From: Clostridiales bacterium
GTDB taxonomy: Bacteria > Bacillota > Clostridia > UBA1381
Reading direction: 5' to 3'
DNA length: 64,000 bases
NCBI GenBank assembly: GCA_029226975.1
Contig: JAQXZB010000099.1
Span: forward strand, 1 to 64,000
Position numbers and translations under genes: made by a program. Shown one piece after another: positions 1 to 64,000 of this stretch (positions within the stretch are counted from its first letter, which is position 1; each line of letters starts with the position of its first letter). Below the pieces are notes generated by a model. It made no database searches and was not told the origin of the DNA. It saw only the letters and a program-made list of their open reading frames with translations.

Positions 1-56
1 TCTTTGCGTTCCAGTTCTGCTGCCCGTTCTTCGGGACTTAATTTGTACCTTGGCAT
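1..56 (-). CDS. 5' end of an unidentified leftward gene, cut by the window edge
   Basis: Only the first 18 complete codons are inside the window; they read MPRYKLSPEERAAELERK on the minus strand. A GGAGG ribosome binding site lies at 65-69 and a good sigma-A promoter at 84-112, so this is a genuine gene start. The visible N-terminus is charged and helical, as in small DNA-binding or relaxosome-type accessory proteins, but 18 residues do not allow a family call. The Shine-Dalgarno is part of a perfect 13-bp inverted repeat (see the separate entry). Confidence 0.6.
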   Translation of the reverse strand, partial: MPRYKLSPEERAAELERK

Positions 57-64
57 ATTAAAAA

Positions 65-103
65 CCTCCAAAATGATATTTTTATTATACATCATTTTGG
101 AGG
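65..103. repeat. Perfect 13-bp inverted repeat flanking a -10 box
   Basis: CCTCCAAAATGAT (65-77) and ATCATTTTGGAGG (91-103) are exact inverse complements separated by 13 bp that contain the TATAAT of the leftward promoter. One arm lies in the -35/-10 spacer; the other covers the predicted start of transcription and the GGAGG ribosome binding site. This is the geometry of an operator for a repressor. It is not a terminator because no T run follows either arm. Confidence 0.6.
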
Positions 104-112
104 CTTTGTAAA
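84..112 (-). promoter_or_regulatory. Sigma-A promoter of the truncated leftward gene
   Basis: Read on the minus strand: TTTACA (107-112), a 17-bp spacer, TATAAT (84-89). Transcription should start near 77, about 20 bases before the ATG at 56. Confidence 0.65.
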
Positions 113-175
113 GACTTTACACAAAATCCGGGATTGTCTCAAAATGTTAAATACAACGTGCAGGATAAAACATAT

Positions 176-222
176 AAAAACTCTTATAAATCGCATAGCT
201 GTGCGGTTTATAAGAGTTTTTT
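176..222. terminator. Bidirectional rho-independent terminator
   Basis: A 15-bp stem (181-195 with 202-216, one G-T pair) has A runs before it and T runs after it on both strands. It can end spoIID transcription from the right and would also stop anything arriving from the left. Confidence 0.85.
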
Positions 223-298
223 ATCTATTTAAGTGTCAAAAATCGGATTATATATATATTGTAAACTATATTTCTCATTTTGTCAATATTTTATTACA

Positions 299-1243
299 TT
301 ATTTTTGAGATATTTCTACTCCGGTGTAATAATGTGTCAAAATATCCTTATAGCCCATGCCGTTTTGGGCAAGGTAGTTTGCTCCGTACTGGCTCATTCC
401 CACACCGTGGCCGTAGCCCTTGACATTCATTTTTACGGTATCCGAGTCAAGCGTAAGGCTCACGTTGGTTGAATTAAGCCCGAAAATCCTTCTAAGCTCC
501 GTTCCCCTTATCAGCACTCCGCCCACCTTCAGCTCGATTATTCCGCCCGCATCGGAACGGACTATGTCCGAAAACAGCCCTTTTTCAAAATCCGCACCCT
601 CAACGCTTTCGCTGATTTTGCTCTTGTAATCCTCCAGGGCAAACGCCGCCTCGCTTTCATAACGGGGCGAAGCCTCCTCGCCCTCGGAGATTACGCTTAC
701 AAGATAGGGTATCTCCTCTCCCCATACGTCCTTTGCGTTCTCCGTCATGCCGGAGGAGGTGGAATGAAACAGTGCCGAAATTATTTCGCCGTTGTATTTT
801 ATCACCTCTCCCCGCGTTTGTTCCACAGCGCTCTCAATCTTATCCCGATACTCCTTTGCCCGCTCGCCCCAGTCCGCCGCCTTTGCTTCAATATCAGCCC
901 ATGCCTGGCAGTGGCGGTAGTCTGTGCAGATTTTTGCGCCCTTGTGGTATTCGTCCTGTGTATTGCTTTGAAGATGATTATAAAGATACGTCCTTGCCGC
1001 AACCGCCTGCGCCTTTAGTGCCTCCCTGTCAAAGCCCGCGCTCATTTCCGCAGCCACAACGCCCTTTAAATATTCCTCGGAGTTTATGGAAACAACCTCG
1101 TCCCTTTCGTGAAAATACACCTCTATAAGCTCGCCCTTTGCAGACTTCTCGTCGGCAAAGCCGCCCATTATGTACACTACCGCAAGCGGCAGCAGCACCG
1201 TTATAAAAACAATAAATAAAAACGCCCCCGCAAGCCTTTTCAC
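299..1243 (-). CDS. spoIID: Stage II sporulation protein D (SpoIID)
   Basis: SpoIID is the membrane-anchored lytic transglycosylase that works with SpoIIM/SpoIIP during engulfment of the forespore. The product (about 314 aa) has an N-terminal transmembrane segment, then the SpoIID core with SINSEEYLKGVVAAEMSAGF and ALKAQAVAARTYL. The C-terminal GYGHGVGMSQYGA motif is diagnostic of the family. The longest frame would start at a TTG at 1258, but that TTG overlaps the GGGAGGTG ribosome binding site. I therefore use the GTG at 1241-1243, six bases past the Shine-Dalgarno. The gene lies 60 bp downstream of the phosphodiester glycosidase-SLH gene on the same strand and ends in the strong terminator at 176-222. 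In sporulators spoIID is normally a mother-cell sigma-E gene, but I did not see a clear sigma-E promoter. Confidence 0.93.
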   Translation of the reverse strand: MKRLAGAFLFIVFITVLLPLAVVYIMGGFADEKSAKGELIEVYFHERDEVVSINSEEYLKGVVAAEMSAGFDREALKAQAVAARTYLYNHLQSNTQDEYHKGAKICTDYRHCQAWADIEAKAADWGERAKEYRDKIESAVEQTRGEVIKYNGEIISALFHSTSSGMTENAKDVWGEEIPYLVSVISEGEEASPRYESEAAFALEDYKSKISESVEGADFEKGLFSDIVRSDAGGIIELKVGGVLIRGTELRRIFGLNSTNVSLTLDSDTVKMNVKGYGHGVGMSQYGANYLAQNGMGYKDILTHYYTGVEISQK

Positions 1244-1303
1244 AGCGTCACCTCCCAAAAGATTTCACACTATGTATATGCTCTGAAGAAGCGTTTTATT
1301 AAA

Positions 1304-3574
1304 TTATTGTACCGAACGGAATTTATAAAGCATGGAAGCCGCCTCCGCGCGCTTTACATTGCTTAACGGATGAATGGTATTATCCTCATAGCCGTTTATA
1401 ACTCCCTTTGCGGCAAGCTTGTTTATTCCCTCTCTTGCCCAATCGGGTATTTGTGCGCTGTCGGCAAAGCCCGCCTCCGGGGCATCCTCATCTGTGAGCC
1501 TGCCTATTATGGTCATTGCTTCGGCGCGGGTTATGGGGCTCATTGCGTCAAACACCACTCCGTCCTCGGCACTCTTACCGTTTATAATCCCCCTTGCATA
1601 CATCGCCTTAACGCAATTTCTCGCCCAATCGGGTATTTGCTCCTCATCGGCAAACACTGCCGGATCATCGGCGTATTCATTGCCGTTTACCCCCAAAAAT
1701 CGGGTCATTATAACAGCGTACTCGGCGCGGGTCATGTCATTGTCGGGATAAAATCTGCGTCCGTCATCACCGGTTACGCCGTAAATTATCCCCTCTGCCG
1801 CCATGGCTTCAACAATGTCCTTTGCCCAATGTCCGTCAAGGTCCTTAAAATTCATTTCTCCGCCTATTACAACAGGTATTTCCTTTACGGTATCGCCTAT
1901 GGAAACGGCAATTTTGCCGCTGCCCTGCTCCGTATCCCTTAAAACAAAATGTCCGTTAGAAGAAATCGTGCCTATATTTCCGCTGGTTCTCCATACAATG
2001 CTGTCCTCGCCCAGTTTTAGCTGTCTGCCCTCAACAAACGCCGCCGCGCACAAATCCAATTCCAGCTGCTCATTAGGCTCTGCGTATATTTCTGAAACCG
2101 CGCTCATGTTATCCTTTAAGTACACCCGCACCTCCTGGGGAGAATCATAAACGTTGCAGTTTAATACCGTACTTGCCGTATCTCCTGCCGTAACCGTTAT
2201 ATTCGCCACTCCGCCGGTGGTAAAGGTTACGGTATTTCCGTTCCCCTCGCCTATATCGCATGAGGCGTTTATGTCCTGTGACTCCATTTTATAATTTGCG
2301 GTATCGTACATACTCACAACGCTGACAACCGCCGTTGCACCTCTTAGGTAATCCTCGGCATCCAAGGCGGCATTTACAATCCAGGGAACTCCCGTAGGAG
2401 TGCGGTTATCCCTTAAGAATATGAAATTCGATACATTTCTCATGCTTCCGTCCGAGGGACTGTTTTTTAATTCAAAATTGTCCTCACCGCCCAAAAGCGC
2501 GCCGATTGTCGTTGAGCCGCCGCCGTCAAGATTTATCGCGTCCACGCAGCCCAGCTCCGCCATGCGCCTTGCAAGGGTTTCCAAGCGGCAACCGTAGCTG
2601 TAGCCCGACTGTCTGCCGTCTAAGGTATACATTATCAAATTGCCGTTTTCCTTGACTCCCACAGCTGTTCTGGGCGCCGCACCCTCCTCAAAGCCGGAGC
2701 ATATCTGTCCGTCCTTTATAAGCCTTGCACCGGTGGTGCTTGTGGCTTCAACGGCTGTTGCCCACTGATTTTTCTCGGAATTTATTGCTTCGTTTCTTAT
2801 AACGAACTCGTCACCCTTGGCAAGGGAGGATAAAAATGCGTAGCAGTCCGCATCACCGGAGGTGTCCATTAAAAGCACTATCTGATTTTCGGGGATTTGT
2901 ATGGCTCCCTCATAAATAAAGCTGTCCTCAACCGCAAGGGTCATATCCGTTCCGATTTTCATATCTCCGTCAACAACGCTGCAAAGCACGAATATACAGT
3001 TTCCCTCCGTGCGGGTCGAGTCCCCAAACTCCCTTGTAAGCATATAAATCGGGTCAAAGCCCCTCTGGCACCATTTGTTTATATACATAATCCTAACGGC
3101 GCTTTCGCCCTTTATTGCGGTAGTTTCCACTTCAAGATTGTCTATAAACGAGGTTCCGTCCTCACGAAAGCCTATTGCCGGCTGAGGCCCGAAATCCTTT
3201 GAGATAAGCCTGCCTCCGGAAATGCCGTATCCCATCTGCAAGCCCGTTTTAAAGGAAAAATAATCCGCGTTTATGCCCGCAACGCTTCTTATTCCCTGTG
3301 CGGCAAGATAATCCTTTGCCTCCAAGAGATTTTGCGTTCCCCAAAGCGATGCCCCGTTTACGATTACCGGAGTTGCCTCGGCATTTGGCTTGTATTCTAC
3401 ATAGTTTTCCGTCTGACGTCCGGCATTCCCGCCGTCAAACTGAACACGATGGAACACGCTGTATGCGCCCATGTCGTTATACACCTCGCCGCTAACGGTT
3501 CCCAAAACCTCGGCAAATGCCGCCGATGCGGTCATTGCCAGCACCAAAACCGCCGTAAATAGCATTTTTTTCAT
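1304..3574 (-). CDS. Secreted phosphodiester glycosidase-domain protein with three C-terminal SLH repeats
   Basis: The 756-aa product has a signal peptide ending near residue 21 (AFA) and a phosphodiester glycosidase (NAGPA/DUF2233) domain at roughly 80-390. Visible family motifs are GINADYF, PRTAVGVKENG, the DGRQSGYS stretch and NLDGGGSTT. A beta-rich Ig-like spacer follows (about 400-570), then three SLH repeats (about 575-755) each with a TRAE/KRAE core. NAGPA-type domains cleave sugar phosphodiesters; in Firmicutes they are linked to exopolysaccharide and wall teichoic acid turnover. SLH repeats bind pyruvylated secondary wall polymer and would hold this enzyme at the cell surface. Its true substrate cannot be read from the sequence. 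Consensus sigma-A promoter at 3614-3642; spoIID follows downstream. Confidence 0.88.
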   Translation of the reverse strand: MKKMLFTAVLVLAMTASAAFAEVLGTVSGEVYNDMGAYSVFHRVQFDGGNAGRQTENYVEYKPNAEATPVIVNGASLWGTQNLLEAKDYLAAQGIRSVAGINADYFSFKTGLQMGYGISGGRLISKDFGPQPAIGFREDGTSFIDNLEVETTAIKGESAVRIMYINKWCQRGFDPIYMLTREFGDSTRTEGNCIFVLCSVVDGDMKIGTDMTLAVEDSFIYEGAIQIPENQIVLLMDTSGDADCYAFLSSLAKGDEFVIRNEAINSEKNQWATAVEATSTTGARLIKDGQICSGFEEGAAPRTAVGVKENGNLIMYTLDGRQSGYSYGCRLETLARRMAELGCVDAINLDGGGSTTIGALLGGEDNFELKNSPSDGSMRNVSNFIFLRDNRTPTGVPWIVNAALDAEDYLRGATAVVSVVSMYDTANYKMESQDINASCDIGEGNGNTVTFTTGGVANITVTAGDTASTVLNCNVYDSPQEVRVYLKDNMSAVSEIYAEPNEQLELDLCAAAFVEGRQLKLGEDSIVWRTSGNIGTISSNGHFVLRDTEQGSGKIAVSIGDTVKEIPVVIGGEMNFKDLDGHWAKDIVEAMAAEGIIYGVTGDDGRRFYPDNDMTRAEYAVIMTRFLGVNGNEYADDPAVFADEEQIPDWARNCVKAMYARGIINGKSAEDGVVFDAMSPITRAEAMTIIGRLTDEDAPEAGFADSAQIPDWAREGINKLAAKGVINGYEDNTIHPLSNVKRAEAASMLYKFRSVQ

Positions 3575-3613
3575 TTTCCATTACCTCTTTTTTTAATTTT
3601 ATGCACAGATTAT

Positions 3614-3642
3614 ATTATAACATATTTATGCGGTTTTGTAAA
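3614..3642 (-). promoter_or_regulatory. Sigma-A promoter of the phosphodiester glycosidase-SLH gene
   Basis: Minus strand: TTTACA (3637-3642), 17-bp spacer, TATAAT (3614-3619), about 40 bp upstream of the ATG at 3574. Confidence 0.7.
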
Positions 3643-3661
3643 ATAAAATTTCTTCCTTTTT

Positions 3662-3727
3662 TGTCGAAAAGTTTTTTTGCTTCGACAAGCGGATTCGACA
3701 TACTTTTCCCGGCTGTGGTAGTATAAT
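3662..3727 (+). promoter_or_regulatory. spoIIG promoter with three Spo0A boxes and a long -35/-10 spacing
   Basis: Three exact TGTCGAA / TTCGACA heptamers (the Spo0A~P box) lie at 3662-3668 (plus), 3681-3687 and 3694-3700 (minus sense). A TATAAT -10 is at 3722-3727. The only -35-like sequence, TCGACA (3695-3700), is embedded in the last box and sits 21 bp from the -10, instead of the usual 17. In Bacillus subtilis the spoIIG promoter likewise has an over-long spacer with Spo0A bound over the -35, so this architecture appears conserved. Confidence 0.8.
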
Positions 3728-3747
3728 AATTCCGAGGTGAGGAAGAT

Positions 3748-4521
3748 TTGGTAATATACGCTGATGAAATATTTATCGAAAACTTTGCGGGAGCATATGC
3801 GCTTTTGTATATAAGCGCAAGGCTTCTTCACCAAAGAGCAAGCGTGCCCAGACTGTGCGCCGCTTCCACCTTAGGAGCGGCGGCGGCTGCAGCAGGCTTT
3901 ATATACGGCGTAAATCCGGGTATTTTTTCGTCCTTTGCCATGTTTGTCGCGGCATTCGGAATAAAATCAGGATTTTTTTTGCAGAATATTGTTGTATTTT
4001 CTGTACTGAAAATCATGACCGGATTTTTCGCGTCTGTGTTATGCTCCGCCCTCGGAGCGGGTATAATCAGAAACGGTATAGCATACTTTCGCTTAAATCC
4101 CGCCGTTATGGTCATATCTCTTTGCATTGCGTATCCGTTAAGCGCGGCGGCGGTAAATATTTTTAACAAAAGGCTAAAAAAACGGCTCTGCCGCTTAAAA
4201 ATCACCGCAAATGAAAAAACCGTCGAAACAACGGCGGTTTTCGACAGCGGAAATCTGCTTACCGAGCCTGTGTCGGGCAAAAGCGTGATAGTAACCGACA
4301 GGTCACTGCTTGCCCCGCTTTTCCCCGGCGGGATAGACCGTATTTTAAATGACCCGGTAAAACATGGTCTGCGGCTCATTCCCTACAGTACGGTTTCCGG
4401 CGCGGGAGTGATGCCGGCATTTTTGCCGGATGAGGTTTCAATAGACGGTCGGATAAATACCGGGGTATATATAGGCATAAGCCCAAAGCGGCTCAAATAT
4501 GGCGCATTAGTCGGCGCATAG
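3748..4521 (+). CDS. spoIIGA: Sigma-E processing peptidase SpoIIGA
   Basis: SpoIIGA is the membrane-embedded aspartic protease that removes the pro-sequence of pro-sigma-E in the mother cell once it is signalled from the forespore by SpoIIR. The 257-aa product has about five hydrophobic segments in residues 1-150, then a soluble aspartic-protease-like domain with the catalytic Asp in VFDSGNLLTEP (about residue 165). The C-terminal IGISPKRLKYGALVGA fits the family end. It is shorter than the Bacillus protein (about 309 aa) but all expected elements are present. The start is TTG, preceded by GAGGTGAGG at 3734-3742. sigE begins 12 bp downstream, the standard spoIIG operon. Confidence 0.93.
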   Translation: MVIYADEIFIENFAGAYALLYISARLLHQRASVPRLCAASTLGAAAAAAGFIYGVNPGIFSSFAMFVAAFGIKSGFFLQNIVVFSVLKIMTGFFASVLCSALGAGIIRNGIAYFRLNPAVMVISLCIAYPLSAAAVNIFNKRLKKRLCRLKITANEKTVETTAVFDSGNLLTEPVSGKSVIVTDRSLLAPLFPGGIDRILNDPVKHGLRLIPYSTVSGAGVMPAFLPDEVSIDGRINTGVYIGISPKRLKYGALVGA

Positions 4522-4533
4522 GAGGAAAATCAT

Positions 4534-5241
4534 ATGATGAAATTATTAAAAAGGCTTAATCCGCAAGTATTATTCCGCGGTGTTGCCGATGACGGAATTT
4601 TCTACATAGGCGGCAGCGACACACTGCCCGCCCCGCTCTCAAAGGAGGAGGAAGCCATGCTCACATCAAGACTGGAGAGCCAAGATAAGGAGGTAAAAAC
4701 CAAGCTTATAGAGCATAATCTGCGGCTTGTGGTATACATTGCCCGCAAGTTTGAAAATACCGGGATATGCGTAGAGGACTTAATATCCATAGGCACCATA
4801 GGACTTATAAAGGCAATAAACACCTTTAAGCCCTCAAAAAACATAAAGCTTGCCACTTACGCCTCCCGATGCATAGAAAACGAGATACTCATGTATCTTA
4901 GGAAAAACTCGAATATGCGCACCGAGGTGTCCATAGACGAGCCGCTTAACGTTGACTGGGACGGAAACGAGCTGCTTCTCTCGGATATTTTGGGCACCGA
5001 CAACGATGTGATATGCAAAAATATCGAGGATGAGGTGGACAAATCACTTTTAAAAACCGCCCTTACCAAGCTCACGCGCCGGGAACGCGCCATTATGGAA
5101 ATGCGCTTTGGGCTTGGCGATAAAAAAGAAAAGACCCAAAAGGAGGTTGCCGACGTTTTAGGCATCTCCCAATCCTACATATCGCGCCTTGAAAAGCGCA
5201 TTATAGGCAGGCTGAAAAAGGAAATCTCACGCATGAGCTGA
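4534..5241 (+). CDS. sigE: RNA polymerase sigma-E factor, mother-cell sporulation sigma
   Basis: 235 aa. Sigma-E directs early mother-cell transcription and is made as an inactive precursor. The first 25-30 residues ([16 protein letters not shown] and following) match a pro-sequence that SpoIIGA would remove. Region 2 (about 55-125) contains [13 protein letters not shown] and [17 protein letters not shown]; region 4 (about 175-230) contains [15 protein letters not shown] and the helix-turn-helix [24 protein letters not shown] site precedes tandem ATG codons; the first is used here. Co-transcribed with spoIIGA; sigG follows after 67 bp with a hairpin in the gap. Confidence 0.95.
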
Positions 5242-5265
5242 CAGCCCCGCTTTTCCGTATACATA

Positions 5266-5285
5266 GCCGCAAACACCTTTGCGGC
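5266..5285 (+). other. Perfect 8-bp hairpin in the sigE-sigG gap
   Basis: GCCGCAAA (5266-5273), loop CACC, TTTGCGGC (5278-5285) form an uninterrupted stem. No T run follows, so it is not an ordinary terminator. It sits 10 bp before the AAGGAGG of sigG and could act on message stability or translation of sigG in read-through transcripts. Confidence 0.5.
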
Positions 5286-5308
5286 CGAACTTCAAGGAGG
5301 ATAAGTAT

Positions 5309-6079
5309 ATGAACGGAAAAGTGGAAATATGCGGTGTAAATACCTCAAAGCTTCCCGTACTGTCGCGGGAGGAAAAGGAGGAGCTGTTTTTAAAGATAAA
5401 GGCGGGAGATAAAAAAGCCCGCGAAACCTTTGTACAGGGAAATCTCAGACTGGTTTTAAGCGTTATTCAGCGCTTTAACAACCGGGGCGAAAATGCCGAC
5501 GATCTGTTTCAGGTAGGCTGTATCGGACTTATAAAGGCAATAGATAATTTTGACCTTTCCCAAAACGTGCAGTTTTCAACCTATGCGGTGCCGATGATTA
5601 TAGGCGAAATACGCCGGTATTTAAGGGACAACAACAGCATAAGAGTGAGCCGTTCCTTAAAGGACATTGCCTACAAGGCGTTAAGGGTAAAGGAAAGGCT
5701 GGTAAATACCAATTCCAGAGAACCGACCATTTCCGAAATCGCAAAGGAGCTTGACCTGCCCAAGGAGGACGTGGTTTTCGCCCTTGACGCAATCGCCGAC
5801 CCGGTTTCGCTCTTTGAGCCGGTATACCATGACGGCGGAGAAGCGATTTTTGTCATGGACCAGGTAAAGGACACAAAAAACTCCGATGAGGTATGGCTTG
5901 AAAACATTGCCTTAAACGAAGCAATGCAGCATCTTGACGAGCGTGAAAAGCATATACTTGACCTGCGCTTTTTCAGGGGCAAGACCCAGATGGAGGTAGC
6001 CGAGGAAATAGGCATTTCCCAGGCACAGGTGTCGCGCCTTGAAAAGAACGCCTTAAAGCAAATGCGAAAATATGTATAA
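5309..6079 (+). CDS. sigG: RNA polymerase sigma-G factor, late forespore sigma
   Basis: 256 aa. Sigma-G drives late forespore genes after engulfment. The N-terminus NGKVEICGVNTSKLPVLSREE is the characteristic sigma-G start (KVEICGVNTSKLPVL). Regions 2, 3 and 4 follow: region 2 with GNLRLVLSVIQRF and DDLFQVGCIGLIKAIDNFDL, region 3 around residues 115-190, and the region 4 helix-turn-helix VAEEIGISQAQVSRLEKNAL. The longer frame from 5279 is not used because AAGGAGG (about 5294-5300) is correctly spaced only for the ATG at 5309. The gene converges on pheT with a shared hairpin terminator. Confidence 0.95.
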   Translation: MNGKVEICGVNTSKLPVLSREEKEELFLKIKAGDKKARETFVQGNLRLVLSVIQRFNNRGENADDLFQVGCIGLIKAIDNFDLSQNVQFSTYAVPMIIGEIRRYLRDNNSIRVSRSLKDIAYKALRVKERLVNTNSREPTISEIAKELDLPKEDVVFALDAIADPVSLFEPVYHDGGEAIFVMDQVKDTKNSDEVWLENIALNEAMQHLDEREKHILDLRFFRGKTQMEVAEEIGISQAQVSRLEKNALKQMRKYV

Positions 6080-6082
6080 ATT

Positions 6083-6118
6083 TACGGGAGACTGCGATTT
6101 TTTGGCAGTCTCCCGTAT
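6083..6118. terminator. Hairpin terminator between convergent sigG and pheT
   Basis: ACGGGAGACTGC (6084-6095) pairs with GCAGTCTCCCGT (6105-6116), followed by ATTAT. It can serve both genes. Confidence 0.7.
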
Positions 6119-6126
6119 TATATGCA

Positions 6127-8514
6127 TTATCTTAACTGTGCGCCTAAATTTTCCTCAAGAGCGGCAACGGTCTTGTCGAATACGTTTTGTACCTCCTCGC
6201 CGGTAAGGCTCCTGTCGGCGGCTCTGTATACCGCTGAGTAGGCAACGCTCTTTTTGCCCTCGGGTATCTGCGCACCCTCGTATACGTCAAAGAGCTTTAA
6301 GGACTCCAGAAGCTTTCCCGAAGCCTTCTTTATTACCTCCTCAATCTGCCTAACCGCAACGCCCTTGTCTACAAGCATTGCCAAATCCCTTGTAAGTGCC
6401 GGGAATTTGGGCAGCGGCTTATACTTAATATCTTCGTTTATGCTCTCCATCACTCCGTCAAATGCCAGCTCCGCAACATAGCAGGGAACATCAATGCCGT
6501 ATTTTTTGCTTACGGACGGATGTATTTCTCCGATTATGCCTATTGGCCTGTCGCCCGCAAAAACAGCCGCACATCTTCCCGGATGATATGTTGGGTTATC
6601 CGAAACCGCGCTGTAGGATGCATTTTCTATATGAAGCTCCTCCAAAAGCGTTTCAACTGCGCCCTTTAAGGTGAAGAAATCCTCCTGCTCCCCGTACATT
6701 CCCATGGTTATAACAACCGGCTCATCGGGAAGCTTTTCTCCTTCCTTGGGAATGAATATCTTGCCCAATTCAAAGAGCCTTGCCTCAGGGTTTCTGTAAT
6801 TATAATTCCTCGAAAGAATTTCCATCATGGAGCCTACTGTGGTGGTTCTCATAACCGAGGTGTCCTCGCCCAAAGGATTTTTGATTTTAACCACATTTCT
6901 AAGCTTGCTGTCCGCGGGGAAGTTCAGCTTATCGAAATTTGAAGGGCTTATAAAGGTCATGGTATATATCTCGTTCATGCCCAAACCGCAAAGAATACTG
7001 CCTATTTTATCCGAAAGCTGCTGCTCCTTGTTTTTGCCGCCCAGTGTCGCCTCACCGCTTAAAAGCGTGGTGGGGATTTTATCATAGCCGTAAAAACGCG
7101 CTACCTCCTCGGCAATATCCGCTTCGCCCTCCAAATCGGGACGGAAGCTGGGCGGAGTAAGGGTCATTTTGTCCGTATCAACCTTTATCTCCAAAGCATT
7201 AAAATAACGTATCATCTCCGCTTCGGGAATATCCGTTCCCAAAAATGCATTTATTTTATCGGGTCTTAGGGGAAGCGTTCTTTCTCCCTCAACATTGCCC
7301 ATAATGTCTATCATGCCGCCGCATACCTCGCCGCAGCCCAGTTCCTCGACAAGCTGACAAGCCCTTTCAATCGCACCGACGGTGTTATTATAGTCAAGTC
7401 CCTTTTCGTATCTTGATGATGACTCGGTTCTTAAGCCTATTCTTTGCGCCGTAAGTCTTACGCTTGCGCCGTCAAAGGTTGCTGACTCGAATATAACCGT
7501 TGTTGTATCGTCCTTTACCTCACTGTTGAAGCCGCCCATTACACCGGCAACCGCAACCGCTCTTTCCCCGTCGGCAATAACCAAATCCTGATTTGTAAGC
7601 TTTCTGTCCTGTTCGTCAAGAGTCTTTATAATCTCGCCCTCGTCCGCGCGGCGTACGGTTATTTTACTGCCCTTTAAATCCCTTAAATCAAAGGCGTGCA
7701 TGGGCTGACCGTATTCTAAGAGCACATAGTTTGTAATATCAACTATATTGTTTATGGGGCGCACTCCGCAGGCGTGAAGTCTTTGGCGCATCCAAGCCGG
7801 TGACGGTCCGATTTTAACGTTCTTTATCATTCTTGCGCAATATCTTTTGCACTTATCCTTGTCCTTGACCTCAACGCTTATTGCGTTCTCAATCCTGTCC
7901 GCATTTTCCTTAAAAGCCGGCTTTTTAACAGAAAATTCTCTGTCAAAGGACAGCGCCGATTCCCTTGCCAGACCTATAACCGAGAAGCAGTCCGGGCGGT
8001 TTGAGGTTATTTCAAACTCAACCACATTTTCATTAAGGCCGAAAATATCCTTTATATCCGTACCCACCTTTGTATCCTCGGGCAGAATTAAAATTCCGTA
8101 TTCCGGCTCATAGCCCAAAAGCCCCTCGCTTATGCCCAGCTCGTCATGGGAACACAACATTCCGTTTGAAACAACTCCCCGCATTTTGCTCTTTTTAATC
8201 TTTATCCCACCGGGAAGCTTTGCCCCGTGCAGGGCAACGGGAACGATTATCCCCGCCTTTACATTGGGTGCGCCGCAGACAATCTGCAGCTCCTCGCCCA
8301 CTCCTGCGTCAACCTTGCATATATGCAGATGGTCGCTGTCGGGGTGATCCGCACATTCCAAAACCTTTCCCGCCACAACCTTGCTAAGCTCATTGCCCGG
8401 GTTTTCAACGCCCTCGACCTTTGAGCCGGTCATTGTAAGTCTGTCGGCATATGCCTTTGGCTCTATGCCGCTTATGTCCATATAATCGGACAGCCAGCTT
8501 ATTGGTAATTTCAT
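6127..8514 (-). CDS. pheT: Phenylalanyl-tRNA synthetase beta subunit
   Basis: 795 aa, the normal length of long bacterial PheT. Domains in order: N-terminal fold with MKLPISWLSDYMDI, tRNA-binding OB domain (about 40-150), B3/B4 editing domain (about 210-390) with INNIVDITNYVLLEYGQPMHAFD, B5 (about 405-475), the catalytic-like core with LFELGKIF, and the C-terminal FDX-ACB anticodon-binding domain (about 700-795) with KYKPLPKFPALTRDLA. With PheS it forms the (alpha-beta)2 enzyme that charges tRNA-Phe and edits Tyr-tRNA. The ribosome binding site GAAAGGAAGGG precedes the ATG. A 90-bp gap separates it from pheS; both are under the T-box leader. Confidence 0.97.
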   Translation of the reverse strand: MKLPISWLSDYMDISGIEPKAYADRLTMTGSKVEGVENPGNELSKVVAGKVLECADHPDSDHLHICKVDAGVGEELQIVCGAPNVKAGIIVPVALHGAKLPGGIKIKKSKMRGVVSNGMLCSHDELGISEGLLGYEPEYGILILPEDTKVGTDIKDIFGLNENVVEFEITSNRPDCFSVIGLARESALSFDREFSVKKPAFKENADRIENAISVEVKDKDKCKRYCARMIKNVKIGPSPAWMRQRLHACGVRPINNIVDITNYVLLEYGQPMHAFDLRDLKGSKITVRRADEGEIIKTLDEQDRKLTNQDLVIADGERAVAVAGVMGGFNSEVKDDTTTVIFESATFDGASVRLTAQRIGLRTESSSRYEKGLDYNNTVGAIERACQLVEELGCGEVCGGMIDIMGNVEGERTLPLRPDKINAFLGTDIPEAEMIRYFNALEIKVDTDKMTLTPPSFRPDLEGEADIAEEVARFYGYDKIPTTLLSGEATLGGKNKEQQLSDKIGSILCGLGMNEIYTMTFISPSNFDKLNFPADSKLRNVVKIKNPLGEDTSVMRTTTVGSMMEILSRNYNYRNPEARLFELGKIFIPKEGEKLPDEPVVITMGMYGEQEDFFTLKGAVETLLEELHIENASYSAVSDNPTYHPGRCAAVFAGDRPIGIIGEIHPSVSKKYGIDVPCYVAELAFDGVMESINEDIKYKPLPKFPALTRDLAMLVDKGVAVRQIEEVIKKASGKLLESLKLFDVYEGAQIPEGKKSVAYSAVYRAADRSLTGEEVQNVFDKTVAALEENLGAQLR

Positions 8515-8604
8515 TTTACTGTACCCTTCCTTTCGATAATTCGTCCAAAATGTTTACTGCTTCGGACGGTGAAAAACGTATATGTTCTTTTTTTCGCTTC
8601 ATAA

Positions 8605-9624
8605 TCAGAACTGTCCCAAAAAGCGCAGATCGTTTTCCGTAAACAGTCTTAAATCATTGATGTCATATTTGCGCATTGCTATTCTTTCAAGTCCCAGTCC
8701 GAAGGCAAAGCCCGAATATACCTCCGGGTCAATGCCGCAGTTCTTCAGTACCTTGGGATGCACCATTCCGCAGCCCAAAATCTCAATCCAACCCTCGCCC
8801 TTGCACACGCTGCAGCCCTCGCCGCCGCATACAAAGCACGAAACGTCAACCTCCGCCGACGGTTCGGTAAACGGGAAATGGTGGGGTCTGAATCTGACCT
8901 TTGTGTCCTTGCCGTAAAGAGCGTGGATAAAGGTTTCAAGGGTTCCCTTAAGGTCTGCCATCGTAACGCCCTTATCAACCACAAGTCCCTCAATCTGGTG
9001 GAATACCGGCGAATGTGTAGCGTCAACGCTGTCACTTCGATAAACCCTGCCCGGAGCGATAACCCTTATGGGCGGCTTTGTATTTTCCATAACTCTTATC
9101 TGCATTGGCGAGGTCTGTGTTCTTAAAACCACGTCATCGTCAATGTAGAAGGTGTCCTGCGTATCTCTTGCCGGGTGATTTTTGGGAATATTTAACGCCT
9201 CAAAGTTATAATAATCCAGCTCAACCTCCGGTCCGTCGGCAATCTCAAAGCCCATGCCGATAAAGGTATCCTTTATTGTGTTCATAACCTGTGTAAGAGG
9301 ATGCAGCTTGCCCGCGGCGGATTTTTTGCCGGGCATTGTAACGTCAATTACCTCGCTTTTTAAGCGTTCCTCCTCCATGATTTTGGCAAGCTGTGCCTTT
9401 TTTTCGTCAATCTCACTTTCAAGCCTTTGACGGATTTCATTTGCCAACGCGCCGATAACCGGGCGTTCCTCCTTTGTAAGAGCACCCATACCCTTTAAAA
9501 CGGCGGTAAGCTCGCCTTTCTTGCCGAGATACTTAATTCTCACGCTTTCTAATGCGTCCATATCCTTAATCTGCGAGAGCGCGCTCTCTGCGGACGCCTT
9601 AATTTCTTCAAGCTTCTGCTTCAT
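8605..9624 (-). CDS. pheS: Phenylalanyl-tRNA synthetase alpha subunit
   Basis: 339 aa. The N-terminal coiled-coil (about 1-85) binds tRNA; the rest is the class II catalytic core. Motif 2 is in [20 protein letters not shown], motif 3 in [18 protein letters not shown] near the C-terminus. It activates phenylalanine and is expressed with pheT. Expression is predicted to be induced by uncharged tRNA-Phe through the upstream T-box. Confidence 0.97.
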
Positions 9625-9649
9625 TTTCTTCTTCCTTTCCTTATAATAT

Positions 9650-9685
9650 ACAAAAACACTTCGTCCGCATTGGGACGAAGTGTGT
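9650..9685 (-). terminator. Regulated terminator of the pheST T-box
   Basis: On the minus strand ACACTTCGTCC and GGACGAAGTGT form an 11-bp stem around CAATGC, followed by TTTTTGT. It is the attenuator that competes with the T-box antiterminator. Confidence 0.9.
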
Positions 9686-9915
9686 TAAAATCAAAACTCC
9701 GCGGGACCACCCGACTTCCGCACCATGTGCGGCTCTTTAAGATGTATAACGGCATCACCCGGCACAAACTACTCCTGTTTCATAAGTGCGGCTCCAAAAC
9801 GAAATTTCAACATCTACGCTTACCGCAGCGGCTCCCAGCTCAATAACCCCTGCTCTCTTCATGGCGCAATAGCGTCTACTGCTTTTCTTCATCGCCTTTA
9901 TATTCAGTTACTGTA
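9655..9915 (-). promoter_or_regulatory. T-box riboswitch leader of pheS-pheT
   Basis: The minus strand shows the T-box core GGGTGGTCCCGCGGAG (complement near 9700-9716), which is the antiterminator, and upstream stem I features GCGATGAAGAAAAGCAGTAG and AGAGAGCAGGGG. A UUC triplet (9803-9801) in GAAATTTCG lies where a Phe specifier codon is expected. A strong intrinsic terminator follows. Such leaders bind uncharged tRNA and switch from termination to read-through. Folding was not computed. Confidence 0.9.
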
Positions 9916-9917
9916 TA

Positions 9918-9946
9918 TTTATATCACAAACAGCCCCGATTGTCAA
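9918..9946 (-). promoter_or_regulatory. Sigma-A promoter of the pheST operon
   Basis: Minus strand: TTGACA (9941-9946), 17-bp spacer, TATAAA (9918-9923), just ahead of the T-box leader. Confidence 0.8.
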
Positions 9947-10006
9947 TAGTTTTTTTCAATTTTATGCAAAAATCGATAAATTTACATTTAATTCATATCC
10001 GCGCTC

Positions 10007-10035
10007 TTGACCGTTATTTGCAAATATGATATAAT
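10007..10035 (+). promoter_or_regulatory. Sigma-A promoter of argH
   Basis: TTGACC (10007-10012), 17-bp spacer, TATAAT (10030-10035); the ATG is 33 bp downstream with AAAGGGG as ribosome binding site. The rest of 9625-10067 is the pheST leader and this promoter region. Confidence 0.75.
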
Positions 10036-10067
10036 AAGTCGACAATAAATTTAAAGGGGAAATAATT

Positions 10068-11447
10068 ATGGCTAAATTATGGGGCGGCCGCTTCCAAAAA
10101 AGCACCGATAAAAAGGTTGACGATTTCAATTCGTCAATACGTTTTGACCAAAGAATGTACAAACAGGATATTAAAGGCTCAATAGCCCACGCTTCAATGC
10201 TTGCAAAGCAGGGCATTATCCCAAAGGAGGACGGTGAAAAAATCGTTACCGGACTTAAGGAAATTCTTGCCGATATTGAGGCGGGCAAAATCGAGTTTGA
10301 AATAGACGCCGAGGATATTCACATGAATGTGGAAAAAATCCTTATAGAGCGCATAGGCGAAGCGGGAAAGCGTCTGCACACCGGCAGAAGCCGCAACGAC
10401 CAGGTTGCGCTTGATTTAAGAATGTATTTAAGAGATGAAACCGACCAGATAAGGCAAATGCTTATTCACGCGCTTCAGGTTATGGTTGATACGGCATCTT
10501 TGCATACCGAAACCATAATGCCGGGGTATACCCATCTTCAAAAGGCACAGCCGGTGACCTTTGCCCATCATCTTATGGCATATTACGAGATGTTTAAGCG
10601 CGACCTGTCGCGGCTTGACGACTGCAAAAAGCGCATGAACGTTATGCCCTTGGGAAGCGGTGCTCTTGCCGGCACCACCTATCCGCTGGATCGGGAATTT
10701 ACCGCCAAAGAGCTTGGTTTTGACGCTGTTTCGCAAAACTCCTTAGACGGCGTTTCGGACAGGGATTTCGTTATCGAGCTTGCCTCGTGCCTGTCGCTTA
10801 TTATGATGCATCTGAGCCGTTTTTCGGAGGAGCTTATACTGTGGTCAAGCCATGAGTTCTCCTTTGTGGAAATGGACGATGCCTTCTCCACAGGCTCGTC
10901 TATTATGCCGCAAAAGAAAAATCCCGATGTGGCAGAGCTTATACGCGGCAAAACCGGGCGTGTATACGGGCATTTAATGGGACTTTTGACCACCATGAAG
11001 GGTATCCCCCTTGCCTACAACAAGGATATGCAGGAGGACAAGGAACCGATATTCGACGCGGTTGACACCGTAAAGCTGTGTTTGCCGGTATTTTGCGATA
11101 TGCTCTGTACCATGACGGTTAAAAAGGATAATATGCTAAAAGGCTCAAAGGGCGGCTTTACAAATGCGACAGACGTGGCGGACTATCTGGTTAAAAAAGG
11201 ACTTCCTTTCCGGGAGGCTCACGCCGTTGTGGGACGCATGGTATTTTATTCCATAGAGCATGGTAAGGCATTGGATGAGCTTTCCTTGGAGGAATTTAAG
11301 GAATTCTCGGATATTATCGATGAGGATATATATACCGCAATAAGCATGGAAACCTGCGTAAACGACCGCAAAATCATCGGCGGTCCGGCAAAGGAAACCG
11401 TACAAAGGGCAATAGACGCGGCAAAGGAATATATTTCGGCGCTGTAG
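10068..11447 (+). CDS. argH: Argininosuccinate lyase
   Basis: 459 aa, normal length. Splits argininosuccinate into arginine and fumarate, the last step of arginine synthesis. The N-terminal KLWGGRF, the [13 protein letters not shown] loop, the TYPLDRE region and the fumarase/aspartase-family signature [12 protein letters not shown] (near residue 280) are all present. No argG or other arg gene is adjacent; the next gene, 21 bp downstream, is a cell-wall amidase, so arginine synthesis is dispersed in this genome. Confidence 0.97.
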
Positions 11448-11468
11448 GACATAAAAAAGGAGTATGGC

Positions 11469-12848
11469 ATGACAAAGAAAACAAGAAATATCTTTTTAAT
11501 TATAGCCGGAGCGCTTATACTGCTTAATATTATTGCACTTATCATAAATCATGGCTCCGGCCCCAAAAATCTTGCCGGTGCGCTTGCGCGCTCCGGAACT
11601 ACGGTAAAGATAAACGAAGCGGCAATTCCCTCTTATCAGTTTAAAAACAGCGTGTATATCGCCGCAGAGGATTTGCAGCTTTTCGGCTTTGCCGTTGAAA
11701 AGAATAAAAGTGAAGTACACATTTCCAATGCCGAGGAGGACTACAGCTTCAGAGAGGATTATTCAAGCTCTCTTTCCCACCTTAAGGACGGAACAAATGT
11801 TGAGCATACGGAATTGAGCGTCTATTTAAACGGCGATAAAATTCAGGCATACACCGCAAAAGATTATACTCTTATTCCCCTGCGCGTTCTCGATACCATA
11901 GGGGTCTGCGAAAAATCCGACAGTTCAAATGCGATACTCTGCACTCTTACCTCAAAAAATGACAAGCAAGCCAATGCCGGCACAAAAGCACAGCCTGACG
12001 AGGTTTCCGTAACACCGCCCACCGTTGAGCCAAACAGACGTTCCTCATCGGGGCTCGGTACGGGAACATACTCCGGCTCATCAGTGTCGGGAACAAGCAT
12101 TTCAGGCTCAAAAGTAATAGTTCTCGACCCGGGACATGGCAAGGCATCACAGGATATGAGCTCGGAGGAAAAGAAAAACAGCGGTTGGATATACAACGAG
12201 GACAGAGGACAATGGGGCGAATGGCGGCATTGGAAGAGCGGCACTGTCCGGCAGGACTGCGAGGGCAGCGGCTGCAGCGGCAGAACTCCCTCCGGCGGCG
12301 GCGAATGGTATCCCATAGGCAACGGCGACAGGGACACCGAGCCGGACATAAATCTCCAAAACTGCTTAGCGGCAAAGAAGTATCTTGAGCAAAAGGGCTA
12401 TACAGTAAGGCTTACAAGAAGCTCAAACAACGAAAACCCCTCAATAACGCAGCGTCTGACCTACTGCTATCCCTCGCAAAACACCTCGGCGTCACCTGAT
12501 GCGGATGCGTTTGTATGCGTTCATTCCAACGCCGGCGGCGGAAGCGGAACCTCGTATATTTCCCTGTCGGGAGATTACGATCAAAAGGGTATTCCCTCCG
12601 ACTACGCGGCACAGGGCAATGCGCTGGGCAAGGCGATAAACGATAAAATCGCGGAGCTTACGGAGCTTACAAACAGCGGCAGCATTGACGGCGAGCCGGA
12701 GCTTATCGCATTTTGCAAATCACCGGTAATATGCGCGTATTTAGAGATTGGTTTTTTTGACAACAGCAGTGACCTTTCAATATTAAAAAGCGACTCCGAC
12801 ACAATCGGCAAAGCCATTGCCGAGGGTATCGACAGTTATTTTAACTAA
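11469..12848 (+). CDS. Membrane-anchored N-acetylmuramoyl-L-alanine amidase (Amidase_3) with a large catalytic-domain insertion
   Basis: 459 aa. One N-terminal transmembrane helix (about 8-27), a region resembling a copper-amine-oxidase-N stalk module (about 40-155, with VYIAAEDL and YTLIPLRVLDTIG), a Ser/Thr/Pro-rich linker, then an Amidase_3 domain from about 215. The zinc His is in DPGHG (D220-G224). The zinc Glu expected about 17 residues later is only reached at E291 in DTEPDINLQNCLAAKK. The next zinc His is in VCVHSNAGGG and the catalytic Glu in AYLEIGFFDN. The extra 50-odd residues are rich in Trp, Gly and Ser, with two Cys (DCEGSGC). The enzyme should cleave the amide between muramic acid and the stem peptide. 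AAGGAG precedes the ATG; probably co-transcribed with argH. Confidence 0.88.
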   Translation: MTKKTRNIFLIIAGALILLNIIALIINHGSGPKNLAGALARSGTTVKINEAAIPSYQFKNSVYIAAEDLQLFGFAVEKNKSEVHISNAEEDYSFREDYSSSLSHLKDGTNVEHTELSVYLNGDKIQAYTAKDYTLIPLRVLDTIGVCEKSDSSNAILCTLTSKNDKQANAGTKAQPDEVSVTPPTVEPNRRSSSGLGTGTYSGSSVSGTSISGSKVIVLDPGHGKASQDMSSEEKKNSGWIYNEDRGQWGEWRHWKSGTVRQDCEGSGCSGRTPSGGGEWYPIGNGDRDTEPDINLQNCLAAKKYLEQKGYTVRLTRSSNNENPSITQRLTYCYPSQNTSASPDADAFVCVHSNAGGGSGTSYISLSGDYDQKGIPSDYAAQGNALGKAINDKIAELTELTNSGSIDGEPELIAFCKSPVICAYLEIGFFDNSSDLSILKSDSDTIGKAIAEGIDSYFN

Positions 12849-12854
12849 AATCTT

Positions 12855-12878
12855 TCGGGTGCAACGGATTGCACCCGA
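12855..12878. terminator. Hairpin between convergent amidase and AraC genes
   Basis: TCGGGTGCAA (12855-12864) pairs with TTGCACCCGA (12869-12878). The T content after the stem is modest on both strands. Confidence 0.6.
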
Positions 12879-12879
12879 G

Positions 12880-13659
12880 TTACATTTTGTAATATTGCTT
12901 TAAATATTTCGTGGGTGAAAGACCCTCTTGCTTTTTAAAAAATCTGCTGAAGTATCCGCTGTCGCAAAATCCCAAACGCTCCGCAATGTCATTCATGGAA
13001 TAATTTCTTGAAATCAAAAGCTTTTTTGCTTTTGATATTCTAAGGGCATTTCTGTATTCCGATATCGATTTGCCGTATTCTTTTTTGAATATCCTCTGAA
13101 GCGTCGAAACGCTTAGTGAACACATTTTTGCGATTTCCGGCTCGCACAGCTTAAATTCTGTATCCGACTCTATAATATGCTTTATCCTCATAACCGTTAA
13201 ATCTCTCGGCACAAAGCCGCAAATGCCGTCAAGTATACAATAAAGCTTTGATTTGACCATACATTCTCTGCCCGGCATTAAATAATAATTCAAAATCTCA
13301 AGAAAGTCATTTTGCAAATCCCCGCGTTTTTTCAGTATGGTTATACCGCTTTTTGAACCAAAAAATTCCGAACTCTCGGCAAGCATATCACAGTTAAAGT
13401 TAATCAATATATTATGTGTTGCGTTTTTATTGAAATCGGCGCGATAGAGCGCATCCTTTTTCAAAATAACCGCATCCGACTTCTCGGCAAAAAAATCACC
13501 TTTTTCAGTCTTGTATTTTATTCCCCCGGACAGAATAAAGCAAATACCGAAATCCGGACGGCTGTTCGTTTCATAGGAAAAGGAGCTTCCCTTGTCCCAT
13601 ATTTGATTAAGAACGCTTATATTATTAAAATTCAAGTTTGCTGTTTCCTCGTTGGTCAT
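12880..13659 (-). CDS. AraC-family transcriptional regulator, divergent from GH30
   Basis: 259 aa. The N-terminal part (about 1-150) looks like the cupin-type effector domain of AraC-family sugar regulators (FGICFILSGGIKYKTEKGDF). The C-terminal 100 residues carry two helix-turn-helix motifs: EIAKMCSLSVSTLQRIFKKEYGKS and IAERLGFCDSGYFSRFFKKQ, ending SPTKYLKQYYKM. The ATG at 13657-13659 is preceded by GGGAGAAGGA and is chosen over the longer frame. It is divergent from the GH30 gene, and repeated TGATGTAA octamers in the shared promoter region suggest it controls that gene and itself. Confidence 0.88.
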   Translation of the reverse strand: MTNEETANLNFNNISVLNQIWDKGSSFSYETNSRPDFGICFILSGGIKYKTEKGDFFAEKSDAVILKKDALYRADFNKNATHNILINFNCDMLAESSEFFGSKSGITILKKRGDLQNDFLEILNYYLMPGRECMVKSKLYCILDGICGFVPRDLTVMRIKHIIESDTEFKLCEPEIAKMCSLSVSTLQRIFKKEYGKSISEYRNALRISKAKKLLISRNYSMNDIAERLGFCDSGYFSRFFKKQEGLSPTKYLKQYYKM

Positions 13660-13682
13660 GCTGTCCTTCTCCCAAAAAAATA

Positions 13683-13782
13683 TTACATCACTAAAATAAT
13701 ACGACAAAACCCTTTCATTGTCAATAGCAAATGATGTAAAAATCCAAAAAAATGCCGTATTTTTATATTGAATGTGATGTAA
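13683..13782. repeat. Three TGATGTAA octamers, candidate AraC operator sites
   Basis: Exact copies: 13683-13690 (minus), 13732-13739 (plus), 13775-13782 (plus). They occupy the start region of the regulator's promoter, the space between the two promoters, and the -35/-10 spacer of the GH30 promoter. Confidence 0.55.
13696..13724 (-). promoter_or_regulatory. Sigma-A promoter of the AraC regulator
   Basis: Minus strand: TTGACA (13719-13724), 17-bp spacer, TATTAT (13696-13701). A TGATGTAA octamer (13683-13690) lies just downstream of the -10 and another (13732-13739) just upstream of the -35. Confidence 0.7.
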
Positions 13783-13796
13783 TTATCCTATATAAT
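13768..13796 (+). promoter_or_regulatory. Promoter of the GH30 gene
   Basis: TTGAAT (13768-13773), 17-bp spacer, TATAAT (13791-13796), 47 bp before the ATG. Confidence 0.65.
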
Positions 13797-13842
13797 AAAC
13801 TCATAGAATTTGTGCCGCCCGGCACGGAAACGGAGGATTTGT

Positions 13843-15192
13843 ATGAAAGGAACTTTATACAGAACGAATAATAATCATATTCTTTCAAAGAAACGCTTAT
13901 TTGACAACGCTCAGGAAAATGACTGGATATCGAGAGCCGTAATCAGCGATAAGCCCGTCACCGAAAGCTTCAACGGATTCGGTGTTGCTCTTACGGGCAG
14001 CTCATGTTATGAACTGTCTGTAATGCCGCCCGAACAAAGAGAAAGCTTTTTAGAGGACATATACGGCAAAGGTGGCCTAAATTTTTCCGTTGCAAGACTT
14101 TCAATGGGCTCAAGCGATTATTCGCCGTCGGTGTACTCGTATTGCGACACTCCCGGGGATACAGAGCTTAAAACCTTTTCTGTGGATAAGGACAGAGAAT
14201 TTATCATTCCCATGATTAAAGAGGTATTAAAGCATAATGCGGATATTAAATTTTTAGCATCACCCTGGAGCCCTCCCGGCTGGATGAAAACCGGCGGTTT
14301 GCTCTCCTGCGGATATATGCGCGATACATATATCGACTGCTACGCCGATTATTTTATTAAATATATTAAGGCATACGGGAAAGAGGGAATAAAAATAAAT
14401 GCGGTTACTCCCCAAAACGAGCCGGAATCACACCAAAACGGCACATCGGTTGCCTGCATTTGGGCCCCTGATACGGAAGCAAAATTTATAATTGCTTTAA
14501 AGGAAAAAATGCTGCAAAACGGGATAGATACCGAAATTTGGATGTATGACCACTGCTTTATCGGCTGGCCGAGAATTGTATGGACCTTAAACGAATATCC
14601 CAAGCTTCGCGAATATGTGGACAGTGTCGCTCTGCATTATTATGAGGGCGGTATTGAGCTTACGGACAATATAAAATCCGCATACCCCGAAATGAAGTGG
14701 AATTTCACCGAGGGAGGTCCCCGTCTTTACGATAATTACGATACCGATTGGCTGAAATGGTCGCTTATAGCTGCCCGTTCGCTCGCCCACGGCTGCGAAA
14801 GCTTTTTGGGTTGGAACTTACTGCTTGACGAGGACGGCGGACCTAACATAGGACCGTTCCCATGTGCCGGACTTGCAACCCTTGACTCGCAGACAGGCGA
14901 GCTTACCTACAGCGGTCAGTACCATGCTCTTGGGCATTTTTCAAAATTCATACAGCGCGGCGCAAAAATTTATTCGGTTAAAATCAGTGATGATTACAAC
15001 TGGCTAAGCAATTTCCCTCGTAATATGAATATTCCCATAGAAGCGGTTGCCGCAGATAATCCCGACGGCACTCACGTAATGGTTTTGGTAAATCCATCGG
15101 AGCGTAAAGGTCAGGTACAGTATTTTTACGGTGAGAAATGTTGGTATATAGAACTCATGCCAAATTCCGTATCAACTGTTGTATTTGAATAA
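13843..15192 (+). CDS. GH30-family glycoside hydrolase, apparently cytoplasmic
   Basis: 449 aa. A GH30 (beta/alpha)8 barrel with its beta-sandwich tail. Typical motifs are SFNGFGVALTGSS, LARLSMGSSDYS-type strand 3, and LASPWSPPGWMKT. The acid/base is E193 in VTPQNEPE; the nucleophile is E290 in WNFTEGGPR. GH30 includes beta-glucosylceramidase, beta-1,6-glucanase, beta-xylosidase and beta-1,6-galactanase activities; the subfamily cannot be set by eye. There is no signal peptide, so it probably acts on imported oligosaccharides. The ATG at 13843 follows CGGAGG. Flanked by two AraC-type regulators. Confidence 0.9.
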   Translation: MKGTLYRTNNNHILSKKRLFDNAQENDWISRAVISDKPVTESFNGFGVALTGSSCYELSVMPPEQRESFLEDIYGKGGLNFSVARLSMGSSDYSPSVYSYCDTPGDTELKTFSVDKDREFIIPMIKEVLKHNADIKFLASPWSPPGWMKTGGLLSCGYMRDTYIDCYADYFIKYIKAYGKEGIKINAVTPQNEPESHQNGTSVACIWAPDTEAKFIIALKEKMLQNGIDTEIWMYDHCFIGWPRIVWTLNEYPKLREYVDSVALHYYEGGIELTDNIKSAYPEMKWNFTEGGPRLYDNYDTDWLKWSLIAARSLAHGCESFLGWNLLLDEDGGPNIGPFPCAGLATLDSQTGELTYSGQYHALGHFSKFIQRGAKIYSVKISDDYNWLSNFPRNMNIPIEAVAADNPDGTHVMVLVNPSERKGQVQYFYGEKCWYIELMPNSVSTVVFE

Positions 15193-15201
15193 GTGAATCC
15201 G

Positions 15202-15229
15202 GTCCCTCACGTCAAAGTGAGGGATTTTC
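15202..15229. terminator. Hairpin terminator at the GH30 / PocR-AraC convergence
   Basis: CCCTCAC (15204-15210), loop GTCAAA-type, GTGAGGG (15217-15223), then ATTTTC on the plus strand. It overlaps the last codons of the convergent regulator. Confidence 0.6.
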
Positions 15230-16064
15230 GGTATTCGCCGGGGGAAATTCCGGTTATTTTTTTAAATACCCTGTTAAAATATGTTATATTATTATAACCG
15301 CATTCAAGAGCGATTTCCGCTATGCTCATATCAGTTTCGCCAAGCAGTCCCTTTGCCGCCTCCGTTCTGCGGAGGTTTAAGTATTCACAAAAGCTGATAC
15401 CTACCTCCTTTTTAAAAAGCCGCCCCGAATATTTTTTATTTATACCGTACAGCCCGGCAATATCCGCCACTGTTATTTCTTTGTTATAAAACGCATCGGC
15501 ATAGCTTAAAAACGCCCGCACCGCCCAATGCATCACCTTGGTCTTTTTCTTTTCGGATGTGGCGTAAAGCAAAAGAATATAGCTTTTTACGGCCTCCCCG
15601 ATGGATTTATATAATTCGGACTCTCCGCCCTCTGCCATCACTGCGATTTTATCCGCTATAGCGCTGTCCACACCGGTTATTTTTGAAGTATGCCGCATAT
15701 GCTTTTGGGTTGATTTGGAATCGACACAAATATTCCCCACATATATGATACATATTACCTCTGAATTTACGATAACGGGCAGAACATACTCCGTTACTCC
15801 CCACGGACATATCCCCCAAAAGGGTTGTCTTTGGGATATGGCTTTTTTATTTGCCAGCTCCTTACATTTCAGGCACAGCCTAAATCCCCGCCGGGTTGTC
15901 TTTGCCCAATTGCACACCTCATTGTAATGTATGGTATTGATGTAATCCAATTCCATACCGTCAATCAAGAGCATACCGCTCAGGTCATGTACGCATATAT
16001 GAACACGAGTATCGTGGGTAATCAGCTTAATGAAATCTTCAAGGCTCATCAATTCATTGTTCAT
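15207..16064 (-). CDS. AraC-family regulator with PocR sensory domain
   Basis: 285 aa. An N-terminal PocR-type ligand-binding domain (about 10-150) carries a Cys cluster in GFRLCLKCKELANKKA and the PFWGICPWGVTEYVLPV stretch. The C-terminal AraC DNA-binding domain (about 185-285) includes VADIAGLYGINKKYSGRLFKKE and IAEIALECGYNNITYFNRVFKK. PocR domains bind small hydrocarbon derivatives; the ligand here is unknown. The longest frame adds 64 implausible residues, so I place the start at MNNELMSLEDF, preceded by GAGAGG. Own sigma-A promoter at 16092-16120. Its position between the GH30 gene and the Cthe_2159-like gene suggests a carbohydrate regulon. Confidence 0.87.
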   Translation of the reverse strand: MNNELMSLEDFIKLITHDTRVHICVHDLSGMLLIDGMELDYINTIHYNEVCNWAKTTRRGFRLCLKCKELANKKAISQRQPFWGICPWGVTEYVLPVIVNSEVICIIYVGNICVDSKSTQKHMRHTSKITGVDSAIADKIAVMAEGGESELYKSIGEAVKSYILLLYATSEKKKTKVMHWAVRAFLSYADAFYNKEITVADIAGLYGINKKYSGRLFKKEVGISFCEYLNLRRTEAAKGLLGETDMSIAEIALECGYNNITYFNRVFKKITGISPGEYRKSLTLT

Positions 16065-16091
16065 TATACATAATCCTCTCATTTTTATCTG

Positions 16092-16120
16092 ATTATACCA
16101 TAAAAATATCTTTTGTTCAA
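16092..16120 (-). promoter_or_regulatory. Sigma-A promoter of the PocR-AraC regulator
   Basis: Minus strand: TTGAAC (16115-16120), 17-bp spacer, TATAAT (16092-16097). Confidence 0.7.
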
Positions 16121-16136
16121 GTTTTTTATGTAAAAT

Positions 16137-16166
16137 ACCGCCGCATCGTCTGCCCGATGCGGCGGT
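16137..16166 (-). terminator. Terminator of the Cthe_2159-like gene
   Basis: A perfect 12-bp GC-rich stem, ACCGCCGCATCG with CGATGCGGCGGT, followed on the minus strand by ATTTTA. Confidence 0.75.
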
Positions 16167-16176
16167 CCTAATCCCG

Positions 16177-18522
16177 TTACTGCTGTTGATTTTTCTGCAT
16201 TCCTCGTCCGCCTTTGCCTCCGAAGCCGGCCGTTCTGCTTCCGATGCTTGTAACAACGGAGCTTACCTGTGCGGTTTCGGTCATGTCTGCGGCTGTAATT
16301 GTATAGGTTTGACCTGTTTTTATATCAGCAGATGAGAATACTATCGACTGATACGTTTTTTCGGGGGTAAAGTCAAGGATTGTATTCCCCTCCGAATCGG
16401 TAATCTTTATGGGTGTGAGCGCGCTTGCCGCGGAGCTAAGCATAATATTTAAGGTATTCTGTGTGCTTGCTCCCTCCGACGGAGCCTCTGCCATTCCCGC
16501 AGAGCCTACCGCAATAAGCGTTCCTCCGGTTATTCCGATTTGGTATCCGCCGTCACCGCAGTCAAGAGCACCGTTACCGCTTGACTTAGGACCGTTTACA
16601 ACAATATATCCGCCTGTAATCGTTATATTTCCGTTGGAGTCAATTCCGTCACCCTCGGCGTTTATTTTAATCGTTCCGCCATTTATAATAAGGTCATGGT
16701 CATTTGATTTACCCCCGCCCTGCATCGGAGCGCGTCCGTTTTTCTCGCCCTGCGGCATTTGCGGCTTTTCCCTGCCATTCATTTCGGGCGGCTGTCCGTT
16801 CATCTGTGGTCTTTCACCGCCATTCATTTCGGGCGGCTGTCCGTTCATCTGCGGTCTTTCACCGCCTTGACCTCTCATATTTTCCATGCCCGACATAGCT
16901 TCCATAATCTCACCCATCGTAAGCTTTGAAAGCTTCTCGCCTGCCGCATACCGTTCAATCTGCATTTCAAGCGTTGCCCCGCCGTCGCGGCCGAAGTTTG
17001 CTCCCTGTCCGCTGTCACTGCCGCCGGTATTTATGCCATCGTCCGATGCGGTAATATCTATATCCCCGCCGTTAATTGTCATAACCGCCTTTGACTCCAT
17101 ACCCTCGGTGGACTTCTCAACCGTAATATCTCCGTCCTCTACCGTCAGGTATCCGTGAGCGCTTATACCCTTGCCGTACTGTGACAAAAGCGTAAGCTTT
17201 CCGCCGCTTATGGTCATATCCTCTGCACTGTGAACGGCATGATCAGTGGAATTTACCGTAATATTCCCTCCGCTTACAGTCATTGTAGCTTCCGATTTTA
17301 TGCCCTTTGAGGACAAAGAGCTTTCGGTCTGCTCATTGGTTTTTGCAAGCTTTATAAATTCCTCACAGGTCATATTTTTAAATTCATCACTGCTTGTATC
17401 AAGTCCTAACTGCCCTGCCGCCGCGGCAATGCCGCCGCCGCGCATCATTTCCTGTGACTGCGATGACGTATCGACCGCGCCGGTGGTGGTAATATCGATA
17501 TTTCCGTCCTCGATATTCATATAATATTCCGACTGAATACCGTCCTCACCGGCATTTATTTCTATATTTGCGCCAGTTATATCTATTCCGTCATCGGCAT
17601 GAATACCGTCGCTTACCGCGGTAATTTTTATTGTGCCGGAGCTTATGCCCAGAGTTTCCTTGGATACTATGCCATGAGCATAATTGCCCTTTATCTCAAG
17701 ACTGCCGCTTCCGTATATATCCATATCGTCCTTTGAATATATAACTCCCTTAAGGCTCAAATCATCAGGCTGCTGCGCATCCTCAAGATAGTTTTGGCTG
17801 CCCTCGGCAAGCTCTGTAAACAGCTTCTTCGCGTCCTTAACATAAATTGCCGGACCGGTTTCACTTTTTATCGTACAGCCGTTTAATATCAGCTTTACCT
17901 TTTCTTCACAGTCTATATAAATCTGTCTTGTGCCTGTGCCGGAAATCGTATATATGCCGCCATCGGTAATTTCAATCCTGTCCTCATCTATGCTTACGCC
18001 CTCCGGGACGGTTTCACTGCTCAAATCAATTGAGGCGGTGTTGTTTTTCCAGTCCGTATTTCCGCTGTCCTCGGTTTTATCGTCGGTGTGTCTTGATGTA
18101 ATGCTCACTGTTTTGCTTTCCTCATCCCATGTAACCTCCGCACCTAAAGCCTCGGCAACCGCCCTTGCGGGTACCATTGTAAAATCGTTTACAATCTCCG
18201 CCGCTTTATCAAGGGCTTTCTGCGCACCGTTTACCTTTATGGAGCTTGCTCCTACGCTTAGAGCCACGCTTCTGCCTGTATTTGTGCTTGTTACCGTTTT
18301 GGTAGCATCATCCCAGTCAACCTCAGCGCCCAACGCCTCAAAAACGGCTCTTAGGGGAACCATTGTTCTTCCCTCCGCTGAAATATACGGAGAGGTTTCG
18401 CACTCCAGCTGTGCTCCGTCAACCGTTATTTTTATCGTGTCCTCCGCTGTCACATTGCAGGCACACGCCGCGCCGGCAATGGATATTGTTGTGAAAACGG
18501 ATATTGCTTTTTTAAGTTTCAT
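16177..18522 (-). CDS. Secreted stalk-module protein with Cthe_2159-type beta-helix carbohydrate-binding domain
   Basis: 781 aa. Signal peptide (about 1-26), then a copper-amine-oxidase-N-like stalk pair (about 30-145) with RTMVPLRAVFEALGAEVDWD and FTMVPARAVAEALGAEVTWD. A long beta-helix follows, with recurring 'GDITI/SGGNITV/DDGI' turns and the repeated HADDGIDI / GEDGIQSEYYMNI / DDGIN motifs of the Cthe_2159 family (PF14262). The founding member binds polygalacturonic acid and cellulose. A low-complexity Met/Pro/Asn/Gly-rich segment (about 545-615) interrupts the helix and is encoded by a 45-bp tandem repeat. The C-terminus is Gly/Arg/Gln-rich. The protein probably displays a glycan-binding helix at the surface; whether it is catalytic is unknown. 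GGAGATG precedes the ATG. Confidence 0.85.
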   Translation of the reverse strand: MKLKKAISVFTTISIAGAACACNVTAEDTIKITVDGAQLECETSPYISAEGRTMVPLRAVFEALGAEVDWDDATKTVTSTNTGRSVALSVGASSIKVNGAQKALDKAAEIVNDFTMVPARAVAEALGAEVTWDEESKTVSITSRHTDDKTEDSGNTDWKNNTASIDLSSETVPEGVSIDEDRIEITDGGIYTISGTGTRQIYIDCEEKVKLILNGCTIKSETGPAIYVKDAKKLFTELAEGSQNYLEDAQQPDDLSLKGVIYSKDDMDIYGSGSLEIKGNYAHGIVSKETLGISSGTIKITAVSDGIHADDGIDITGANIEINAGEDGIQSEYYMNIEDGNIDITTTGAVDTSSQSQEMMRGGGIAAAAGQLGLDTSSDEFKNMTCEEFIKLAKTNEQTESSLSSKGIKSEATMTVSGGNITVNSTDHAVHSAEDMTISGGKLTLLSQYGKGISAHGYLTVEDGDITVEKSTEGMESKAVMTINGGDIDITASDDGINTGGSDSGQGANFGRDGGATLEMQIERYAAGEKLSKLTMGEIMEAMSGMENMRGQGGERPQMNGQPPEMNGGERPQMNGQPPEMNGREKPQMPQGEKNGRAPMQGGGKSNDHDLIINGGTIKINAEGDGIDSNGNITITGGYIVVNGPKSSGNGALDCGDGGYQIGITGGTLIAVGSAGMAEAPSEGASTQNTLNIMLSSAASALTPIKITDSEGNTILDFTPEKTYQSIVFSSADIKTGQTYTITAADMTETAQVSSVVTSIGSRTAGFGGKGGRGMQKNQQQ
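16774..16863. repeat. Two tandem 45-bp repeats inside the Cthe_2159-like gene
   Basis: The unit starting GCCATTCATTTCGGGCGGCT recurs exactly 45 bp later (16774 and 16819) with one T/C difference seen. It encodes a 15-residue unit of the ERPQMNGQPPEMNG type; a third degenerate copy lies just left of 16774. Confidence 0.85.
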
Positions 18523-18618
18523 AAAATCATCTCCTTATTGCTTTGTTAATGTCATTATAATGCAAAAACTTTAAATGAGCCTTAAAAATCCCGATTTTTT
18601 ATATGAATAATTTGTAAA

Positions 18619-18650
18619 CAAAAATCCGGCCGCGCCAATGCAGCCGGAAG
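18619..18650 (-). terminator. Terminator of the carD-ispD-ispF-HAD/GtrA run
   Basis: Minus strand TCCGGCTGC, short loop, GCGGCCGGA, then TTTTTGT. One imperfect position in the stem. Confidence 0.65.
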
Positions 18651-18653
18651 GCT

Positions 18654-19625
18654 TTATTTCTTCTTTTTTCCGAACGCGAACAGCTTTACAAGCACAAATG
18701 TGACCGGAACGCCTATAATCGCCGCCATACAGTACACAATTACACTCGGCCAATGCAGCATATCGCTCAAAAGCTTTACCATCACTGTCTGAATAATAAA
18801 ATTCGGCAGCGAGGAAATAAAGAATTTTATATATTTCACAAACCCAAGCCTTTCCTTAAAGGTAATGAAGCTGTTTAATATATAGGAAAGCACATTCGCC
18901 GTAATATACCCCGGAATAAACGCAATCGTATCATCGGGAATAAAGCTGCGGTATATAATTGAAAATACCGTTCCCGCAAAGGTGTTTACCACACCGACCG
19001 CCAAAAACATAACAAACTGCGGCGAAAAAAAGGTTGATATAAGCCTTGTTTTCACCGAGGGCTTGTATTTCTTCCATTCAACAAGCTCACCGTTACGGAC
19101 TATATACGCGCTTTTTGCAATATCCGCCAAGGGTGTGTCCGAGAGGGAGTCTGAATAAAATTCATTACATTTTGCATTGGGAAAGGCTTCATAAAGCCTT
19201 TTTACCTTTTCCTGTCCCCAGCAGTTTTCCCCGGTGTATCTGCCGGTTTTTTTATCAACCCGCGATGCTATCACATTTTCTATACCCAGTCTTTTGCAGC
19301 CCGCCTTAACCAGAAATTCCGGCGATGCGGAAATAACCACATCGTCCTCCCTGTGTCCGGTTTTGTAATAATCATGTATATTTTGATAATGAGTATCCCA
19401 AAACAGCTCAACCTCCGCGTCTATATCCTCTATGCAGGTGAGAAACGCATACATTTTCTCCTTAAACCGGGTTTTTGAATAAATACCCAGCATATACAGA
19501 GCAAAAGACCATATAAGCAAGGGAGCCTTTGTCAAAATCCTCGGATGCCTTTTAAGGCAAAAGAAATAGAAATCCGCTGTGGAATCGTTTTTGTATATTG
19601 TTTTGTCAAAATCATATATATTCAT
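18654..19625 (-). CDS. HAD-IB phosphatase fused to a GtrA-type membrane domain
   Basis: 323 aa. The N-terminal 200 residues are a HAD-superfamily phosphatase of the SerB-like IB class. Motif I is DFDKT (D5, D7); motif II is near VVISASPEF; the late acidic motif is [12 protein letters not shown] small helical cap contains [19 protein letters not shown]. The last 120 residues carry four predicted transmembrane helices with GtrA/DPMS features: [19 protein letters not shown] and [19 protein letters not shown]. GtrA proteins are linked to movement of polyprenyl-phosphate-linked sugars. The ATG overlaps the ispF stop codon, so it is translationally coupled to isoprenoid synthesis. A role in dephosphorylating or flipping a polyprenyl-linked substrate is inference. 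Confidence 0.85.
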
Positions 19626-20104
19626 TCGGCTTCCTCCAAAAGCACCGCAGCCATGGCGGAAATACCCTCGCCCCTGCCCTCAAAGCCGAGCTTTTCCGTT
19701 GTGGTTGCCTTTATATTTACACAGTCAATATCCACTTCCAAATCCGCCGCGACATTTTCGCGCATCTGCGGAATATATTCAAGCATTTTCGGTCTTTGGG
19801 CTATTATCGTTATATCCGCATTGCCTATTTTTAAGCCCTTTTCCCGAACCATTGCCACCGTCCGGCGAAGCAAAACTCTGCTGTCTGCGCCCGCAAAGCG
19901 TTCGTCCGTATCGGGGAAATGTTTTCCGATGTCCCCCAGTGCGGCCGCGCCCAAAACCGCATCCGCAAGCGCATGAAGTGCCACATCCGCATCGGAATGA
20001 CCCAAAAGTCCCCTCTCATAAGGAATATCCACTCCGCATATTATACATTTTCTTCCCTCAACGAGCCTGTGTACATCATAGCCCTGTCCCACTCTTATCT
20101 TCAT
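19622..20104 (-). CDS. ispF: 2-C-methyl-D-erythritol 2,4-cyclodiphosphate synthase
   Basis: 160 aa, full length. Fifth step of the non-mevalonate (MEP) isoprenoid pathway. The zinc-binding DVH is in [11 protein letters not shown] near the N-terminus, [15 protein letters not shown] gives the third ligand, and [10 protein letters not shown] holds the substrate threonine loop. It overlaps ispD by 4 bp upstream and the HAD-GtrA gene by 4 bp downstream, so the three are tightly coupled. Confidence 0.97.
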
Positions 20105-20760
20105 TTTTTTAATATCCTCTCTGCAATAATCAAATCCTCCGGCGTGGTAAGCTTTATATTATCATAGCTTCCCGGGGATATTTTAATTCTTACGCCCATA
20201 CGCTCCGCAAGAGCGCAGTCGTCCGTCACCGAAACGTCCTTTGCCGCTTCATGGGCTTTTTTTATAACCTCTCTGTAAAATGCCTGGGGCGTTTGGATAA
20301 GACAGGTCTTTTCCCTGTCAATCGTCCCTGCAATAAAACCGTTTTCATCCGCCGCTTTTATGGTGTCCTTGGGGCTGACCCCCGGTGCCGCCGCGCCGTA
20401 GCGCATACAGTCCGCGATAACATTGTCTATTAGTTCCTGTGACACAAGACAGCGCGCCGCGTCATGTATAAGAACTATATCGCCTTTTGCGGCCTTAATG
20501 CCGTTATAGACCGAGTCGCGCCGTTCTTCCCCGCCCAAAACCACAGCCGCAAGCTTTTTATTTTGCTTTGTAATTTTTTTACATTCACAAATATCGTCCT
20601 TTGAGGTTACAATGATTATCTCGTCTATATGTTCATTCTCTTCAAAGGCGGCTGCCGCGCGCACGATTATTTCGGTGCCCAAAAGCTTTAAAAACACCTT
20701 ATTTTTCCCGGCGCCCATTCGCCTGCCCTGTCCTCCGGCAACAATTATTGCTGAAACCAT
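20101..20760 (-). CDS. ispD: 2-C-methyl-D-erythritol 4-phosphate cytidylyltransferase
   Basis: 219 aa. Third step of the MEP pathway, transferring CMP to methylerythritol phosphate. The N-terminal nucleotide-binding loop [44 protein letters not shown] and the C-terminal [12 protein letters not shown] are all present. CGGGAGCGG precedes the ATG. Standard order carD, ispD, ispF; the PIN/TRAM gene often found between carD and ispD is absent. Confidence 0.96.
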
Positions 20761-20799
20761 AGTATCCGCTCCCGTTTTTTTATTTTGTCCTTTAAGTCA

Positions 20800-20828
20800 A
20801 ACGGCACATTCCGCAGAGTGTGCCGTTT
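20800..20828. terminator. Hairpin between carD and ispD
   Basis: ACGGCACA (20801-20808) and TGTGCCGT (20820-20827) form an 8-bp stem. The T run is better on the plus strand (TTTTATA) than on the minus, so leftward termination may be partial. Confidence 0.5.
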
Positions 20829-21313
20829 TATATAAGCTTTTCTATTGTATCCTGCATGATGCTTTCAATATCGCTTTGAGAAGCATATGATGAGAGCACA
20901 AGCTCGCTTAAAACAATCTGTTTTGCGCTTCCTAAGGTTTTTCTCTCATTGGTGGAAAGTCCCCGCCGCCTGTCGCGGTACATAAGATCCTTTAAAACCT
21001 CCAGCACCTGATAAATATCGCCGGATTTTATTTTTGATATATTATCGCGCTGACGCTTATTCCAGTTTGTATCGTCGCTTATCGGAAGCTTTATAAATGT
21101 TTCAATAACCCTTTTCGCCTCCGCCTTGTCGATAACATCTCTTATCCCGATACTCTCACTGCTGTCCACAGGTATGTTTGTTGTCATACTGCCTACCGCA
21201 AAGCGAACCGAATAATATTTCCTCTTCTTCCCCATCACTTCAATAGTCCGGATATCCTCTATTGTTCCGGCTCCGTGCATGGGATGTACTACGTTGTCGC
21301 CCACACTGTACAT
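20828..21313 (-). CDS. CarD-family RNA polymerase-binding transcription factor
   Basis: 161 aa. An N-terminal CarD/CdnL RNAP-interaction domain (about 1-60: VGDNVVHPMHGAGTIEDI, YYSVRFAVGSMTTNIPVD) is followed by a helical C-terminal domain (about 75-161) with KRQRDNISKIKSGDIYQVLEVLKDL and STNERKTLGSAKQIVLSEL. CarD proteins bind RNA polymerase beta and stabilise promoter opening. Driven by the promoter at 21367-21395. Confidence 0.93.
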   Translation of the reverse strand: MYSVGDNVVHPMHGAGTIEDIRTIEVMGKKRKYYSVRFAVGSMTTNIPVDSSESIGIRDVIDKAEAKRVIETFIKLPISDDTNWNKRQRDNISKIKSGDIYQVLEVLKDLMYRDRRRGLSTNERKTLGSAKQIVLSELVLSSYASQSDIESIMQDTIEKLI

Positions 21314-21366
21314 TTTTGCTATACCTGCCTTTATCTGATATGTGAGTAAATCTTTCCCACATATAT

Positions 21367-21395
21367 ATTATAGCACAAGTTTTCAAAAATGTAAA
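21367..21395 (-). promoter_or_regulatory. Sigma-A promoter of carD
   Basis: Minus strand: TTTACA (21390-21395), 17-bp spacer, TATAAT (21367-21372). Confidence 0.75.
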
Positions 21396-21592
21396 TAGTG
21401 TATTATATCACAAATCCGCCAAAATTGCAATATATATTTTTAGGTGTTTTTTACCAAAATTTACCCCCTAATCCTGTATATCAATACCTAAATATCCACA
21501 GCTTTATTATTGCCATCCCCTCTCTTAGATAAACTACGGGCGCACAAGCGGCGGTTTGATAACATAAATATCGGCTTTTGTAAATATTTATA
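21396..21592. other. AT-rich intergenic stretch with no recognised feature
   Basis: Between the carD promoter and the MATE promoter. I looked for a riboswitch, small RNA, tRNA or small ORF with a ribosome binding site and found none I can support. The reading frame across the left half (minus strand, 21481-21759) runs into the MATE gene and lacks a Shine-Dalgarno. Confidence 0.5.
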
Positions 21593-21621
21593 TTGTTTTT
21601 TAGCGTAAAATGGTGTATAAT
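21593..21621 (+). promoter_or_regulatory. Promoter of the MATE exporter gene
   Basis: TTGTTT (21593-21598), 17-bp spacer, TATAAT (21616-21621). AGAGG precedes the ATG at 21650. Confidence 0.65.
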
Positions 21622-21649
21622 ACAAGAAAAAACCAAAAGAGGCAGCATT

Positions 21650-23020
21650 ATGAATAATTCAAGCAATGATAAACTCGCATCGGCACCCTTAGGCTCGCTT
21701 ATGGCTTCCATGGCAATACCCTCCATTGTGGCGCAGATAATAAATATTTTATATAACATAATCGACCGTATTTACATCGGACACATTCCCGGCGCAGGCG
21801 CGCGGGCGCTTACCGGTGTGGGCGTTACATTTCCGATTATTGTGTTCATTTCCGCCTTTTCGGCATTTGCCGGTGCGGGTGGCGCGCCTTTATCGTCAAT
21901 ATGGCTCGGCAAGGGCGACCGCAAAAGAGCGGAGCAGATTTTGGGCAACAGCACATTTTTGCTTATTTTGTTTTCCGCAATTTTAATGGCGGTATTCTAC
22001 TGCTTTAAAACGCCCATGCTCTATGCCTTCGGCGCAAGCCAAAACACAATCGAATATGCCGACAGCTATATTTCCGTTTACCTTATCGGAACTGTTTTTG
22101 TCGAGCTTGCCTTGGGCTTAAACACCTACATAATCGCCCAGGGACGTTCCGCAACCGCTATGATTTCGGTGCTTATAGGCGCAGTTTTAAATATTGTTCT
22201 CGACCCGATTTTTATATTTGTACTTAACATGGGCGTTGCCGGGGCGGCTTGGGCTACGATTATTTCCCAGGCGGTAAGCGCCCTGTGGGTTACGGGCTTT
22301 TTAATGAGCAAAAAAGCCGCACTTAAGCTTAAACTCGGCGCCTTAAAGCCCGATATTAACATAATCAAGGGCATATGCGCCCTGGGGATTTCCACCTTTA
22401 CCATGCGCGCCACCGAAAGCCTGATAAGCGTGGTTATGAATCACGGACTGTTAAAATACGGCGGTGATTTGTATGTAGGCTCGCTTACGATAATGCAGAG
22501 CGTCATGCAGTTTTTGAGCACACCCCTTGCCGGGTTTACCCAGGGCGTAAGCCCCATTATCAGCTACAGCTTCGGCGCGGGACTTTTTGACAGAGTAAGG
22601 CGCACCTACAGACGAATGATCGGCATTTCGGGAGCATTTTCATTTTGCGCGGCGCTTTTGGCAATGCTGTTCCCGGCGTTCTTCGCTTCGTGGTTCACCT
22701 CGGATACGGAGCTTATCGGGCTTGTCAGCGAAAAAATGCCGCTGTTTATGTCGGGTATGCTTATATTCGGCGTACAGATGGGTATTCAACCCACCTTTTT
22801 AGCACTCGGACAGGCAAAGCAGTCCATGTTTATCGCAATGCTAAGAAAGGTATTTCTGCTTGTACCCCTGGCACTCATACTTCCGCTGTTTTTCGGCGCG
22901 GACGGTGTTTACATTGCGGAGCCGGTTTCAGATATTGCTTCCGCGCTTACCGCGTCGGGAATGTTTTTGTATTCAATAAATAAAGTATTATCAAAGGAAA
23001 CTCTTGATAATATAAATTAA
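21650..23020 (+). CDS. MATE-family efflux transporter
   Basis: 456 aa, with about 12 predicted transmembrane helices in two homologous halves. N-terminal SMAIPSIVAQIINILYNIIDRIYIGHIPG and the repeat LGISTFTMRATESLISVVMN in the second half are typical of the DinF/NorM-like MATE group, which uses Na+ or H+ gradients to export cationic compounds. The frame extends upstream to 21593, but the ATG at 21650 has a ribosome binding site and the promoter lies in between. The PL26-like lyase starts 22 bp downstream, so the two may share a transcript. Confidence 0.93.
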   Translation: MNNSSNDKLASAPLGSLMASMAIPSIVAQIINILYNIIDRIYIGHIPGAGARALTGVGVTFPIIVFISAFSAFAGAGGAPLSSIWLGKGDRKRAEQILGNSTFLLILFSAILMAVFYCFKTPMLYAFGASQNTIEYADSYISVYLIGTVFVELALGLNTYIIAQGRSATAMISVLIGAVLNIVLDPIFIFVLNMGVAGAAWATIISQAVSALWVTGFLMSKKAALKLKLGALKPDINIIKGICALGISTFTMRATESLISVVMNHGLLKYGGDLYVGSLTIMQSVMQFLSTPLAGFTQGVSPIISYSFGAGLFDRVRRTYRRMIGISGAFSFCAALLAMLFPAFFASWFTSDTELIGLVSEKMPLFMSGMLIFGVQMGIQPTFLALGQAKQSMFIAMLRKVFLLVPLALILPLFFGADGVYIAEPVSDIASALTASGMFLYSINKVLSKETLDNIN

Positions 23021-23042
23021 ATAAGAAAGAGGGAGAGTTCTT

Positions 23043-25613
23043 ATGAAGGTAAAATTACATCATCTTAAAGGCAGGTACGGCAGCGGCTATGTCAGCTTCG
23101 GCGTACCCTGGGACAAGGGCGAGGTCAAAGCTGACACCGTTTTCTCGATTACCGATGATAACAACGCGGTATCAGAGGTTCAGACCCGTCCCGCCGCCTA
23201 CTGGCCAGACGGCAGTGTAAAATGGACAGCGCACACCGCCAAAATCGATACGGACAGCGCGGTTTTATCGGTATCGGACAAGCCTTTGTCCGAGGGAATT
23301 GCAACGGAGGATTTATCCGATAAAATAATCGTCAGAAACGGTACGGCAGAAGCAGTTTTTCCAAAAAGCGGCAGTGCGCTTATGCTTTGGCGCGGTATGT
23401 CCGTTTCCCTTAAAGCAATAAAGGAGCAGCGCCGATTTGAGGGCGAAACGGAGCTTATAAGCTCTGTTCCCTACTTAGGCTATGCCGAGGAGGTAACCGT
23501 TGAGGAGTGCGGGCCTTTAAAAACCGTTATAAAAACAGTCGGCACACATAAAAACGAGCATGGTTCCTTTCTTCCCTTTATAATAAGATTTATCATCTTA
23601 AAGGACGAGCCGCAAATCAAGCTTATGCACACCTTTTTCTATGACGGTGACCCTTCGGTTGATTTCATTAAGGGCGTGGGAATTGAGATTTCGCGCCCGA
23701 TGTGCGGCGAGCTATACAACCGCCGAATAAAAATAGCCGGTGATTTCGGAATGATGCACGAGCCCATACAAAATACTTATATATGGCATCCGATGGTATG
23801 CCGTTTTAGGTTTATCGAACAGCAGCTTAGGGGTGAAAACATAAAAATAGATACCGATGATGCGGACAATAAGGCAATGCTTGATGACATATGCACCTGG
23901 GACAGCTACAAGCTTATTCAGCAATCCGCCGACAGCTACAAGGTTTCAAAGCGCACCGAAAGCGAAAGCTGTGCTTACATCAACGCGGCAGTCGGCAGCC
24001 GCAGCAAGGGGCTTATGTATATCGGCGATGAAGATGGCGGCGCGGCAGTCGGTATGCGCGATTTTTGGCAGAAGTTCCCCTCTGAATTAGAGGTAAAGGG
24101 TCTTTCCAAAAACGAAGCAAAGCTTTGTGCGTGGATTGTTGCACCGGATTGTCCGGCGTTTGATATGCGCCATTACGATACAAAGGCACATTCACAAGCC
24201 TATTATGAGGGTTTTGACATTGTAGGCTCAGACCCGGTGGGTATTTCCGTAACAAACGAGCTTTCGCTGTTTGCTTTTGGCTCCTACGCCCAAAACGATA
24301 CCCTGATGCAGCTTGCTGAGGAGGTGCAAAAGCCTGCGGTAATGCTTTGCGATGTTTCCTATTACCACGATAGAAAGGCACTGGGCGAATGGAGCATGAT
24401 TTCGCGGGATACTCCTCTTAAGGCATGGCTTGAGGATGAGCTTGACAAGGCGTTTGATTTTTACAAAAACGAGATTGAACAGCGCCGCTGGTACGGCTTG
24501 TTTGACTACGGCGACGTTATGCACACCTATGACAAATACCGTCACTGCTGGAAATACGACATGGGCGGCTACGCATGGCAGAACACCGAGCTTATGCCCA
24601 CTATGTGGCTGTGGTACGCATTTTTAAGAAGCGGCAGAGAGGATATATTTACCGTTGCGGAGGCAATGAGCCGTCACTCCTCGGAGGTTGATATATACCA
24701 TTTCGGCAGCCTAAAAGGCTTGGGAAGCCGCCACAACGTAATCCACTGGGGCGATTCCTGCAAGGAGCCGAGAATTGCCATGGCAGGGCATCACCGCGCG
24801 CTTTACTTCCTTACCGGCGGAGATTACCGTTTAAGAGATGTATTCGAGGACGTAAAGGACGCGGATTTCTCCACATTGGAAACCGACCCGCTTCGGTTTT
24901 TCTACGATAAATCGCAGATGAAGCTGCCCACCCACGCAAGAAGCGGTCCCGACTGGTCAACCTACTGCTCCAACTGGTTTACCATGTGGGAGCTTACCGG
25001 AGATACCAAATACAAAGATAAAATACTAACCGGCTTTAAGGATTTGGAAAAAGCGCCCCTTAGAATGATTTCCGGCTCTAATTTTGAATACGACCCCGAA
25101 AGCGGACACTTGGGCTATATAGGTGAGAGCGCGGCGGGCGGAGCGCATCTTGCGGTTTGCATGGGCGGACCGCAGACCTATTTCGAGCTTGAAAGAAGCC
25201 TTGATTATCCCCCGCTTCGGGATATGCTTATACAGTACGGAAAATTTTACTTCCTGCCGCCGGAGGAAAAACGCCGCCGCACAAATAATCTGATAACCGG
25301 AAACGGCTTTGTGTACCCGTATATGGCGGCATCGCTGTGCGCCTATGCCGCGCGGGAGGCGCATGATGAGAAGCTTGCACATCAGGTTTGGCAGGTGCTT
25401 GTTCATTCCCTTGCGGGCAAAAACAAGGACGAGGGCTTCGACAAAGAGATTGTTAAGAATTACTTTAACAATGCCGAGCTTGAGGAAATGTTTTGGATTT
25501 CCACAAATTTCACAGCGCAGTGGTGCTTAAATACCATTGTTGCTTTGGAGCTTACAAAGGATTACCTGGAAAATTCCAAGGAAGATTACGAGTGGGAGGA
25601 CTGGGTTAAATAG
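23043..25613 (+). CDS. PL26-like exo-rhamnogalacturonan lyase (YetA/PcRGLX family)
   Basis: 856 aa. The N-terminal beta-sandwich (about 1-85: SGYVSFGVPWDKGEV, TRPAAYWPDGSVKWTAHTA), a second beta-domain (about 90-440) and a helical toroid-like C-terminal domain (about 460-850: WFTMWELTGDTKYKDKIL, SNFEYDPESGHLGYIGESAA) match the PcRGLX/YetA architecture. Characterised members remove unsaturated disaccharides from rhamnogalacturonan I. There is no signal peptide, so it should work on imported fragments. GAGGGAGAG precedes the ATG. Ends at a strong terminator shared with the convergent transglycosylase. Substrate not proven by sequence. Confidence 0.82.
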   Translation: MKVKLHHLKGRYGSGYVSFGVPWDKGEVKADTVFSITDDNNAVSEVQTRPAAYWPDGSVKWTAHTAKIDTDSAVLSVSDKPLSEGIATEDLSDKIIVRNGTAEAVFPKSGSALMLWRGMSVSLKAIKEQRRFEGETELISSVPYLGYAEEVTVEECGPLKTVIKTVGTHKNEHGSFLPFIIRFIILKDEPQIKLMHTFFYDGDPSVDFIKGVGIEISRPMCGELYNRRIKIAGDFGMMHEPIQNTYIWHPMVCRFRFIEQQLRGENIKIDTDDADNKAMLDDICTWDSYKLIQQSADSYKVSKRTESESCAYINAAVGSRSKGLMYIGDEDGGAAVGMRDFWQKFPSELEVKGLSKNEAKLCAWIVAPDCPAFDMRHYDTKAHSQAYYEGFDIVGSDPVGISVTNELSLFAFGSYAQNDTLMQLAEEVQKPAVMLCDVSYYHDRKALGEWSMISRDTPLKAWLEDELDKAFDFYKNEIEQRRWYGLFDYGDVMHTYDKYRHCWKYDMGGYAWQNTELMPTMWLWYAFLRSGREDIFTVAEAMSRHSSEVDIYHFGSLKGLGSRHNVIHWGDSCKEPRIAMAGHHRALYFLTGGDYRLRDVFEDVKDADFSTLETDPLRFFYDKSQMKLPTHARSGPDWSTYCSNWFTMWELTGDTKYKDKILTGFKDLEKAPLRMISGSNFEYDPESGHLGYIGESAAGGAHLAVCMGGPQTYFELERSLDYPPLRDMLIQYGKFYFLPPEEKRRRTNNLITGNGFVYPYMAASLCAYAAREAHDEKLAHQVWQVLVHSLAGKNKDEGFDKEIVKNYFNNAELEEMFWISTNFTAQWCLNTIVALELTKDYLENSKEDYEWEDWVK

Positions 25614-25618
25614 CAATA

Positions 25619-25645
25619 GCATACCCCGGCTTTGCCGGGGTATAT
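25619..25645. terminator. Bidirectional terminator, lyase / transglycosylase
   Basis: ATACCCCGGC (25621-25630), TTT loop, GCCGGGGTAT (25634-25643): a perfect 10-bp stem. Confidence 0.75.
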
Positions 25646-25649
25646 TGTG

Positions 25650-26639
25650 TTAATATTCTATATTTACCGTTCTTGTGTCCTGTTCCCAGTCAATTTCAAT
25701 GCCGAAAGCATCCGTTATAAACCTCAAGGGCACCATCGTCCTGCCGTTTATAAGCTGTGCTTCAACCTCCAGTTCCATTGAATTTCCGTCTATGTATGCG
25801 GTTTTTTTACCTATGGGCAGAGTAACCTCCTTATTATCCTTCGTTATTACGGCACTGCGGGTATTCTCGTCCCAGTCCACCTGTGCGCCCAAACGTTCAA
25901 GAAGTCCCCTTACGGGTATGAGGGTTCTTTCGTCCTTTATAATCGGATACTGATCCTCAAAGCTTACAAGAGTGCCGTTTACTCGGATTTTGGCTCCGGC
26001 ATAATCCATATAATTGTGATAATACCTTAAAACGTGCTCCACATACTGCGCGTCACCGTAGGTTGAATAGGGCCAGTTGGTCACATAATTTACGGAATTT
26101 ACCCTTTCCGAGAGCCAATCGTCCCCCTTTGCCGCAACTATGCGGTCAAGCACCGTTGAGCCGTAGTTATAGGCTGTAAGCATTTTAAGATAGTCGCAGT
26201 CGTATTTTATCAGGTAGCCGGATATTAAATGTGCCGCATAATTTATGCTCTTTTGCGGGTCAAGTCTGTCCTCCGGCGTCCAGTAAACTCCGGTCGTATC
26301 ATAGCCAAATTTTCCGAAGGATTCGTTCATGGTGTACTCAATCTGCATTATTCCCCATGCCGGGTATGAACTTCCGTCCTCGCGGTAGCTGAGATTTCTG
26401 CCGGAAGATTCCTGCATACAGACTGCCGCGAGCAAATTCGGGTCAACCCCGTACTGATCTCCCGCAGCCTTGAAATAATCAAAATACTGCTTTACCAAGC
26501 TTCCTACCTCTACCGTTCCTATGTCAATACCGTCCATGCTTGTCCCTTTATGGTCGGCAATACAGCCCTGTGCAAACGCGGATACGTTAATCGATAAGCC
26601 CGCGCATACGGCAGTGCATATCACTGCAATTTTTTTCAT
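25650..26639 (-). CDS. Secreted lytic transglycosylase with C-terminal stalk module
   Basis: 329 aa. Signal peptide (1-23), then an SLT-type lysozyme fold (about 45-200). The catalytic Glu is E77 in VCMQESSGRN, followed by WGIMQIE and TAYNYGSTV, typical of SLT enzymes that cleave peptidoglycan glycan strands to 1,6-anhydromuramic ends. The last 125 residues form a copper-amine-oxidase-N stalk pair (RTLIPVRGLLERLGAQVDWD, RTMVPLRFITDAFGIEIDWE). Expressed from a consensus promoter facing the enolase gene. Confidence 0.88.
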   Translation of the reverse strand: MKKIAVICTAVCAGLSINVSAFAQGCIADHKGTSMDGIDIGTVEVGSLVKQYFDYFKAAGDQYGVDPNLLAAVCMQESSGRNLSYREDGSSYPAWGIMQIEYTMNESFGKFGYDTTGVYWTPEDRLDPQKSINYAAHLISGYLIKYDCDYLKMLTAYNYGSTVLDRIVAAKGDDWLSERVNSVNYVTNWPYSTYGDAQYVEHVLRYYHNYMDYAGAKIRVNGTLVSFEDQYPIIKDERTLIPVRGLLERLGAQVDWDENTRSAVITKDNKEVTLPIGKKTAYIDGNSMELEVEAQLINGRTMVPLRFITDAFGIEIDWEQDTRTVNIEY

Positions 26640-26683
26640 TAAAATTTGCTCCTTTCAGAATTTGAATATCTCCCCATGCTGAT

Positions 26684-26712
26684 ATTATACATCCTTTTTC
26701 CTCTAAAGTCAA
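26684..26712 (-). promoter_or_regulatory. Sigma-A promoter of the transglycosylase gene
   Basis: Minus strand: TTGACT (26707-26712), 17-bp spacer, TATAAT (26684-26689). Confidence 0.75.
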
Positions 26713-26734
26713 TGTTTATATCTGGATGTATAAT
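26684..26734. repeat. 11-bp inverted repeat carrying both divergent -10 boxes
   Basis: ATTATACATCC (26684-26694) and GGATGTATAAT (26724-26734) are exact inverse complements. Each contains a TATAAT, the left one for the transglycosylase and the right one facing enolase, so the two promoters are mirror images. The rightward -35 is poor. Confidence 0.6.
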
Positions 26735-26778
26735 TTCCGCAAACAGGTAAATGCTATAAAGGAAAGGAGAGATATTCC

Positions 26779-28047
26779 ATGAACAAATATACCGAAATTT
26801 TAGACGTTTACGCCAGAGAGGTTCTCGACTCCCGCGGCAACCCCACAGTTGAGGCGCAGGTATGCACCGAATACGCCTGCGGACGGGCGATAGTCCCCTC
26901 CGGTGCATCTACGGGAGCCTTTGAAGCAGTAGAGCTTCGCGACGGCGACAAGAAGCGCTACAACGGCAAGGGCGTAAAAACAGCAGTTGACAATGTAAAT
27001 AACATAATTGCGGACGAAATAATCGGAATGAACGTATTCGAGCAAAGAGCCATAGACAAAAAAATGATAGAGCTTGACGGCACAGCCAACAAATCAAAGC
27101 TCGGTGCAAACGCAATTCTCGCCGTTTCTCTTGCGGCGGCAAAGGCGGCGGCTCAGTCCCTTTCAATCCCCCTCTACCGCTACATCGGCGGCATAAACTG
27201 CTCGCTCCTTCCGGTGCCTATGATGAATATTCTAAACGGCGGCGCACACGCGGACAACAACGTTGACATACAGGAATTTATGATAATGCCCTTCGGCGCA
27301 AAAAGCTTTCATCAGGGACTTAGATGGTGCAGTGAAGTGTTCTTTTCCCTAAAGCGTCTGCTGTCCTCAAAGGGCTATGCCACCTCCGTAGGCGACGAGG
27401 GCGGCTTTGCCCCCAATCTGTCCGATGACGAGGAGGCTTTAAGACTTATTGTCGAAGCTGTGGAGGGCGCGGGCTATAAGCCCGGCGAGGATTTTAAAAT
27501 CGCAATAGACGCGGCGGCCGCCGAATGGGCAAACAAGGACGGAAGCTACACCCTGCCCAAATCGGGGAAAACCAAAAGCGCCGAGGAAATTATAGAGTTT
27601 TGGTCAGGGCTTTGCGAAAAGTACCCCATTTTCTCCATTGAGGACCCCTTGGGCGAAGAGGACTGGCAGGGCTGGAAGAGAATTACCAATGCCATAGGCG
27701 GCAAGGTGCAGCTTGTGGGTGATGATTTGTTTGTAACCAATATAGAACGCATCGAAAAGGGCATACGGGAGGGCGCGGCAAACGCCGTTTTAATAAAGCT
27801 TAATCAAATAGGCACTCTTTCCCAGACTCTTGACGCCATAGAGATTGCCCACAAAAACGGCATGAGAACAATAATCTCCCACAGAAGCGGTGAAAGCGAG
27901 GACACCACCATCGCCGACATTGCCGCGGCGGTAAACTCCGGTCAGATAAAAACCGGCGCACCCTCCAGAACCGACAGGGTAGCCAAATACAACCAGCTCT
28001 TAAGGATTGAGGAAGAGCTTTACTCTACAAGCCGATACCATATTTAA
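26779..28047 (+). CDS. eno: Enolase
   Basis: 422 aa. Interconverts 2-phosphoglycerate and phosphoenolpyruvate. Present: [31 protein letters not shown], the metal ligands D in [10 protein letters not shown] in [12 protein letters not shown] and D in [10 protein letters not shown], the catalytic Lys in [10 protein letters not shown], and [16 protein letters not shown]. No other glycolytic gene is adjacent. GGAAAGGAGAG precedes the ATG. Ends at the terminator at 28055-28082. Confidence 0.97.
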
Positions 28048-28054
28048 GCCCATA

Positions 28055-28090
28055 AGCGTGCGGATAATTTTGTCTGCACGCTGTATTCTT
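28055..28090 (+). terminator. Terminator of eno
   Basis: AGCGTGC (28055-28061) pairs with GCACGCT (28076-28082), extended by GGA/TCT, then TATTCTTTT. Confidence 0.7.
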
Positions 28091-28176
28091 TTACCTACCC
28101 GTCAAGAGATTTTTTACAAATATTCATGAGTATTTTGCTTCTAAATTATCAGATATTATAAACCTTATGAATTTTA

Positions 28177-28205
28177 TTGCAATTTTAAAAAAAACGCGCT
28201 ATAAT
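28177..28205 (+). promoter_or_regulatory. Sigma-A promoter of purF-thiE
   Basis: TTGCAA (28177-28182), 17-bp spacer, TATAAT (28200-28205). I saw no purine riboswitch in the short leader. Confidence 0.75.
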
Positions 28206-28252
28206 AAATGCGTATAAAAGGGCATTTGCCCATTATGAAAGGACTGATTTTT

Positions 28253-29629
28253 ATGAACAGAATCGGTGAGGAATGCGGAGTTTTTGCGATATACGACCCC
28301 AAGGGCGACTGCGCCAGAACCGCATACTACGGTCTTTATGCACTTCAGCACAGAGGTCAGGAAAGCTGCGGCATAGCAGTGAACAACAACCGCGACATTA
28401 CCTATTACAAGGACATGGGAATTGTCAGCGACGTATTTAACGAAGAAATTTTAACAAAGCTTAACGGCACAATGGCTGTAGGCCATGTGCGCTATTCAAC
28501 CACCGGCGAATCCCTGCGTGAAAATGCGCAGCCGCTTGTTTTAAGATACATAAAGGGCAATATCGCCCTTGCCCATAACGGAAACCTTTTGAATAAGCCC
28601 GAGCTTGAAGATGAATTAAGCAAATCGGGCGCAATTTTCCAGACTACCACAGATACCGAAATGATTGCTTACACAATAGCCAAGCACCGCATGGACGCCG
28701 GCAGCGTTGAACACGCATTAGAGCTTACCATGCCGCATCTTAAGGGTGCTTATTCGCTTATTGTTATGAGCCCTCAGAAGCTTATCGCCGCCCGCGACCC
28801 CTGGGGATTCAGACCCCTTTGTATGGGCAAAAAGGATGACGCGATTATTTTCGCTTCGGAAACCTGCGCTCTTGACAGCATAGGCGCGGAGTTTGTCCGC
28901 GATTTGCTCCCCGGAGAAATAGTTGTGGTAAAGGACGGGGAAATTACCTCAATAAAAACCCATATGAATAAATTTCCCCATACCATGTGTATATTTGAAT
29001 ATCTGTATTTTGCACGTCCCGACAGCATTATCGAGGGACAAAGCGCCCATGATTCAAGAATGCTTGCCGGAAAATACCTTGCAAGGGAATATCCGGTAGA
29101 CGCGGACGTTGTAATCGGCGTTCCCGATTCGGGGCTTTGCGCGGCAATGGGCTATGCCCAGGAGTCCAAAATTCCCTACGGCATAGGCTTTGTAAAGAAC
29201 AAATACATCGGCAGAACATTTATACAGCCCACACAGGCAATGAGAGAAAATGCCGTAAAAATCAAGCTTAACGTTTTAAGAAGCACCGTTGAGGGCAAGA
29301 GGGTTGTTATGGTCGACGATTCGATTGTCCGCGGTACAACCTCAAAAAGAATAGTATCGCTTCTTCGTCAGTTCGGAGCAACAGAGGTTCATGTGCGCTC
29401 CTCCGCACCGCCGTTTTTGTTCCCCTGTTATTTCGGAACGGATGTTCCCTCACAGGATCAGCTCATAGCCTGCAATCACACAATGGACGAGATTAAGGAC
29501 ATTATCGGCTGTGACAGCATAGGCTTTTTAAGCGTTGAAGCCTTAAAGAACATAATACCCAACGCAAGCTGCGGTTACTGTGACGGGTGCTTCAGCGGAA
29601 AATACCCGGTGGAGGTAGAGAATGAATAA
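28253..29629 (+). CDS. purF: Amidophosphoribosyltransferase
   Basis: 458 aa. First committed step of purine synthesis, making phosphoribosylamine from PRPP and glutamine. The catalytic Cys follows a short propeptide (MNRIGEECGVFAIYD), as in the Bacillus type that self-processes. Glutaminase motifs RHRGQESCGI and GNIALAHNGNL precede the PRPP-binding VVMVDDSIVRGTTS. The C-terminal Cys residues (SCGYCDGCFSG) fit the Fe-S-containing class. The ATG at 28253 is used, with AAAGGA upstream; an in-frame ATG at 28235 is less well placed. thiE overlaps by 8 bp. Confidence 0.95.
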   Translation: MNRIGEECGVFAIYDPKGDCARTAYYGLYALQHRGQESCGIAVNNNRDITYYKDMGIVSDVFNEEILTKLNGTMAVGHVRYSTTGESLRENAQPLVLRYIKGNIALAHNGNLLNKPELEDELSKSGAIFQTTTDTEMIAYTIAKHRMDAGSVEHALELTMPHLKGAYSLIVMSPQKLIAARDPWGFRPLCMGKKDDAIIFASETCALDSIGAEFVRDLLPGEIVVVKDGEITSIKTHMNKFPHTMCIFEYLYFARPDSIIEGQSAHDSRMLAGKYLAREYPVDADVVIGVPDSGLCAAMGYAQESKIPYGIGFVKNKYIGRTFIQPTQAMRENAVKIKLNVLRSTVEGKRVVMVDDSIVRGTTSKRIVSLLRQFGATEVHVRSSAPPFLFPCYFGTDVPSQDQLIACNHTMDEIKDIIGCDSIGFLSVEALKNIIPNASCGYCDGCFSGKYPVEVENE

Positions 29630-30257
29630 GGACAGGCTGTTTCTGTATGCGATAACCGACCGTTCCTGCCTTAAGGGCGGCATAAGCCTTACAGAGGCTG
29701 TGGAACAGGCGATTTTGGGCGGAGCAACCATTGTTCAGCTAAGAGAAAAAAATATGCCCTTTGCCGAGCTTTCGGCTCTGGCAAGGGACGTTGGAGCGGT
29801 ATGTAAAAAATACGGTGTACCACTCATAATAAACGACAGCGTCAAGGTCTGCCTTGCCGCCGATGCGGACGGAGTGCATTTGGGACAGGGCGATATGTCC
29901 GCCCGCGAAGCAAGAGAGCTTTTGGGTGCGGATAAAATAATAGGCGTCACCGCAAAAACCGTACGTCAGGCGCTTGACGCGGCAGCGGCGGGCGCGGACT
30001 ATATCGGCTCCGGCGCGGTATTCTCCACCCAAACAAAGCCCGATGCCAAAAGCATGGACATAAAAACCCTAAAATCCATAACAGCCGCCTCACCCATTCC
30101 CGCAGTTGCCATAGGCGGCATTAACGGCGGCAATGTTCAAAAGCTGCGCGGCAGCGGCATAAGCGGTGCGGCGGTTGTTTCGGGAATTTTCGCCGCCCCG
30201 GACATAAAAGCGGCGGCAGCCGATTTGTATGCAAAGCTTAAAGAGATTATAAGATAA
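29622..30257 (+). CDS. thiE: Thiamine-phosphate synthase
   Basis: 211 aa. Couples hydroxymethylpyrimidine diphosphate with the thiazole phosphate. TIM barrel with IVQLREKNM, PLIINDSVKVCLAADADGVHLGQGD, IIGVTAKT and the phosphate-binding AIGGINGGN. Its start overlaps purF (GGAGG upstream), so translation is probably coupled. thiD lies convergently just beyond the terminator. Confidence 0.95.
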   Translation: MNKDRLFLYAITDRSCLKGGISLTEAVEQAILGGATIVQLREKNMPFAELSALARDVGAVCKKYGVPLIINDSVKVCLAADADGVHLGQGDMSAREARELLGADKIIGVTAKTVRQALDAAAAGADYIGSGAVFSTQTKPDAKSMDIKTLKSITAASPIPAVAIGGINGGNVQKLRGSGISGAAVVSGIFAAPDIKAAAADLYAKLKEIIR

Positions 30258-30265
30258 AACAAATT

Positions 30266-30303
30266 ACGGAGCCTTAACCCTCAAATTAAAGCTCCGTTTT
30301 TTT
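30266..30303. terminator. Terminator between convergent thiE and thiD
   Basis: ACGGAGC (30266-30272) pairs with GCTCCGT (30291-30297); seven T follow on the plus strand. Confidence 0.8.
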
Positions 30304-30306
30304 AGC

Positions 30307-31086
30307 TTATATACAGTAATTATGCGCCAGCGGACCGCTGCCCTTTCCTATATCCAGTCCGGCGCGTATTGCTCCGGTGAGATATTCCTTTGCACTTTTG
30401 ACGCTCTCGGCAACCGTTTTTTCTGCCGCAAGATTGCATGCAATCGCCGAGGAAAGAGTACAGCCCGTTCCGTGGGTGTTCGGATTGTTTATCCTCTCGC
30501 CCAAAAACCAATGCACTTTCCCGTTTTCATACAATACATCGGAGGCCTCCTCAATACTGTGTCCGCCCTTTAATAAAACCGCACAGCCGGTTTTTTTGGC
30601 AATTCTCTGTGCCGCCGCCTCCATATCCCTTCGGTTTGTGATTTTCATTTCCCCCAAAAGCTCCCCTTCGGGAATATTGGGAGTTATCACTGCGGCAAGG
30701 GGCAAAAGCTCCTCCAAAAGCACACGCACCGCGCTTTCGGATATAAGCCGGCTTCCGCTTGTTGAAACCATTACCGGGTCGGCAACAATGTTTTTTGCTT
30801 TGTATTCTGACAGTTTTTTGGCTATTGTCTTTATAATTTCCTCATTTGAAACCATGCCTATCTTTACCGCGTCGGGATATATGTCCTCAAACACGCAGTC
30901 AAGCTGACGCGCCACAAAATCCGCTTCGGCGTCCGCCACCCCATATACTCCCGTAGTATTTTGGGCGGTAAGCGATGTGATAACGCTCATTGCGTACATT
31001 TTATGCACCGTTATGGTTTTTATATCCGCCTGTATGCCGGCTCCGCCGGAGCAATCCGAGCCGGCTATGGTAAGCACCTTTTTCAT
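30307..31086 (-). CDS. thiD: Hydroxymethylpyrimidine / phosphomethylpyrimidine kinase
   Basis: 259 aa. Phosphorylates HMP and HMP-P for thiamine synthesis. Ribokinase-like fold with TIAGSDCSGGAGIQADIKT, VADPVMVSTSG, AVLLKGGHS and the catalytic loop NTHGTGCTLSSAIACNLA. The ATG at 31084-31086 follows GGGAGGAG; the longer frame overlaps the upstream gene and is rejected. It sits 14 bp behind the DUF5107-TPR gene, an unexpected partner. Confidence 0.94.
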   Translation of the reverse strand: MKKVLTIAGSDCSGGAGIQADIKTITVHKMYAMSVITSLTAQNTTGVYGVADAEADFVARQLDCVFEDIYPDAVKIGMVSNEEIIKTIAKKLSEYKAKNIVADPVMVSTSGSRLISESAVRVLLEELLPLAAVITPNIPEGELLGEMKITNRRDMEAAAQRIAKKTGCAVLLKGGHSIEEASDVLYENGKVHWFLGERINNPNTHGTGCTLSSAIACNLAAEKTVAESVKSAKEYLTGAIRAGLDIGKGSGPLAHNYCI

Positions 31087-31100
31087 AAACTCCTCCCGTC

Positions 31101-34100
31101 TTATACGGTGGGCTTCCATTTTGCCCATTTTTCGTAATTTACGCTCTCCTCATCCTCCGTTTCGGTCATATCCAAAAGCCCTTGATGAGAATTATCTCTT
31201 TCCAGTCCAAGCTTTCTGTACTCCTCGCTTCTTTTAGTGTCCCCCAGACCTTTACAGCCCAAAGCCGCAAGATATGCGCAGTGTACAAAATTCATTTTTT
31301 CCAAATCCATGTTAAAAATATCTGTACGGGGCAGTAATACGCCGTCCTCAAAGCAATCGTTTATATGCTCCTGTGCGTAATTTATCATTTTATTGTAAAT
31401 TTTTCTCGCGCTTTTACTGTCCCCAAGCTTTTCGTATGCCAGTGCTCTGTAATAGGTCATATCCGGAGAAATATCCTCGCTGTAAAGGGGCATTGCGAAC
31501 ACATTTTCACCGCAAAGAGCCTTATTGAAGTATTCTATTGAGACTATTTTATCCACGTTTTCATAGGCACAGCCCAGATAATAATAAACATCATTGTCCG
31601 TCTGTCCCTCTCGTCTGCCCTCGCCGAGATTTTGGGGAAACGCCATCGCCTGCTTCAAAAATTCAACGGCACCCTCGCAGTCGTTCTTTTTGATTGCTCG
31701 CTTTGCCATGCCTATGCAGGCTCTTTTGTACTGGGCACTTATTTTGCCCTCTGCGCCCTCCCATGGGTGGAAGCGGTGCGCCTTTATAAAGCCCAGAGCC
31801 TTATCGTACTGCTTTAAGGAATTTACAAGGGTTATAAACTCCATATACAGTTCATCCGATGCTGCAGCCGTTTCCTGATTCTTGGCTATATTCACAGCCC
31901 TCTTTAAAATCGGGTAATTCATTTCCTTTCTTATGCAGTCCAGCTCATAAAGCAGTCTCGGATTGCCCGGATCAAGCCTTTGAGCCTTTTCCATACAGGT
32001 CATTGCCTTATCAGGCTCATTTAAGTGATTAAAATACGCTATGGCAAGATTTCTCAAAGCACCCGTATTTTTGGACGAAATTCCAAGGGACTGCTTCCAC
32101 AGCCTTGCCGCCCTTTCATACTGTCCCTTGTCATAGAACAAATTCCCTAAATAATACGGTGCCATTTCGTCCTTGGGATTATTCTTTATTACATATTCCA
32201 GTACCCGAATATCATAGAGCCTGCTCACAAACACATAATCATCACTGCAGCCCTGGGCAACCTCAAGCTCTATCGAGCTGTTTGAGTAATACGCGATATA
32301 ATAATGCAGCATACGCTTATCCGCCTGGGATATAATGGCAAGAATTTTTGCCGCCTCCTCAAACAGTCCCGCTTCGCTGTAGTTTATGGACAATTCAATA
32401 TAATTATGCAGCTCGTTTCTCATTATGCTTGTCAGTTCGTTCAAAAACGCAAAATCCCCGGTCAGTCTGTAAAGCTCATAACGCGCGCCGCAGTCCATAG
32501 GGTCGATTTTTATTGTCTTTTTCGCCACCCTCTGGGCATTTTCTGTTTTTCCCGTCAGCCTTAACAGTGCGGTCATAAGGTTTCTTGCCTTTATATTGTG
32601 ATAACCTCTGCCCAAAGATTCCCTCAAAAAGTCTAAGGCCTTTTCATATTCGCCCCTTGTGCTGCATATACACGCAAGCTGATAAAAGCCCCGATCCTGC
32701 ATTCCGCTTGACCATACGGATTTATAAATGGCATCATATGCCTCGTCCGTTCTGTTCAGTGCCTTTAGGGTTATGCCTAAATTGTAATAGGGCTCGCTGT
32801 CATAGGGATTGGGATTTATCATTGATGCCTTGGCTATAGCCGCTTCAAAATGCTCTCTTGCCTCCTCAAATCTGCCTAAATGATACAGATACTTCCCGTA
32901 GCCGTTATTGAGCCTTATATCCGTTTTGTCACGCCTTAATCCCTCGATATAATACGCCTCGGGAGAATAACCGGCGCATCTGTTCTGCTCGGCATGAAGT
33001 GCGGTCAGATACAACTCCTCCAGTGAGTAAATATCCTCCGGCTTCTTTATCTTCTCCGGCTTCTTTAACGGTGCTGCAGACTGCTTTTTGGCGGGGGTAT
33101 AGCTTACAAGGACATTATCCTCATCGTCAAATACCGTAAGCGTAATATCCTGCGCCTTTTCTTCTTCTATATCCACTTCTTTTTTATAAGCGCAGCCCGG
33201 AAGAAGCGTTGTCGCCTCATCAAGGTATTCCACCACCTTGCCCTTTAAGGTTATTCTTGCCTTAAGCTTGGACGGAGCGTATACCGCAATATGCGCAAGC
33301 TGTCCCTTTATTTCCATATTGACAAGCGCGCTTGCGGAAGCGTTTTTAATTCCGCCGGTTCCCATATATGGCATGAAATATTCCTTAAAGCATTTTTCCT
33401 CATAGGGTGCGATAAAGGTAAAATCCGGCTGATTTCCGGCATACATTCCCGCCATAAGCTCCGCATAGCCCTCGCCGGAATCACAAAGGGCTCTGTTCCA
33501 TGCTCTGCCGTATTCGCCGCTGCCCCAAAGCCACTGCTTTTTGCCCGGTGAAATATGGTGATCTGCTATATGTAAAAATCCTCTTTCAAGCTTGTCGTCA
33601 TAGCTGCCGATAAAATCAAACTCGGAACTGCACGCCATGAATGCAGTGGGAACGGTTACATTTTTATGCCTTGAAATATCCACGCCCTCGCCGTAATCGC
33701 CGCCGCAGTATTCGTCTGTAGCAATGGGGTATTTTGCCGTTTCGCCCTGTCCGTAATCCGACACCGTATTTACGTCCGGCGGCAGAATAAGCCGCGTGTT
33801 CTCGTTTATGCTTACCGCCGCATTCGACCACCAGGAAAAGGTCTGCATTCTCTCGGTGGGATTGTAAATCTGTCCCTTGACCTCAAGATACGCCTTTTCG
33901 GGATATAGAGTAAACGCCGTCATACCCTTTGTGTTGCCCATTCTCTCGATTTCTCCGGTGTATACTGTTGCGCTTCCGTCCGCATTTTCCTTAAAGCAGC
34001 AGTCTATCCGCTCAAAGGTTGAGGGACGGTGATGCTGGGGCCATGAAAATTCTATTCCGCCCGCAATCCACGGTCCTGCCAGCCCTGCCAAAGCCGGCTT

Positions 34101-34397
34101 TATCGTTTTATTGTAATAAAGTGCGTCACATTCGTTAAGCTTATCATATATTCTCCAAACTCTGCCGCCCAATTCCGGCAAAATAACAACCAGTAAATAT
34201 TCGTTTTCCAGACAAACAGCCTCATATTCCTTATCTGTCAAAGTATCGGAAATTGTTTCCGTCATGGGATAAGGATATATTCTCCCGCCCGACCCCTGAT
34301 AGGTGCGGTTTTCCAAAAACATCGGGAGCTTCTGCGCCTCACCCGGCTCATAGGTGGGAATAATCATTGATTTTGTATAAGCCTTTACTTTGTTCAT
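31101..34397 (-). CDS. Large DUF5107-domain protein with C-terminal tetratricopeptide repeats
   Basis: 1098 aa. The N-terminal 350-400 residues match the DUF5107 type: YEAVCLENEYLLVVILPELGGRVW, IAGGIEFSWPQHHRP, PTERMQTFSWWSNAAV. This beta-rich fold resembles aldose-epimerase/galactose-mutarotase-like domains. From about 460 to 1060 there are many helical TPR-like repeats, including YHLGRFEEAREHFEAAIAKA, APYYLGNLFYDKGQYERAARLWKQ and AIAYFNHLNEPDKAMTCMEKA. No signal peptide, so cytoplasmic. DUF5107-TPR proteins recur in carbohydrate-use regions of Firmicutes and Bacteroidetes; a glycan-processing role is inference. No reaction is assigned. Confidence 0.8.
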   Translation of the reverse strand: MNKVKAYTKSMIIPTYEPGEAQKLPMFLENRTYQGSGGRIYPYPMTETISDTLTDKEYEAVCLENEYLLVVILPELGGRVWRIYDKLNECDALYYNKTIKPALAGLAGPWIAGGIEFSWPQHHRPSTFERIDCCFKENADGSATVYTGEIERMGNTKGMTAFTLYPEKAYLEVKGQIYNPTERMQTFSWWSNAAVSINENTRLILPPDVNTVSDYGQGETAKYPIATDEYCGGDYGEGVDISRHKNVTVPTAFMACSSEFDFIGSYDDKLERGFLHIADHHISPGKKQWLWGSGEYGRAWNRALCDSGEGYAELMAGMYAGNQPDFTFIAPYEEKCFKEYFMPYMGTGGIKNASASALVNMEIKGQLAHIAVYAPSKLKARITLKGKVVEYLDEATTLLPGCAYKKEVDIEEEKAQDITLTVFDDEDNVLVSYTPAKKQSAAPLKKPEKIKKPEDIYSLEELYLTALHAEQNRCAGYSPEAYYIEGLRRDKTDIRLNNGYGKYLYHLGRFEEAREHFEAAIAKASMINPNPYDSEPYYNLGITLKALNRTDEAYDAIYKSVWSSGMQDRGFYQLACICSTRGEYEKALDFLRESLGRGYHNIKARNLMTALLRLTGKTENAQRVAKKTIKIDPMDCGARYELYRLTGDFAFLNELTSIMRNELHNYIELSINYSEAGLFEEAAKILAIISQADKRMLHYYIAYYSNSSIELEVAQGCSDDYVFVSRLYDIRVLEYVIKNNPKDEMAPYYLGNLFYDKGQYERAARLWKQSLGISSKNTGALRNLAIAYFNHLNEPDKAMTCMEKAQRLDPGNPRLLYELDCIRKEMNYPILKRAVNIAKNQETAAASDELYMEFITLVNSLKQYDKALGFIKAHRFHPWEGAEGKISAQYKRACIGMAKRAIKKNDCEGAVEFLKQAMAFPQNLGEGRREGQTDNDVYYYLGCAYENVDKIVSIEYFNKALCGENVFAMPLYSEDISPDMTYYRALAYEKLGDSKSARKIYNKMINYAQEHINDCFEDGVLLPRTDIFNMDLEKMNFVHCAYLAALGCKGLGDTKRSEEYRKLGLERDNSHQGLLDMTETEDEESVNYEKWAKWKPTV

Positions 34398-34486
34398 AAA
34401 TTCACATTCCTTCTTTTTTAGCCTGATAACATTTTATAACAAACGCCGTTAAAAATCAATCGTCAAATCGCATATAATCCGCCGTT

Positions 34487-37327
34487 TTATCCCTTTGAAT
34501 TTTCATCAAACACCGCCGTTTCTCCCTTGTTTCCCTCGTTTTCGACACTTTCCGCACCCAAAAGACTTACTCCGTCATGATTTTTAAAATCCACGCGCAG
34601 ACTCGGTCCGTAATCACTCCTTTGCGAGTCGTCAAGGGTAACATTTGCCTTAAATGTGTTTCCCGCCTTTGATTTGAGATTTTCAATAAGCACCGGCTTA
34701 TCCCCCAAAAGCAATGCCGCAAGCTCCCTGTCAAAAACTACGTCCTCAAACATACCCAACTTGGATTTTTTGGGAAGCTGCCAGCGGCAGTCCTCACCTT
34801 CGCAGTAAAAGCCCCGGGGGCTTTCCACTATATCTTTGCCGCAGCGGGGACATACCAGTCCGGTTTTTTGGGGCGGTTCAAAATGCAGCTCATATTCGGG
34901 ATAAGGGCTTTTGGGATTACAGTGCATAGACACCTCGGCACTGAATTTATTGCCGTTTTTGTCCGCAAGGCTTTTGCATTTTACCCTCTCGCCGCTAAGC
35001 CACAGCCGCGCCGTTTTATCCGTTACGGTCATCAGCCGAAACAGTCCCCTCTCCTGCTTTTTCCAAATAGCAAAACCGCAGCTGCATGAAAACGCTTTCA
35101 TTGTTTCTGTTACGTTCCCTCCGCATTTGGGACAGGTGCCTACGATATTTTCGGCAATCTCCAAGCTTACCGGATACTGTGCCTCCCTGTTGGTTTTAAG
35201 CTCCACCAACGCGTCGAACTTCTCGCCCTTTGCACTCACAAGCTTGCTCATTCTGACTTTTTTCCCCGCAAGCAGCTTTTTTGCCGTTTCGGGGGTGATT
35301 TCGGTATTTTTAAACATTCCCTTTTGATAGTTTTTCCATATAACGAATTTACAGGACATGGGCGGTTTCCAATTGGAGCAGCCAAAGCCCTTTTGCCCCT
35401 CTATAACATTTCCTCCGCAAAGGGGACATTTGCCTATTATCGTATGATATTTTTCCGTAACGGTTTTTGTCATAACGCTTTGGTCAATGGGCGGATATGT
35501 GTTTTTCAATACGTTTTCTATAACCTCCAGTACACTTTGGGTCAGTGCCTTATAGGTTTTTTCACCGCTTCGTATATCCTCCTGTATTGACCACCATTTT
35601 GCCGTCATATCCGCTTTTTTAATCTCGTCCGGAAGTATTCGGTAAAGCTCGCGCCCTAACTTTGTGGATATAAGCCGCTTTCCCTGCTGCTCGATATATC
35701 CCTTTTTCACAAGCCCGTCTATAATGGATGAGCGTGTTGCCGAGGTGCCTATGGAGCCGTTTTCCCCCAGCTTGTCCTTATCCTTTTCTATAAGCATACG
35801 CTTTGCCTCCGGGTCGGTTACATACCTGGCAATACGGGTCATATCCTCGTTTAAGGTGGCTTTGGTGTACCTTGAGGGCGGCTTGGTTTCCTTTTCCTCT
35901 ATTTCCCCCTCCCTCGCAAATGAAACATACACTCCCGGCTCAATGTCCGAAAGCTCGCTTGGCTCGTCCTTTTTTATATCCTTGAATATGGAAAGATACC
36001 CCGGCTTTATCGTCTTTGAAGATGTGGCGCCTAAGCTGTGTTCGCTGTCAAGCTCTATTGTAAGCTTCGACTTTTCCTTTATGGCCTTTGGCATAAACTG
36101 CGCCATGTAATATTTGCACACCGCAAGATATACATTTTTCTCCCGCTCGGTAAGCTTGTCAAGGTCAACCCGGTTGTTTGTGGGTATTATTGCAAAATGC
36201 GCGGTTATGTTTTTATCGTTAAAGCATTTTGAATGTATTTTCATATCAAGCTCTGCCGGCTTAAAGCCGATATTTTTTATTACCTGAGCCATGGTTTTGG
36301 GTGCTTCCTTAAAATGCTCCTCCGAAAGATAGCGGCAGTCGGAGCGGTTGTAGGTTATCGCCTTGTGCTTTTCTCTTAGGGTCTGGGTTATTTCCATTAC
36401 CTCCTCGGGGTTATAGGAAAAATGCGTTGAGCAGTAGCTTTGCAGCTTTACTAAATTAAAGGGCAGCGGCGGGTCCTCATTTACGGTTTTGCGCTCGATT
36501 ACGGTTTTGTCAAACGTTCTGCCCGTAAGGGACTTCAAGATTTGCCCCGCCTCGTCCCTGTCGGTTATAAGCTGCTGTTCCTCATCCTTTTTGGCTTTTT
36601 TCGTTTGATACTTTGCCCGTATGTTTTTTTTGCCCTTTTCCGTTTCGGTTTCAAGCTGCACATAAATATCATAATATACCTGTTTTTTATGTTCCTCTAT
36701 CTGTATATCGCGGTTTACCACAAGTCCCAGTGTGGGGGTCTGTACCCTGCCCACTGTAAGCAGTACGCCGGAATTTGTGCAGGTGAAAAAGCGGCTCATA
36801 TTAACGCCCACCATCAAATCCGCCACGCTTCTTGCATACGCCGATTTGCCCTCGTTTATATATTTGCCGTTGTCCTCCATTTTTGACAGTGCTTTTTTAA
36901 GCCCGCCCATGGTAGTATCGCTTGTGTTGAGGCGCATGACCGGCTTTTTGTAATCAAACCATTCAAGCAGCTCGTCTATCAAAAGCTGACCTTCCTCGTC
37001 CGGGTCGCCGGCGTGGATTACCGATTCGGATTTTTCCAAAAGCTCGCCTATAAGCTCTACACGCTGTGCCTTTGTTTCATAGCCGCCGCTGTCCTCGCCG
37101 ATTTTCTGTCCCCAATCGTCAAAATAAATCGGGAGCGAGGAAAGCGACCATTTTTTATAGCTTTCGCTGTAATCCTCCGGCTCCTTTAGGGTAAGCATAT
37201 GTCCGAACACCCATGTTACAATGTAATTTCCCTTTTCTATGTATCTTTTGCCGTTTCTTGCCTCTCCGGGCAGAGCCTGCGCAATATCCCGTCCCAGGGA
37301 CGGTTTTTCGGCTATTACCAATATCAT
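34487..37327 (-). CDS. topB: Type IA DNA topoisomerase III with three C-terminal zinc-ribbon repeats
   Basis: 946 aa, far longer than E. coli TopB (about 650). The TOPRIM domain opens MILVIAEKPSLGRDIAQAL and has its acidic cluster as HAGDPDEEGQLL. The core includes VGRVQTPTLGLVV; the active-site Tyr is in AITYNRSDCRYLSEE, where the common Pro after Tyr is Asn. From about residue 640 come three repeats, each with a CPxCG zinc-ribbon motif (KCPLCGGNV, TCPKCGGNV, VCPRCGKDI) and a 'GMF...G/LL.GKKV..LKSKAG.KF.A.V' tail. It relaxes or decatenates DNA through a single-strand break. This long form is frequent on conjugative elements of gut Clostridia, but none is visible here. Ends in an acidic tail. 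Confidence 0.92.
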   Translation of the reverse strand: MILVIAEKPSLGRDIAQALPGEARNGKRYIEKGNYIVTWVFGHMLTLKEPEDYSESYKKWSLSSLPIYFDDWGQKIGEDSGGYETKAQRVELIGELLEKSESVIHAGDPDEEGQLLIDELLEWFDYKKPVMRLNTSDTTMGGLKKALSKMEDNGKYINEGKSAYARSVADLMVGVNMSRFFTCTNSGVLLTVGRVQTPTLGLVVNRDIQIEEHKKQVYYDIYVQLETETEKGKKNIRAKYQTKKAKKDEEQQLITDRDEAGQILKSLTGRTFDKTVIERKTVNEDPPLPFNLVKLQSYCSTHFSYNPEEVMEITQTLREKHKAITYNRSDCRYLSEEHFKEAPKTMAQVIKNIGFKPAELDMKIHSKCFNDKNITAHFAIIPTNNRVDLDKLTEREKNVYLAVCKYYMAQFMPKAIKEKSKLTIELDSEHSLGATSSKTIKPGYLSIFKDIKKDEPSELSDIEPGVYVSFAREGEIEEKETKPPSRYTKATLNEDMTRIARYVTDPEAKRMLIEKDKDKLGENGSIGTSATRSSIIDGLVKKGYIEQQGKRLISTKLGRELYRILPDEIKKADMTAKWWSIQEDIRSGEKTYKALTQSVLEVIENVLKNTYPPIDQSVMTKTVTEKYHTIIGKCPLCGGNVIEGQKGFGCSNWKPPMSCKFVIWKNYQKGMFKNTEITPETAKKLLAGKKVRMSKLVSAKGEKFDALVELKTNREAQYPVSLEIAENIVGTCPKCGGNVTETMKAFSCSCGFAIWKKQERGLFRLMTVTDKTARLWLSGERVKCKSLADKNGNKFSAEVSMHCNPKSPYPEYELHFEPPQKTGLVCPRCGKDIVESPRGFYCEGEDCRWQLPKKSKLGMFEDVVFDRELAALLLGDKPVLIENLKSKAGNTFKANVTLDDSQRSDYGPSLRVDFKNHDGVSLLGAESVENEGNKGETAVFDENSKG

Positions 37328-37345
37328 AAATTACTCCCATTTTAC

Positions 37346-37376
37346 GGCGGCAGTGCCAAAATCCGCACCGCCGCCC
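37346..37376 (-). terminator. GC-rich hairpin between ldhA and topB
   Basis: GGCGGCAGTGC and GCACCGCCGCC pair with one mismatch around an AT loop; few T follow, so termination is uncertain. Confidence 0.4.
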
Positions 37377-37417
37377 GTTTATTTCTAACAATATTATACT
37401 ATAAATTCCCAATTTCG

Positions 37418-38407
37418 TCAACCGACAACATTCCCCGCATTTATACTGCCCTTTATAAAATCCTCGGCATTTCTAAGCGTAGTATTGCTTATCGCCTCCA
37501 TTGCCTCCTCGGTAAAGAAGCCCTGATGCGAGGTGATTATCACATTGGGAAACGACAGTAAATTCGCTGTGGCAAAGGTCTCCACAATTTCGTTTCCCCG
37601 ATCCTCAAAGACATTTTTGGTTTCCTCCTCGTACACATCAAGTCCCACACCGAAAAACTTGCGGCTTATTATTCCCTGTATCAGATCATCGGTATCTATA
37701 AGCGCACCTCTTGAGGTATTTATTAAAACGACCTTGTCCTTCATTTTCGATATGCTGTTTTTGTTAATCATATGATAATTGTCATCGGTAAGAGGACAGT
37801 GCAGTGAAATTAAATCGCTTTGGGAAAGCACCTCGTCAAGGGGCTTATACTCCACAAAATCCAGATTTTTATTTTTGTATATGTCATAGGCAATAACCGT
37901 CATTCCGAAGCCGCGGCATATTCTGCACATAGCCTCGCCGATTTTTCCCGTTCCGATAATACCAGCGGTCTTGCCGTAAAAGTTCACACCCATCAGTCCG
38001 TTTAGGGCAAAGTTGTTTTCTCTGACCTTAATATAGCCCTTGTGTATATGTCGGTTTACCGCCAGGGCAAGCCCCATTGCATGCTCCGCCACTGCCTCCG
38101 GCGAATACCCCGGCACTCTCAAAACCGTTATTCCCTTCTCTGACGCGGCCTTTAAATCAACATTATTAAAGCCGGCACAGCGCATTAAAATCAGCTTGAC
38201 CCCGCACTCTGACAAAACCTCAACGGTTTTTGTGCCCACGTCCGAGCTTACAAAGGCGCACACCGCCTCATAACCTCTCGACAGCTGCGCGTTTTTTTTA
38301 TTTAAGTCGTCCTCAAGATAATCTATCTCGATATTTTTATAGTTGTCCAGCTCCCTGTCAAAGGATTCCCGGTCATATGCCTTTGTTCCGTAAAAAAGTA
38401 TTTTCAT
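37418..38407 (-). CDS. ldhA: D-lactate dehydrogenase (D-2-hydroxyacid dehydrogenase family)
   Basis: 329 aa. Reduces pyruvate to D-lactate with NADH, a fermentation end step. The Rossmann motif GIIGTGKIGEAMCRICRGFG, the catalytic Arg in NTSRGALIDT, the Glu in GLDVYEEET and the His in SHQGFFTEEA are all present, and LRVPGYSPEAVAEHAMGLAL is typical of fermentative LdhA. Other D-2-hydroxyacid substrates (for example hydroxyisocaproate) cannot be excluded. Divergent from the CYTH gene. I did not recognise a Rex site upstream. Confidence 0.9.
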   Translation of the reverse strand: MKILFYGTKAYDRESFDRELDNYKNIEIDYLEDDLNKKNAQLSRGYEAVCAFVSSDVGTKTVEVLSECGVKLILMRCAGFNNVDLKAASEKGITVLRVPGYSPEAVAEHAMGLALAVNRHIHKGYIKVRENNFALNGLMGVNFYGKTAGIIGTGKIGEAMCRICRGFGMTVIAYDIYKNKNLDFVEYKPLDEVLSQSDLISLHCPLTDDNYHMINKNSISKMKDKVVLINTSRGALIDTDDLIQGIISRKFFGVGLDVYEEETKNVFEDRGNEIVETFATANLLSFPNVIITSHQGFFTEEAMEAISNTTLRNAEDFIKGSINAGNVVG

Positions 38408-38488
38408 ATTTTTAAAGCTCCCTTTACATTATTTTGTATGTTTATTCTGTGTGATTTTTTATAAAATATGTTTAAGGCGGATATTTTA

Positions 38489-38517
38489 TTGACTTTTTAT
38501 TTGTCTGATGCTATAAT
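38489..38517 (+). promoter_or_regulatory. Sigma-A promoter of the CYTH gene
   Basis: TTGACT (38489-38494), 17-bp spacer, TATAAT (38512-38517); GCAGGAGGTG precedes the ATG. Confidence 0.8.
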
Positions 38518-38538
38518 TAAAGCAGGAGGTGCTCTAAA

Positions 38539-39105
38539 ATGCAGGAAACCGAGCTTAAATGTATAATAAATAAGGACGTATTTGAAAATATAAAAAACGC
38601 ATATACCTGGGATAAAATTATCACCCAGGAAAATCACTATTACGCCGACACATCGGGAGTTTTGGGCTCTCACCGCGCCACCTTCCGCATAAGAACCTCC
38701 GGCGGCATTTCGCGTATTCAGATAAAGCTTCACAAAAACCGAAATTCCCCCTTACAGATATGCGAGGAGCTTGAATTTCCCATAAACGAAATTCCTGAGC
38801 ATATAAGCGCCGATAAGGCAAAGGAATACACCGGGCTTGATGTGGGAGAGCTTATACGTCTTGGCTCAAACACCACAATAAGACATTCGCTTATGTGGAA
38901 CGAAACCACCGAAATATGCCTTGACCTGAGCACTTATCTTGACTGCGAGGATTACGAAATTGAGGTTGAATACACCGGCGAGCTTCCCGCAAAGCTTTTA
39001 GACGAGCTTAAGGCACTGGGTGCGGAATTTAAAGAGAACAGCGTCGGGAAATATACAAGGTTTATAAAACGCTTTAATGAGGTATTTTTTGATACAAAGA
39101 GGTAA
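38539..39105 (+). CDS. CYTH-domain (triphosphate tunnel metalloenzyme) protein
   Basis: 188 aa. It opens with the ExExK signature (ETELKC, residues 3-8) that coordinates divalent metal in triphosphate tunnel enzymes. Paired basic and acidic strands follow: HRATFRIRTSG, IQIKLHKN, ICEELEF, CEDYEIEVEYTGE, ending GKYTRFIKRF. Family members act as inorganic triphosphatase, thiamine triphosphatase or adenylate cyclase; triphosphatase is the most likely activity. The reductase gene begins 5 bp downstream. Confidence 0.88.
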   Translation: MQETELKCIINKDVFENIKNAYTWDKIITQENHYYADTSGVLGSHRATFRIRTSGGISRIQIKLHKNRNSPLQICEELEFPINEIPEHISADKAKEYTGLDVGELIRLGSNTTIRHSLMWNETTEICLDLSTYLDCEDYEIEVEYTGELPAKLLDELKALGAEFKENSVGKYTRFIKRFNEVFFDTKR

Positions 39106-39110
39106 TTTAT

Positions 39111-39656
39111 ATGATTTTATATGTAAACAGCTGTGTAAGAGATGACTCAAGGACAAACAGGATAGCCCTTGCATTGCTTAAAAAGTTAGGCAAAGAATAT
39201 GAGGAGGTAAAGCTTGACAAGGAGGATTTGAAGCCTTTATCAAAAGAAACTTTGAAGCTTCGCACAGAGCTGATTTCCAAAGGCGACTATTCTTCGCCGA
39301 TGTTTGGATATGCCAAGCAGTTTGCCGATGCCGACATAATTGTAATAGCCGCGCCCTTTTGGGATTTGTCCTTCCCGGCAATATTAAAAACGTATATAGA
39401 AAATATTTATGTAACGGGAATTGTGTCAAAATACTCTCCCGACGGAAAACCGGTGGGATTGTGCAAAGCAAAAAAGCTCTATTATGTCACAACTGCGGGA
39501 GGGCCTTATGTGCCGGACTACAGCTTCGGCTATATTAAGGATTTGGCAGTCAATTATTTAGGCATAGAGGAAGCCGTACTGATAAAAGCGCAAATGCTTG
39601 ATGTTGACGGATTTTCGGCAGATGCCATCGTAGACGAGGTTATAAGCAGTCTTTAA
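39111..39656 (+). CDS. Flavodoxin-fold NAD(P)H oxidoreductase (azoreductase-like)
   Basis: 181 aa. The N-terminal ILYVNSCVRDDSRTNRIA is the FMN-phosphate loop of AzoR/NQO-like proteins. VIAAPFWDLSFPAILKTYIENIYVTG and VTTAGGPY are the next two flavin-contact loops. It should bind FMN and reduce quinones, azo or nitro compounds; the natural substrate is unknown. Co-transcribed with the CYTH gene and ends at a hairpin. Confidence 0.85.
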   Translation: MILYVNSCVRDDSRTNRIALALLKKLGKEYEEVKLDKEDLKPLSKETLKLRTELISKGDYSSPMFGYAKQFADADIIVIAAPFWDLSFPAILKTYIENIYVTGIVSKYSPDGKPVGLCKAKKLYYVTTAGGPYVPDYSFGYIKDLAVNYLGIEEAVLIKAQMLDVDGFSADAIVDEVISSL

Positions 39657-39681
39657 AAAAGCTTTTTCGATAGATAAAAAT

Positions 39682-39720
39682 TTGCGCCGCCCCGATTTTT
39701 GCCGGAGCGGCGTTATTTTA
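39682..39720. terminator. Hairpin between convergent reductase and amidase
   Basis: CGCCGC (39685-39690) with GCGGCG (39707-39712), stem extended by CCG/CGG; TTATTTTA follows on the plus strand. Confidence 0.65.
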
Positions 39721-41241
39721 ATTTATCTGCGCGGCGGATTCTATGATTCCTTCGGCTATTCCCTGGGCCGCCTGATACTGATACGTTTCGTCCACCATCT
39801 TAGACAGCTCATCCGAATTGCTTATAAAGCCAACCTCAACAAGGCATGAGGGCATATCCGTTCTCTTGGTTACCGCATGTTCCGCAGTCTTTACGCCGCG
39901 GTTTACAGATCCCATATATGCCAGCATACGATTTAATATATTTTTGGCAAGCTGTGAGCTGCTTACCCCGTAGCTATCGCCGTTATTGGAAGCGGCATAG
40001 TAAACCTCCGTTCCGTTAGCGCTTGACGGGTCCGCGGAATTTATATGAATACTTACAAAAATTGCGGCATGGTAATCATTTGCAAGGGTCGGACGTTCAA
40101 CCAGTGTTTTATATGTATCATCCTCGCGGGTCATAAGCACCGTATATCCGGCAGACTCCAAAATGGATTTTACTTTATAGGCAATCTGCAAGGTGAGGTC
40201 GCTTTCATTCACTCTCTCACCGTTAAGCGTTCCTATTGCTCCCGGGTCACTGCCGCCGTGACCTGCGTCAATGACAATAAGGTTTCTGTTTACCTCAATC
40301 GGCACGTTTTCCGGCTCTGACGGCTCAGGCTCCGGTGTCGGCTGCACCTGCTCGGGCTGTGCGTCGGGATTTTCCTGAGCCCTTACATATATTATAAGGT
40401 CGTTTCCGTCTGCCTCAAAGCCGTAGCTTACAAGGCTGTCCACATCCACCACAGTTCTGGCTCTCTCGCTGTTTTGTCCCATTCTTACAGTGCGTATACC
40501 GCCCGCGTTGACGCTTATGGACTGCTCGCCTACGGCAAGCTCCGTATACGGCAAATCAACCACCAGCCGCTCCGGCGCTTCCATGGTCATATAGCTGTAA
40601 TCATTTACGGGACTGTCGGTATGCACCTTTATTGCAATTTTATTGTCCTCCACCATGGAATAGCTCAAATCCACCACCTTGGGCTTTGACGGCTCAGGCT
40701 CCGGCGTCGGGTCGGGAGCCGCGGCAGCTTCTTTAAGCTCGTCATAAGACGCCGAGTCTATTAAAATTGCGTCGTTATATCCGTCAAACTCCACATTCAT
40801 GCCTATCGTTTCGCTTATAAATCTTACGGGTACCATTGTTTTTGTAAGTCCGCCCGCCTTGCTTATCAGCTTCGGCACAGCCGCGTCCGGGATAGGCGTC
40901 TTTTCGCCGTTTACATAAGCGATGTTATCATTTATGTTCATTTTGATATTAACGCCGTCCTCCACGATTTCAACCGTCTGGGTATCGGCATAATAGTTTA
41001 CCGTTGCGCCTGCCTCCTCAAACACCTCTCTGACGGGGACAAGCGCTCTGTTATTGAATATTATCGGCTCCATGTCCGACATTACCGGCTGATTTTTAAC
41101 ATAAAGCTCATAGAGCGAGCCGTTATATTCGTGAGTGGAACCGTCATATTCCAGCAAGAGCGAACCGGTTCTCGCTTCTGCTGCCGCCGCGGTCAGAATT
41201 AGCATAATGACCGCTGTTATGAATATTTTTACTCTGTTCAT
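39718..41241 (-). CDS. Secreted N-acetylmuramoyl-L-alanine amidase with stalk, AMIN and Amidase_3 domains
   Basis: 507 aa. Signal peptide (1-23). A stalk module (about 30-165) carries RALVPVREVFEEAGATVNYY and KTMVPVRFISETIGMNVEFD. A PEPEPSKPK linker leads to an AMIN domain (about 190-285: PERLVVDLPYTEL, GIRTVRMGQ), a second PTPEPEPSEPE linker, then Amidase_3 (about 320-505). Zinc ligands are in DAGHGGSDPGA, NESDLTLQIAYKV and VSIHINSAD; the catalytic Glu is in SCLVEVGFISN. AMIN domains target such enzymes to wall or division sites. The ATG at 41239-41241 follows GAGAGGAAG; the longer frame overlaps ruvB and is rejected. Confidence 0.93.
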   Translation of the reverse strand: MNRVKIFITAVIMLILTAAAAEARTGSLLLEYDGSTHEYNGSLYELYVKNQPVMSDMEPIIFNNRALVPVREVFEEAGATVNYYADTQTVEIVEDGVNIKMNINDNIAYVNGEKTPIPDAAVPKLISKAGGLTKTMVPVRFISETIGMNVEFDGYNDAILIDSASYDELKEAAAAPDPTPEPEPSKPKVVDLSYSMVEDNKIAIKVHTDSPVNDYSYMTMEAPERLVVDLPYTELAVGEQSISVNAGGIRTVRMGQNSERARTVVDVDSLVSYGFEADGNDLIIYVRAQENPDAQPEQVQPTPEPEPSEPENVPIEVNRNLIVIDAGHGGSDPGAIGTLNGERVNESDLTLQIAYKVKSILESAGYTVLMTREDDTYKTLVERPTLANDYHAAIFVSIHINSADPSSANGTEVYYAASNNGDSYGVSSSQLAKNILNRMLAYMGSVNRGVKTAEHAVTKRTDMPSCLVEVGFISNSDELSKMVDETYQYQAAQGIAEGIIESAAQIN

Positions 41242-41263
41242 TGCTAATCTTCCTCTCTGCATT

Positions 41264-42268
41264 TTAGTCAAATTTATAGCCGAAATGGTCATATGCCGCT
41301 TTTGTGGCTGTTCTTCCCCTTGGTGTACGCTGTATAAAGCCGAGCTGCAGCAGATACGGCTCATATACATCCTCTATTGTATTTGACTCCTCGCCTATGG
41401 TCGCGGCAAGCGTGTCAAGCCCCACCGGGCCGCCGCCGAAGCTTTCAATCATGGCGGTAAGCATTCGGGTATCAATCATATCAAGACCCAACTCGTCAAC
41501 CTCCATCATTTTGAGAGCCTCTTTTGCCACCTCATAGGTAATTTTCCCCTGCGCCATAACCTGCGCATAGTCTCTTACACGCTTTAAAAATCTGTTGGCA
41601 ATTCTCGGAGTTCCCCTTGAACGGGAAGCAATCTCCGCTGCGCCCTCCTCGTCAATTTCGACCTCCAGAAGTCCCGCGCTTCTTTTTACAATTTCGCAAA
41701 GCTGCTGGGGCGTGTACAAATCCAGACGGCTCAGCACCCCGAATCTGTCCCTTAACGGCGCGCTCAAAAGCCCCGCCCTTGTAGTTGCGCCTATCAGGGT
41801 GAACTTAGGCAAATCGATTCTTATAGACTTTGCCGCCGGACCTTTTCCGATAATAATATCCAGAGCGTAATCCTCCATTGCCGGATACAGAATTTCCTCC
41901 ACGCTTCTTGACATACGGTGAATTTCATCGATAAAGAGTATATCATGCTCGGAAAGATTGGTAAGTATTGCAGCCAAATCTCCCGCTTTTTCAATTGCCG
42001 GACCTGAGGTTATGCGTATATTAACGCCCATTTCATTTGCGATAATACCCGCAAGAGTGGTTTTTCCCAGTCCCGGCGGCCCGTATAAGAGCACATGGTC
42101 AAGAGCCTCACGGCGTTCCTTTGCCGCCGCGATAAATATTTTCATATTTTCCTTAACCTTCGTCTGCCCGATATATTCATCAAGCGTCCGCGGTCTTAAG
42201 CCATATTCAATCTGCGCGTCCTCGCTTATGAAATCGCCCGTAACAAATCTTTCATTCTCATCAAACAT
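41264..42268 (-). CDS. ruvB: Holliday junction branch-migration ATPase RuvB
   Basis: 334 aa. AAA+ motor of the RuvABC complex. Walker A is in [14 protein letters not shown], Walker B in [10 protein letters not shown], sensor 1 in [14 protein letters not shown], and the Arg finger in PLRDRFG. The C-terminal winged helix includes [30 protein letters not shown]. The TTG at 42280 overlaps the GGAGG site, so the ATG giving MFDENERF is preferred. ruvA lies 15 bp upstream. Confidence 0.96.
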
Positions 42269-42283
42269 TCCTGCCTCCAAAGA

Positions 42284-42868
42284 CTACATCAGCATTGCCA
42301 ATGCCTTTTTAATAATCTCCTCCGTAGATAAGCCGTCCTCGGTTTTCTCCACCGCTTTTTTCGCGTCTGCCCTGCTGTATCCCAAAACCACAAGCGCGCT
42401 CAGTGCCTCGGCGCGGCAGTTGCTCATCATTACCTCAGGCTCTGCGGCGGATATATCGATATCCAAATCCTCATTTTTCATCTTGTCCTTAAGCTCAAGA
42501 ATTATCCGCTGCGCAAGCTTGGGACCCACACCCTTAGCCTTTGTTATAACCTTAACATCGTTTGTAATCACAGCAACGGCAAACTTGGCAGGCGTTGATG
42601 CCGACAAAATCGCCAGTGCAGCCTTTGGTCCGACGCCGGAAACAGAAATAAGCTTTAAAAATGTATTCTTCTCCTCTATTGTCGTAAACCCGAAAAGCTC
42701 AACCGCATCCTCTCGCACATTAAGATAGGTGTACATGGTAACAACACTCTCCGTCATGGAGCTTAAGCTGTTTAATGATGTCATAATCATATAAGCTATG
42801 CCGTTATTGTCAATAACCGCATAATTCTCTTCCTTTTTTATCACCTTTCCTGTGATGGAATAATACAT
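42284..42868 (-). CDS. ruvA: Holliday junction DNA-binding subunit RuvA
   Basis: 194 aa from the start MYYSITGKVI, typical for RuvA; an ATG two codons earlier is too close to GGAGA. An OB-fold N-domain, tandem HhH motifs (ISVSGVGPKAALAIL and AKGVGPKLAQRIILELKDK) that hold the four-way junction, and a C-terminal RuvB-contact domain (EALSALVVLGYSRADAKKAV). ruvC is not adjacent. Confidence 0.96.
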   Translation of the reverse strand: MYYSITGKVIKKEENYAVIDNNGIAYMIMTSLNSLSSMTESVVTMYTYLNVREDAVELFGFTTIEEKNTFLKLISVSGVGPKAALAILSASTPAKFAVAVITNDVKVITKAKGVGPKLAQRIILELKDKMKNEDLDIDISAAEPEVMMSNCRAEALSALVVLGYSRADAKKAVEKTEDGLSTEEIIKKALAMLM

Positions 42869-42903
42869 ATACATTTCTCCATAATTACATATTACTTACA
42901 TCT

Positions 42904-42932
42904 ATTATACGCCAATATTACAAATATGTCAA
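42904..42932 (-). promoter_or_regulatory. Sigma-A promoter of ruvAB
   Basis: Minus strand: TTGACA (42927-42932), 17-bp spacer, TATAAT (42904-42909). Confidence 0.8.
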
Positions 42933-42962
42933 CCCCTTTTAACAATTTTGTAAAAAAGTCAA

Positions 42963-42989
42963 CGCCCGGATTGAAAATTTATCCGGGCG
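42963..42989 (-). terminator. Terminator closing the 43-64 kb leftward block
   Basis: CGCCCGGAT (42963-42971) pairs with ATCCGGGCG (42981-42989); on the minus strand GTTGACTTTTTT follows. Confidence 0.75.
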
Positions 42990-42994
42990 CCGAT

Positions 42995-44152
42995 TCAGCT
43001 TCCTATACTTGTATATACAACATTTCTAAGTCTTGGCTGATAATATTCCTCCTGGGGATTTAGCATATGATGGGCATAAAATACCGCCAAATTCAAATCG
43101 GTATCCATTATCACATTTGCGCCCGCCGCGCCGCCCCATCCAAATTCGCCGACGGAGCCGTTGGAGCCGGAGGCTGACCTGTCAAGCATTGTTCTTACGC
43201 CTAAACCGTAGCCATAGCCCGCAAGACGGCGCCAGTTATAGTCCTTCATCTGTACGGAATTAAGCTGATTGGTCTTTAAAAGCTCAACCGTACCCTCGGC
43301 AAGTATCCTGTTTTTGTTTAAGCCCATGCCCTTATTGGCAAGCGCCGCCGCAAGCTTGGCATAATCGTTTACGGTTGTAACAATCCCCGCTCCGCCGCTG
43401 TCATAATTCTCCCCGAACACAAGGGAGTTTTCCTCTCCGGCATTCTTTATCACACCCCTATCACCGCTGCTGTTTTGCAATGTTACAACATCTCTTGCAC
43501 CGCCGGTATCATAAATATACTGCTGTGCCATTTTGGTTTTATCATAATCGTGATAGCAGGAGCTGTTCATGTCCAAAGGGTCAAATATATTCTCTTTTAC
43601 ATATTGTGAAAATCTTTTCCCGGATATAACCTCCACCGCCGCCGCCAGAACATCATGGCACAGACTGTAGTTCCAGCCGCAGCCCGGCTCGAACAACAGC
43701 GGTTCCTTTGCAAGGCATTTTACAACGGTAAGCGTATCCATTTTCCCGTCCGTAAGCCTTTTTGCCTCCGAAAAGGCCGGAGTGTCACAGTTATACGAAA
43801 GCCCGGCGGTCATTGTAAACAAATCACGCATGGTTATCGGCGCTTTTGCCTTTTTTTCACCGTCTGCAAGATACATATCCTTAAATTCCGGTATATACTC
43901 ATACAGCGGATCGCTAAGCAGAAATTCTCCTCTCTCATAAAGCTGCAGTGCCGCGGCAACGGTTGTGACCTTTGAGCATGAATAAATATATATCAAATCA
44001 TCTGCTGTCATTTCGGTCTTATTCTCCAAATCCGAATACCCCGTACTGTATTCAAATACCTTTTCTCCGTCCTTGTATACCACCGCACTGTTGCCGGGAA
44101 TGACCCAATCGGTCAGCTTGTTCATAAATTTCTTCATACTTTCAAAATTCAT
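42995..44152 (-). CDS. Beta-lactamase-fold serine hydrolase (class C / esterase-like)
   Basis: 385 aa, no signal peptide. The nucleophile motif SxxK is S58-C-S-K61 (YIYSCSKVTTVAAALQLYERG); the YxN-equivalent Tyr is in CGWNYSLCHDVLA; the third motif is likely in GSVGEFGWGGAAGANVIMDTD. The fold covers class C beta-lactamases, DD-peptidases and carboxylesterases. As the last gene of a glycan-use block, 12 bp behind the GH94 phosphorylase and cytoplasmic, an esterase removing acyl groups from imported sugars is more plausible than antibiotic resistance. That is inference. Confidence 0.82.
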   Translation of the reverse strand: MNFESMKKFMNKLTDWVIPGNSAVVYKDGEKVFEYSTGYSDLENKTEMTADDLIYIYSCSKVTTVAAALQLYERGEFLLSDPLYEYIPEFKDMYLADGEKKAKAPITMRDLFTMTAGLSYNCDTPAFSEAKRLTDGKMDTLTVVKCLAKEPLLFEPGCGWNYSLCHDVLAAAVEVISGKRFSQYVKENIFDPLDMNSSCYHDYDKTKMAQQYIYDTGGARDVVTLQNSSGDRGVIKNAGEENSLVFGENYDSGGAGIVTTVNDYAKLAAALANKGMGLNKNRILAEGTVELLKTNQLNSVQMKDYNWRRLAGYGYGLGVRTMLDRSASGSNGSVGEFGWGGAAGANVIMDTDLNLAVFYAHHMLNPQEEYYQPRLRNVVYTSIGS

Positions 44153-44164
44153 AATACATTAACC

Positions 44165-46432
44165 TCAAATCACTATATTTTCATTCTCATCATCCGCGGC
44201 TATAAATGTGCGCTTATTCTTCGTTATGGTAATATTATATTTTCTGCCCCTAAATATCCTTGTAACCTTTGCCGGAAGCATTTCACCCGGCAGGCACGGG
44301 TCAATTTCAAGACCGTCCCATTTTGGCTTAATTCCAAGCATATACTGCGTTACGGCTATATACATCCATGCCGCCGTTCCCGTAAGCCATGATACGTTTG
44401 CAAGTCCGAACTTGTCACTTTCGGGTCCGAATATATTGGAGGCGTACACATAAGGCTCCGCTTTATACCGCCATTCGCCCGCCTTTTGCTGTGCAATCAT
44501 GGGCAATAACTGATGATAATATTTATACGCGTTTTCGGGACGCTTTAAAATACACTCGGCGATTATCGCCCATGTGTTGGCATGACAGAACACACTGCCG
44601 TTTTCGCCGCAGCCCTTGTTATAGCTTGTGAGATTTTCGTCCTTTGTCGGGTAATCCGTTGTCATTGCCGGGTCGATTTTCTTTATACCCAAGGGAGTAT
44701 CAAGATATTTTTTTACGCTGTCCATTGCCCTCATACCGTTTTCACCCATGCCGCTGATTACCGACCAGCTTTGGGTATTGAGCCATATTTTTGCCTGGGG
44801 TTCTTTTTTACTGCCTATGTATTTTCCCTCATCGGTTATACAGCGGATATACCAATCACCGTCCCATGCCTTTTCGTTTACAAGCCGTTTTTGATTTTCG
44901 TAAATATCGAGATACACCTGCTCCTCCTCGCCCTTTAGCTTTGCAAGCTCGGCAATCATGCGAAGAACAGTTCCAAACTGCATAGCCGTCCATATGCTCT
45001 CGCCCCTGCCCTTTCGGCATACCTTATAGAGCATATCGTTCCAGTCCGAAGAAAGCATAAGCGGAAAACCGTTTTCGCCTAAGTTTTTCATGCAGAAATC
45101 TATCGACCTTTTAATATGCTCCCATACCGTTGCACTGCCGCCGTCATAGAAGCTTACCGCCTCATCAAGATAATCGAGCTTTCCCTCTTCCATGATGATA
45201 TGATATGCTGTCATTACAAGCCATAAATGATTGTCGCTGTGTATTCTCGTTACCGGCTCCCAGCCCTCTGTGGGGAAGCAGTAGTGATTGCAGTGACCGT
45301 CTTGGTACTGCTGAGTAAAGAGCAGATTTAATTTATCCTTTGCCCGCCTTATGTCAAATGGCACCATTGCTAAAATATCTTGTGCCGTATCCCTGACTCC
45401 TATCCCTCGAAAAGTTCCTGTTGCATAATACGAAATATTTCTTGAAAATTGAAAATTCCGCTCTGCCTGATAGGGATTCCAGATATTTATCATCGTTTGT
45501 GCGTCCTTATCGGGGATTTCGCATTGGAAACGGCTTAAATAATTATCCCAATGCGCTAAAAGCGCGTCAAAGGATTTTTTTACAAAGCCCGCTTCTTTGC
45601 AATGCTCTACGCTTTTTTGTATATCCCCCTCGGTCATAGCCGTTCCGAGGAAAATATTTATTTCCCTTTCCTCCCCGGCTTTAAGGTCAATATCAAGCTC
45701 CAGTGCAAAGCATGGGTCGCCGCCGTACATGGTTGAATTTGTACACTTGCCGTTTTCAACGTTTTTCGGATTTTCCTCGCTTCTGTATGAGCCGATAAAC
45801 TCGTCTCTGTCACAGTCAAATGCCGTTGGGGGTACATCGGCGGAAAAATACACAAGGGGTGTTTCGTCGGGCTTGGGCTGATCCTCAACCCCGTATTTAT
45901 ACACAAGAACATCACCCATATTATAGCAGGAAAGCTGATGCTTGTTGTAGCACTGCCATTGCAGTTCTCTCATAAACTCCATCATTCCCAGCTCAACATA
46001 CGGGAATATAACAAGCTTTTTATCAAAATTTGATTTTATTTTTAAATTCCATAAAAGTGCATTTTCAAATTCACCTACAAAGTATGTTGCTGTTACAGCC
46101 ACACCGTTTCTTTCCGCTTCAAAACGTGTGTATCCCATACCATGAGTTGCACTCCATTTTTCAGGCTTTGTCTTACAAGGTTCATTTGTGGGACACCAAT
46201 AATCATTTCCGTCTTTTATATATGTGTAAAACCCGCTTCTGTCTGTAGGCAGGTGGAAAAATCTATAGTGATTTATTCTCCAGATTTGAGGAGATTTATA
46301 AAACGCCACACCGCCGCCCGCCTGTGAAATCATGGTATGGAACGTACCGTTTGAAAGGTAGTTCATCCATGGTGTCGGGGTGTTGTATTTATCAAAGGTT
46401 ATTTCTCTTTTTTTGTCGTTGAATTTATACAT
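44165..46432 (-). CDS. GH94-family glycoside phosphorylase
   Basis: 755 aa. N-terminal beta-sandwich (about 1-280), a linker helix, the (alpha/alpha)6 barrel (about 320-690: GIGVRDTAQDILAMVPFD, HCNHYCFPTEGWEPVTRIHSDNHLWLVMTA) and a C-terminal beta lid. The catalytic acid is D466 in SSDWNDMLYKV. NKGCGENGSVFCHANTWAI belongs to the phosphate-binding region. GH94 enzymes split beta-linked disaccharides with phosphate, yielding a sugar 1-phosphate without spending ATP (cellobiose, chitobiose, laminaribiose, cellobionate types). The acceptor specificity is not readable. GGAGG precedes the ATG at 46432; the gene overlaps the DUF4886 gene by 8 bp. Confidence 0.88.
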   Translation of the reverse strand: MYKFNDKKREITFDKYNTPTPWMNYLSNGTFHTMISQAGGGVAFYKSPQIWRINHYRFFHLPTDRSGFYTYIKDGNDYWCPTNEPCKTKPEKWSATHGMGYTRFEAERNGVAVTATYFVGEFENALLWNLKIKSNFDKKLVIFPYVELGMMEFMRELQWQCYNKHQLSCYNMGDVLVYKYGVEDQPKPDETPLVYFSADVPPTAFDCDRDEFIGSYRSEENPKNVENGKCTNSTMYGGDPCFALELDIDLKAGEEREINIFLGTAMTEGDIQKSVEHCKEAGFVKKSFDALLAHWDNYLSRFQCEIPDKDAQTMINIWNPYQAERNFQFSRNISYYATGTFRGIGVRDTAQDILAMVPFDIRRAKDKLNLLFTQQYQDGHCNHYCFPTEGWEPVTRIHSDNHLWLVMTAYHIIMEEGKLDYLDEAVSFYDGGSATVWEHIKRSIDFCMKNLGENGFPLMLSSDWNDMLYKVCRKGRGESIWTAMQFGTVLRMIAELAKLKGEEEQVYLDIYENQKRLVNEKAWDGDWYIRCITDEGKYIGSKKEPQAKIWLNTQSWSVISGMGENGMRAMDSVKKYLDTPLGIKKIDPAMTTDYPTKDENLTSYNKGCGENGSVFCHANTWAIIAECILKRPENAYKYYHQLLPMIAQQKAGEWRYKAEPYVYASNIFGPESDKFGLANVSWLTGTAAWMYIAVTQYMLGIKPKWDGLEIDPCLPGEMLPAKVTRIFRGRKYNITITKNKRTFIAADDENENIVI

Positions 46433-47177
46433 TTGCTTTCCTCCAATACTTTGATAGGGCTTTGTGCACACATTCACGCACCAAAACTATGTCCTCGGCA
46501 CATACCGGCTCGTCAAGCTCAACGGAGCTTATATCGGCACAGGGCTTCTTTATGAGTGTTTCATACCAAAGCATTCCCAAAGCAAGCCTGCCGAAGCCTA
46601 AGGAGGCATGGAAGCCGTCGCGGTACATATGCTTTGCTCCCGCCGAAAAAAGCTCGTTAAAAAGCTCTCCCGACGGTATAATCCCCACATTGCCCAAAGA
46701 CTCTGCCGCCTTGTTATATGCCGCTTTTATATCCTTAAACATATCGGTTGTTTTTTCATATCCCAGCTCACTGCCAAGCCGCGCACTGCCCTGTTCATAA
46801 GCCCAGGTTTGATGCATCATAAGCCTTGCACAGGGCGAATGTAATTTAACATACTCCGCCAAAGCGCCCAGATAGGGCTTATATGTTCCGTAATCGGGGC
46901 TTTGGCTGCTTAGCTGCTGCAGGGTTACTATATCCCATGTATCGCTTTGGAGGGCTTGGCGTATCGATACCCTTATTCCCGTTCTTTCTCCGTTATACTC
47001 AAATTCATATTGAGCATCGTCGTTATGCATATTCGCATAATGCCTTGACAGCGGGCAGCCGCCTATAAAAAGATTTACCGTTTTAAGCTCAGTGTCCTGT
47101 GCCTTGGCAATACTGTGCAGATAACGCATTGCGTCCTGGGAAAAGCTGTTGCCTATTGCAAGTACCTTCATGTTCAT
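46425..47177 (-). CDS. DUF4886 SGNH-like hydrolase
   Basis: 250 aa. VLAIGNSFSQDAMRYLHSIA is the SGNH block I (Ser11) in the DUF4886 version. FIGGCPLSRHYANM, TLQQLSSQSPDYGTY and the C-terminal DGFHASLGFGRLALGML (Asp/His pair) follow. Likely an esterase or deacetylase; no signal peptide. Two starts are possible (ATG at 47177 or 47171); GGAGAGG favours neither strongly. It overlaps the GH94 start, so the two are translationally coupled. Confidence 0.82.
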   Translation of the reverse strand: MNMKVLAIGNSFSQDAMRYLHSIAKAQDTELKTVNLFIGGCPLSRHYANMHNDDAQYEFEYNGERTGIRVSIRQALQSDTWDIVTLQQLSSQSPDYGTYKPYLGALAEYVKLHSPCARLMMHQTWAYEQGSARLGSELGYEKTTDMFKDIKAAYNKAAESLGNVGIIPSGELFNELFSAGAKHMYRDGFHASLGFGRLALGMLWYETLIKKPCADISSVELDEPVCAEDIVLVRECVHKALSKYWRKANV

Positions 47178-47186
47178 ACCTCTCCT

Positions 47187-49154
47187 TTATTCAATTACCG
47201 CCATCTGATGACATTCAAGCTTTTTTACCCAAAAGCTCACTTCACCGTTTTTGTACTCAAAGGGAATATCCTCTGCCTGCGGCGCAAGATAGACTCTGCC
47301 GGGCTTTTTATCCGTCTTTATTTTCACGTTTATATCATAAATCGGGACAATGTCCTCTACTACCTCAATGCCGTTTCCTCTTTTTACCGGCGAGGCGTAA
47401 AGCAGATGACAAATATATCTTTCTCCCTGCCGCATAAGTGTTACAATCCCCTGTGCAGGCAGATTTACTTTAAGAGTTTTTTTATCCCCAAGCAGACGGT
47501 CTGCGGCAAACATCACCATCTGCTTTGCCCAAAGCCCGCCGTTTGTTCCGTAATCCTCAAAAATGCTCCAGGCAATGTAAATTCCGTCCCTGCCCTCGGT
47601 CATTCCTCCGCCGCCGTATTCGGCGCTGTCGGGGGTATGACGGTGGGAGCAGAAATGTTCCCTTGTGCGGTTAAAATACGGATTTTCTCTTATGCCCAGC
47701 TCCGTACCCGCAGAACGTATTTTCTCGCCGCTGCCGTACATAACATAGCCCGTATCTCCCATGCCCGCAATTTGTACCGACGGGCGGAAATAATCGGGCG
47801 AATACGGATTTTTGCATATATACTCCGCGCCCAAGTCAAGACAAAATTTATCCTCTTCGGTTTTAAGCGCCGATTTTCCGCTGGCTAAAACCTTACCGCC
47901 GTTTTTGCAGAATTGCTTTAGCTTTTCCTCAAGCCTTTTATCCGCTCTTATAATATCGGGAAGTATGACAAGCTTATATTTGTCTATATCCGTTTCAAAA
48001 TCCACCACATCAAATAAATACTTTCCCTCAAGCATTATTCTGACAGCGCCGCTCTCGGACGCTCCTATTTGAGTTGTCTGCCCGGTACCGAGATTATCCG
48101 TATACGCCTCCGGGCTTATAACGGCTATATCCGCAGCCGGGCTTACGTTTTTTAGCCATGGCTCCTTTGCTTCGAGCTCCGCATATGCTTCCCCTATAAG
48201 CCCGTAGGTTACCATATCCATTTTTCCGTTGGGACAAAGCTGATCCCCAACCGAGCATTTCGCGCCGTTTGCCGCGGCAAGAGAAACCTCATAGCGAAGC
48301 GCATTGGGGTGCTTGAAGCCGCCAAACTCTCCCCACGTACTGTGAAACTTTCCCGTCATTCCCAAATACTCCATATTAAGTCCCTGACAATATCTTGCGG
48401 AGCAGGGAAAATGGTCATAGCCCCAGCCGCCGGTGGGCAGACTTTCAAGCTCCAAATGCGTATTGCAGTGAGCCAAATCCCGTCTGCCCTGACGTATATG
48501 TCCGCCGTTGTGAAACAGCGCCAGACCCGGCTTGTACTTATCGATTGCCGCCCTAACCGCTTTGGCATATCTAAAATACACCTGCTCCGCATGATAAAGC
48601 ACAGCTTCCTCATCATAGGGGTCAAGTCCCATTGCCTCCCTTTCGGCTATACAGCTTTGACAATAGCAGGGCTGCACACCCGCAATGTCAAGAAAAATCC
48701 CGTCCGCATCATAAAGTCTGCACACCTCCTCTATTTGTCTTAGCAGACATTCAAGATAAGGTGACGCCATACATAATTTATGATAGCCCGGCTGTGTAAA
48801 ATCGCTGACCCATGTGGTGGTTTCGTCTTTGTTTCGCACAAGCCAGTTACGGTGACGGAGGGCAGTCTTTTCGTCAAGTCCGGCTGACAGATACACAGGG
48901 GTTTTTACCCCGATTTCATGCGCCGCTTCAATCTGTGCGCCCAAAAGGTCAAATTTCAGTCCGGGATGCATTTCATTTGCTTCTGTGGGGTGGTATGACC
49001 AGCCGTGATGACATTTGGAAAAAAGGGTTATCGAATTTATATGTCCCTTTTTCAATGCTTCCTGAAACTGCCGCTTATCAAAGCTTTCACCGATTTTATC
49101 TATCTTTTCGCTTGTATGAAAATCAAGATGAACCTGTCTGAAATCCAGTTCCAT
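47187..49154 (-). CDS. Putative glycoside hydrolase of the GHL6 type with beta-galactosidase-like trimerisation region
   Basis: 655 aa. The N-terminal TIM-barrel-like region (about 1-340) shows RQVHLDFHTSEKIDKIGESFD, NSITLFSKCHHGWSYHP, ADGIFLDIAGVQPCYCQSC and ALFHNGGHIRQ, resembling hypothetical glycosyl hydrolase 6 (GHL6) and distantly alpha-L-fucosidases. A flavodoxin-like second domain (about 370-480: YKLVILPDIIRADKRLEEKLKQFCKNGGKVLASG) resembles the trimerisation domain of GH42-type enzymes. A C-terminal beta domain follows. Its position directly beside L-fucose isomerase makes fucosidase activity attractive but unproven. GGAGAATATA precedes the ATG; the 38 extra upstream residues are rejected. 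Confidence 0.75.
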   Translation of the reverse strand: MELDFRQVHLDFHTSEKIDKIGESFDKRQFQEALKKGHINSITLFSKCHHGWSYHPTEANEMHPGLKFDLLGAQIEAAHEIGVKTPVYLSAGLDEKTALRHRNWLVRNKDETTTWVSDFTQPGYHKLCMASPYLECLLRQIEEVCRLYDADGIFLDIAGVQPCYCQSCIAEREAMGLDPYDEEAVLYHAEQVYFRYAKAVRAAIDKYKPGLALFHNGGHIRQGRRDLAHCNTHLELESLPTGGWGYDHFPCSARYCQGLNMEYLGMTGKFHSTWGEFGGFKHPNALRYEVSLAAANGAKCSVGDQLCPNGKMDMVTYGLIGEAYAELEAKEPWLKNVSPAADIAVISPEAYTDNLGTGQTTQIGASESGAVRIMLEGKYLFDVVDFETDIDKYKLVILPDIIRADKRLEEKLKQFCKNGGKVLASGKSALKTEEDKFCLDLGAEYICKNPYSPDYFRPSVQIAGMGDTGYVMYGSGEKIRSAGTELGIRENPYFNRTREHFCSHRHTPDSAEYGGGGMTEGRDGIYIAWSIFEDYGTNGGLWAKQMVMFAADRLLGDKKTLKVNLPAQGIVTLMRQGERYICHLLYASPVKRGNGIEVVEDIVPIYDINVKIKTDKKPGRVYLAPQAEDIPFEYKNGEVSFWVKKLECHQMAVIE

Positions 49155-49164
49155 TATATTCTCC

Positions 49165-50946
49165 TTACTTATACATCGGTCCGTAATGCTTGCAAGCCGC
49201 ATAGTCCGCCGCCTGTGCGTCCTCTGTTCCGAATGATGCCCACGCATGGGGACGGTATACCTTTTCATCTGCTACATTATGCATTGTTACCGGTATTCTT
49301 AACATTGAGCAGAGCGTTATCAAATCCGCTCCGATATGTCCGCCTATCGTTACTCCATGGTTTGCTCCCCAGTTTGCCATTACGCTGTATACGTCCTTAA
49401 ACGCGCCCTTGCCGGTAAGTATCGGCGCAAACCATGTTGTTGGCCATGTGGGGTCTGTGCGCTTGTCAAGCTTTTCATGCACATCATCAGGCAGTGTACA
49501 AGTGTATCCCTCGGCAATCTGAATAACCGGTCCTATGCCGTCTACTATATTTACTCTTAACATTGTTACCGGCATTTCCGACTGGGTCTTAAAGTGTGAC
49601 GAGAAGCCGCCGCCTCTAAAGTATTCATAATCCGCTCTGCACCAATCTGTGGCTTCTATGCATGAGTTTATATCCTCCTCACTCATGTTCCACCACTCTT
49701 TTATCGTTCCGTTTCCGTTTTCATCCTTTGCCGCGCCTGTGCAGTCAAGGGCTGTTGCGCCGGAATTTATTAAATGAATTATTCCGTCCTTTGCTCTGCC
49801 CTCCAATTCCTTGCCGGTAACACGCTTTACCGCATCCGGTGACCAGTATGTACGCACGTCATGGAATGCCGGTGCTTTGCCGGATACAAGTGTTCCCAAA
49901 AGCATGGATATGCCGTTTAGTGTATCGTTTTCGGTTGCGAACGCTGTGGGCATCTTCTTGCCGTTCCAGTTAAATGAGCTTGCCATAATCGCTTCGGTAA
50001 AGTCTGCGTTTGGAAGCCAGTCTGTCCAGTTTCTCTGTCCCTGGAAACCACCTGCGATTGCGTTTTTGCCCAGGGCTTCTTCATGCCAGCCCATTTCGTC
50101 AAGCTTCTTGTTTCCGTAAAGAATATCATTTACGATAATCGTAAACTTAGCGATAAATTCCCAGTCCTTATCGGAGGGTATAACCTTTGATTTTTTAATA
50201 ATTTCGGGGAAATTCTTCCCGGCATTTTTGTCAAAGCCCTCTTTGCAGTTTGCCTTAATCCAATTAAGAGCCTTTTCATACTCGTCCTTGTCATATATTT
50301 CAAGGGTTATTCTTCTCAAAATCTCCGTTAAGTCCACAAACTCCGCTCTTATGCCCAAATACTTCTGCATAAAGGACATATCGCAATATGAGCCGGCAAT
50401 ACCCATTGAAACACCGCCCAAGTTTACATATGCCTTGTCTTTCATTTGACCTACGGCAATTGCTCCTTTTGCCCATCTAATCATTTTTTGCGCCACATCA
50501 TCGGGTACGGTATTATCCTCAATATCCTGCACATCATGTCCGTACATTGAAAATGCCGGAAGATTTCTTTGGGCAAATGCAGCCATAACCGCCGCCAAAT
50601 ACACCGCACCCGGTCTTTCCGTACCGTTAAAGCCCCAGACCGCCTTAATGGTATTTGGGTCTAAGTCCATTGTTTCCGAGCCATAGCACCAACAGGGTGT
50701 TACCGCAAGAGTTGCACAAACGTTTTGCGTTTTAAAATAATCCGCGCATTTTGCGGCTTCCGCGCCGCCGCCTATGGTACAGGGCGAGATAACACACTCA
50801 ACGGGTGTTCCGTCCATGTAATGCACATTCTCCTCGATAAGCGCCTTTGCGGCTTTTGCCATTGCCATGGTTTTCTCCTCAAGGCTCTCTCTTACGCCTC
50901 CCCAGCGTCCGTCGATTGTCGGTCTTATTCCGATTTTTGGTTTCAT
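49165..50946 (-). CDS. fucI: L-fucose isomerase
   Basis: 593 aa, matching E. coli FucI in length. Converts L-fucose to L-fuculose (often also D-arabinose to D-ribulose) with Mn2+. The metal ligands fall at E339 (AFATENDTLNG), D363 (FHDVRTYWSPD) and H530 (ANHGVTIGGHIGAD), each two positions from E. coli E337, D361 and H528. The N-terminal KIGIRPTIDGRWGGVRESLEE and the C-terminal YRPHAWASFGTEDAQAADY are conserved. No fuculokinase or fuculose-phosphate aldolase is in the window, so the rest of the pathway is elsewhere. Confidence 0.96.
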   Translation of the reverse strand: MKPKIGIRPTIDGRWGGVRESLEEKTMAMAKAAKALIEENVHYMDGTPVECVISPCTIGGGAEAAKCADYFKTQNVCATLAVTPCWCYGSETMDLDPNTIKAVWGFNGTERPGAVYLAAVMAAFAQRNLPAFSMYGHDVQDIEDNTVPDDVAQKMIRWAKGAIAVGQMKDKAYVNLGGVSMGIAGSYCDMSFMQKYLGIRAEFVDLTEILRRITLEIYDKDEYEKALNWIKANCKEGFDKNAGKNFPEIIKKSKVIPSDKDWEFIAKFTIIVNDILYGNKKLDEMGWHEEALGKNAIAGGFQGQRNWTDWLPNADFTEAIMASSFNWNGKKMPTAFATENDTLNGISMLLGTLVSGKAPAFHDVRTYWSPDAVKRVTGKELEGRAKDGIIHLINSGATALDCTGAAKDENGNGTIKEWWNMSEEDINSCIEATDWCRADYEYFRGGGFSSHFKTQSEMPVTMLRVNIVDGIGPVIQIAEGYTCTLPDDVHEKLDKRTDPTWPTTWFAPILTGKGAFKDVYSVMANWGANHGVTIGGHIGADLITLCSMLRIPVTMHNVADEKVYRPHAWASFGTEDAQAADYAACKHYGPMYK

Positions 50947-50970
50947 GATTTTTTCCTCCTCATTTTTTAT

Positions 50971-51636
50971 TTATTGAATATATTTTTGTTCTCCGATAAC
51001 ATATTCAAGCCATACTCTTGCCATAAGCTCATGTCCCGCGTTTGTCGCGTGTATACAGTCTATTGACCAATGCTGCGGCGGGGCTTTTTTTAATGCTTCT
51101 TCAAACCTCTCTCCAAAGGGTACAAATACCGCATTGTATTTTTTTGCAAGAGAGCGCACTATGTTTTGCCTTTCTTTTAGCTCACCGTTCCATATATCCC
51201 AGTTATCCACAATATCAACGCCACGCTCGGGAGTATTTTCTTCAATCTTAAATAAAAACGGCTCACAAAGCACTATTTTAAGCTTTGGATTTTTCTCCAG
51301 TGCTTCTTTTATCATAAGGTCATATATAAATTCAAATTTCTTAGCGTCCGCGCCTTGATTCATTCTTATTCCGAAGCCTATATCGTTTACACCGCTCAAT
51401 ATGCTTAAAATATTGCAGTCCACATTTAACGCGTCCTCAATCCAACGGCTGTAGGTGTCGGCTATTCTGCTGCCGTTGTAGGCTCTGTTATATACAACAG
51501 TGTCGGGATAATCGCACAGAAGCCTTGAAGCGATAAGATTTACATAACCGTAGCCGTAGGCACAAACGGGGTTTTTTCCCGTTTTGTCCCTGCCGCAGTC
51601 GGTAAGCGAATCCCCTTGAAACAGTATTTTCAGCAT
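50971..51636 (-). CDS. SGNH/GDSL-family hydrolase, probable carbohydrate esterase
   Basis: 221 aa, cytoplasmic. Block I FQGDSLTDCGR gives Ser10; YNRAYNGSRIADTY holds the Gly, LSGVNDIG the Asn, and DCIHATNAGHELMARVW the C-terminal Asp-x-x-His pair. The family includes rhamnogalacturonan and xylan acetylesterases. It overlaps the beta-helix gene by 7 bp upstream and sits 24 bp before fucI. Confidence 0.87.
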   Translation of the reverse strand: MLKILFQGDSLTDCGRDKTGKNPVCAYGYGYVNLIASRLLCDYPDTVVYNRAYNGSRIADTYSRWIEDALNVDCNILSILSGVNDIGFGIRMNQGADAKKFEFIYDLMIKEALEKNPKLKIVLCEPFLFKIEENTPERGVDIVDNWDIWNGELKERQNIVRSLAKKYNAVFVPFGERFEEALKKAPPQHWSIDCIHATNAGHELMARVWLEYVIGEQKYIQ

Positions 51637-53765
51637 TGCTTTTCCTTCCCTTTCTTAATCTTAATCAGTCCGAACATATGCGCCGTTTTTTCGGGTGCGG
51701 TTGAATGAAAAAGAGTATACGGATACCTTAAGCCCTCAGTCTTTTTTGCTTCTATCTCCATTATAAAGCTGTCCGCGTCCTTGTCTATTCCCAATTTGTC
51801 AAAGGGAATTTCCACGCTTTCCCCGCAACCGAGATGTAAATGAGTTTTTACCGTTTTTTCTACCTTGGGCTCATTTTTAAACACATAGGTTATTTCCGCC
51901 GGGCATCTGAGCTGCGGAGCTGCGGCAGGCGCTCCGTTTCGGTTTACCAAGGCGCATACCTCGCCGAAATCCGTTTCCTCCGCCGAAAACATAACCTCAC
52001 CCTCACGCATTTTTGCGGGCATGGCAGTGTACAGTACAAAATCCCCTCTACCCGGAGTCTCGCTCATTATAATAAGCTTGTCATCCGAAACGGAAAACCG
52101 CACTGCCGCCCGGCGCATATCGTAATAATTTACAAATTCGTACACCGGACACCGGGATATATCCTCTTTGTCGTACACAACAGCCTCCAGTTGTGTATAA
52201 AACCATTTATTTTCTATCTCATTTTCTTTATTTTTTATAAAGAATACATACTTGCCGGGAGCAAGCTTTAATTCAAATTCATATTCGCTGCTTTGACCCG
52301 GCAGCAAATCATAGGCAAACTCCCGTTCCCTTTCGGTGTTTTTCGGAGATACGGCAAGGCTTGCGGTTCCCAAAAGCCGTCTGCCGCTTTTATTTTCAAG
52401 GCGCACTAAAACTCTGCTTATATATCTGCCGCCGGGTATCGGCTTTGCAGAGGCACTGATGCTGCACTCTGCCTTAGCGGCAATTTCTTCCCCTTCGCCC
52501 TCAACGCGTATATTTTCGGCAAATCCGCATATGTCAAGACCCAGTGCCTTAGGGGTATTTGCCCTTTTGCCGTTTACGGATATGTTTTTAAAAAGTACAT
52601 TTTTTACATCATGCTCCCCGCAAAAGCCCTCCACTCTCGAATTTGACAGCAGAATATCCCCCTCGCTTGTATATTCAATATCCGAAAAGGTTATATCACT
52701 TATACTGCCCATGGCATTGTCCCGGCTCCATACCGAGTCTGCAATTCTTATATCAAAAAGCTGCGCTCCGGGCGTGTCCTCTATTCTGATATTGTCAAAC
52801 ACAATATCCGAAACCTTTGCATGATCCCCATGGTGGATACCCATAAGCGGATAGCCGGTAGACGAGTGGATTATATCTATATTTTCAAATCTGATATTTC
52901 TCACTCTGTCGGCGCGAAGTTCCACTCCCACCTCCATGGGTCTTGCAAAATCGTTCCACAGTACGGAATTTTTAAAAACAACATTTTCCGTATTGCCCTC
53001 TCCCAATGCCTTAACCACAAAGGAATCGTCCCAAACTCTTGTGAAAATATCCGATACGGTAACATTCCTTGAGCCGCATATATCAATCCCGTCGGAGTTG
53101 CCGCGGCAGCCGAAAATTTTCACATCGCGGATATTAACATCATCACAGCCGGTTATTCTCATGCTCCAGTCATTGCTGTCATCAATGATTATTCCGTATA
53201 TGCTTACATTTTTGCAGCCTCTTATGTCTATGCTCCTTGCAAAGTCGGGACGCATTTCATAGCTGTAGCGTTCCATGCAGATTTTGCCTTTACCGCATAT
53301 GGTGAGATTTTTGCAGTTTTCGGCAATTATATTTCCCTCCAAAACCGCATCCTCCTCAAAGTACACAGCACTGTCATCCTCACTTACCCGTATTGTACCC
53401 ACGCTCTTACGGTCGTTTTTTATGACAATAAGATTTTTTGCCCGAGGTATATCATTCTCACCCTCACTCCCGGCAAATATCATAAGATTATTTTCGCATC
53501 TGCCGTTTATTTCAAGGGAAAGCTTTGCCGGACCGTCAAGATAAACATACGCACGTCCGTTTTCCGTTTTTACGGGTATATTTTTGCTTTTGGGTCTTAT
53601 AACCGCGCTTTCGATTTTTTGTTCACTCTCAACCGTAAGCACCGTTTTTTCATTTGCTTCAAGCAAAACATATTCCATTCTCGAAAAGCCGTTATAGGGC
53701 TTGGGGAAAATCCGGCAGCTTCGTACTTTTATAGGAACACCGTTTTTTGATACTTTGTAATTCAT
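51630..53765 (-). CDS. GH28/GH49-like right-handed beta-helix glycosidase
   Basis: 711 aa, no signal peptide. An N-terminal beta-sandwich (about 10-110) is followed by a parallel beta-helix (about 125-420). Candidate catalytic acids are in CRGNSDGIDICGS, which parallels the NTD of polygalacturonases, and in TRVWDDSFVVKALG, which parallels their DD motif. The GHG motif expected next is replaced by VGVELRA, so this is not a standard polygalacturonase. A C-terminal beta-rich region (about 430-711) contains Ig-like and concanavalin-like stretches. Likely an exo-acting enzyme on an imported pectic or alpha-glucan-type oligosaccharide; substrate unresolved. Confidence 0.75.
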   Translation of the reverse strand: MNYKVSKNGVPIKVRSCRIFPKPYNGFSRMEYVLLEANEKTVLTVESEQKIESAVIRPKSKNIPVKTENGRAYVYLDGPAKLSLEINGRCENNLMIFAGSEGENDIPRAKNLIVIKNDRKSVGTIRVSEDDSAVYFEEDAVLEGNIIAENCKNLTICGKGKICMERYSYEMRPDFARSIDIRGCKNVSIYGIIIDDSNDWSMRITGCDDVNIRDVKIFGCRGNSDGIDICGSRNVTVSDIFTRVWDDSFVVKALGEGNTENVVFKNSVLWNDFARPMEVGVELRADRVRNIRFENIDIIHSSTGYPLMGIHHGDHAKVSDIVFDNIRIEDTPGAQLFDIRIADSVWSRDNAMGSISDITFSDIEYTSEGDILLSNSRVEGFCGEHDVKNVLFKNISVNGKRANTPKALGLDICGFAENIRVEGEGEEIAAKAECSISASAKPIPGGRYISRVLVRLENKSGRRLLGTASLAVSPKNTEREREFAYDLLPGQSSEYEFELKLAPGKYVFFIKNKENEIENKWFYTQLEAVVYDKEDISRCPVYEFVNYYDMRRAAVRFSVSDDKLIIMSETPGRGDFVLYTAMPAKMREGEVMFSAEETDFGEVCALVNRNGAPAAAPQLRCPAEITYVFKNEPKVEKTVKTHLHLGCGESVEIPFDKLGIDKDADSFIMEIEAKKTEGLRYPYTLFHSTAPEKTAHMFGLIKIKKGKEKQC

Positions 53766-53784
53766 ATATATCTCCTTAAAACAA

Positions 53785-53812
53785 GAGAGGGGACATGGGG
53801 GTCCCCTCTTTT
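53785..53812 (-). terminator. Strong hairpin between the GH141-like and GH28-like genes
   Basis: AGAGGGGAC pairs with GTCCCCTCT around a C-rich loop (53786-53809); on the minus strand CTTGTTTT follows. Only 52 bp separate the genes, leaving little room for a new promoter. Confidence 0.65.
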
Positions 53813-53817
53813 AAATT

Positions 53818-56703
53818 TTAATTATTTATAGGACCTACGGGTGCATTATTGCCCATTTTGCTCATATCAACATTTTGGAATTCGGGAATTTCCTTAAATA
53901 CCTCGCTGTCCGCTTTAAGGGAATAATCCCCGCCTGCATAATTCACAAAGCCCGGATCGGAGGTGGTTACATAGTTATTGCTTCCCTTTATCAGCTCAAC
54001 AGCACCGCGGGTACTTTGCGGATTTACCGTTCCGTTGGTCTGACTGAGCTTGAATTTCAGGTTTACAACCAGGTTTTCGTCAAATACATTGGTTGCAACC
54101 GACTTGTAATACTCGTCCTTAAAGGTTGCAAGCTCCGGATACTTCTGAGCAAATATCGGATTTGCCGCATATTTTTGGGCAAGCTCCACTCTTTCCTTTT
54201 CCTCCGTCTTTGTCATATCCCAGGTTGCGCCCGCGGAATATGTGTTCCAGCCGAGGAAGGTGGCGCTGCAGTCAACAAATATATTGCCCTTAATCGTATT
54301 GCGGTTGCCCTGCGCCGTAACGCCGATTACGTTGTTTGCGCCGTCCGAGCCGATATTTGCAAATACGTTGTTGTATATCTGAAGCGCATGGCCGTAATTA
54401 TCGGTTCTTATTCCCGAAACGTTAAGCTGCTTTTTATACTCGCCTACCGGGAATATGCCTATATTATAGATATAGTTGTTGCGTATAACGCTTCCTCTCC
54501 ACTGGGGCATATACTCGTTTCTTGTGTATATTGCGTCCATATCCAGACATTCCTTGACCGCGTCATGAATTTTGTTGTACTCAATTATGTGGTCATTTCC
54601 ATGATAGTTGAATATACAGTGCGGTGCGTCGTAAATATCATTATACGCCACATGAATACCCACTCCGTGCATTGCAATTGCGGGAACATATGCCTTTTGC
54701 AGATAGCCCACTCTGTGAATATTGTTGTTTATAATCGTATTGCCGCTTGGCTCTAAGGTTTCCAAATCACCGCCGCGCAGATACAGACCCGTTCCGCCGA
54801 TATTCTTTATGTGGTTGCTTTCAAGATGCACATTCGTTCCGTTAATGATAATTCCGCCGGAGCCGAAATTGAAGATATTGCAGTTTTTCACATCAATATG
54901 ATCCACTCCGCCGCCCTCATCGACAAAGCCGTCCCATACATGACCGGGGAAGGTCTGCGAATCGGTGTATTTGTCAATATCCGCAATATATACCGATGAA
55001 CCGGAGCCTTTTTTGAAGTTTGCGCCGTTTAAGTCGGCTCCGCGCGATACCATCCAATCCTTGAAGCTCGGTATGCTGTATCCCGCGCTTGTTCCGATTA
55101 CGGCATAGCCTCTGCCGCCCTCCATGGTTATGTTGCTTACGGAAACATACTTGGCTCCGTTAAAGTTGAATATCGGAGTTTTCAGCATGGTAAGACCCAT
55201 ATCATAATCCTTTGTATCGAAATCCGCAGGCGGATAGTAGTAGAGTACGCCGCTGTCGCGGTCAATATAATACTCGCCCTCGCTGTCAAGCTCCTCAAGG
55301 AGATTTTCTCCAAAGAACCAACCGTTGGTATAGTATGTATTTATACGTCCCTCTTTTATGGTAAGAAGCTTCTTTGCGTTATCAATCTTTTCAATCGGAT
55401 AGGTGTTGTTTTCGTAGTTTATTGATATTGTACCGACGATATATGCGTCCTTTGCGTCCTTCCACTTGGAAATCCTGTCATCGCTGTATTTAAAGCCGAA
55501 GCTTTCCGCGTCCACATCGTCTGTCGGTACGGACAAAGAACCGCTGTTGGGGTAACGGGCAAGGGTCTGGTTTTCATCGTTTACAATAAGCTCCGCCTGA
55601 GCATAGCGTCCCTTGTTGAAATAATGATAGCCCCTTGTGCTAAGCTCGCCGTAATCCTCTATGCCATGTTCCTTAAGATTTACCATGCGCACCTTTTCGG
55701 CCGCCTTTTTATCGAGCATTATTTTCTTTGCGTTCTCGTCCGCCGGCTTAAACCAGCTTTTTTCAATAGGCGTCTGACCGGAGATTGTAACCTCCTCGCC
55801 GGGATATGCGGTATAGGTTATAACGCTTCCCTCCCTGCCGGAGTCCTCCGCGGTAAAGGTCATTCCCTCGTCCATGTAATATGTGCCGCCTCTTAAATAA
55901 ACCGTTACGCCGCCGTCGGGAAGATTTCCGGCCGTATTCATGGAGCGTACAGCTTCCTTTGCCCTGTTTACGGTTGCAAAGGGTGAGCCCTCGCTTCCGT
56001 CATTATTGTCATTTCCCGAAGGGGAAACATACAGCTTTGCCGAAGCCTCCGTCACACCGGTGCCGGCAATTGCCCCTGTGCCGGGCTGCTGTATTCCTCC
56101 GTTTTTGTCAATAAGCCTTCCGGCGATAACGCCCGCCTCGGCTCTGGTTACATATCTTTGGGGATTGAAACGGTTTTCATGATCTCCGTTTATTATTTTC
56201 TTATCGTAAGCCACAAGAACATAGGGCTTGTAATTTTCATCAATTTCCGCCCAGTCATATACCTTTGCCTTAACGGCATTTTCATCTGCCACATTGGTAT
56301 CCGAAAGAGCGTTTGCCGCAATTTTTGCCGCCTGAGAGCGGGTTATCGGCGCATTGTAATCCGTATATTCACCAGCTTCGACAAGCCCTGTCTCAACCGC
56401 CTTTTGTATATACGGCGTCGCCCAGTAACCCTCTCCCGTCTCGGCTTCAAATCCTAAGGACTTTACTGTCACCGTAATAAATTCGGCAGCGCTTATGTAT
56501 TCGTCCGGGTGCATTGTGCCGTCATCATAGCCGTTTATGATGCCGTATCCGTTAAGACGCATCATTATGGATTTTGACCAGTGATTTGCAAGGTCCGAAA
56601 ATTCCGGCTCCCTCGTTATCGCGGCAAAGCCCGCGGACTGCACCGTCAATGCCAAAAGAACGGACATTGCGGTTATTTTTCCAAGTTTGCCCATAAGGTT
56701 CAT
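53818..56703 (-). CDS. SLH-anchored GH141-like beta-helix enzyme
   Basis: 961 aa. Signal peptide (1-27), three N-terminal SLH repeats (about 30-200: FSDLANHWSKSIMMRLNGYGIINGYDDG-type, ITRSQAAKIAANAL, YVTRAEAGVIAGRL), then from about 215 the segment LYVSPSGNDNNDGSEGSPFA with ATVNRAKEAVRSM. This opening and the following YLRGGTYYMDEGMTF, VTISGQTPI and long parallel beta-helix with Asn ladders match GH141. Known GH141 members are an alpha-L-fucosidase acting on rhamnogalacturonan II and a xylanase. With fucI in the same block, a surface alpha-fucosidase is my preferred reading. The helix repeats include HLESNHIKNIGGTGLYLRGG and NTIKGNIFVDCSATFLGWN. Confidence 0.8.
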   Translation of the reverse strand: MNLMGKLGKITAMSVLLALTVQSAGFAAITREPEFSDLANHWSKSIMMRLNGYGIINGYDDGTMHPDEYISAAEFITVTVKSLGFEAETGEGYWATPYIQKAVETGLVEAGEYTDYNAPITRSQAAKIAANALSDTNVADENAVKAKVYDWAEIDENYKPYVLVAYDKKIINGDHENRFNPQRYVTRAEAGVIAGRLIDKNGGIQQPGTGAIAGTGVTEASAKLYVSPSGNDNNDGSEGSPFATVNRAKEAVRSMNTAGNLPDGGVTVYLRGGTYYMDEGMTFTAEDSGREGSVITYTAYPGEEVTISGQTPIEKSWFKPADENAKKIMLDKKAAEKVRMVNLKEHGIEDYGELSTRGYHYFNKGRYAQAELIVNDENQTLARYPNSGSLSVPTDDVDAESFGFKYSDDRISKWKDAKDAYIVGTISINYENNTYPIEKIDNAKKLLTIKEGRINTYYTNGWFFGENLLEELDSEGEYYIDRDSGVLYYYPPADFDTKDYDMGLTMLKTPIFNFNGAKYVSVSNITMEGGRGYAVIGTSAGYSIPSFKDWMVSRGADLNGANFKKGSGSSVYIADIDKYTDSQTFPGHVWDGFVDEGGGVDHIDVKNCNIFNFGSGGIIINGTNVHLESNHIKNIGGTGLYLRGGDLETLEPSGNTIINNNIHRVGYLQKAYVPAIAMHGVGIHVAYNDIYDAPHCIFNYHGNDHIIEYNKIHDAVKECLDMDAIYTRNEYMPQWRGSVIRNNYIYNIGIFPVGEYKKQLNVSGIRTDNYGHALQIYNNVFANIGSDGANNVIGVTAQGNRNTIKGNIFVDCSATFLGWNTYSAGATWDMTKTEEKERVELAQKYAANPIFAQKYPELATFKDEYYKSVATNVFDENLVVNLKFKLSQTNGTVNPQSTRGAVELIKGSNNYVTTSDPGFVNYAGGDYSLKADSEVFKEIPEFQNVDMSKMGNNAPVGPINN

Positions 56704-56722
56704 CTCCTTCCATGGAATTTAT

Positions 56723-56752
56723 CCGGCAGGGCGCTCCCGCGCCCCGCCGCGG
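56723..56752 (-). other. GC-rich stem-loop between the binding-protein and GH141-like genes
   Basis: CCGGCAGGGCGC and GCGCCCCGCCG pair around TCCC with one mismatch. No T run follows on the minus strand, so it looks more like an mRNA 3'-stabilising stem-loop than a terminator, as often seen after solute-binding-protein genes. Confidence 0.5.
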
Positions 56753-56754
56753 TT

Positions 56755-58299
56755 TTATTTATTTGAATTTTGCGTTCTCCATTCGTCTATCTGCCGCTGT
56801 ATTTCCTCAACAATCTTATCGTCACCCGCGGCAATAAGCTTTTCCTGGAACTCATTGTATAAGCCCATCGGGTCAGCCGCCGCACCGGAATTTAACGAGG
56901 TCTTGTACTCACCCACAACCGCCGTTACCTGTGCAAGCTCTATCTTTATGGGGTCTGTATCGAGTGTAAATCCTTGAAGCTTTGAGCTTCTTGCCGAATC
57001 GTTTACATTCTTTATAAACTCGTTTTTAAGCGTAGGACTCTTGTCCTCCATGTATATCTCATAACCGTTGAAGGTGTTGCCTATCGCCCATCTGTATTGT
57101 CCGTAGGGGCTTTCCGAGGTGGGCTGCGAGGTGTAACCTATGGGCTGAATTTCCGCATCGTTTACCTTTGTGTAATGCTCACCCTCTATACCGTATACAA
57201 GCAGATTATACAAATCCTTTCCCTTTTCCGTATTCATAAGCTCTATAAGCTTCATGGCGCGTTCGGGATGCTTTGAATTTATTGAAATCGCCGTATTTGA
57301 CGCGGAAGCCGCGTAGGGTATGTAATGCTCGCTTTCAAAGGGTATTTTTACATATGCCGTTGAGCCTGCCGCCTTTTTGGTGTCTATTTCTGACTGAGTG
57401 GGCATATAGCCCTGACCTACAAGGTAGTTGCCGCCGCCCTTGACCTCGTAAACCTCGTTTCCCACATTTTCGGCGGTAAGTATATCCTTTCTGATATATC
57501 CCTTGCTAAACCAGTCGGCATATACCTCCACAAAGGTTTTGTACTCCGGTGTTCTGTAGAGATTTATCGGCGTATAATCGTCGCCGTCCGCTTTTATCTT
57601 ATAGGGATTGGATATCCATTCATAGCCCTTTTCAACATGGTCCGCAAATCCGAATACGCCCTTTTTAAGGTCGCCTCCGTCCTTTATCAGCTTTATGTAT
57701 TCCTCAATCTTATCCCAGGATTCCTTATCCATTGTTTCCTTTGATGAAAAGAATGCGGTAAGCTCCTCGGGGTTTATCTTATCCTTGTATTTTTCATAAA
57801 TATCTATCGGGAAATCCAATGACGATACATATGATACCATCTGCTGCATACAGGGAATACTGTAGAGCTTGCCGTCAACTCTTTGCTTATCCATGATCGC
57901 CTCGGGAATTTCCTCCTTAATTGACGGTGCAACCTTGTCTATAAGCTCATCAAGCTCCAGATATGAGCCTTTCTTTACCTCGCTTGCATAAGGAAGCATC
58001 CAGCCATGCCATACTATGTCCAAATCCTCCTGTGACGCACTGGCAAGCTTCCACTTTTCCGCATAATCCGCGGAGGCTATGCACTCAAATTCCACCGTTG
58101 TGTTTGGCAGATAATTTGCAAGCTCCTCGTTAAATTTATCCCATACCTTCTGTGAATCCTTCTGTTCGCCAGGACCTACGAAAATCCATTTGAGCGTAAC
58201 CTGCTCATCCTCAACATCCGCCGTATTCTGTGCTCCGCAGCCGCTCAGAAGCATTGCCGACGCAGCCGCAAGCGCCAATATTTTTTTAAAAGCCTTCAT
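56755..58299 (-). CDS. Sugar ABC transporter substrate-binding lipoprotein (family 1, DUF3502 type)
   Basis: 514 aa. Lipoprotein signal with lipobox LLSGCGAQN (Cys about 21). A periplasmic-binding-protein fold follows, with SMPC-like SIPCMQQMVSYVSS, KHPERAMKLIELMNTEKGKDLYN and a C-terminal DUF3502-type end (YRWAIGNTFNGYEIYMED, VGEYKTSLNSGAADP-like). Such lipoproteins capture complex oligosaccharides and hand them to a YtcP/LplB-type permease pair. No permease gene is present downstream or upstream in the window, so partners must be elsewhere. GAGAGGAG precedes the ATG. The SLH gene upstream ends 24 bp before it. Confidence 0.9.
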   Translation of the reverse strand: MKAFKKILALAAASAMLLSGCGAQNTADVEDEQVTLKWIFVGPGEQKDSQKVWDKFNEELANYLPNTTVEFECIASADYAEKWKLASASQEDLDIVWHGWMLPYASEVKKGSYLELDELIDKVAPSIKEEIPEAIMDKQRVDGKLYSIPCMQQMVSYVSSLDFPIDIYEKYKDKINPEELTAFFSSKETMDKESWDKIEEYIKLIKDGGDLKKGVFGFADHVEKGYEWISNPYKIKADGDDYTPINLYRTPEYKTFVEVYADWFSKGYIRKDILTAENVGNEVYEVKGGGNYLVGQGYMPTQSEIDTKKAAGSTAYVKIPFESEHYIPYAASASNTAISINSKHPERAMKLIELMNTEKGKDLYNLLVYGIEGEHYTKVNDAEIQPIGYTSQPTSESPYGQYRWAIGNTFNGYEIYMEDKSPTLKNEFIKNVNDSARSSKLQGFTLDTDPIKIELAQVTAVVGEYKTSLNSGAAADPMGLYNEFQEKLIAAGDDKIVEEIQRQIDEWRTQNSNK

Positions 58300-58323
58300 T
58301 TTTAAACTCCTCTCGGTTATTAT

Positions 58324-60951
58324 TTATCTGAATATAACTACCAGCTTGGGCGACCACCAAAATGCGTTTATAAGCACTGTGTCACCCTCGCATATATCAG
58401 CGGTGGAGGAATTGTAAACCTTCCCGTCACTGCTGTCGTATCTGTAAACGGTGCCGTTTATAAGCAGCGTCTGATACCTTTCATTACCGCTTCTGTCGTA
58501 ATAGTACACAAGCGCTGTTCTGCCGTTCTCGGACATGGATATAACTTTTGCAACGGTATTTCCGTTTCTTTGAAGATCATCTCCGTCTATACGCACCGGA
58601 CCTATATCGTCCACCCGCACAAGAACTCTTATCATCTCCAGCTTATTGTTGGAGGTGGTGTATTCCACAACGTCCCCGCGCTTTAAATCCTCTATTTTCA
58701 CATCGCTGTAATTTACTCTGCTGCTCCAGTTGGTGTTTGGCTGATTGTAAATTACATTATCTCCCGCAAGTATGCTCGTTCCGCCAATGAAGTTAAGGCA
58801 GGTGCATACCTCTCCGTCATCGTCAAGAGCATAGGAAATGCTGTCTATGATTACCGGCGTGTTGTAGCTTCCCTCATTGGCGGTGTTTGTGGTAATCGCG
58901 CCTATGCTTCCCGCCGCACCGGCGTCATAAATGCGTATGGGTGCCGGCAGGCTCACATCAGTTGAGCTTAGCTTGCTTGCAATTTTATATGCCTTTTCGT
59001 CCTTTCTGTCGCCGGGTATCATGAACTGTATGCTCTGACCGTCAACGAAGCTGAAGGGATATTTGTCAGCCATGTTCTTGTAAAATCGCACACCGCTTTG
59101 CATCTGGGCATTCATTACGAATTTATCCTCCGATGCGATATAATATTTTTCCTGGCTTTTATCCTCGGCGGTTTCTATACTTGTTAGCAGTCCGCTGTCT
59201 GAGCTTTTGTATATAATAAGCTGATTTACTGTTCCGTCCTCGCCGCTTTGCTTTAAAAGTCCGACCACATCGCTTTTTGCCACCTTCCGACCGTTTACCT
59301 TGATGTTTTCCGAAAAGTCGAGAGTTTCAAAATTACCCTCCTTTGTAAACAGCCTGATTGAGCCTTTTTCCTCATTTTCATCATAATAGCATTTTACGAC
59401 ATAGGCATAATTCTTTCCGGTTTTAACTACCGTATACGCTTCTAACTTGTTAAAGCTGTCTATATAGAATGTGCCGTCATTGTCCATCATCGGCTCGTAG
59501 GTATTTTGCTGACCCTCCGAAAGTCGGCGCTCATAATCCTTTGTGAATATGTATCTTGAGCCGTCCTCCAAGGTTACCCCTCGCTCGCCCTTGTCAGTAA
59601 ATATGTCAACCGCTCTTCCTGTTACCTTATTGTTTGAAATATACACCTCCGCAAGGGTATCGCCCTGGGTATTACGGCTTATCGCAACGGATACAACGCT
59701 TCCCGATGATATTGAAGAAAATTCTGTTTCTTCTCCGTCCATATAATATTTGGATTTTATTTTGCTCTTTTCTCCCAACCCCAAGGAGCCTGCGTCATAT
59801 TTAAAATTCAATATTTGATCCGTCGAAACAACCTTATCCACCACAAAGGTTTCGTACTCCTTTATGATAACAACGTCATACTTTCCGTCCGCGTCATTGT
59901 CAATCAGGCGCACAAAGCCGTTTTCCGTCAGCAAATCCTGATCTGTCGCCGCATCAAGCTTTTTCCCGTTGTAAATAAATACCGCATTCTCATCTATATT
60001 TACCGATTTTGTTTTATTGTTATAATAATAGTTAAATATTTTCTTTGTTGTGGTCTTAAGAATATCCTCGTCCTTCACTTCCACAACCTTGTTGTTGTCG
60101 TCCTGTGTAAGATGCACAAGGTTATACTCTCCGTCCTCGGATTTGTAATATGCCTTTACCTTCAATCCCAAATAATTTGAAATATCCTCACTGCCCTTTT
60201 CAAACATCTCACCGCCTATTTTGCAGGCTGTGTCCTTATATTCCGCAGCGGGCGATTCAAGGGAGGTATTTTCATATGCCTCAACCACTCCGATATATCT
60301 GTACAAATCAAGAGCGTATGACATATACATCTTATCCGTTATTTCCTCCTCAACGGGAAATCCGTCCTTATAGCCGTTTATTACGATAAATCTTCTGCTT
60401 TCAAGAGTATTTTGTATAATAACAGCCGCATCTCCTACCGTTACCTGTGCGTCACTGCCTCCTTTTATACCGCTTATCAGACTGTTTGATACCGCCAGTG
60501 AGAAATACCCGGCCGGGTATCCTCCCTGATTTTCGGCCCAGTTTGAATACCCCAAAACGGATACCATTACCTTTATGACTCCGCCCACTGTTATCGGCTC
60601 ATCGGGTTTAAATTCGCCGTTGCCGTAGCCGGTCATAATACCTCTGTCATATAAATATTCAATGCTCGCCGCCGCATCGTTATCTGGCAGCACATCGGTA
60701 TAAATCCTGCGCGGTGAGGGTGAAAGATTTTCCGCTCCCGCCGCTTTTGCCGCCGCTTTGGCAAATTCGGCTCTTGTTACGGGGTTTTGGGCGTCCTCCA
60801 AGGCAACGCCCGAAAATATCCCCAAATCGTTTAAAAGAGAAATCGCCTCACTCTGTGCGCTGCTTATGTTCAAATCCTCCTGCGCAAATGACAGGCACAT
60901 AGGAAGCAGCAGACATATAAGCATAGCGCAGATGCCGGTTATTTTCTTCAT
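58324..60951 (-). CDS. Secreted SLH-domain surface protein of unknown function
   Basis: 875 aa. Signal peptide (about 1-24), three N-terminal SLH repeats (about 32-190), of which the second is clearest: RIYTDVLPDNDAAASIEYLY with MTGYGNGEFKPDEPITVG. The remaining 680 residues are beta-rich with no family I recognise: repeated 'VEVKDEDILKTTTKK', 'EYETFVVDKVVSTDQIL' and 'RGDVVEYTTSNNKLEMIRVLV' style strands that look like serial small beta-barrels. It could be an S-layer structural protein or a scaffold for the enzymes of the block. Gap of 34 bp to the upstream SLH gene. Confidence 0.82.
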   Translation of the reverse strand: MKKITGICAMLICLLLPMCLSFAQEDLNISSAQSEAISLLNDLGIFSGVALEDAQNPVTRAEFAKAAAKAAGAENLSPSPRRIYTDVLPDNDAAASIEYLYDRGIMTGYGNGEFKPDEPITVGGVIKVMVSVLGYSNWAENQGGYPAGYFSLAVSNSLISGIKGGSDAQVTVGDAAVIIQNTLESRRFIVINGYKDGFPVEEEITDKMYMSYALDLYRYIGVVEAYENTSLESPAAEYKDTACKIGGEMFEKGSEDISNYLGLKVKAYYKSEDGEYNLVHLTQDDNNKVVEVKDEDILKTTTKKIFNYYYNNKTKSVNIDENAVFIYNGKKLDAATDQDLLTENGFVRLIDNDADGKYDVVIIKEYETFVVDKVVSTDQILNFKYDAGSLGLGEKSKIKSKYYMDGEETEFSSISSGSVVSVAISRNTQGDTLAEVYISNNKVTGRAVDIFTDKGERGVTLEDGSRYIFTKDYERRLSEGQQNTYEPMMDNDGTFYIDSFNKLEAYTVVKTGKNYAYVVKCYYDENEEKGSIRLFTKEGNFETLDFSENIKVNGRKVAKSDVVGLLKQSGEDGTVNQLIIYKSSDSGLLTSIETAEDKSQEKYYIASEDKFVMNAQMQSGVRFYKNMADKYPFSFVDGQSIQFMIPGDRKDEKAYKIASKLSSTDVSLPAPIRIYDAGAAGSIGAITTNTANEGSYNTPVIIDSISYALDDDGEVCTCLNFIGGTSILAGDNVIYNQPNTNWSSRVNYSDVKIEDLKRGDVVEYTTSNNKLEMIRVLVRVDDIGPVRIDGDDLQRNGNTVAKVISMSENGRTALVYYYDRSGNERYQTLLINGTVYRYDSSDGKVYNSSTADICEGDTVLINAFWWSPKLVVIFR

Positions 60952-60985
60952 ATACTCGTCTCCTTTCCTTAAATCCCGTTAATTT

Positions 60986-63900
60986 TTAATCAGCCGGATT
61001 AAGCTTATCATAGACTCTTTTAAGCATTACCGCGGCCTGTGCTCTGGTTGCCGGACTTTTCGGTGCGAACAGCTCGTCCGTCACTCCGTTTACAAAGCCC
61101 AGCTCTGCCGCCTCGGCAACATAATCGTATGCCCAGTAGCTTATATCGTCAATGTCGTTAAAGTACAGTGCCTTTCCCTGCTGCAGCTTGGTTTGTGTGC
61201 GGCTGTTGTATGCCTCTACGATAACCTTTGCAATTTCCTCTCGGGATATGGCGGTATTCGGATTAAACAATCCGTCATAGCCGTTCATAAAATCGTTGCT
61301 GCGCACTGTCTGAACATATCCCGAATACCAGTCCTCGCTTACCACATCAAAGAAGCTGTTTTCATAGGGTGTTTCTTCAAGACCCATGGTTCTCGTTATC
61401 AGCGCCGCAAATTCCGCCCGGGATATATTGCTGTCCGGCACGAACTCGCCCGCGTCATTTCCGTCTATGATATTTAAGGCTCCCATGTACTCCACATCCT
61501 CTCTTGCCCAGTGATTTTTCATATCCTTGAACTTAAGAAGATATGTATCCAGTATATCATCATAATTATCCTCCTGCTTTGCGGGTGAGGATACGTTGTT
61601 TACATTGCTTGCAGTCCCTGACGGTGCAACGCTGCCCGGTCTGCTTACCGCACCGCCGCCACCGCCACCGCCGCCTGTGCCGCCGCTTGCGGAGGTGTTT
61701 ATACTGTTTAGCCTTTCGTAAAGCTGTGCGCGCACAGGCAGGTCATAAAAGTCCTCAAGCAATGCCTTTGCCTTGTCAATATCGCTTTGGCTTTTGCTGT
61801 ATGCCGCCGTATTTACCGCCGTTGTTACCTTTTCAAGCTCCAGTGTTATTTCGTATATCTTCATAGACGAAATCGTAACCTCCGGACTGCATTGAACGGA
61901 TATTTTCTCCTCGAAGCTGTCCTTTTGCTTTCTGTAATCAATTGTGGTCTTTTGCACTTTATATGTGCCGTCACAGCTTATCTGCGCAAAGCGTCCGTTT
62001 ACCGACGATACAAGGCTTATGACAGCGCCCGCCTTGGCTTTTGCTTCTATTTCAACGGCGTAACTGCTGTTGTTTGTAAAGGTAAATTCCTGATATGCGC
62101 CCGTTCCCGATACGTTCAGGACATTTTTTCCTTCCTCCGGCAAAACATTAAGTACACTGCCGCCCTCCGGCAGCCAGCCCATGCTTGTTCCGTCCGCAAA
62201 ATCCCCGTTTTTGCACAGATTATCCGCTTTCTTTATTGTAAGCTCAAACTTCTGCTCGGCTCTTTTTCCGTTTAAGGCTGCCGCCGCTGTCAGCGTAACC
62301 TTTTTATCCTCGCGGCTCGGTCTTATAACCGTTCCGTCCGATAAAAGCAGTGTTTCATCAGAGCTTTTCCATGTTATGGTACTTCCGTAGCCGCCCTCGG
62401 TTTTAAGCTCCATATTATTCTCAATCGGATTTTCGGTATCTATGTCAAGAGCCTTTAAATCCTCCGCCGCCATACGCTTATCGGTATAATTCAATGTAAC
62501 CTCTTTTACGGCGTTCACACTGCTGTCGGTTTTTGCCGCGGCTTTTACATATATCGTTCCCGCATATGCCGGTGCGCCGACAGACAGCTCGCCCTTTTGG
62601 GCGTTTATTCCTATGTCCGACATGGTAGATATGCTTTTTGCTTCAACGCTCCAGCTTATCTGGGCATCGGTTATTTCCTTCATAACCTGGTCGTATACCA
62701 CAGCCGCATACTGTGCCGTCTGCGTCCCGGTATCGGGTATGCGAAGCGCCGAAGCACCGGATACTATCTCGATAAATGCCGGATGGCTTTTCCCTACATG
62801 AATGGTCTTGGTAATTACATTCTCCGGCTTGCCGTTTGAATATATTTCAAGAATTATATCGCCCTCTACGGCATTTTCATGCACCGTAAACATTCCGCTT
62901 TCCTCGTCAAATTCAACACCTAAGGGCATGCTGACTACATTCATTACCGCCTGTCTTGACATTGCTTTTCCGTCCGTTCCGATAACAACCGCAGAATATT
63001 TATACTGCTTATCACCCTCGCCGGACTGCGGTGTTGCCAGCTCCTCAAAGCCGTCCACATCCACATGATCCTCGTCCACAATGTCAACATCAAAAATCAG
63101 TCTTTGTCCGTTTTGCGCCAGTGCCTCAAAGGTAAGCTTGTGATGCGCGCTGACAGTGCTGTTTGTTATGATTTTAATACCTCCGTCAATATCCTGCGCG
63201 CTTATGCCCTCGGGCAAATCGCAAAGAAGGCTCACGCTGTCAATCTTATTTATCGAAGGCCGCCCCGCATATGTAAGAGATTGGGGAATTATTTCCGTTT
63301 CACTGCTGCCCGATTCGGGAATTTCAATCCTTGTCACCCCGCCGGAAGTAAGCTTGGAGGTCAGTCCGTCATAATATTTCCATCCCTCCTCCGTTTTTAC
63401 CGCCGTATAGGTGTCTTTTTGTGTTGCGAAAAAGAATGTATTCTCATTAACGGAAGAAATCGAGTATATTTTTCCGCTTATCCTCTCCGTTCCCTCGCCA
63501 GGCTCCAGTCTTTCCCATACAGGCTCGCCCTCCGCAACCGCCGCCGCGGTTTCGGGAGCGGCATACAGGTTTCCGTTTTGTGCGCCGACCATGATATACC
63601 CGCTGCCGACTGCCGCCGCGCTTATGCTTTCCGATGCGCTTCCGGCATCCGTCAATGTGAGGGTCTTTAAAACGCTCATCTTGTTTGTCGCCCTGTCAAA
63701 GAGCTTAAGACCGCTTCCGCCGTCAATAACCGCCCATGCGTCTGATGACGGAATATATACCGCGTCAACGGGATTGTCGGTAAGATTGTTAATGCTTACC
63801 GCCTTAAGATTTAGTTTGTCCTCGCCCAAGCCGAAGAATATCTCGTCTTCCTCGCAAATATCGCCAATATCCTTAGCGGTTTCTTCAATTTCCTCACAGA

Positions 63901-64000
63901 TACTGTCCGAAAATTGTGCTTCTTCCGTCAAAACCGCCTCCTCGGGCTTTGGTGAAAATACATATGCCGCACTTTTATCGAAAATAACGTAAGTATACGG
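60986..64000 (-). CDS. Large surface protein with Ig-like, carbohydrate-binding-like and three C-terminal SLH domains, 5' end outside the window
   Basis: The frame is open to the window edge: the 23 codons beyond the first TTG (63931) read PYTYVIFDKSAAYVFSPKPE and on, so the gene is partial. Visible part, over 1000 aa: a beta-propeller-like start (AWAVIDGGSGLKLFDRATNK, SGYIMVGAQNGNLYAAP), several Ig-like domains including LPEGISAQDIDGGIKI, an atrophied bacterial Ig domain (STITWKSSDETLLLSDGTVI), a CBM4/9-like jelly roll (NLCKNGDFADGTSMGWLPEGG), a Gly-rich linker (GGTGGGGGGGGAVS) and three SLH repeats (about the last 190 residues) with the clear FNPNTAISREEIAKVIVEAY. Probably a surface glycan sensor or binder leading the block. 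Confidence 0.85.
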   Translation of the reverse strand, partial: PYTYVIFDKSAAYVFSPKPEEAVLTEEAQFSDSICEEIEETAKDIGDICEEDEIFFGLGEDKLNLKAVSINNLTDNPVDAVYIPSSDAWAVIDGGSGLKLFDRATNKMSVLKTLTLTDAGSASESISAAAVGSGYIMVGAQNGNLYAAPETAAAVAEGEPVWERLEPGEGTERISGKIYSISSVNENTFFFATQKDTYTAVKTEEGWKYYDGLTSKLTSGGVTRIEIPESGSSETEIIPQSLTYAGRPSINKIDSVSLLCDLPEGISAQDIDGGIKIITNSTVSAHHKLTFEALAQNGQRLIFDVDIVDEDHVDVDGFEELATPQSGEGDKQYKYSAVVIGTDGKAMSRQAVMNVVSMPLGVEFDEESGMFTVHENAVEGDIILEIYSNGKPENVITKTIHVGKSHPAFIEIVSGASALRIPDTGTQTAQYAAVVYDQVMKEITDAQISWSVEAKSISTMSDIGINAQKGELSVGAPAYAGTIYVKAAAKTDSSVNAVKEVTLNYTDKRMAAEDLKALDIDTENPIENNMELKTEGGYGSTITWKSSDETLLLSDGTVIRPSREDKKVTLTAAAALNGKRAEQKFELTIKKADNLCKNGDFADGTSMGWLPEGGSVLNVLPEEGKNVLNVSGTGAYQEFTFTNNSSYAVEIEAKAKAGAVISLVSSVNGRFAQISCDGTYKVQKTTIDYRKQKDSFEEKISVQCSPEVTISSMKIYEITLELEKVTTAVNTAAYSKSQSDIDKAKALLEDFYDLPVRAQLYERLNSINTSASGGTGGGGGGGGAVSRPGSVAPSGTASNVNNVSSPAKQEDNYDDILDTYLLKFKDMKNHWAREDVEYMGALNIIDGNDAGEFVPDSNISRAEFAALITRTMGLEETPYENSFFDVVSEDWYSGYVQTVRSNDFMNGYDGLFNPNTAISREEIAKVIVEAYNSRTQTKLQQGKALYFNDIDDISYWAYDYVAEAAELGFVNGVTDELFAPKSPATRAQAAVMLKRVYDKLNPAD

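Follow-up and report, generated by a model that had tools for sequence, protein, structure and literature searches.

The spoIIG promoter of Bacillus subtilis is a sigma-A promoter activated by Spo0A~P, and the understanding of how Spo0A~P opens an over-spaced promoter rests almost wholly on this one species. The usual spacer between the -35 and -10 elements is about 17 bp. The region in front of spoIIGA in the window (the whole stretch of DNA analysed, 64,000 nucleotides) raises the question of whether the same kind of promoter is at work in a clostridial genome, and how far its layout has been preserved. The first-pass annotation had proposed that the spoIIG logic of Bacillus is kept here, with three exact TGTCGAA heptamers, an over-long spacer and direct control by Spo0A~P. 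We found that the window promoter is of this known kind in a clostridial layout, real and deeply conserved. It is very probably the clostridial spoIIG promoter, a sigma-A-dependent promoter that a 21-bp spacer locks and Spo0A~P opens. The features of the region are collected in Table 1.

Table 1. Promoter elements and genes of the spoIIG region, in window coordinates.
Feature	Position	Strand	Details
Divergent gene, NAGPA domain and SLH domains	1304..3574	-	PF09992, PF00395
Divergent promoter of the NAGPA/SLH gene	3614..3642	-	TTTACA, N17, TATAAT, TG in front
Spo0A box 1	3662..3668	+	exact TGTCGAA; start 32 bp 5' of box 3; orientation opposite to boxes 2 and 3
Spo0A box 2	3681..3687	-	exact (TTCGACA on +); start 13 bp 5' of box 3; N12 from box 1
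Spo0A box 3	3694..3700	-	exact (TTCGACA on +); overlaps -35 hexamer TCGACA 3695-3700
Spacer, -35 to -10	3701..3721	+	21 bp
-10 hexamer TATAAT	3722..3727	+	
Predicted transcription start	3732..3736	+	about 7 nt past the -10; inferred from sigma-A promoter geometry
Ribosome-binding site GAGGTGAGG	3734..3742	+	read from sequence
spoIIGA, sigma-E processing protease	3748..4521	+	TTG start, 257 aa; PF03419, 146 bits
sigE (pro-sigma-E)	4534..5241	+	235 aa; NF006158, 404 bits
sigG	5309..6079	+	TIGR02850, 477 bits; ATG 5309 preceded by AAGGAGG; mechanical ORF start 5279

All three heptamers are in place 5' of spoIIGA, as annotated, and the orientation of box 1 is opposite to that of boxes 2 and 3, a point absent from the annotation. 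Single TGTCGAA boxes are uninformative, because the 64-kb window contains nine exact copies against a shuffle mean of 5.8. When the window was simulated 600 times with a first-order Markov model, on the other hand, three heptamers never fell within 60 bp, which excludes chance. In terms of the core promoter, TCGACA matches TTGACA at five of six positions and lies exactly 21 bp 5' of TATAAT, while the hexamers at all other spacers from 14 to 24 bp match at no more than two of six. The annotated “only possible -35” therefore stands as the sole -35-like hexamer for TATAAT, but a second reading of the same hexamer, TCGACA-N18-TAGTAT, also exists. The promoter stands directly before spoIIGA, sigE and sigG and would drive them. 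Its sigma-A -10 and -35 are separated by an over-long spacer (TCGACA-N21-TATAAT), and an exact Spo0A box lies on the -35.

As for the surroundings, the promoter of the divergent NAGPA/SLH gene has ordinary spacing and is separate from the spoIIG promoter, with spoIID lying beyond that gene. The predicted leader is only about 14 nt long, with the ribosome-binding site at its 5' end (3728-3750), and similarly short distances from promoter to start are found in many genomes of the family. The window SpoIIGA scores 101 bits against NCBIfam TIGR02854, whose curated cut-off is 209.55, so automatic annotation by this model would miss it.

We matched SpoIIGA (PF03419) in 60 of 70 genomes of the family, in 84 of 95 when the whole order is counted together with the family, and in 178 of the 245 genomes taken from the class; the match is absent in ten of the 70 family genomes. 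The upstream regions scanned comprise 59 family rows (58 genomes), 24 further rows of the order and 108 class rows. From the family set, G049 was left out because its match is partial and G051 because it has no sequence upstream, and G014 contributes two rows. For the class, 110 of the 178 matched genomes were collected, and G128 and G265 were dropped for too little upstream sequence. One rule was applied to all rows, with any spacer of 15-25 bp allowed between a -35 or box and a -10.

Chosen freely under this rule, the spacer came out at 21 bp for 58 of the 59 rows of the family, a count that includes G014b, which has no box 1 and whose match may be due to chance. The same spacer was chosen in 17 of 24 rows from the rest of the order and in 81 of 108 class rows. 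Shuffles, preserving base composition only and not dinucleotides, gave about 2.4, 1.0 and 4.6 rows at 21 bp, respectively (around 4%), and when the scan was moved to a control stretch, 400-700 bp 5' of spoIIGA, none of 80 was at 21 bp. The remaining 27 class rows include seven without any candidate promoter. Since related genomes are not independent, we also counted by family: in 46 of the 55 sampled, one or more spoIIGA promoters have the 21-bp spacer, and in 43 the majority do. A register held in 46 of 55 families indicates a lock under strong selection. The preservation of an over-long spacer with a Spo0A box on the -35 is thus much wider than the annotation had claimed. A loss of the boxes in close relatives, which would have told against the annotation, is not seen: both same-genus genomes keep boxes 1 and 2 exactly, box 3 at six of seven positions and the 21-bp spacer. 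We found no literature report of a class-wide 21-bp spoIIG spacer by title or abstract opening, where coverage is sparse for subscription journals, and no priority is claimed.

Some promoters keep this core in unusual positions. In G003 (L037) the distance between an intact promoter and the spoIIGA start is 151 bp, compared with 21 bp in the sister genome G005 (L038), and it looks as if DNA had been inserted 3' of the -10. Two others (L374 in G118, L379 in G151) lie 462 and 422 bp 5' of the SpoIIGA match and do not adjoin it. An apparent loss of the promoter in genus g24 was rejected: with TATACT allowed, G082 and G087 read TTTGACA-N21-TATACT. Boxes 1 and 2 are gone in rows of this genus such as these, and the 21-bp core is kept.

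The upstream boxes are less constant than the core. With promoters anchored on box 3, so that the other two offsets played no part in the anchoring, -32 (plus strand) and -13 (minus strand) outrank every other offset in the family, in the rest of the order and in the class, and these are the window's own spacings. At a match of at least six of seven positions, box 2 (-13) is found in 48 of 58 family promoters, 7 of 17 from the rest of the order and 17 of 81 from the class, and box 1 (-32) in 38 of 58, 3 of 17 and 6 of 81. Relaxing the threshold to at least five of seven brings the 81 class promoters with spacer 21 to 15 for box 1 and 21 for box 2. Since these two boxes are often unrecognisable outside the family, all three boxes are not required everywhere. 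Box 3 itself reads TTTGACA in 36 of the 58 family promoters. Genus g15 (L040, L041, L045, L047-L049) has lost the middle box and acquired another plus-strand box, mostly TGTCAAA, 11 bp after box 1; its 21-bp core is the same. Because the upstream boxes are so often missed outside the family, the constant core is box 3/-35, N21 and the -10, and the remaining layout has turned over.

The core together with box 2 is also specific within whole genomes. Searching TTCGACA-N6-TTNNACA-N(10-30)-TATAAT in 70 family genomes gave 40 matches, with 0 for the reversed control. Spacer 21 accounts for 38 of them, whose coordinates place 35 at spoIIGA and three at spoIIE. A looser pattern in 391 class genomes gave 29 matches (control 1), and 24 of these have spacer 21, namely 22 at spoIIGA, one at spoIIE and one at a phaE-like gene. 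The five with other spacers, in the same 391 genomes, include none near spoIIGA or spoIIE. Both patterns are strict, with matches in only 38 of 70 family and 27 of 391 class genomes, and for this reason the searches show specificity and not prevalence. The exact 21-bp register yields a search pattern of sufficient precision to locate commitment promoters in the raw sequence of spore formers not yet studied. The phaE-like case (L385, G429:C1:515002-515048) places box 2, box 3, N21 and TATAAT before a gene for a poly-hydroxyalkanoate synthase subunit (PF09712), possibly a third target of this type of promoter.

The window resembles B. subtilis spoIIG in its operon, in the Spo0A box over a -35-like hexamer and in the over-long spacer. 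Bacilli were reached from the solved Spo0A DNA-binding domain, through 80 named loci, and 30 genomes were used, with SpoIIGA in all 30. Their spoIIGA promoters use TATACT as the -10; 14 have a spacer of 21 bp, 13 of 22 and one of 24, and two lack a candidate. The spoIIG promoter is TTGACA-N22-TATACT in Bacillus sp. SKDU12, a strain with the Spo0A DNA-binding domain of B. subtilis (100% identity to PDB 1lq1 across the query). Taking the B. subtilis spacer through this genome, the window differs from it by 21 against 22 bp and by TATAAT against TATACT. The offset of the middle box from box 3 is 13 bp in Clostridia, against 10 bp in Bacilli. The inverted distal box that the window and its family have at -32 is weak or absent in Bacilli, where the strongest upstream box is at -53. 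The window, at 21 bp with boxes at -13 and -32, thus falls outside the Bacillus sub-type of box layout, which has 22 bp with boxes at -10 and -53. What the annotation recognised as Bacillus logic holds for the box on the -35 and the over-long spacer, and does not extend to the arrangement of the boxes.

A further comparison is offered by Clostridioides difficile, where the available text of one report describes a mapped sigma-A promoter at spoIIGA with GTGACA and TATAAT boxes, and sigE expression down 240-fold in a spo0A mutant (PMC3789822). The sigma-A promoter with TATAAT and the strong Spo0A dependence of sigE are both as expected for the window promoter. The two differ in the boxes: in the accessible part of a second report, the Spo0A DNA-binding domain binds the C. 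difficile spoIIGA region only weakly (>200 nM) and no consensus 0A box was found there (PMC3485338).

We infer the following course of events at the window promoter. RNA polymerase would reach the -35 at box 3 without being able to hold it and TATAAT together. Spo0A~P would then occupy all three boxes: boxes 2 and 3, which share one orientation at an offset of 13 bp, and box 1, which is inverted. On box 3 it would take over the -35, contacting sigma-A region 4, either displaced or redirected, and the polymerase would settle about 4 bp downstream, on TATAAT. This repositioning is modelled on B. subtilis spoIIG, where the polymerase is reportedly moved by Spo0A~P. In support of the model, 0A~P is described in the available text as working at that promoter after closed-complex formation (PMC12090719). 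The window's genome (G000; L203) has one Spo0A_C match, an intact domain at 156 bits, and its Spo0A is close to the B. subtilis DNA-binding domain. The C-terminus of sigma-A, read from the DNA, is KALRKLRHPSRS plus a short tail, and keeps KxxH, which we take to be the Spo0A contact. Judged by their sequences, both proteins look competent for activation of the spoIIG type, and it is plausible, as the annotation had it, that the promoter would need no other activator. Against the main reading speak the weak Spo0A binding in C. difficile, the frequent lack of recognisable boxes 1 and 2 outside the family, the exchanged middle box of genus g15 and the 27 class rows with an outcome other than 21 bp.

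Three other explanations of the same geometry were weighed. It is very improbable that the shape of the spacer DNA, through the conserved AA-TTTT tract that follows the -35 or through runs of T lying between boxes 1 and 2, offsets its length, with Spo0A only adding to a promoter that already works. The class consensus does run on from the -35 as TTTGACA-aatTttT, with a T-run upstream of box 3, and 35 of 58 promoters in the family and 24 of 81 in the class combine a perfect TTGACA with a perfect TATAAT; the family pairs may also fit limitation by something other than Spo0A, which weighs against our main reading. However, DNA shape leaves unexplained both the fixed offsets of the boxes at spoIIGA and spoIIE and the strong spo0A dependence of C. 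difficile sigE in the available text of PMC3789822.

It is likewise very improbable that the true promoter is normally spaced, with TCGACA at 3695 paired over 18 bp to TAGTAT (3719-3724) through an extended -10 (TGG) and the 21 bp as a coincidence of register. Both scans list this combination in the window, although its -10 is the weaker one, and it requires TAG before TATAAT. Among the 58 family promoters the triplet is GAG in 22, TAG in 18 and others in the rest, whereas 55 have an exact TATAAT; class promoters most often have TTG, TTA, CTG or ATG as this triplet. This register is not conserved in relatives and was rejected, and the mapped C. difficile promoter is itself described with TATAAT in the accessible text (PMC3789822). 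Least credible of the three is that the boxes serve chiefly for repression or to set a threshold, with a different factor activating the promoter: a box over the -35 is the classic position for repression, and Spo0A is generally known both to repress and to activate, but a 21-bp spacer leaves no unaided working promoter to repress, the family promoters have no further strongly conserved block 5' of box 1, and C. difficile sigE falls 240-fold without spo0A (PMC3789822, available text).

The geometry of the 21-bp promoter extends to spoIIE, for which we used 50 genomes out of 69 from the family and 65 out of 99 from the class. In the family, the spoIIE promoter is like that of spoIIGA, TGTCGNN-N12-TTCGACA-N6-TTNGACA-N21 followed by the -10, with spacer 21 in 37 of 50; in the window's genome it is TGTCGAA-N12-TTCGACA-N6-TTTGACA-N21-TATTAT. 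The class-wide case is weaker, with 21 bp in 40 of 65 genomes and 24 of 34 families, and 11 genomes without a candidate. At this level the boxes are weaker, and the middle box was not seen in the 65 genomes. The 21-bp lock is common to spoIIG and spoIIE and is older than the box arrangement around it.

The two promoters differ in their -10 elements. An extended -10 (TGn) was rejected as an explanation at spoIIGA, where only 11 of the 58 promoters in the family and 4 of the 81 in the class have it, in contrast to 35 of 37 family spoIIE promoters. This difference suggests distinct Spo0A~P thresholds, with a lower one predicted for spoIIE.

Unlike spoIIGA, spoIIE has a mirror-image fourth box in 12 of 37 family genomes (for example L218, L211, L228 and L231). 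This box, TTTGACA, is the -35 of a divergent promoter with a 17-18-bp spacer. A -10-like hexamer at that distance was read by eye in all 12; a script placed seven at 17-18 bp and five at 12 bp, for which TATAGT at 17 bp is the better reading. The divergent gene reads as a metallophosphoesterase in nine of the 12 and in G033, and one of these proteins, compared with Pfam, matched PF12850 at 103 bits. In the other three, the script returned a longer downstream ORF. In G033 (L214, L462) one set of boxes, by eye, faces both spoIIE, at 21 bp, and the phosphoesterase gene, at 17 bp. A corresponding role of box 1 as operator of a mirror promoter at spoIIGA was rejected, with a mirror box at six or more of seven positions in 0 of 58 family promoters and an ordinary promoter of its own for the divergent gene of the window.

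TGTCGAA-N12-TTCGACA is an inverted repeat and a symmetric candidate Spo0A operator. We tentatively propose, as an idea with somewhat less than even chances, that the spacer sets the sign of the switch: Spo0A~P on one symmetric operator would open a promoter at 21 bp and shut one at 17-18 bp, the 21-bp lock being the ancient register of spoIIG and spoIIE across Clostridia and in part of Bacilli. The divergent promoters beside spoIIE provide a natural experiment on activation versus repression by spacing. Lastly, in the window's own genome (L238, G000:C36:127600-128183) the gene divergent from spoIIE reads by eye not as a phosphoesterase but as a short DNA-binding protein of the AbrB/MazE type.
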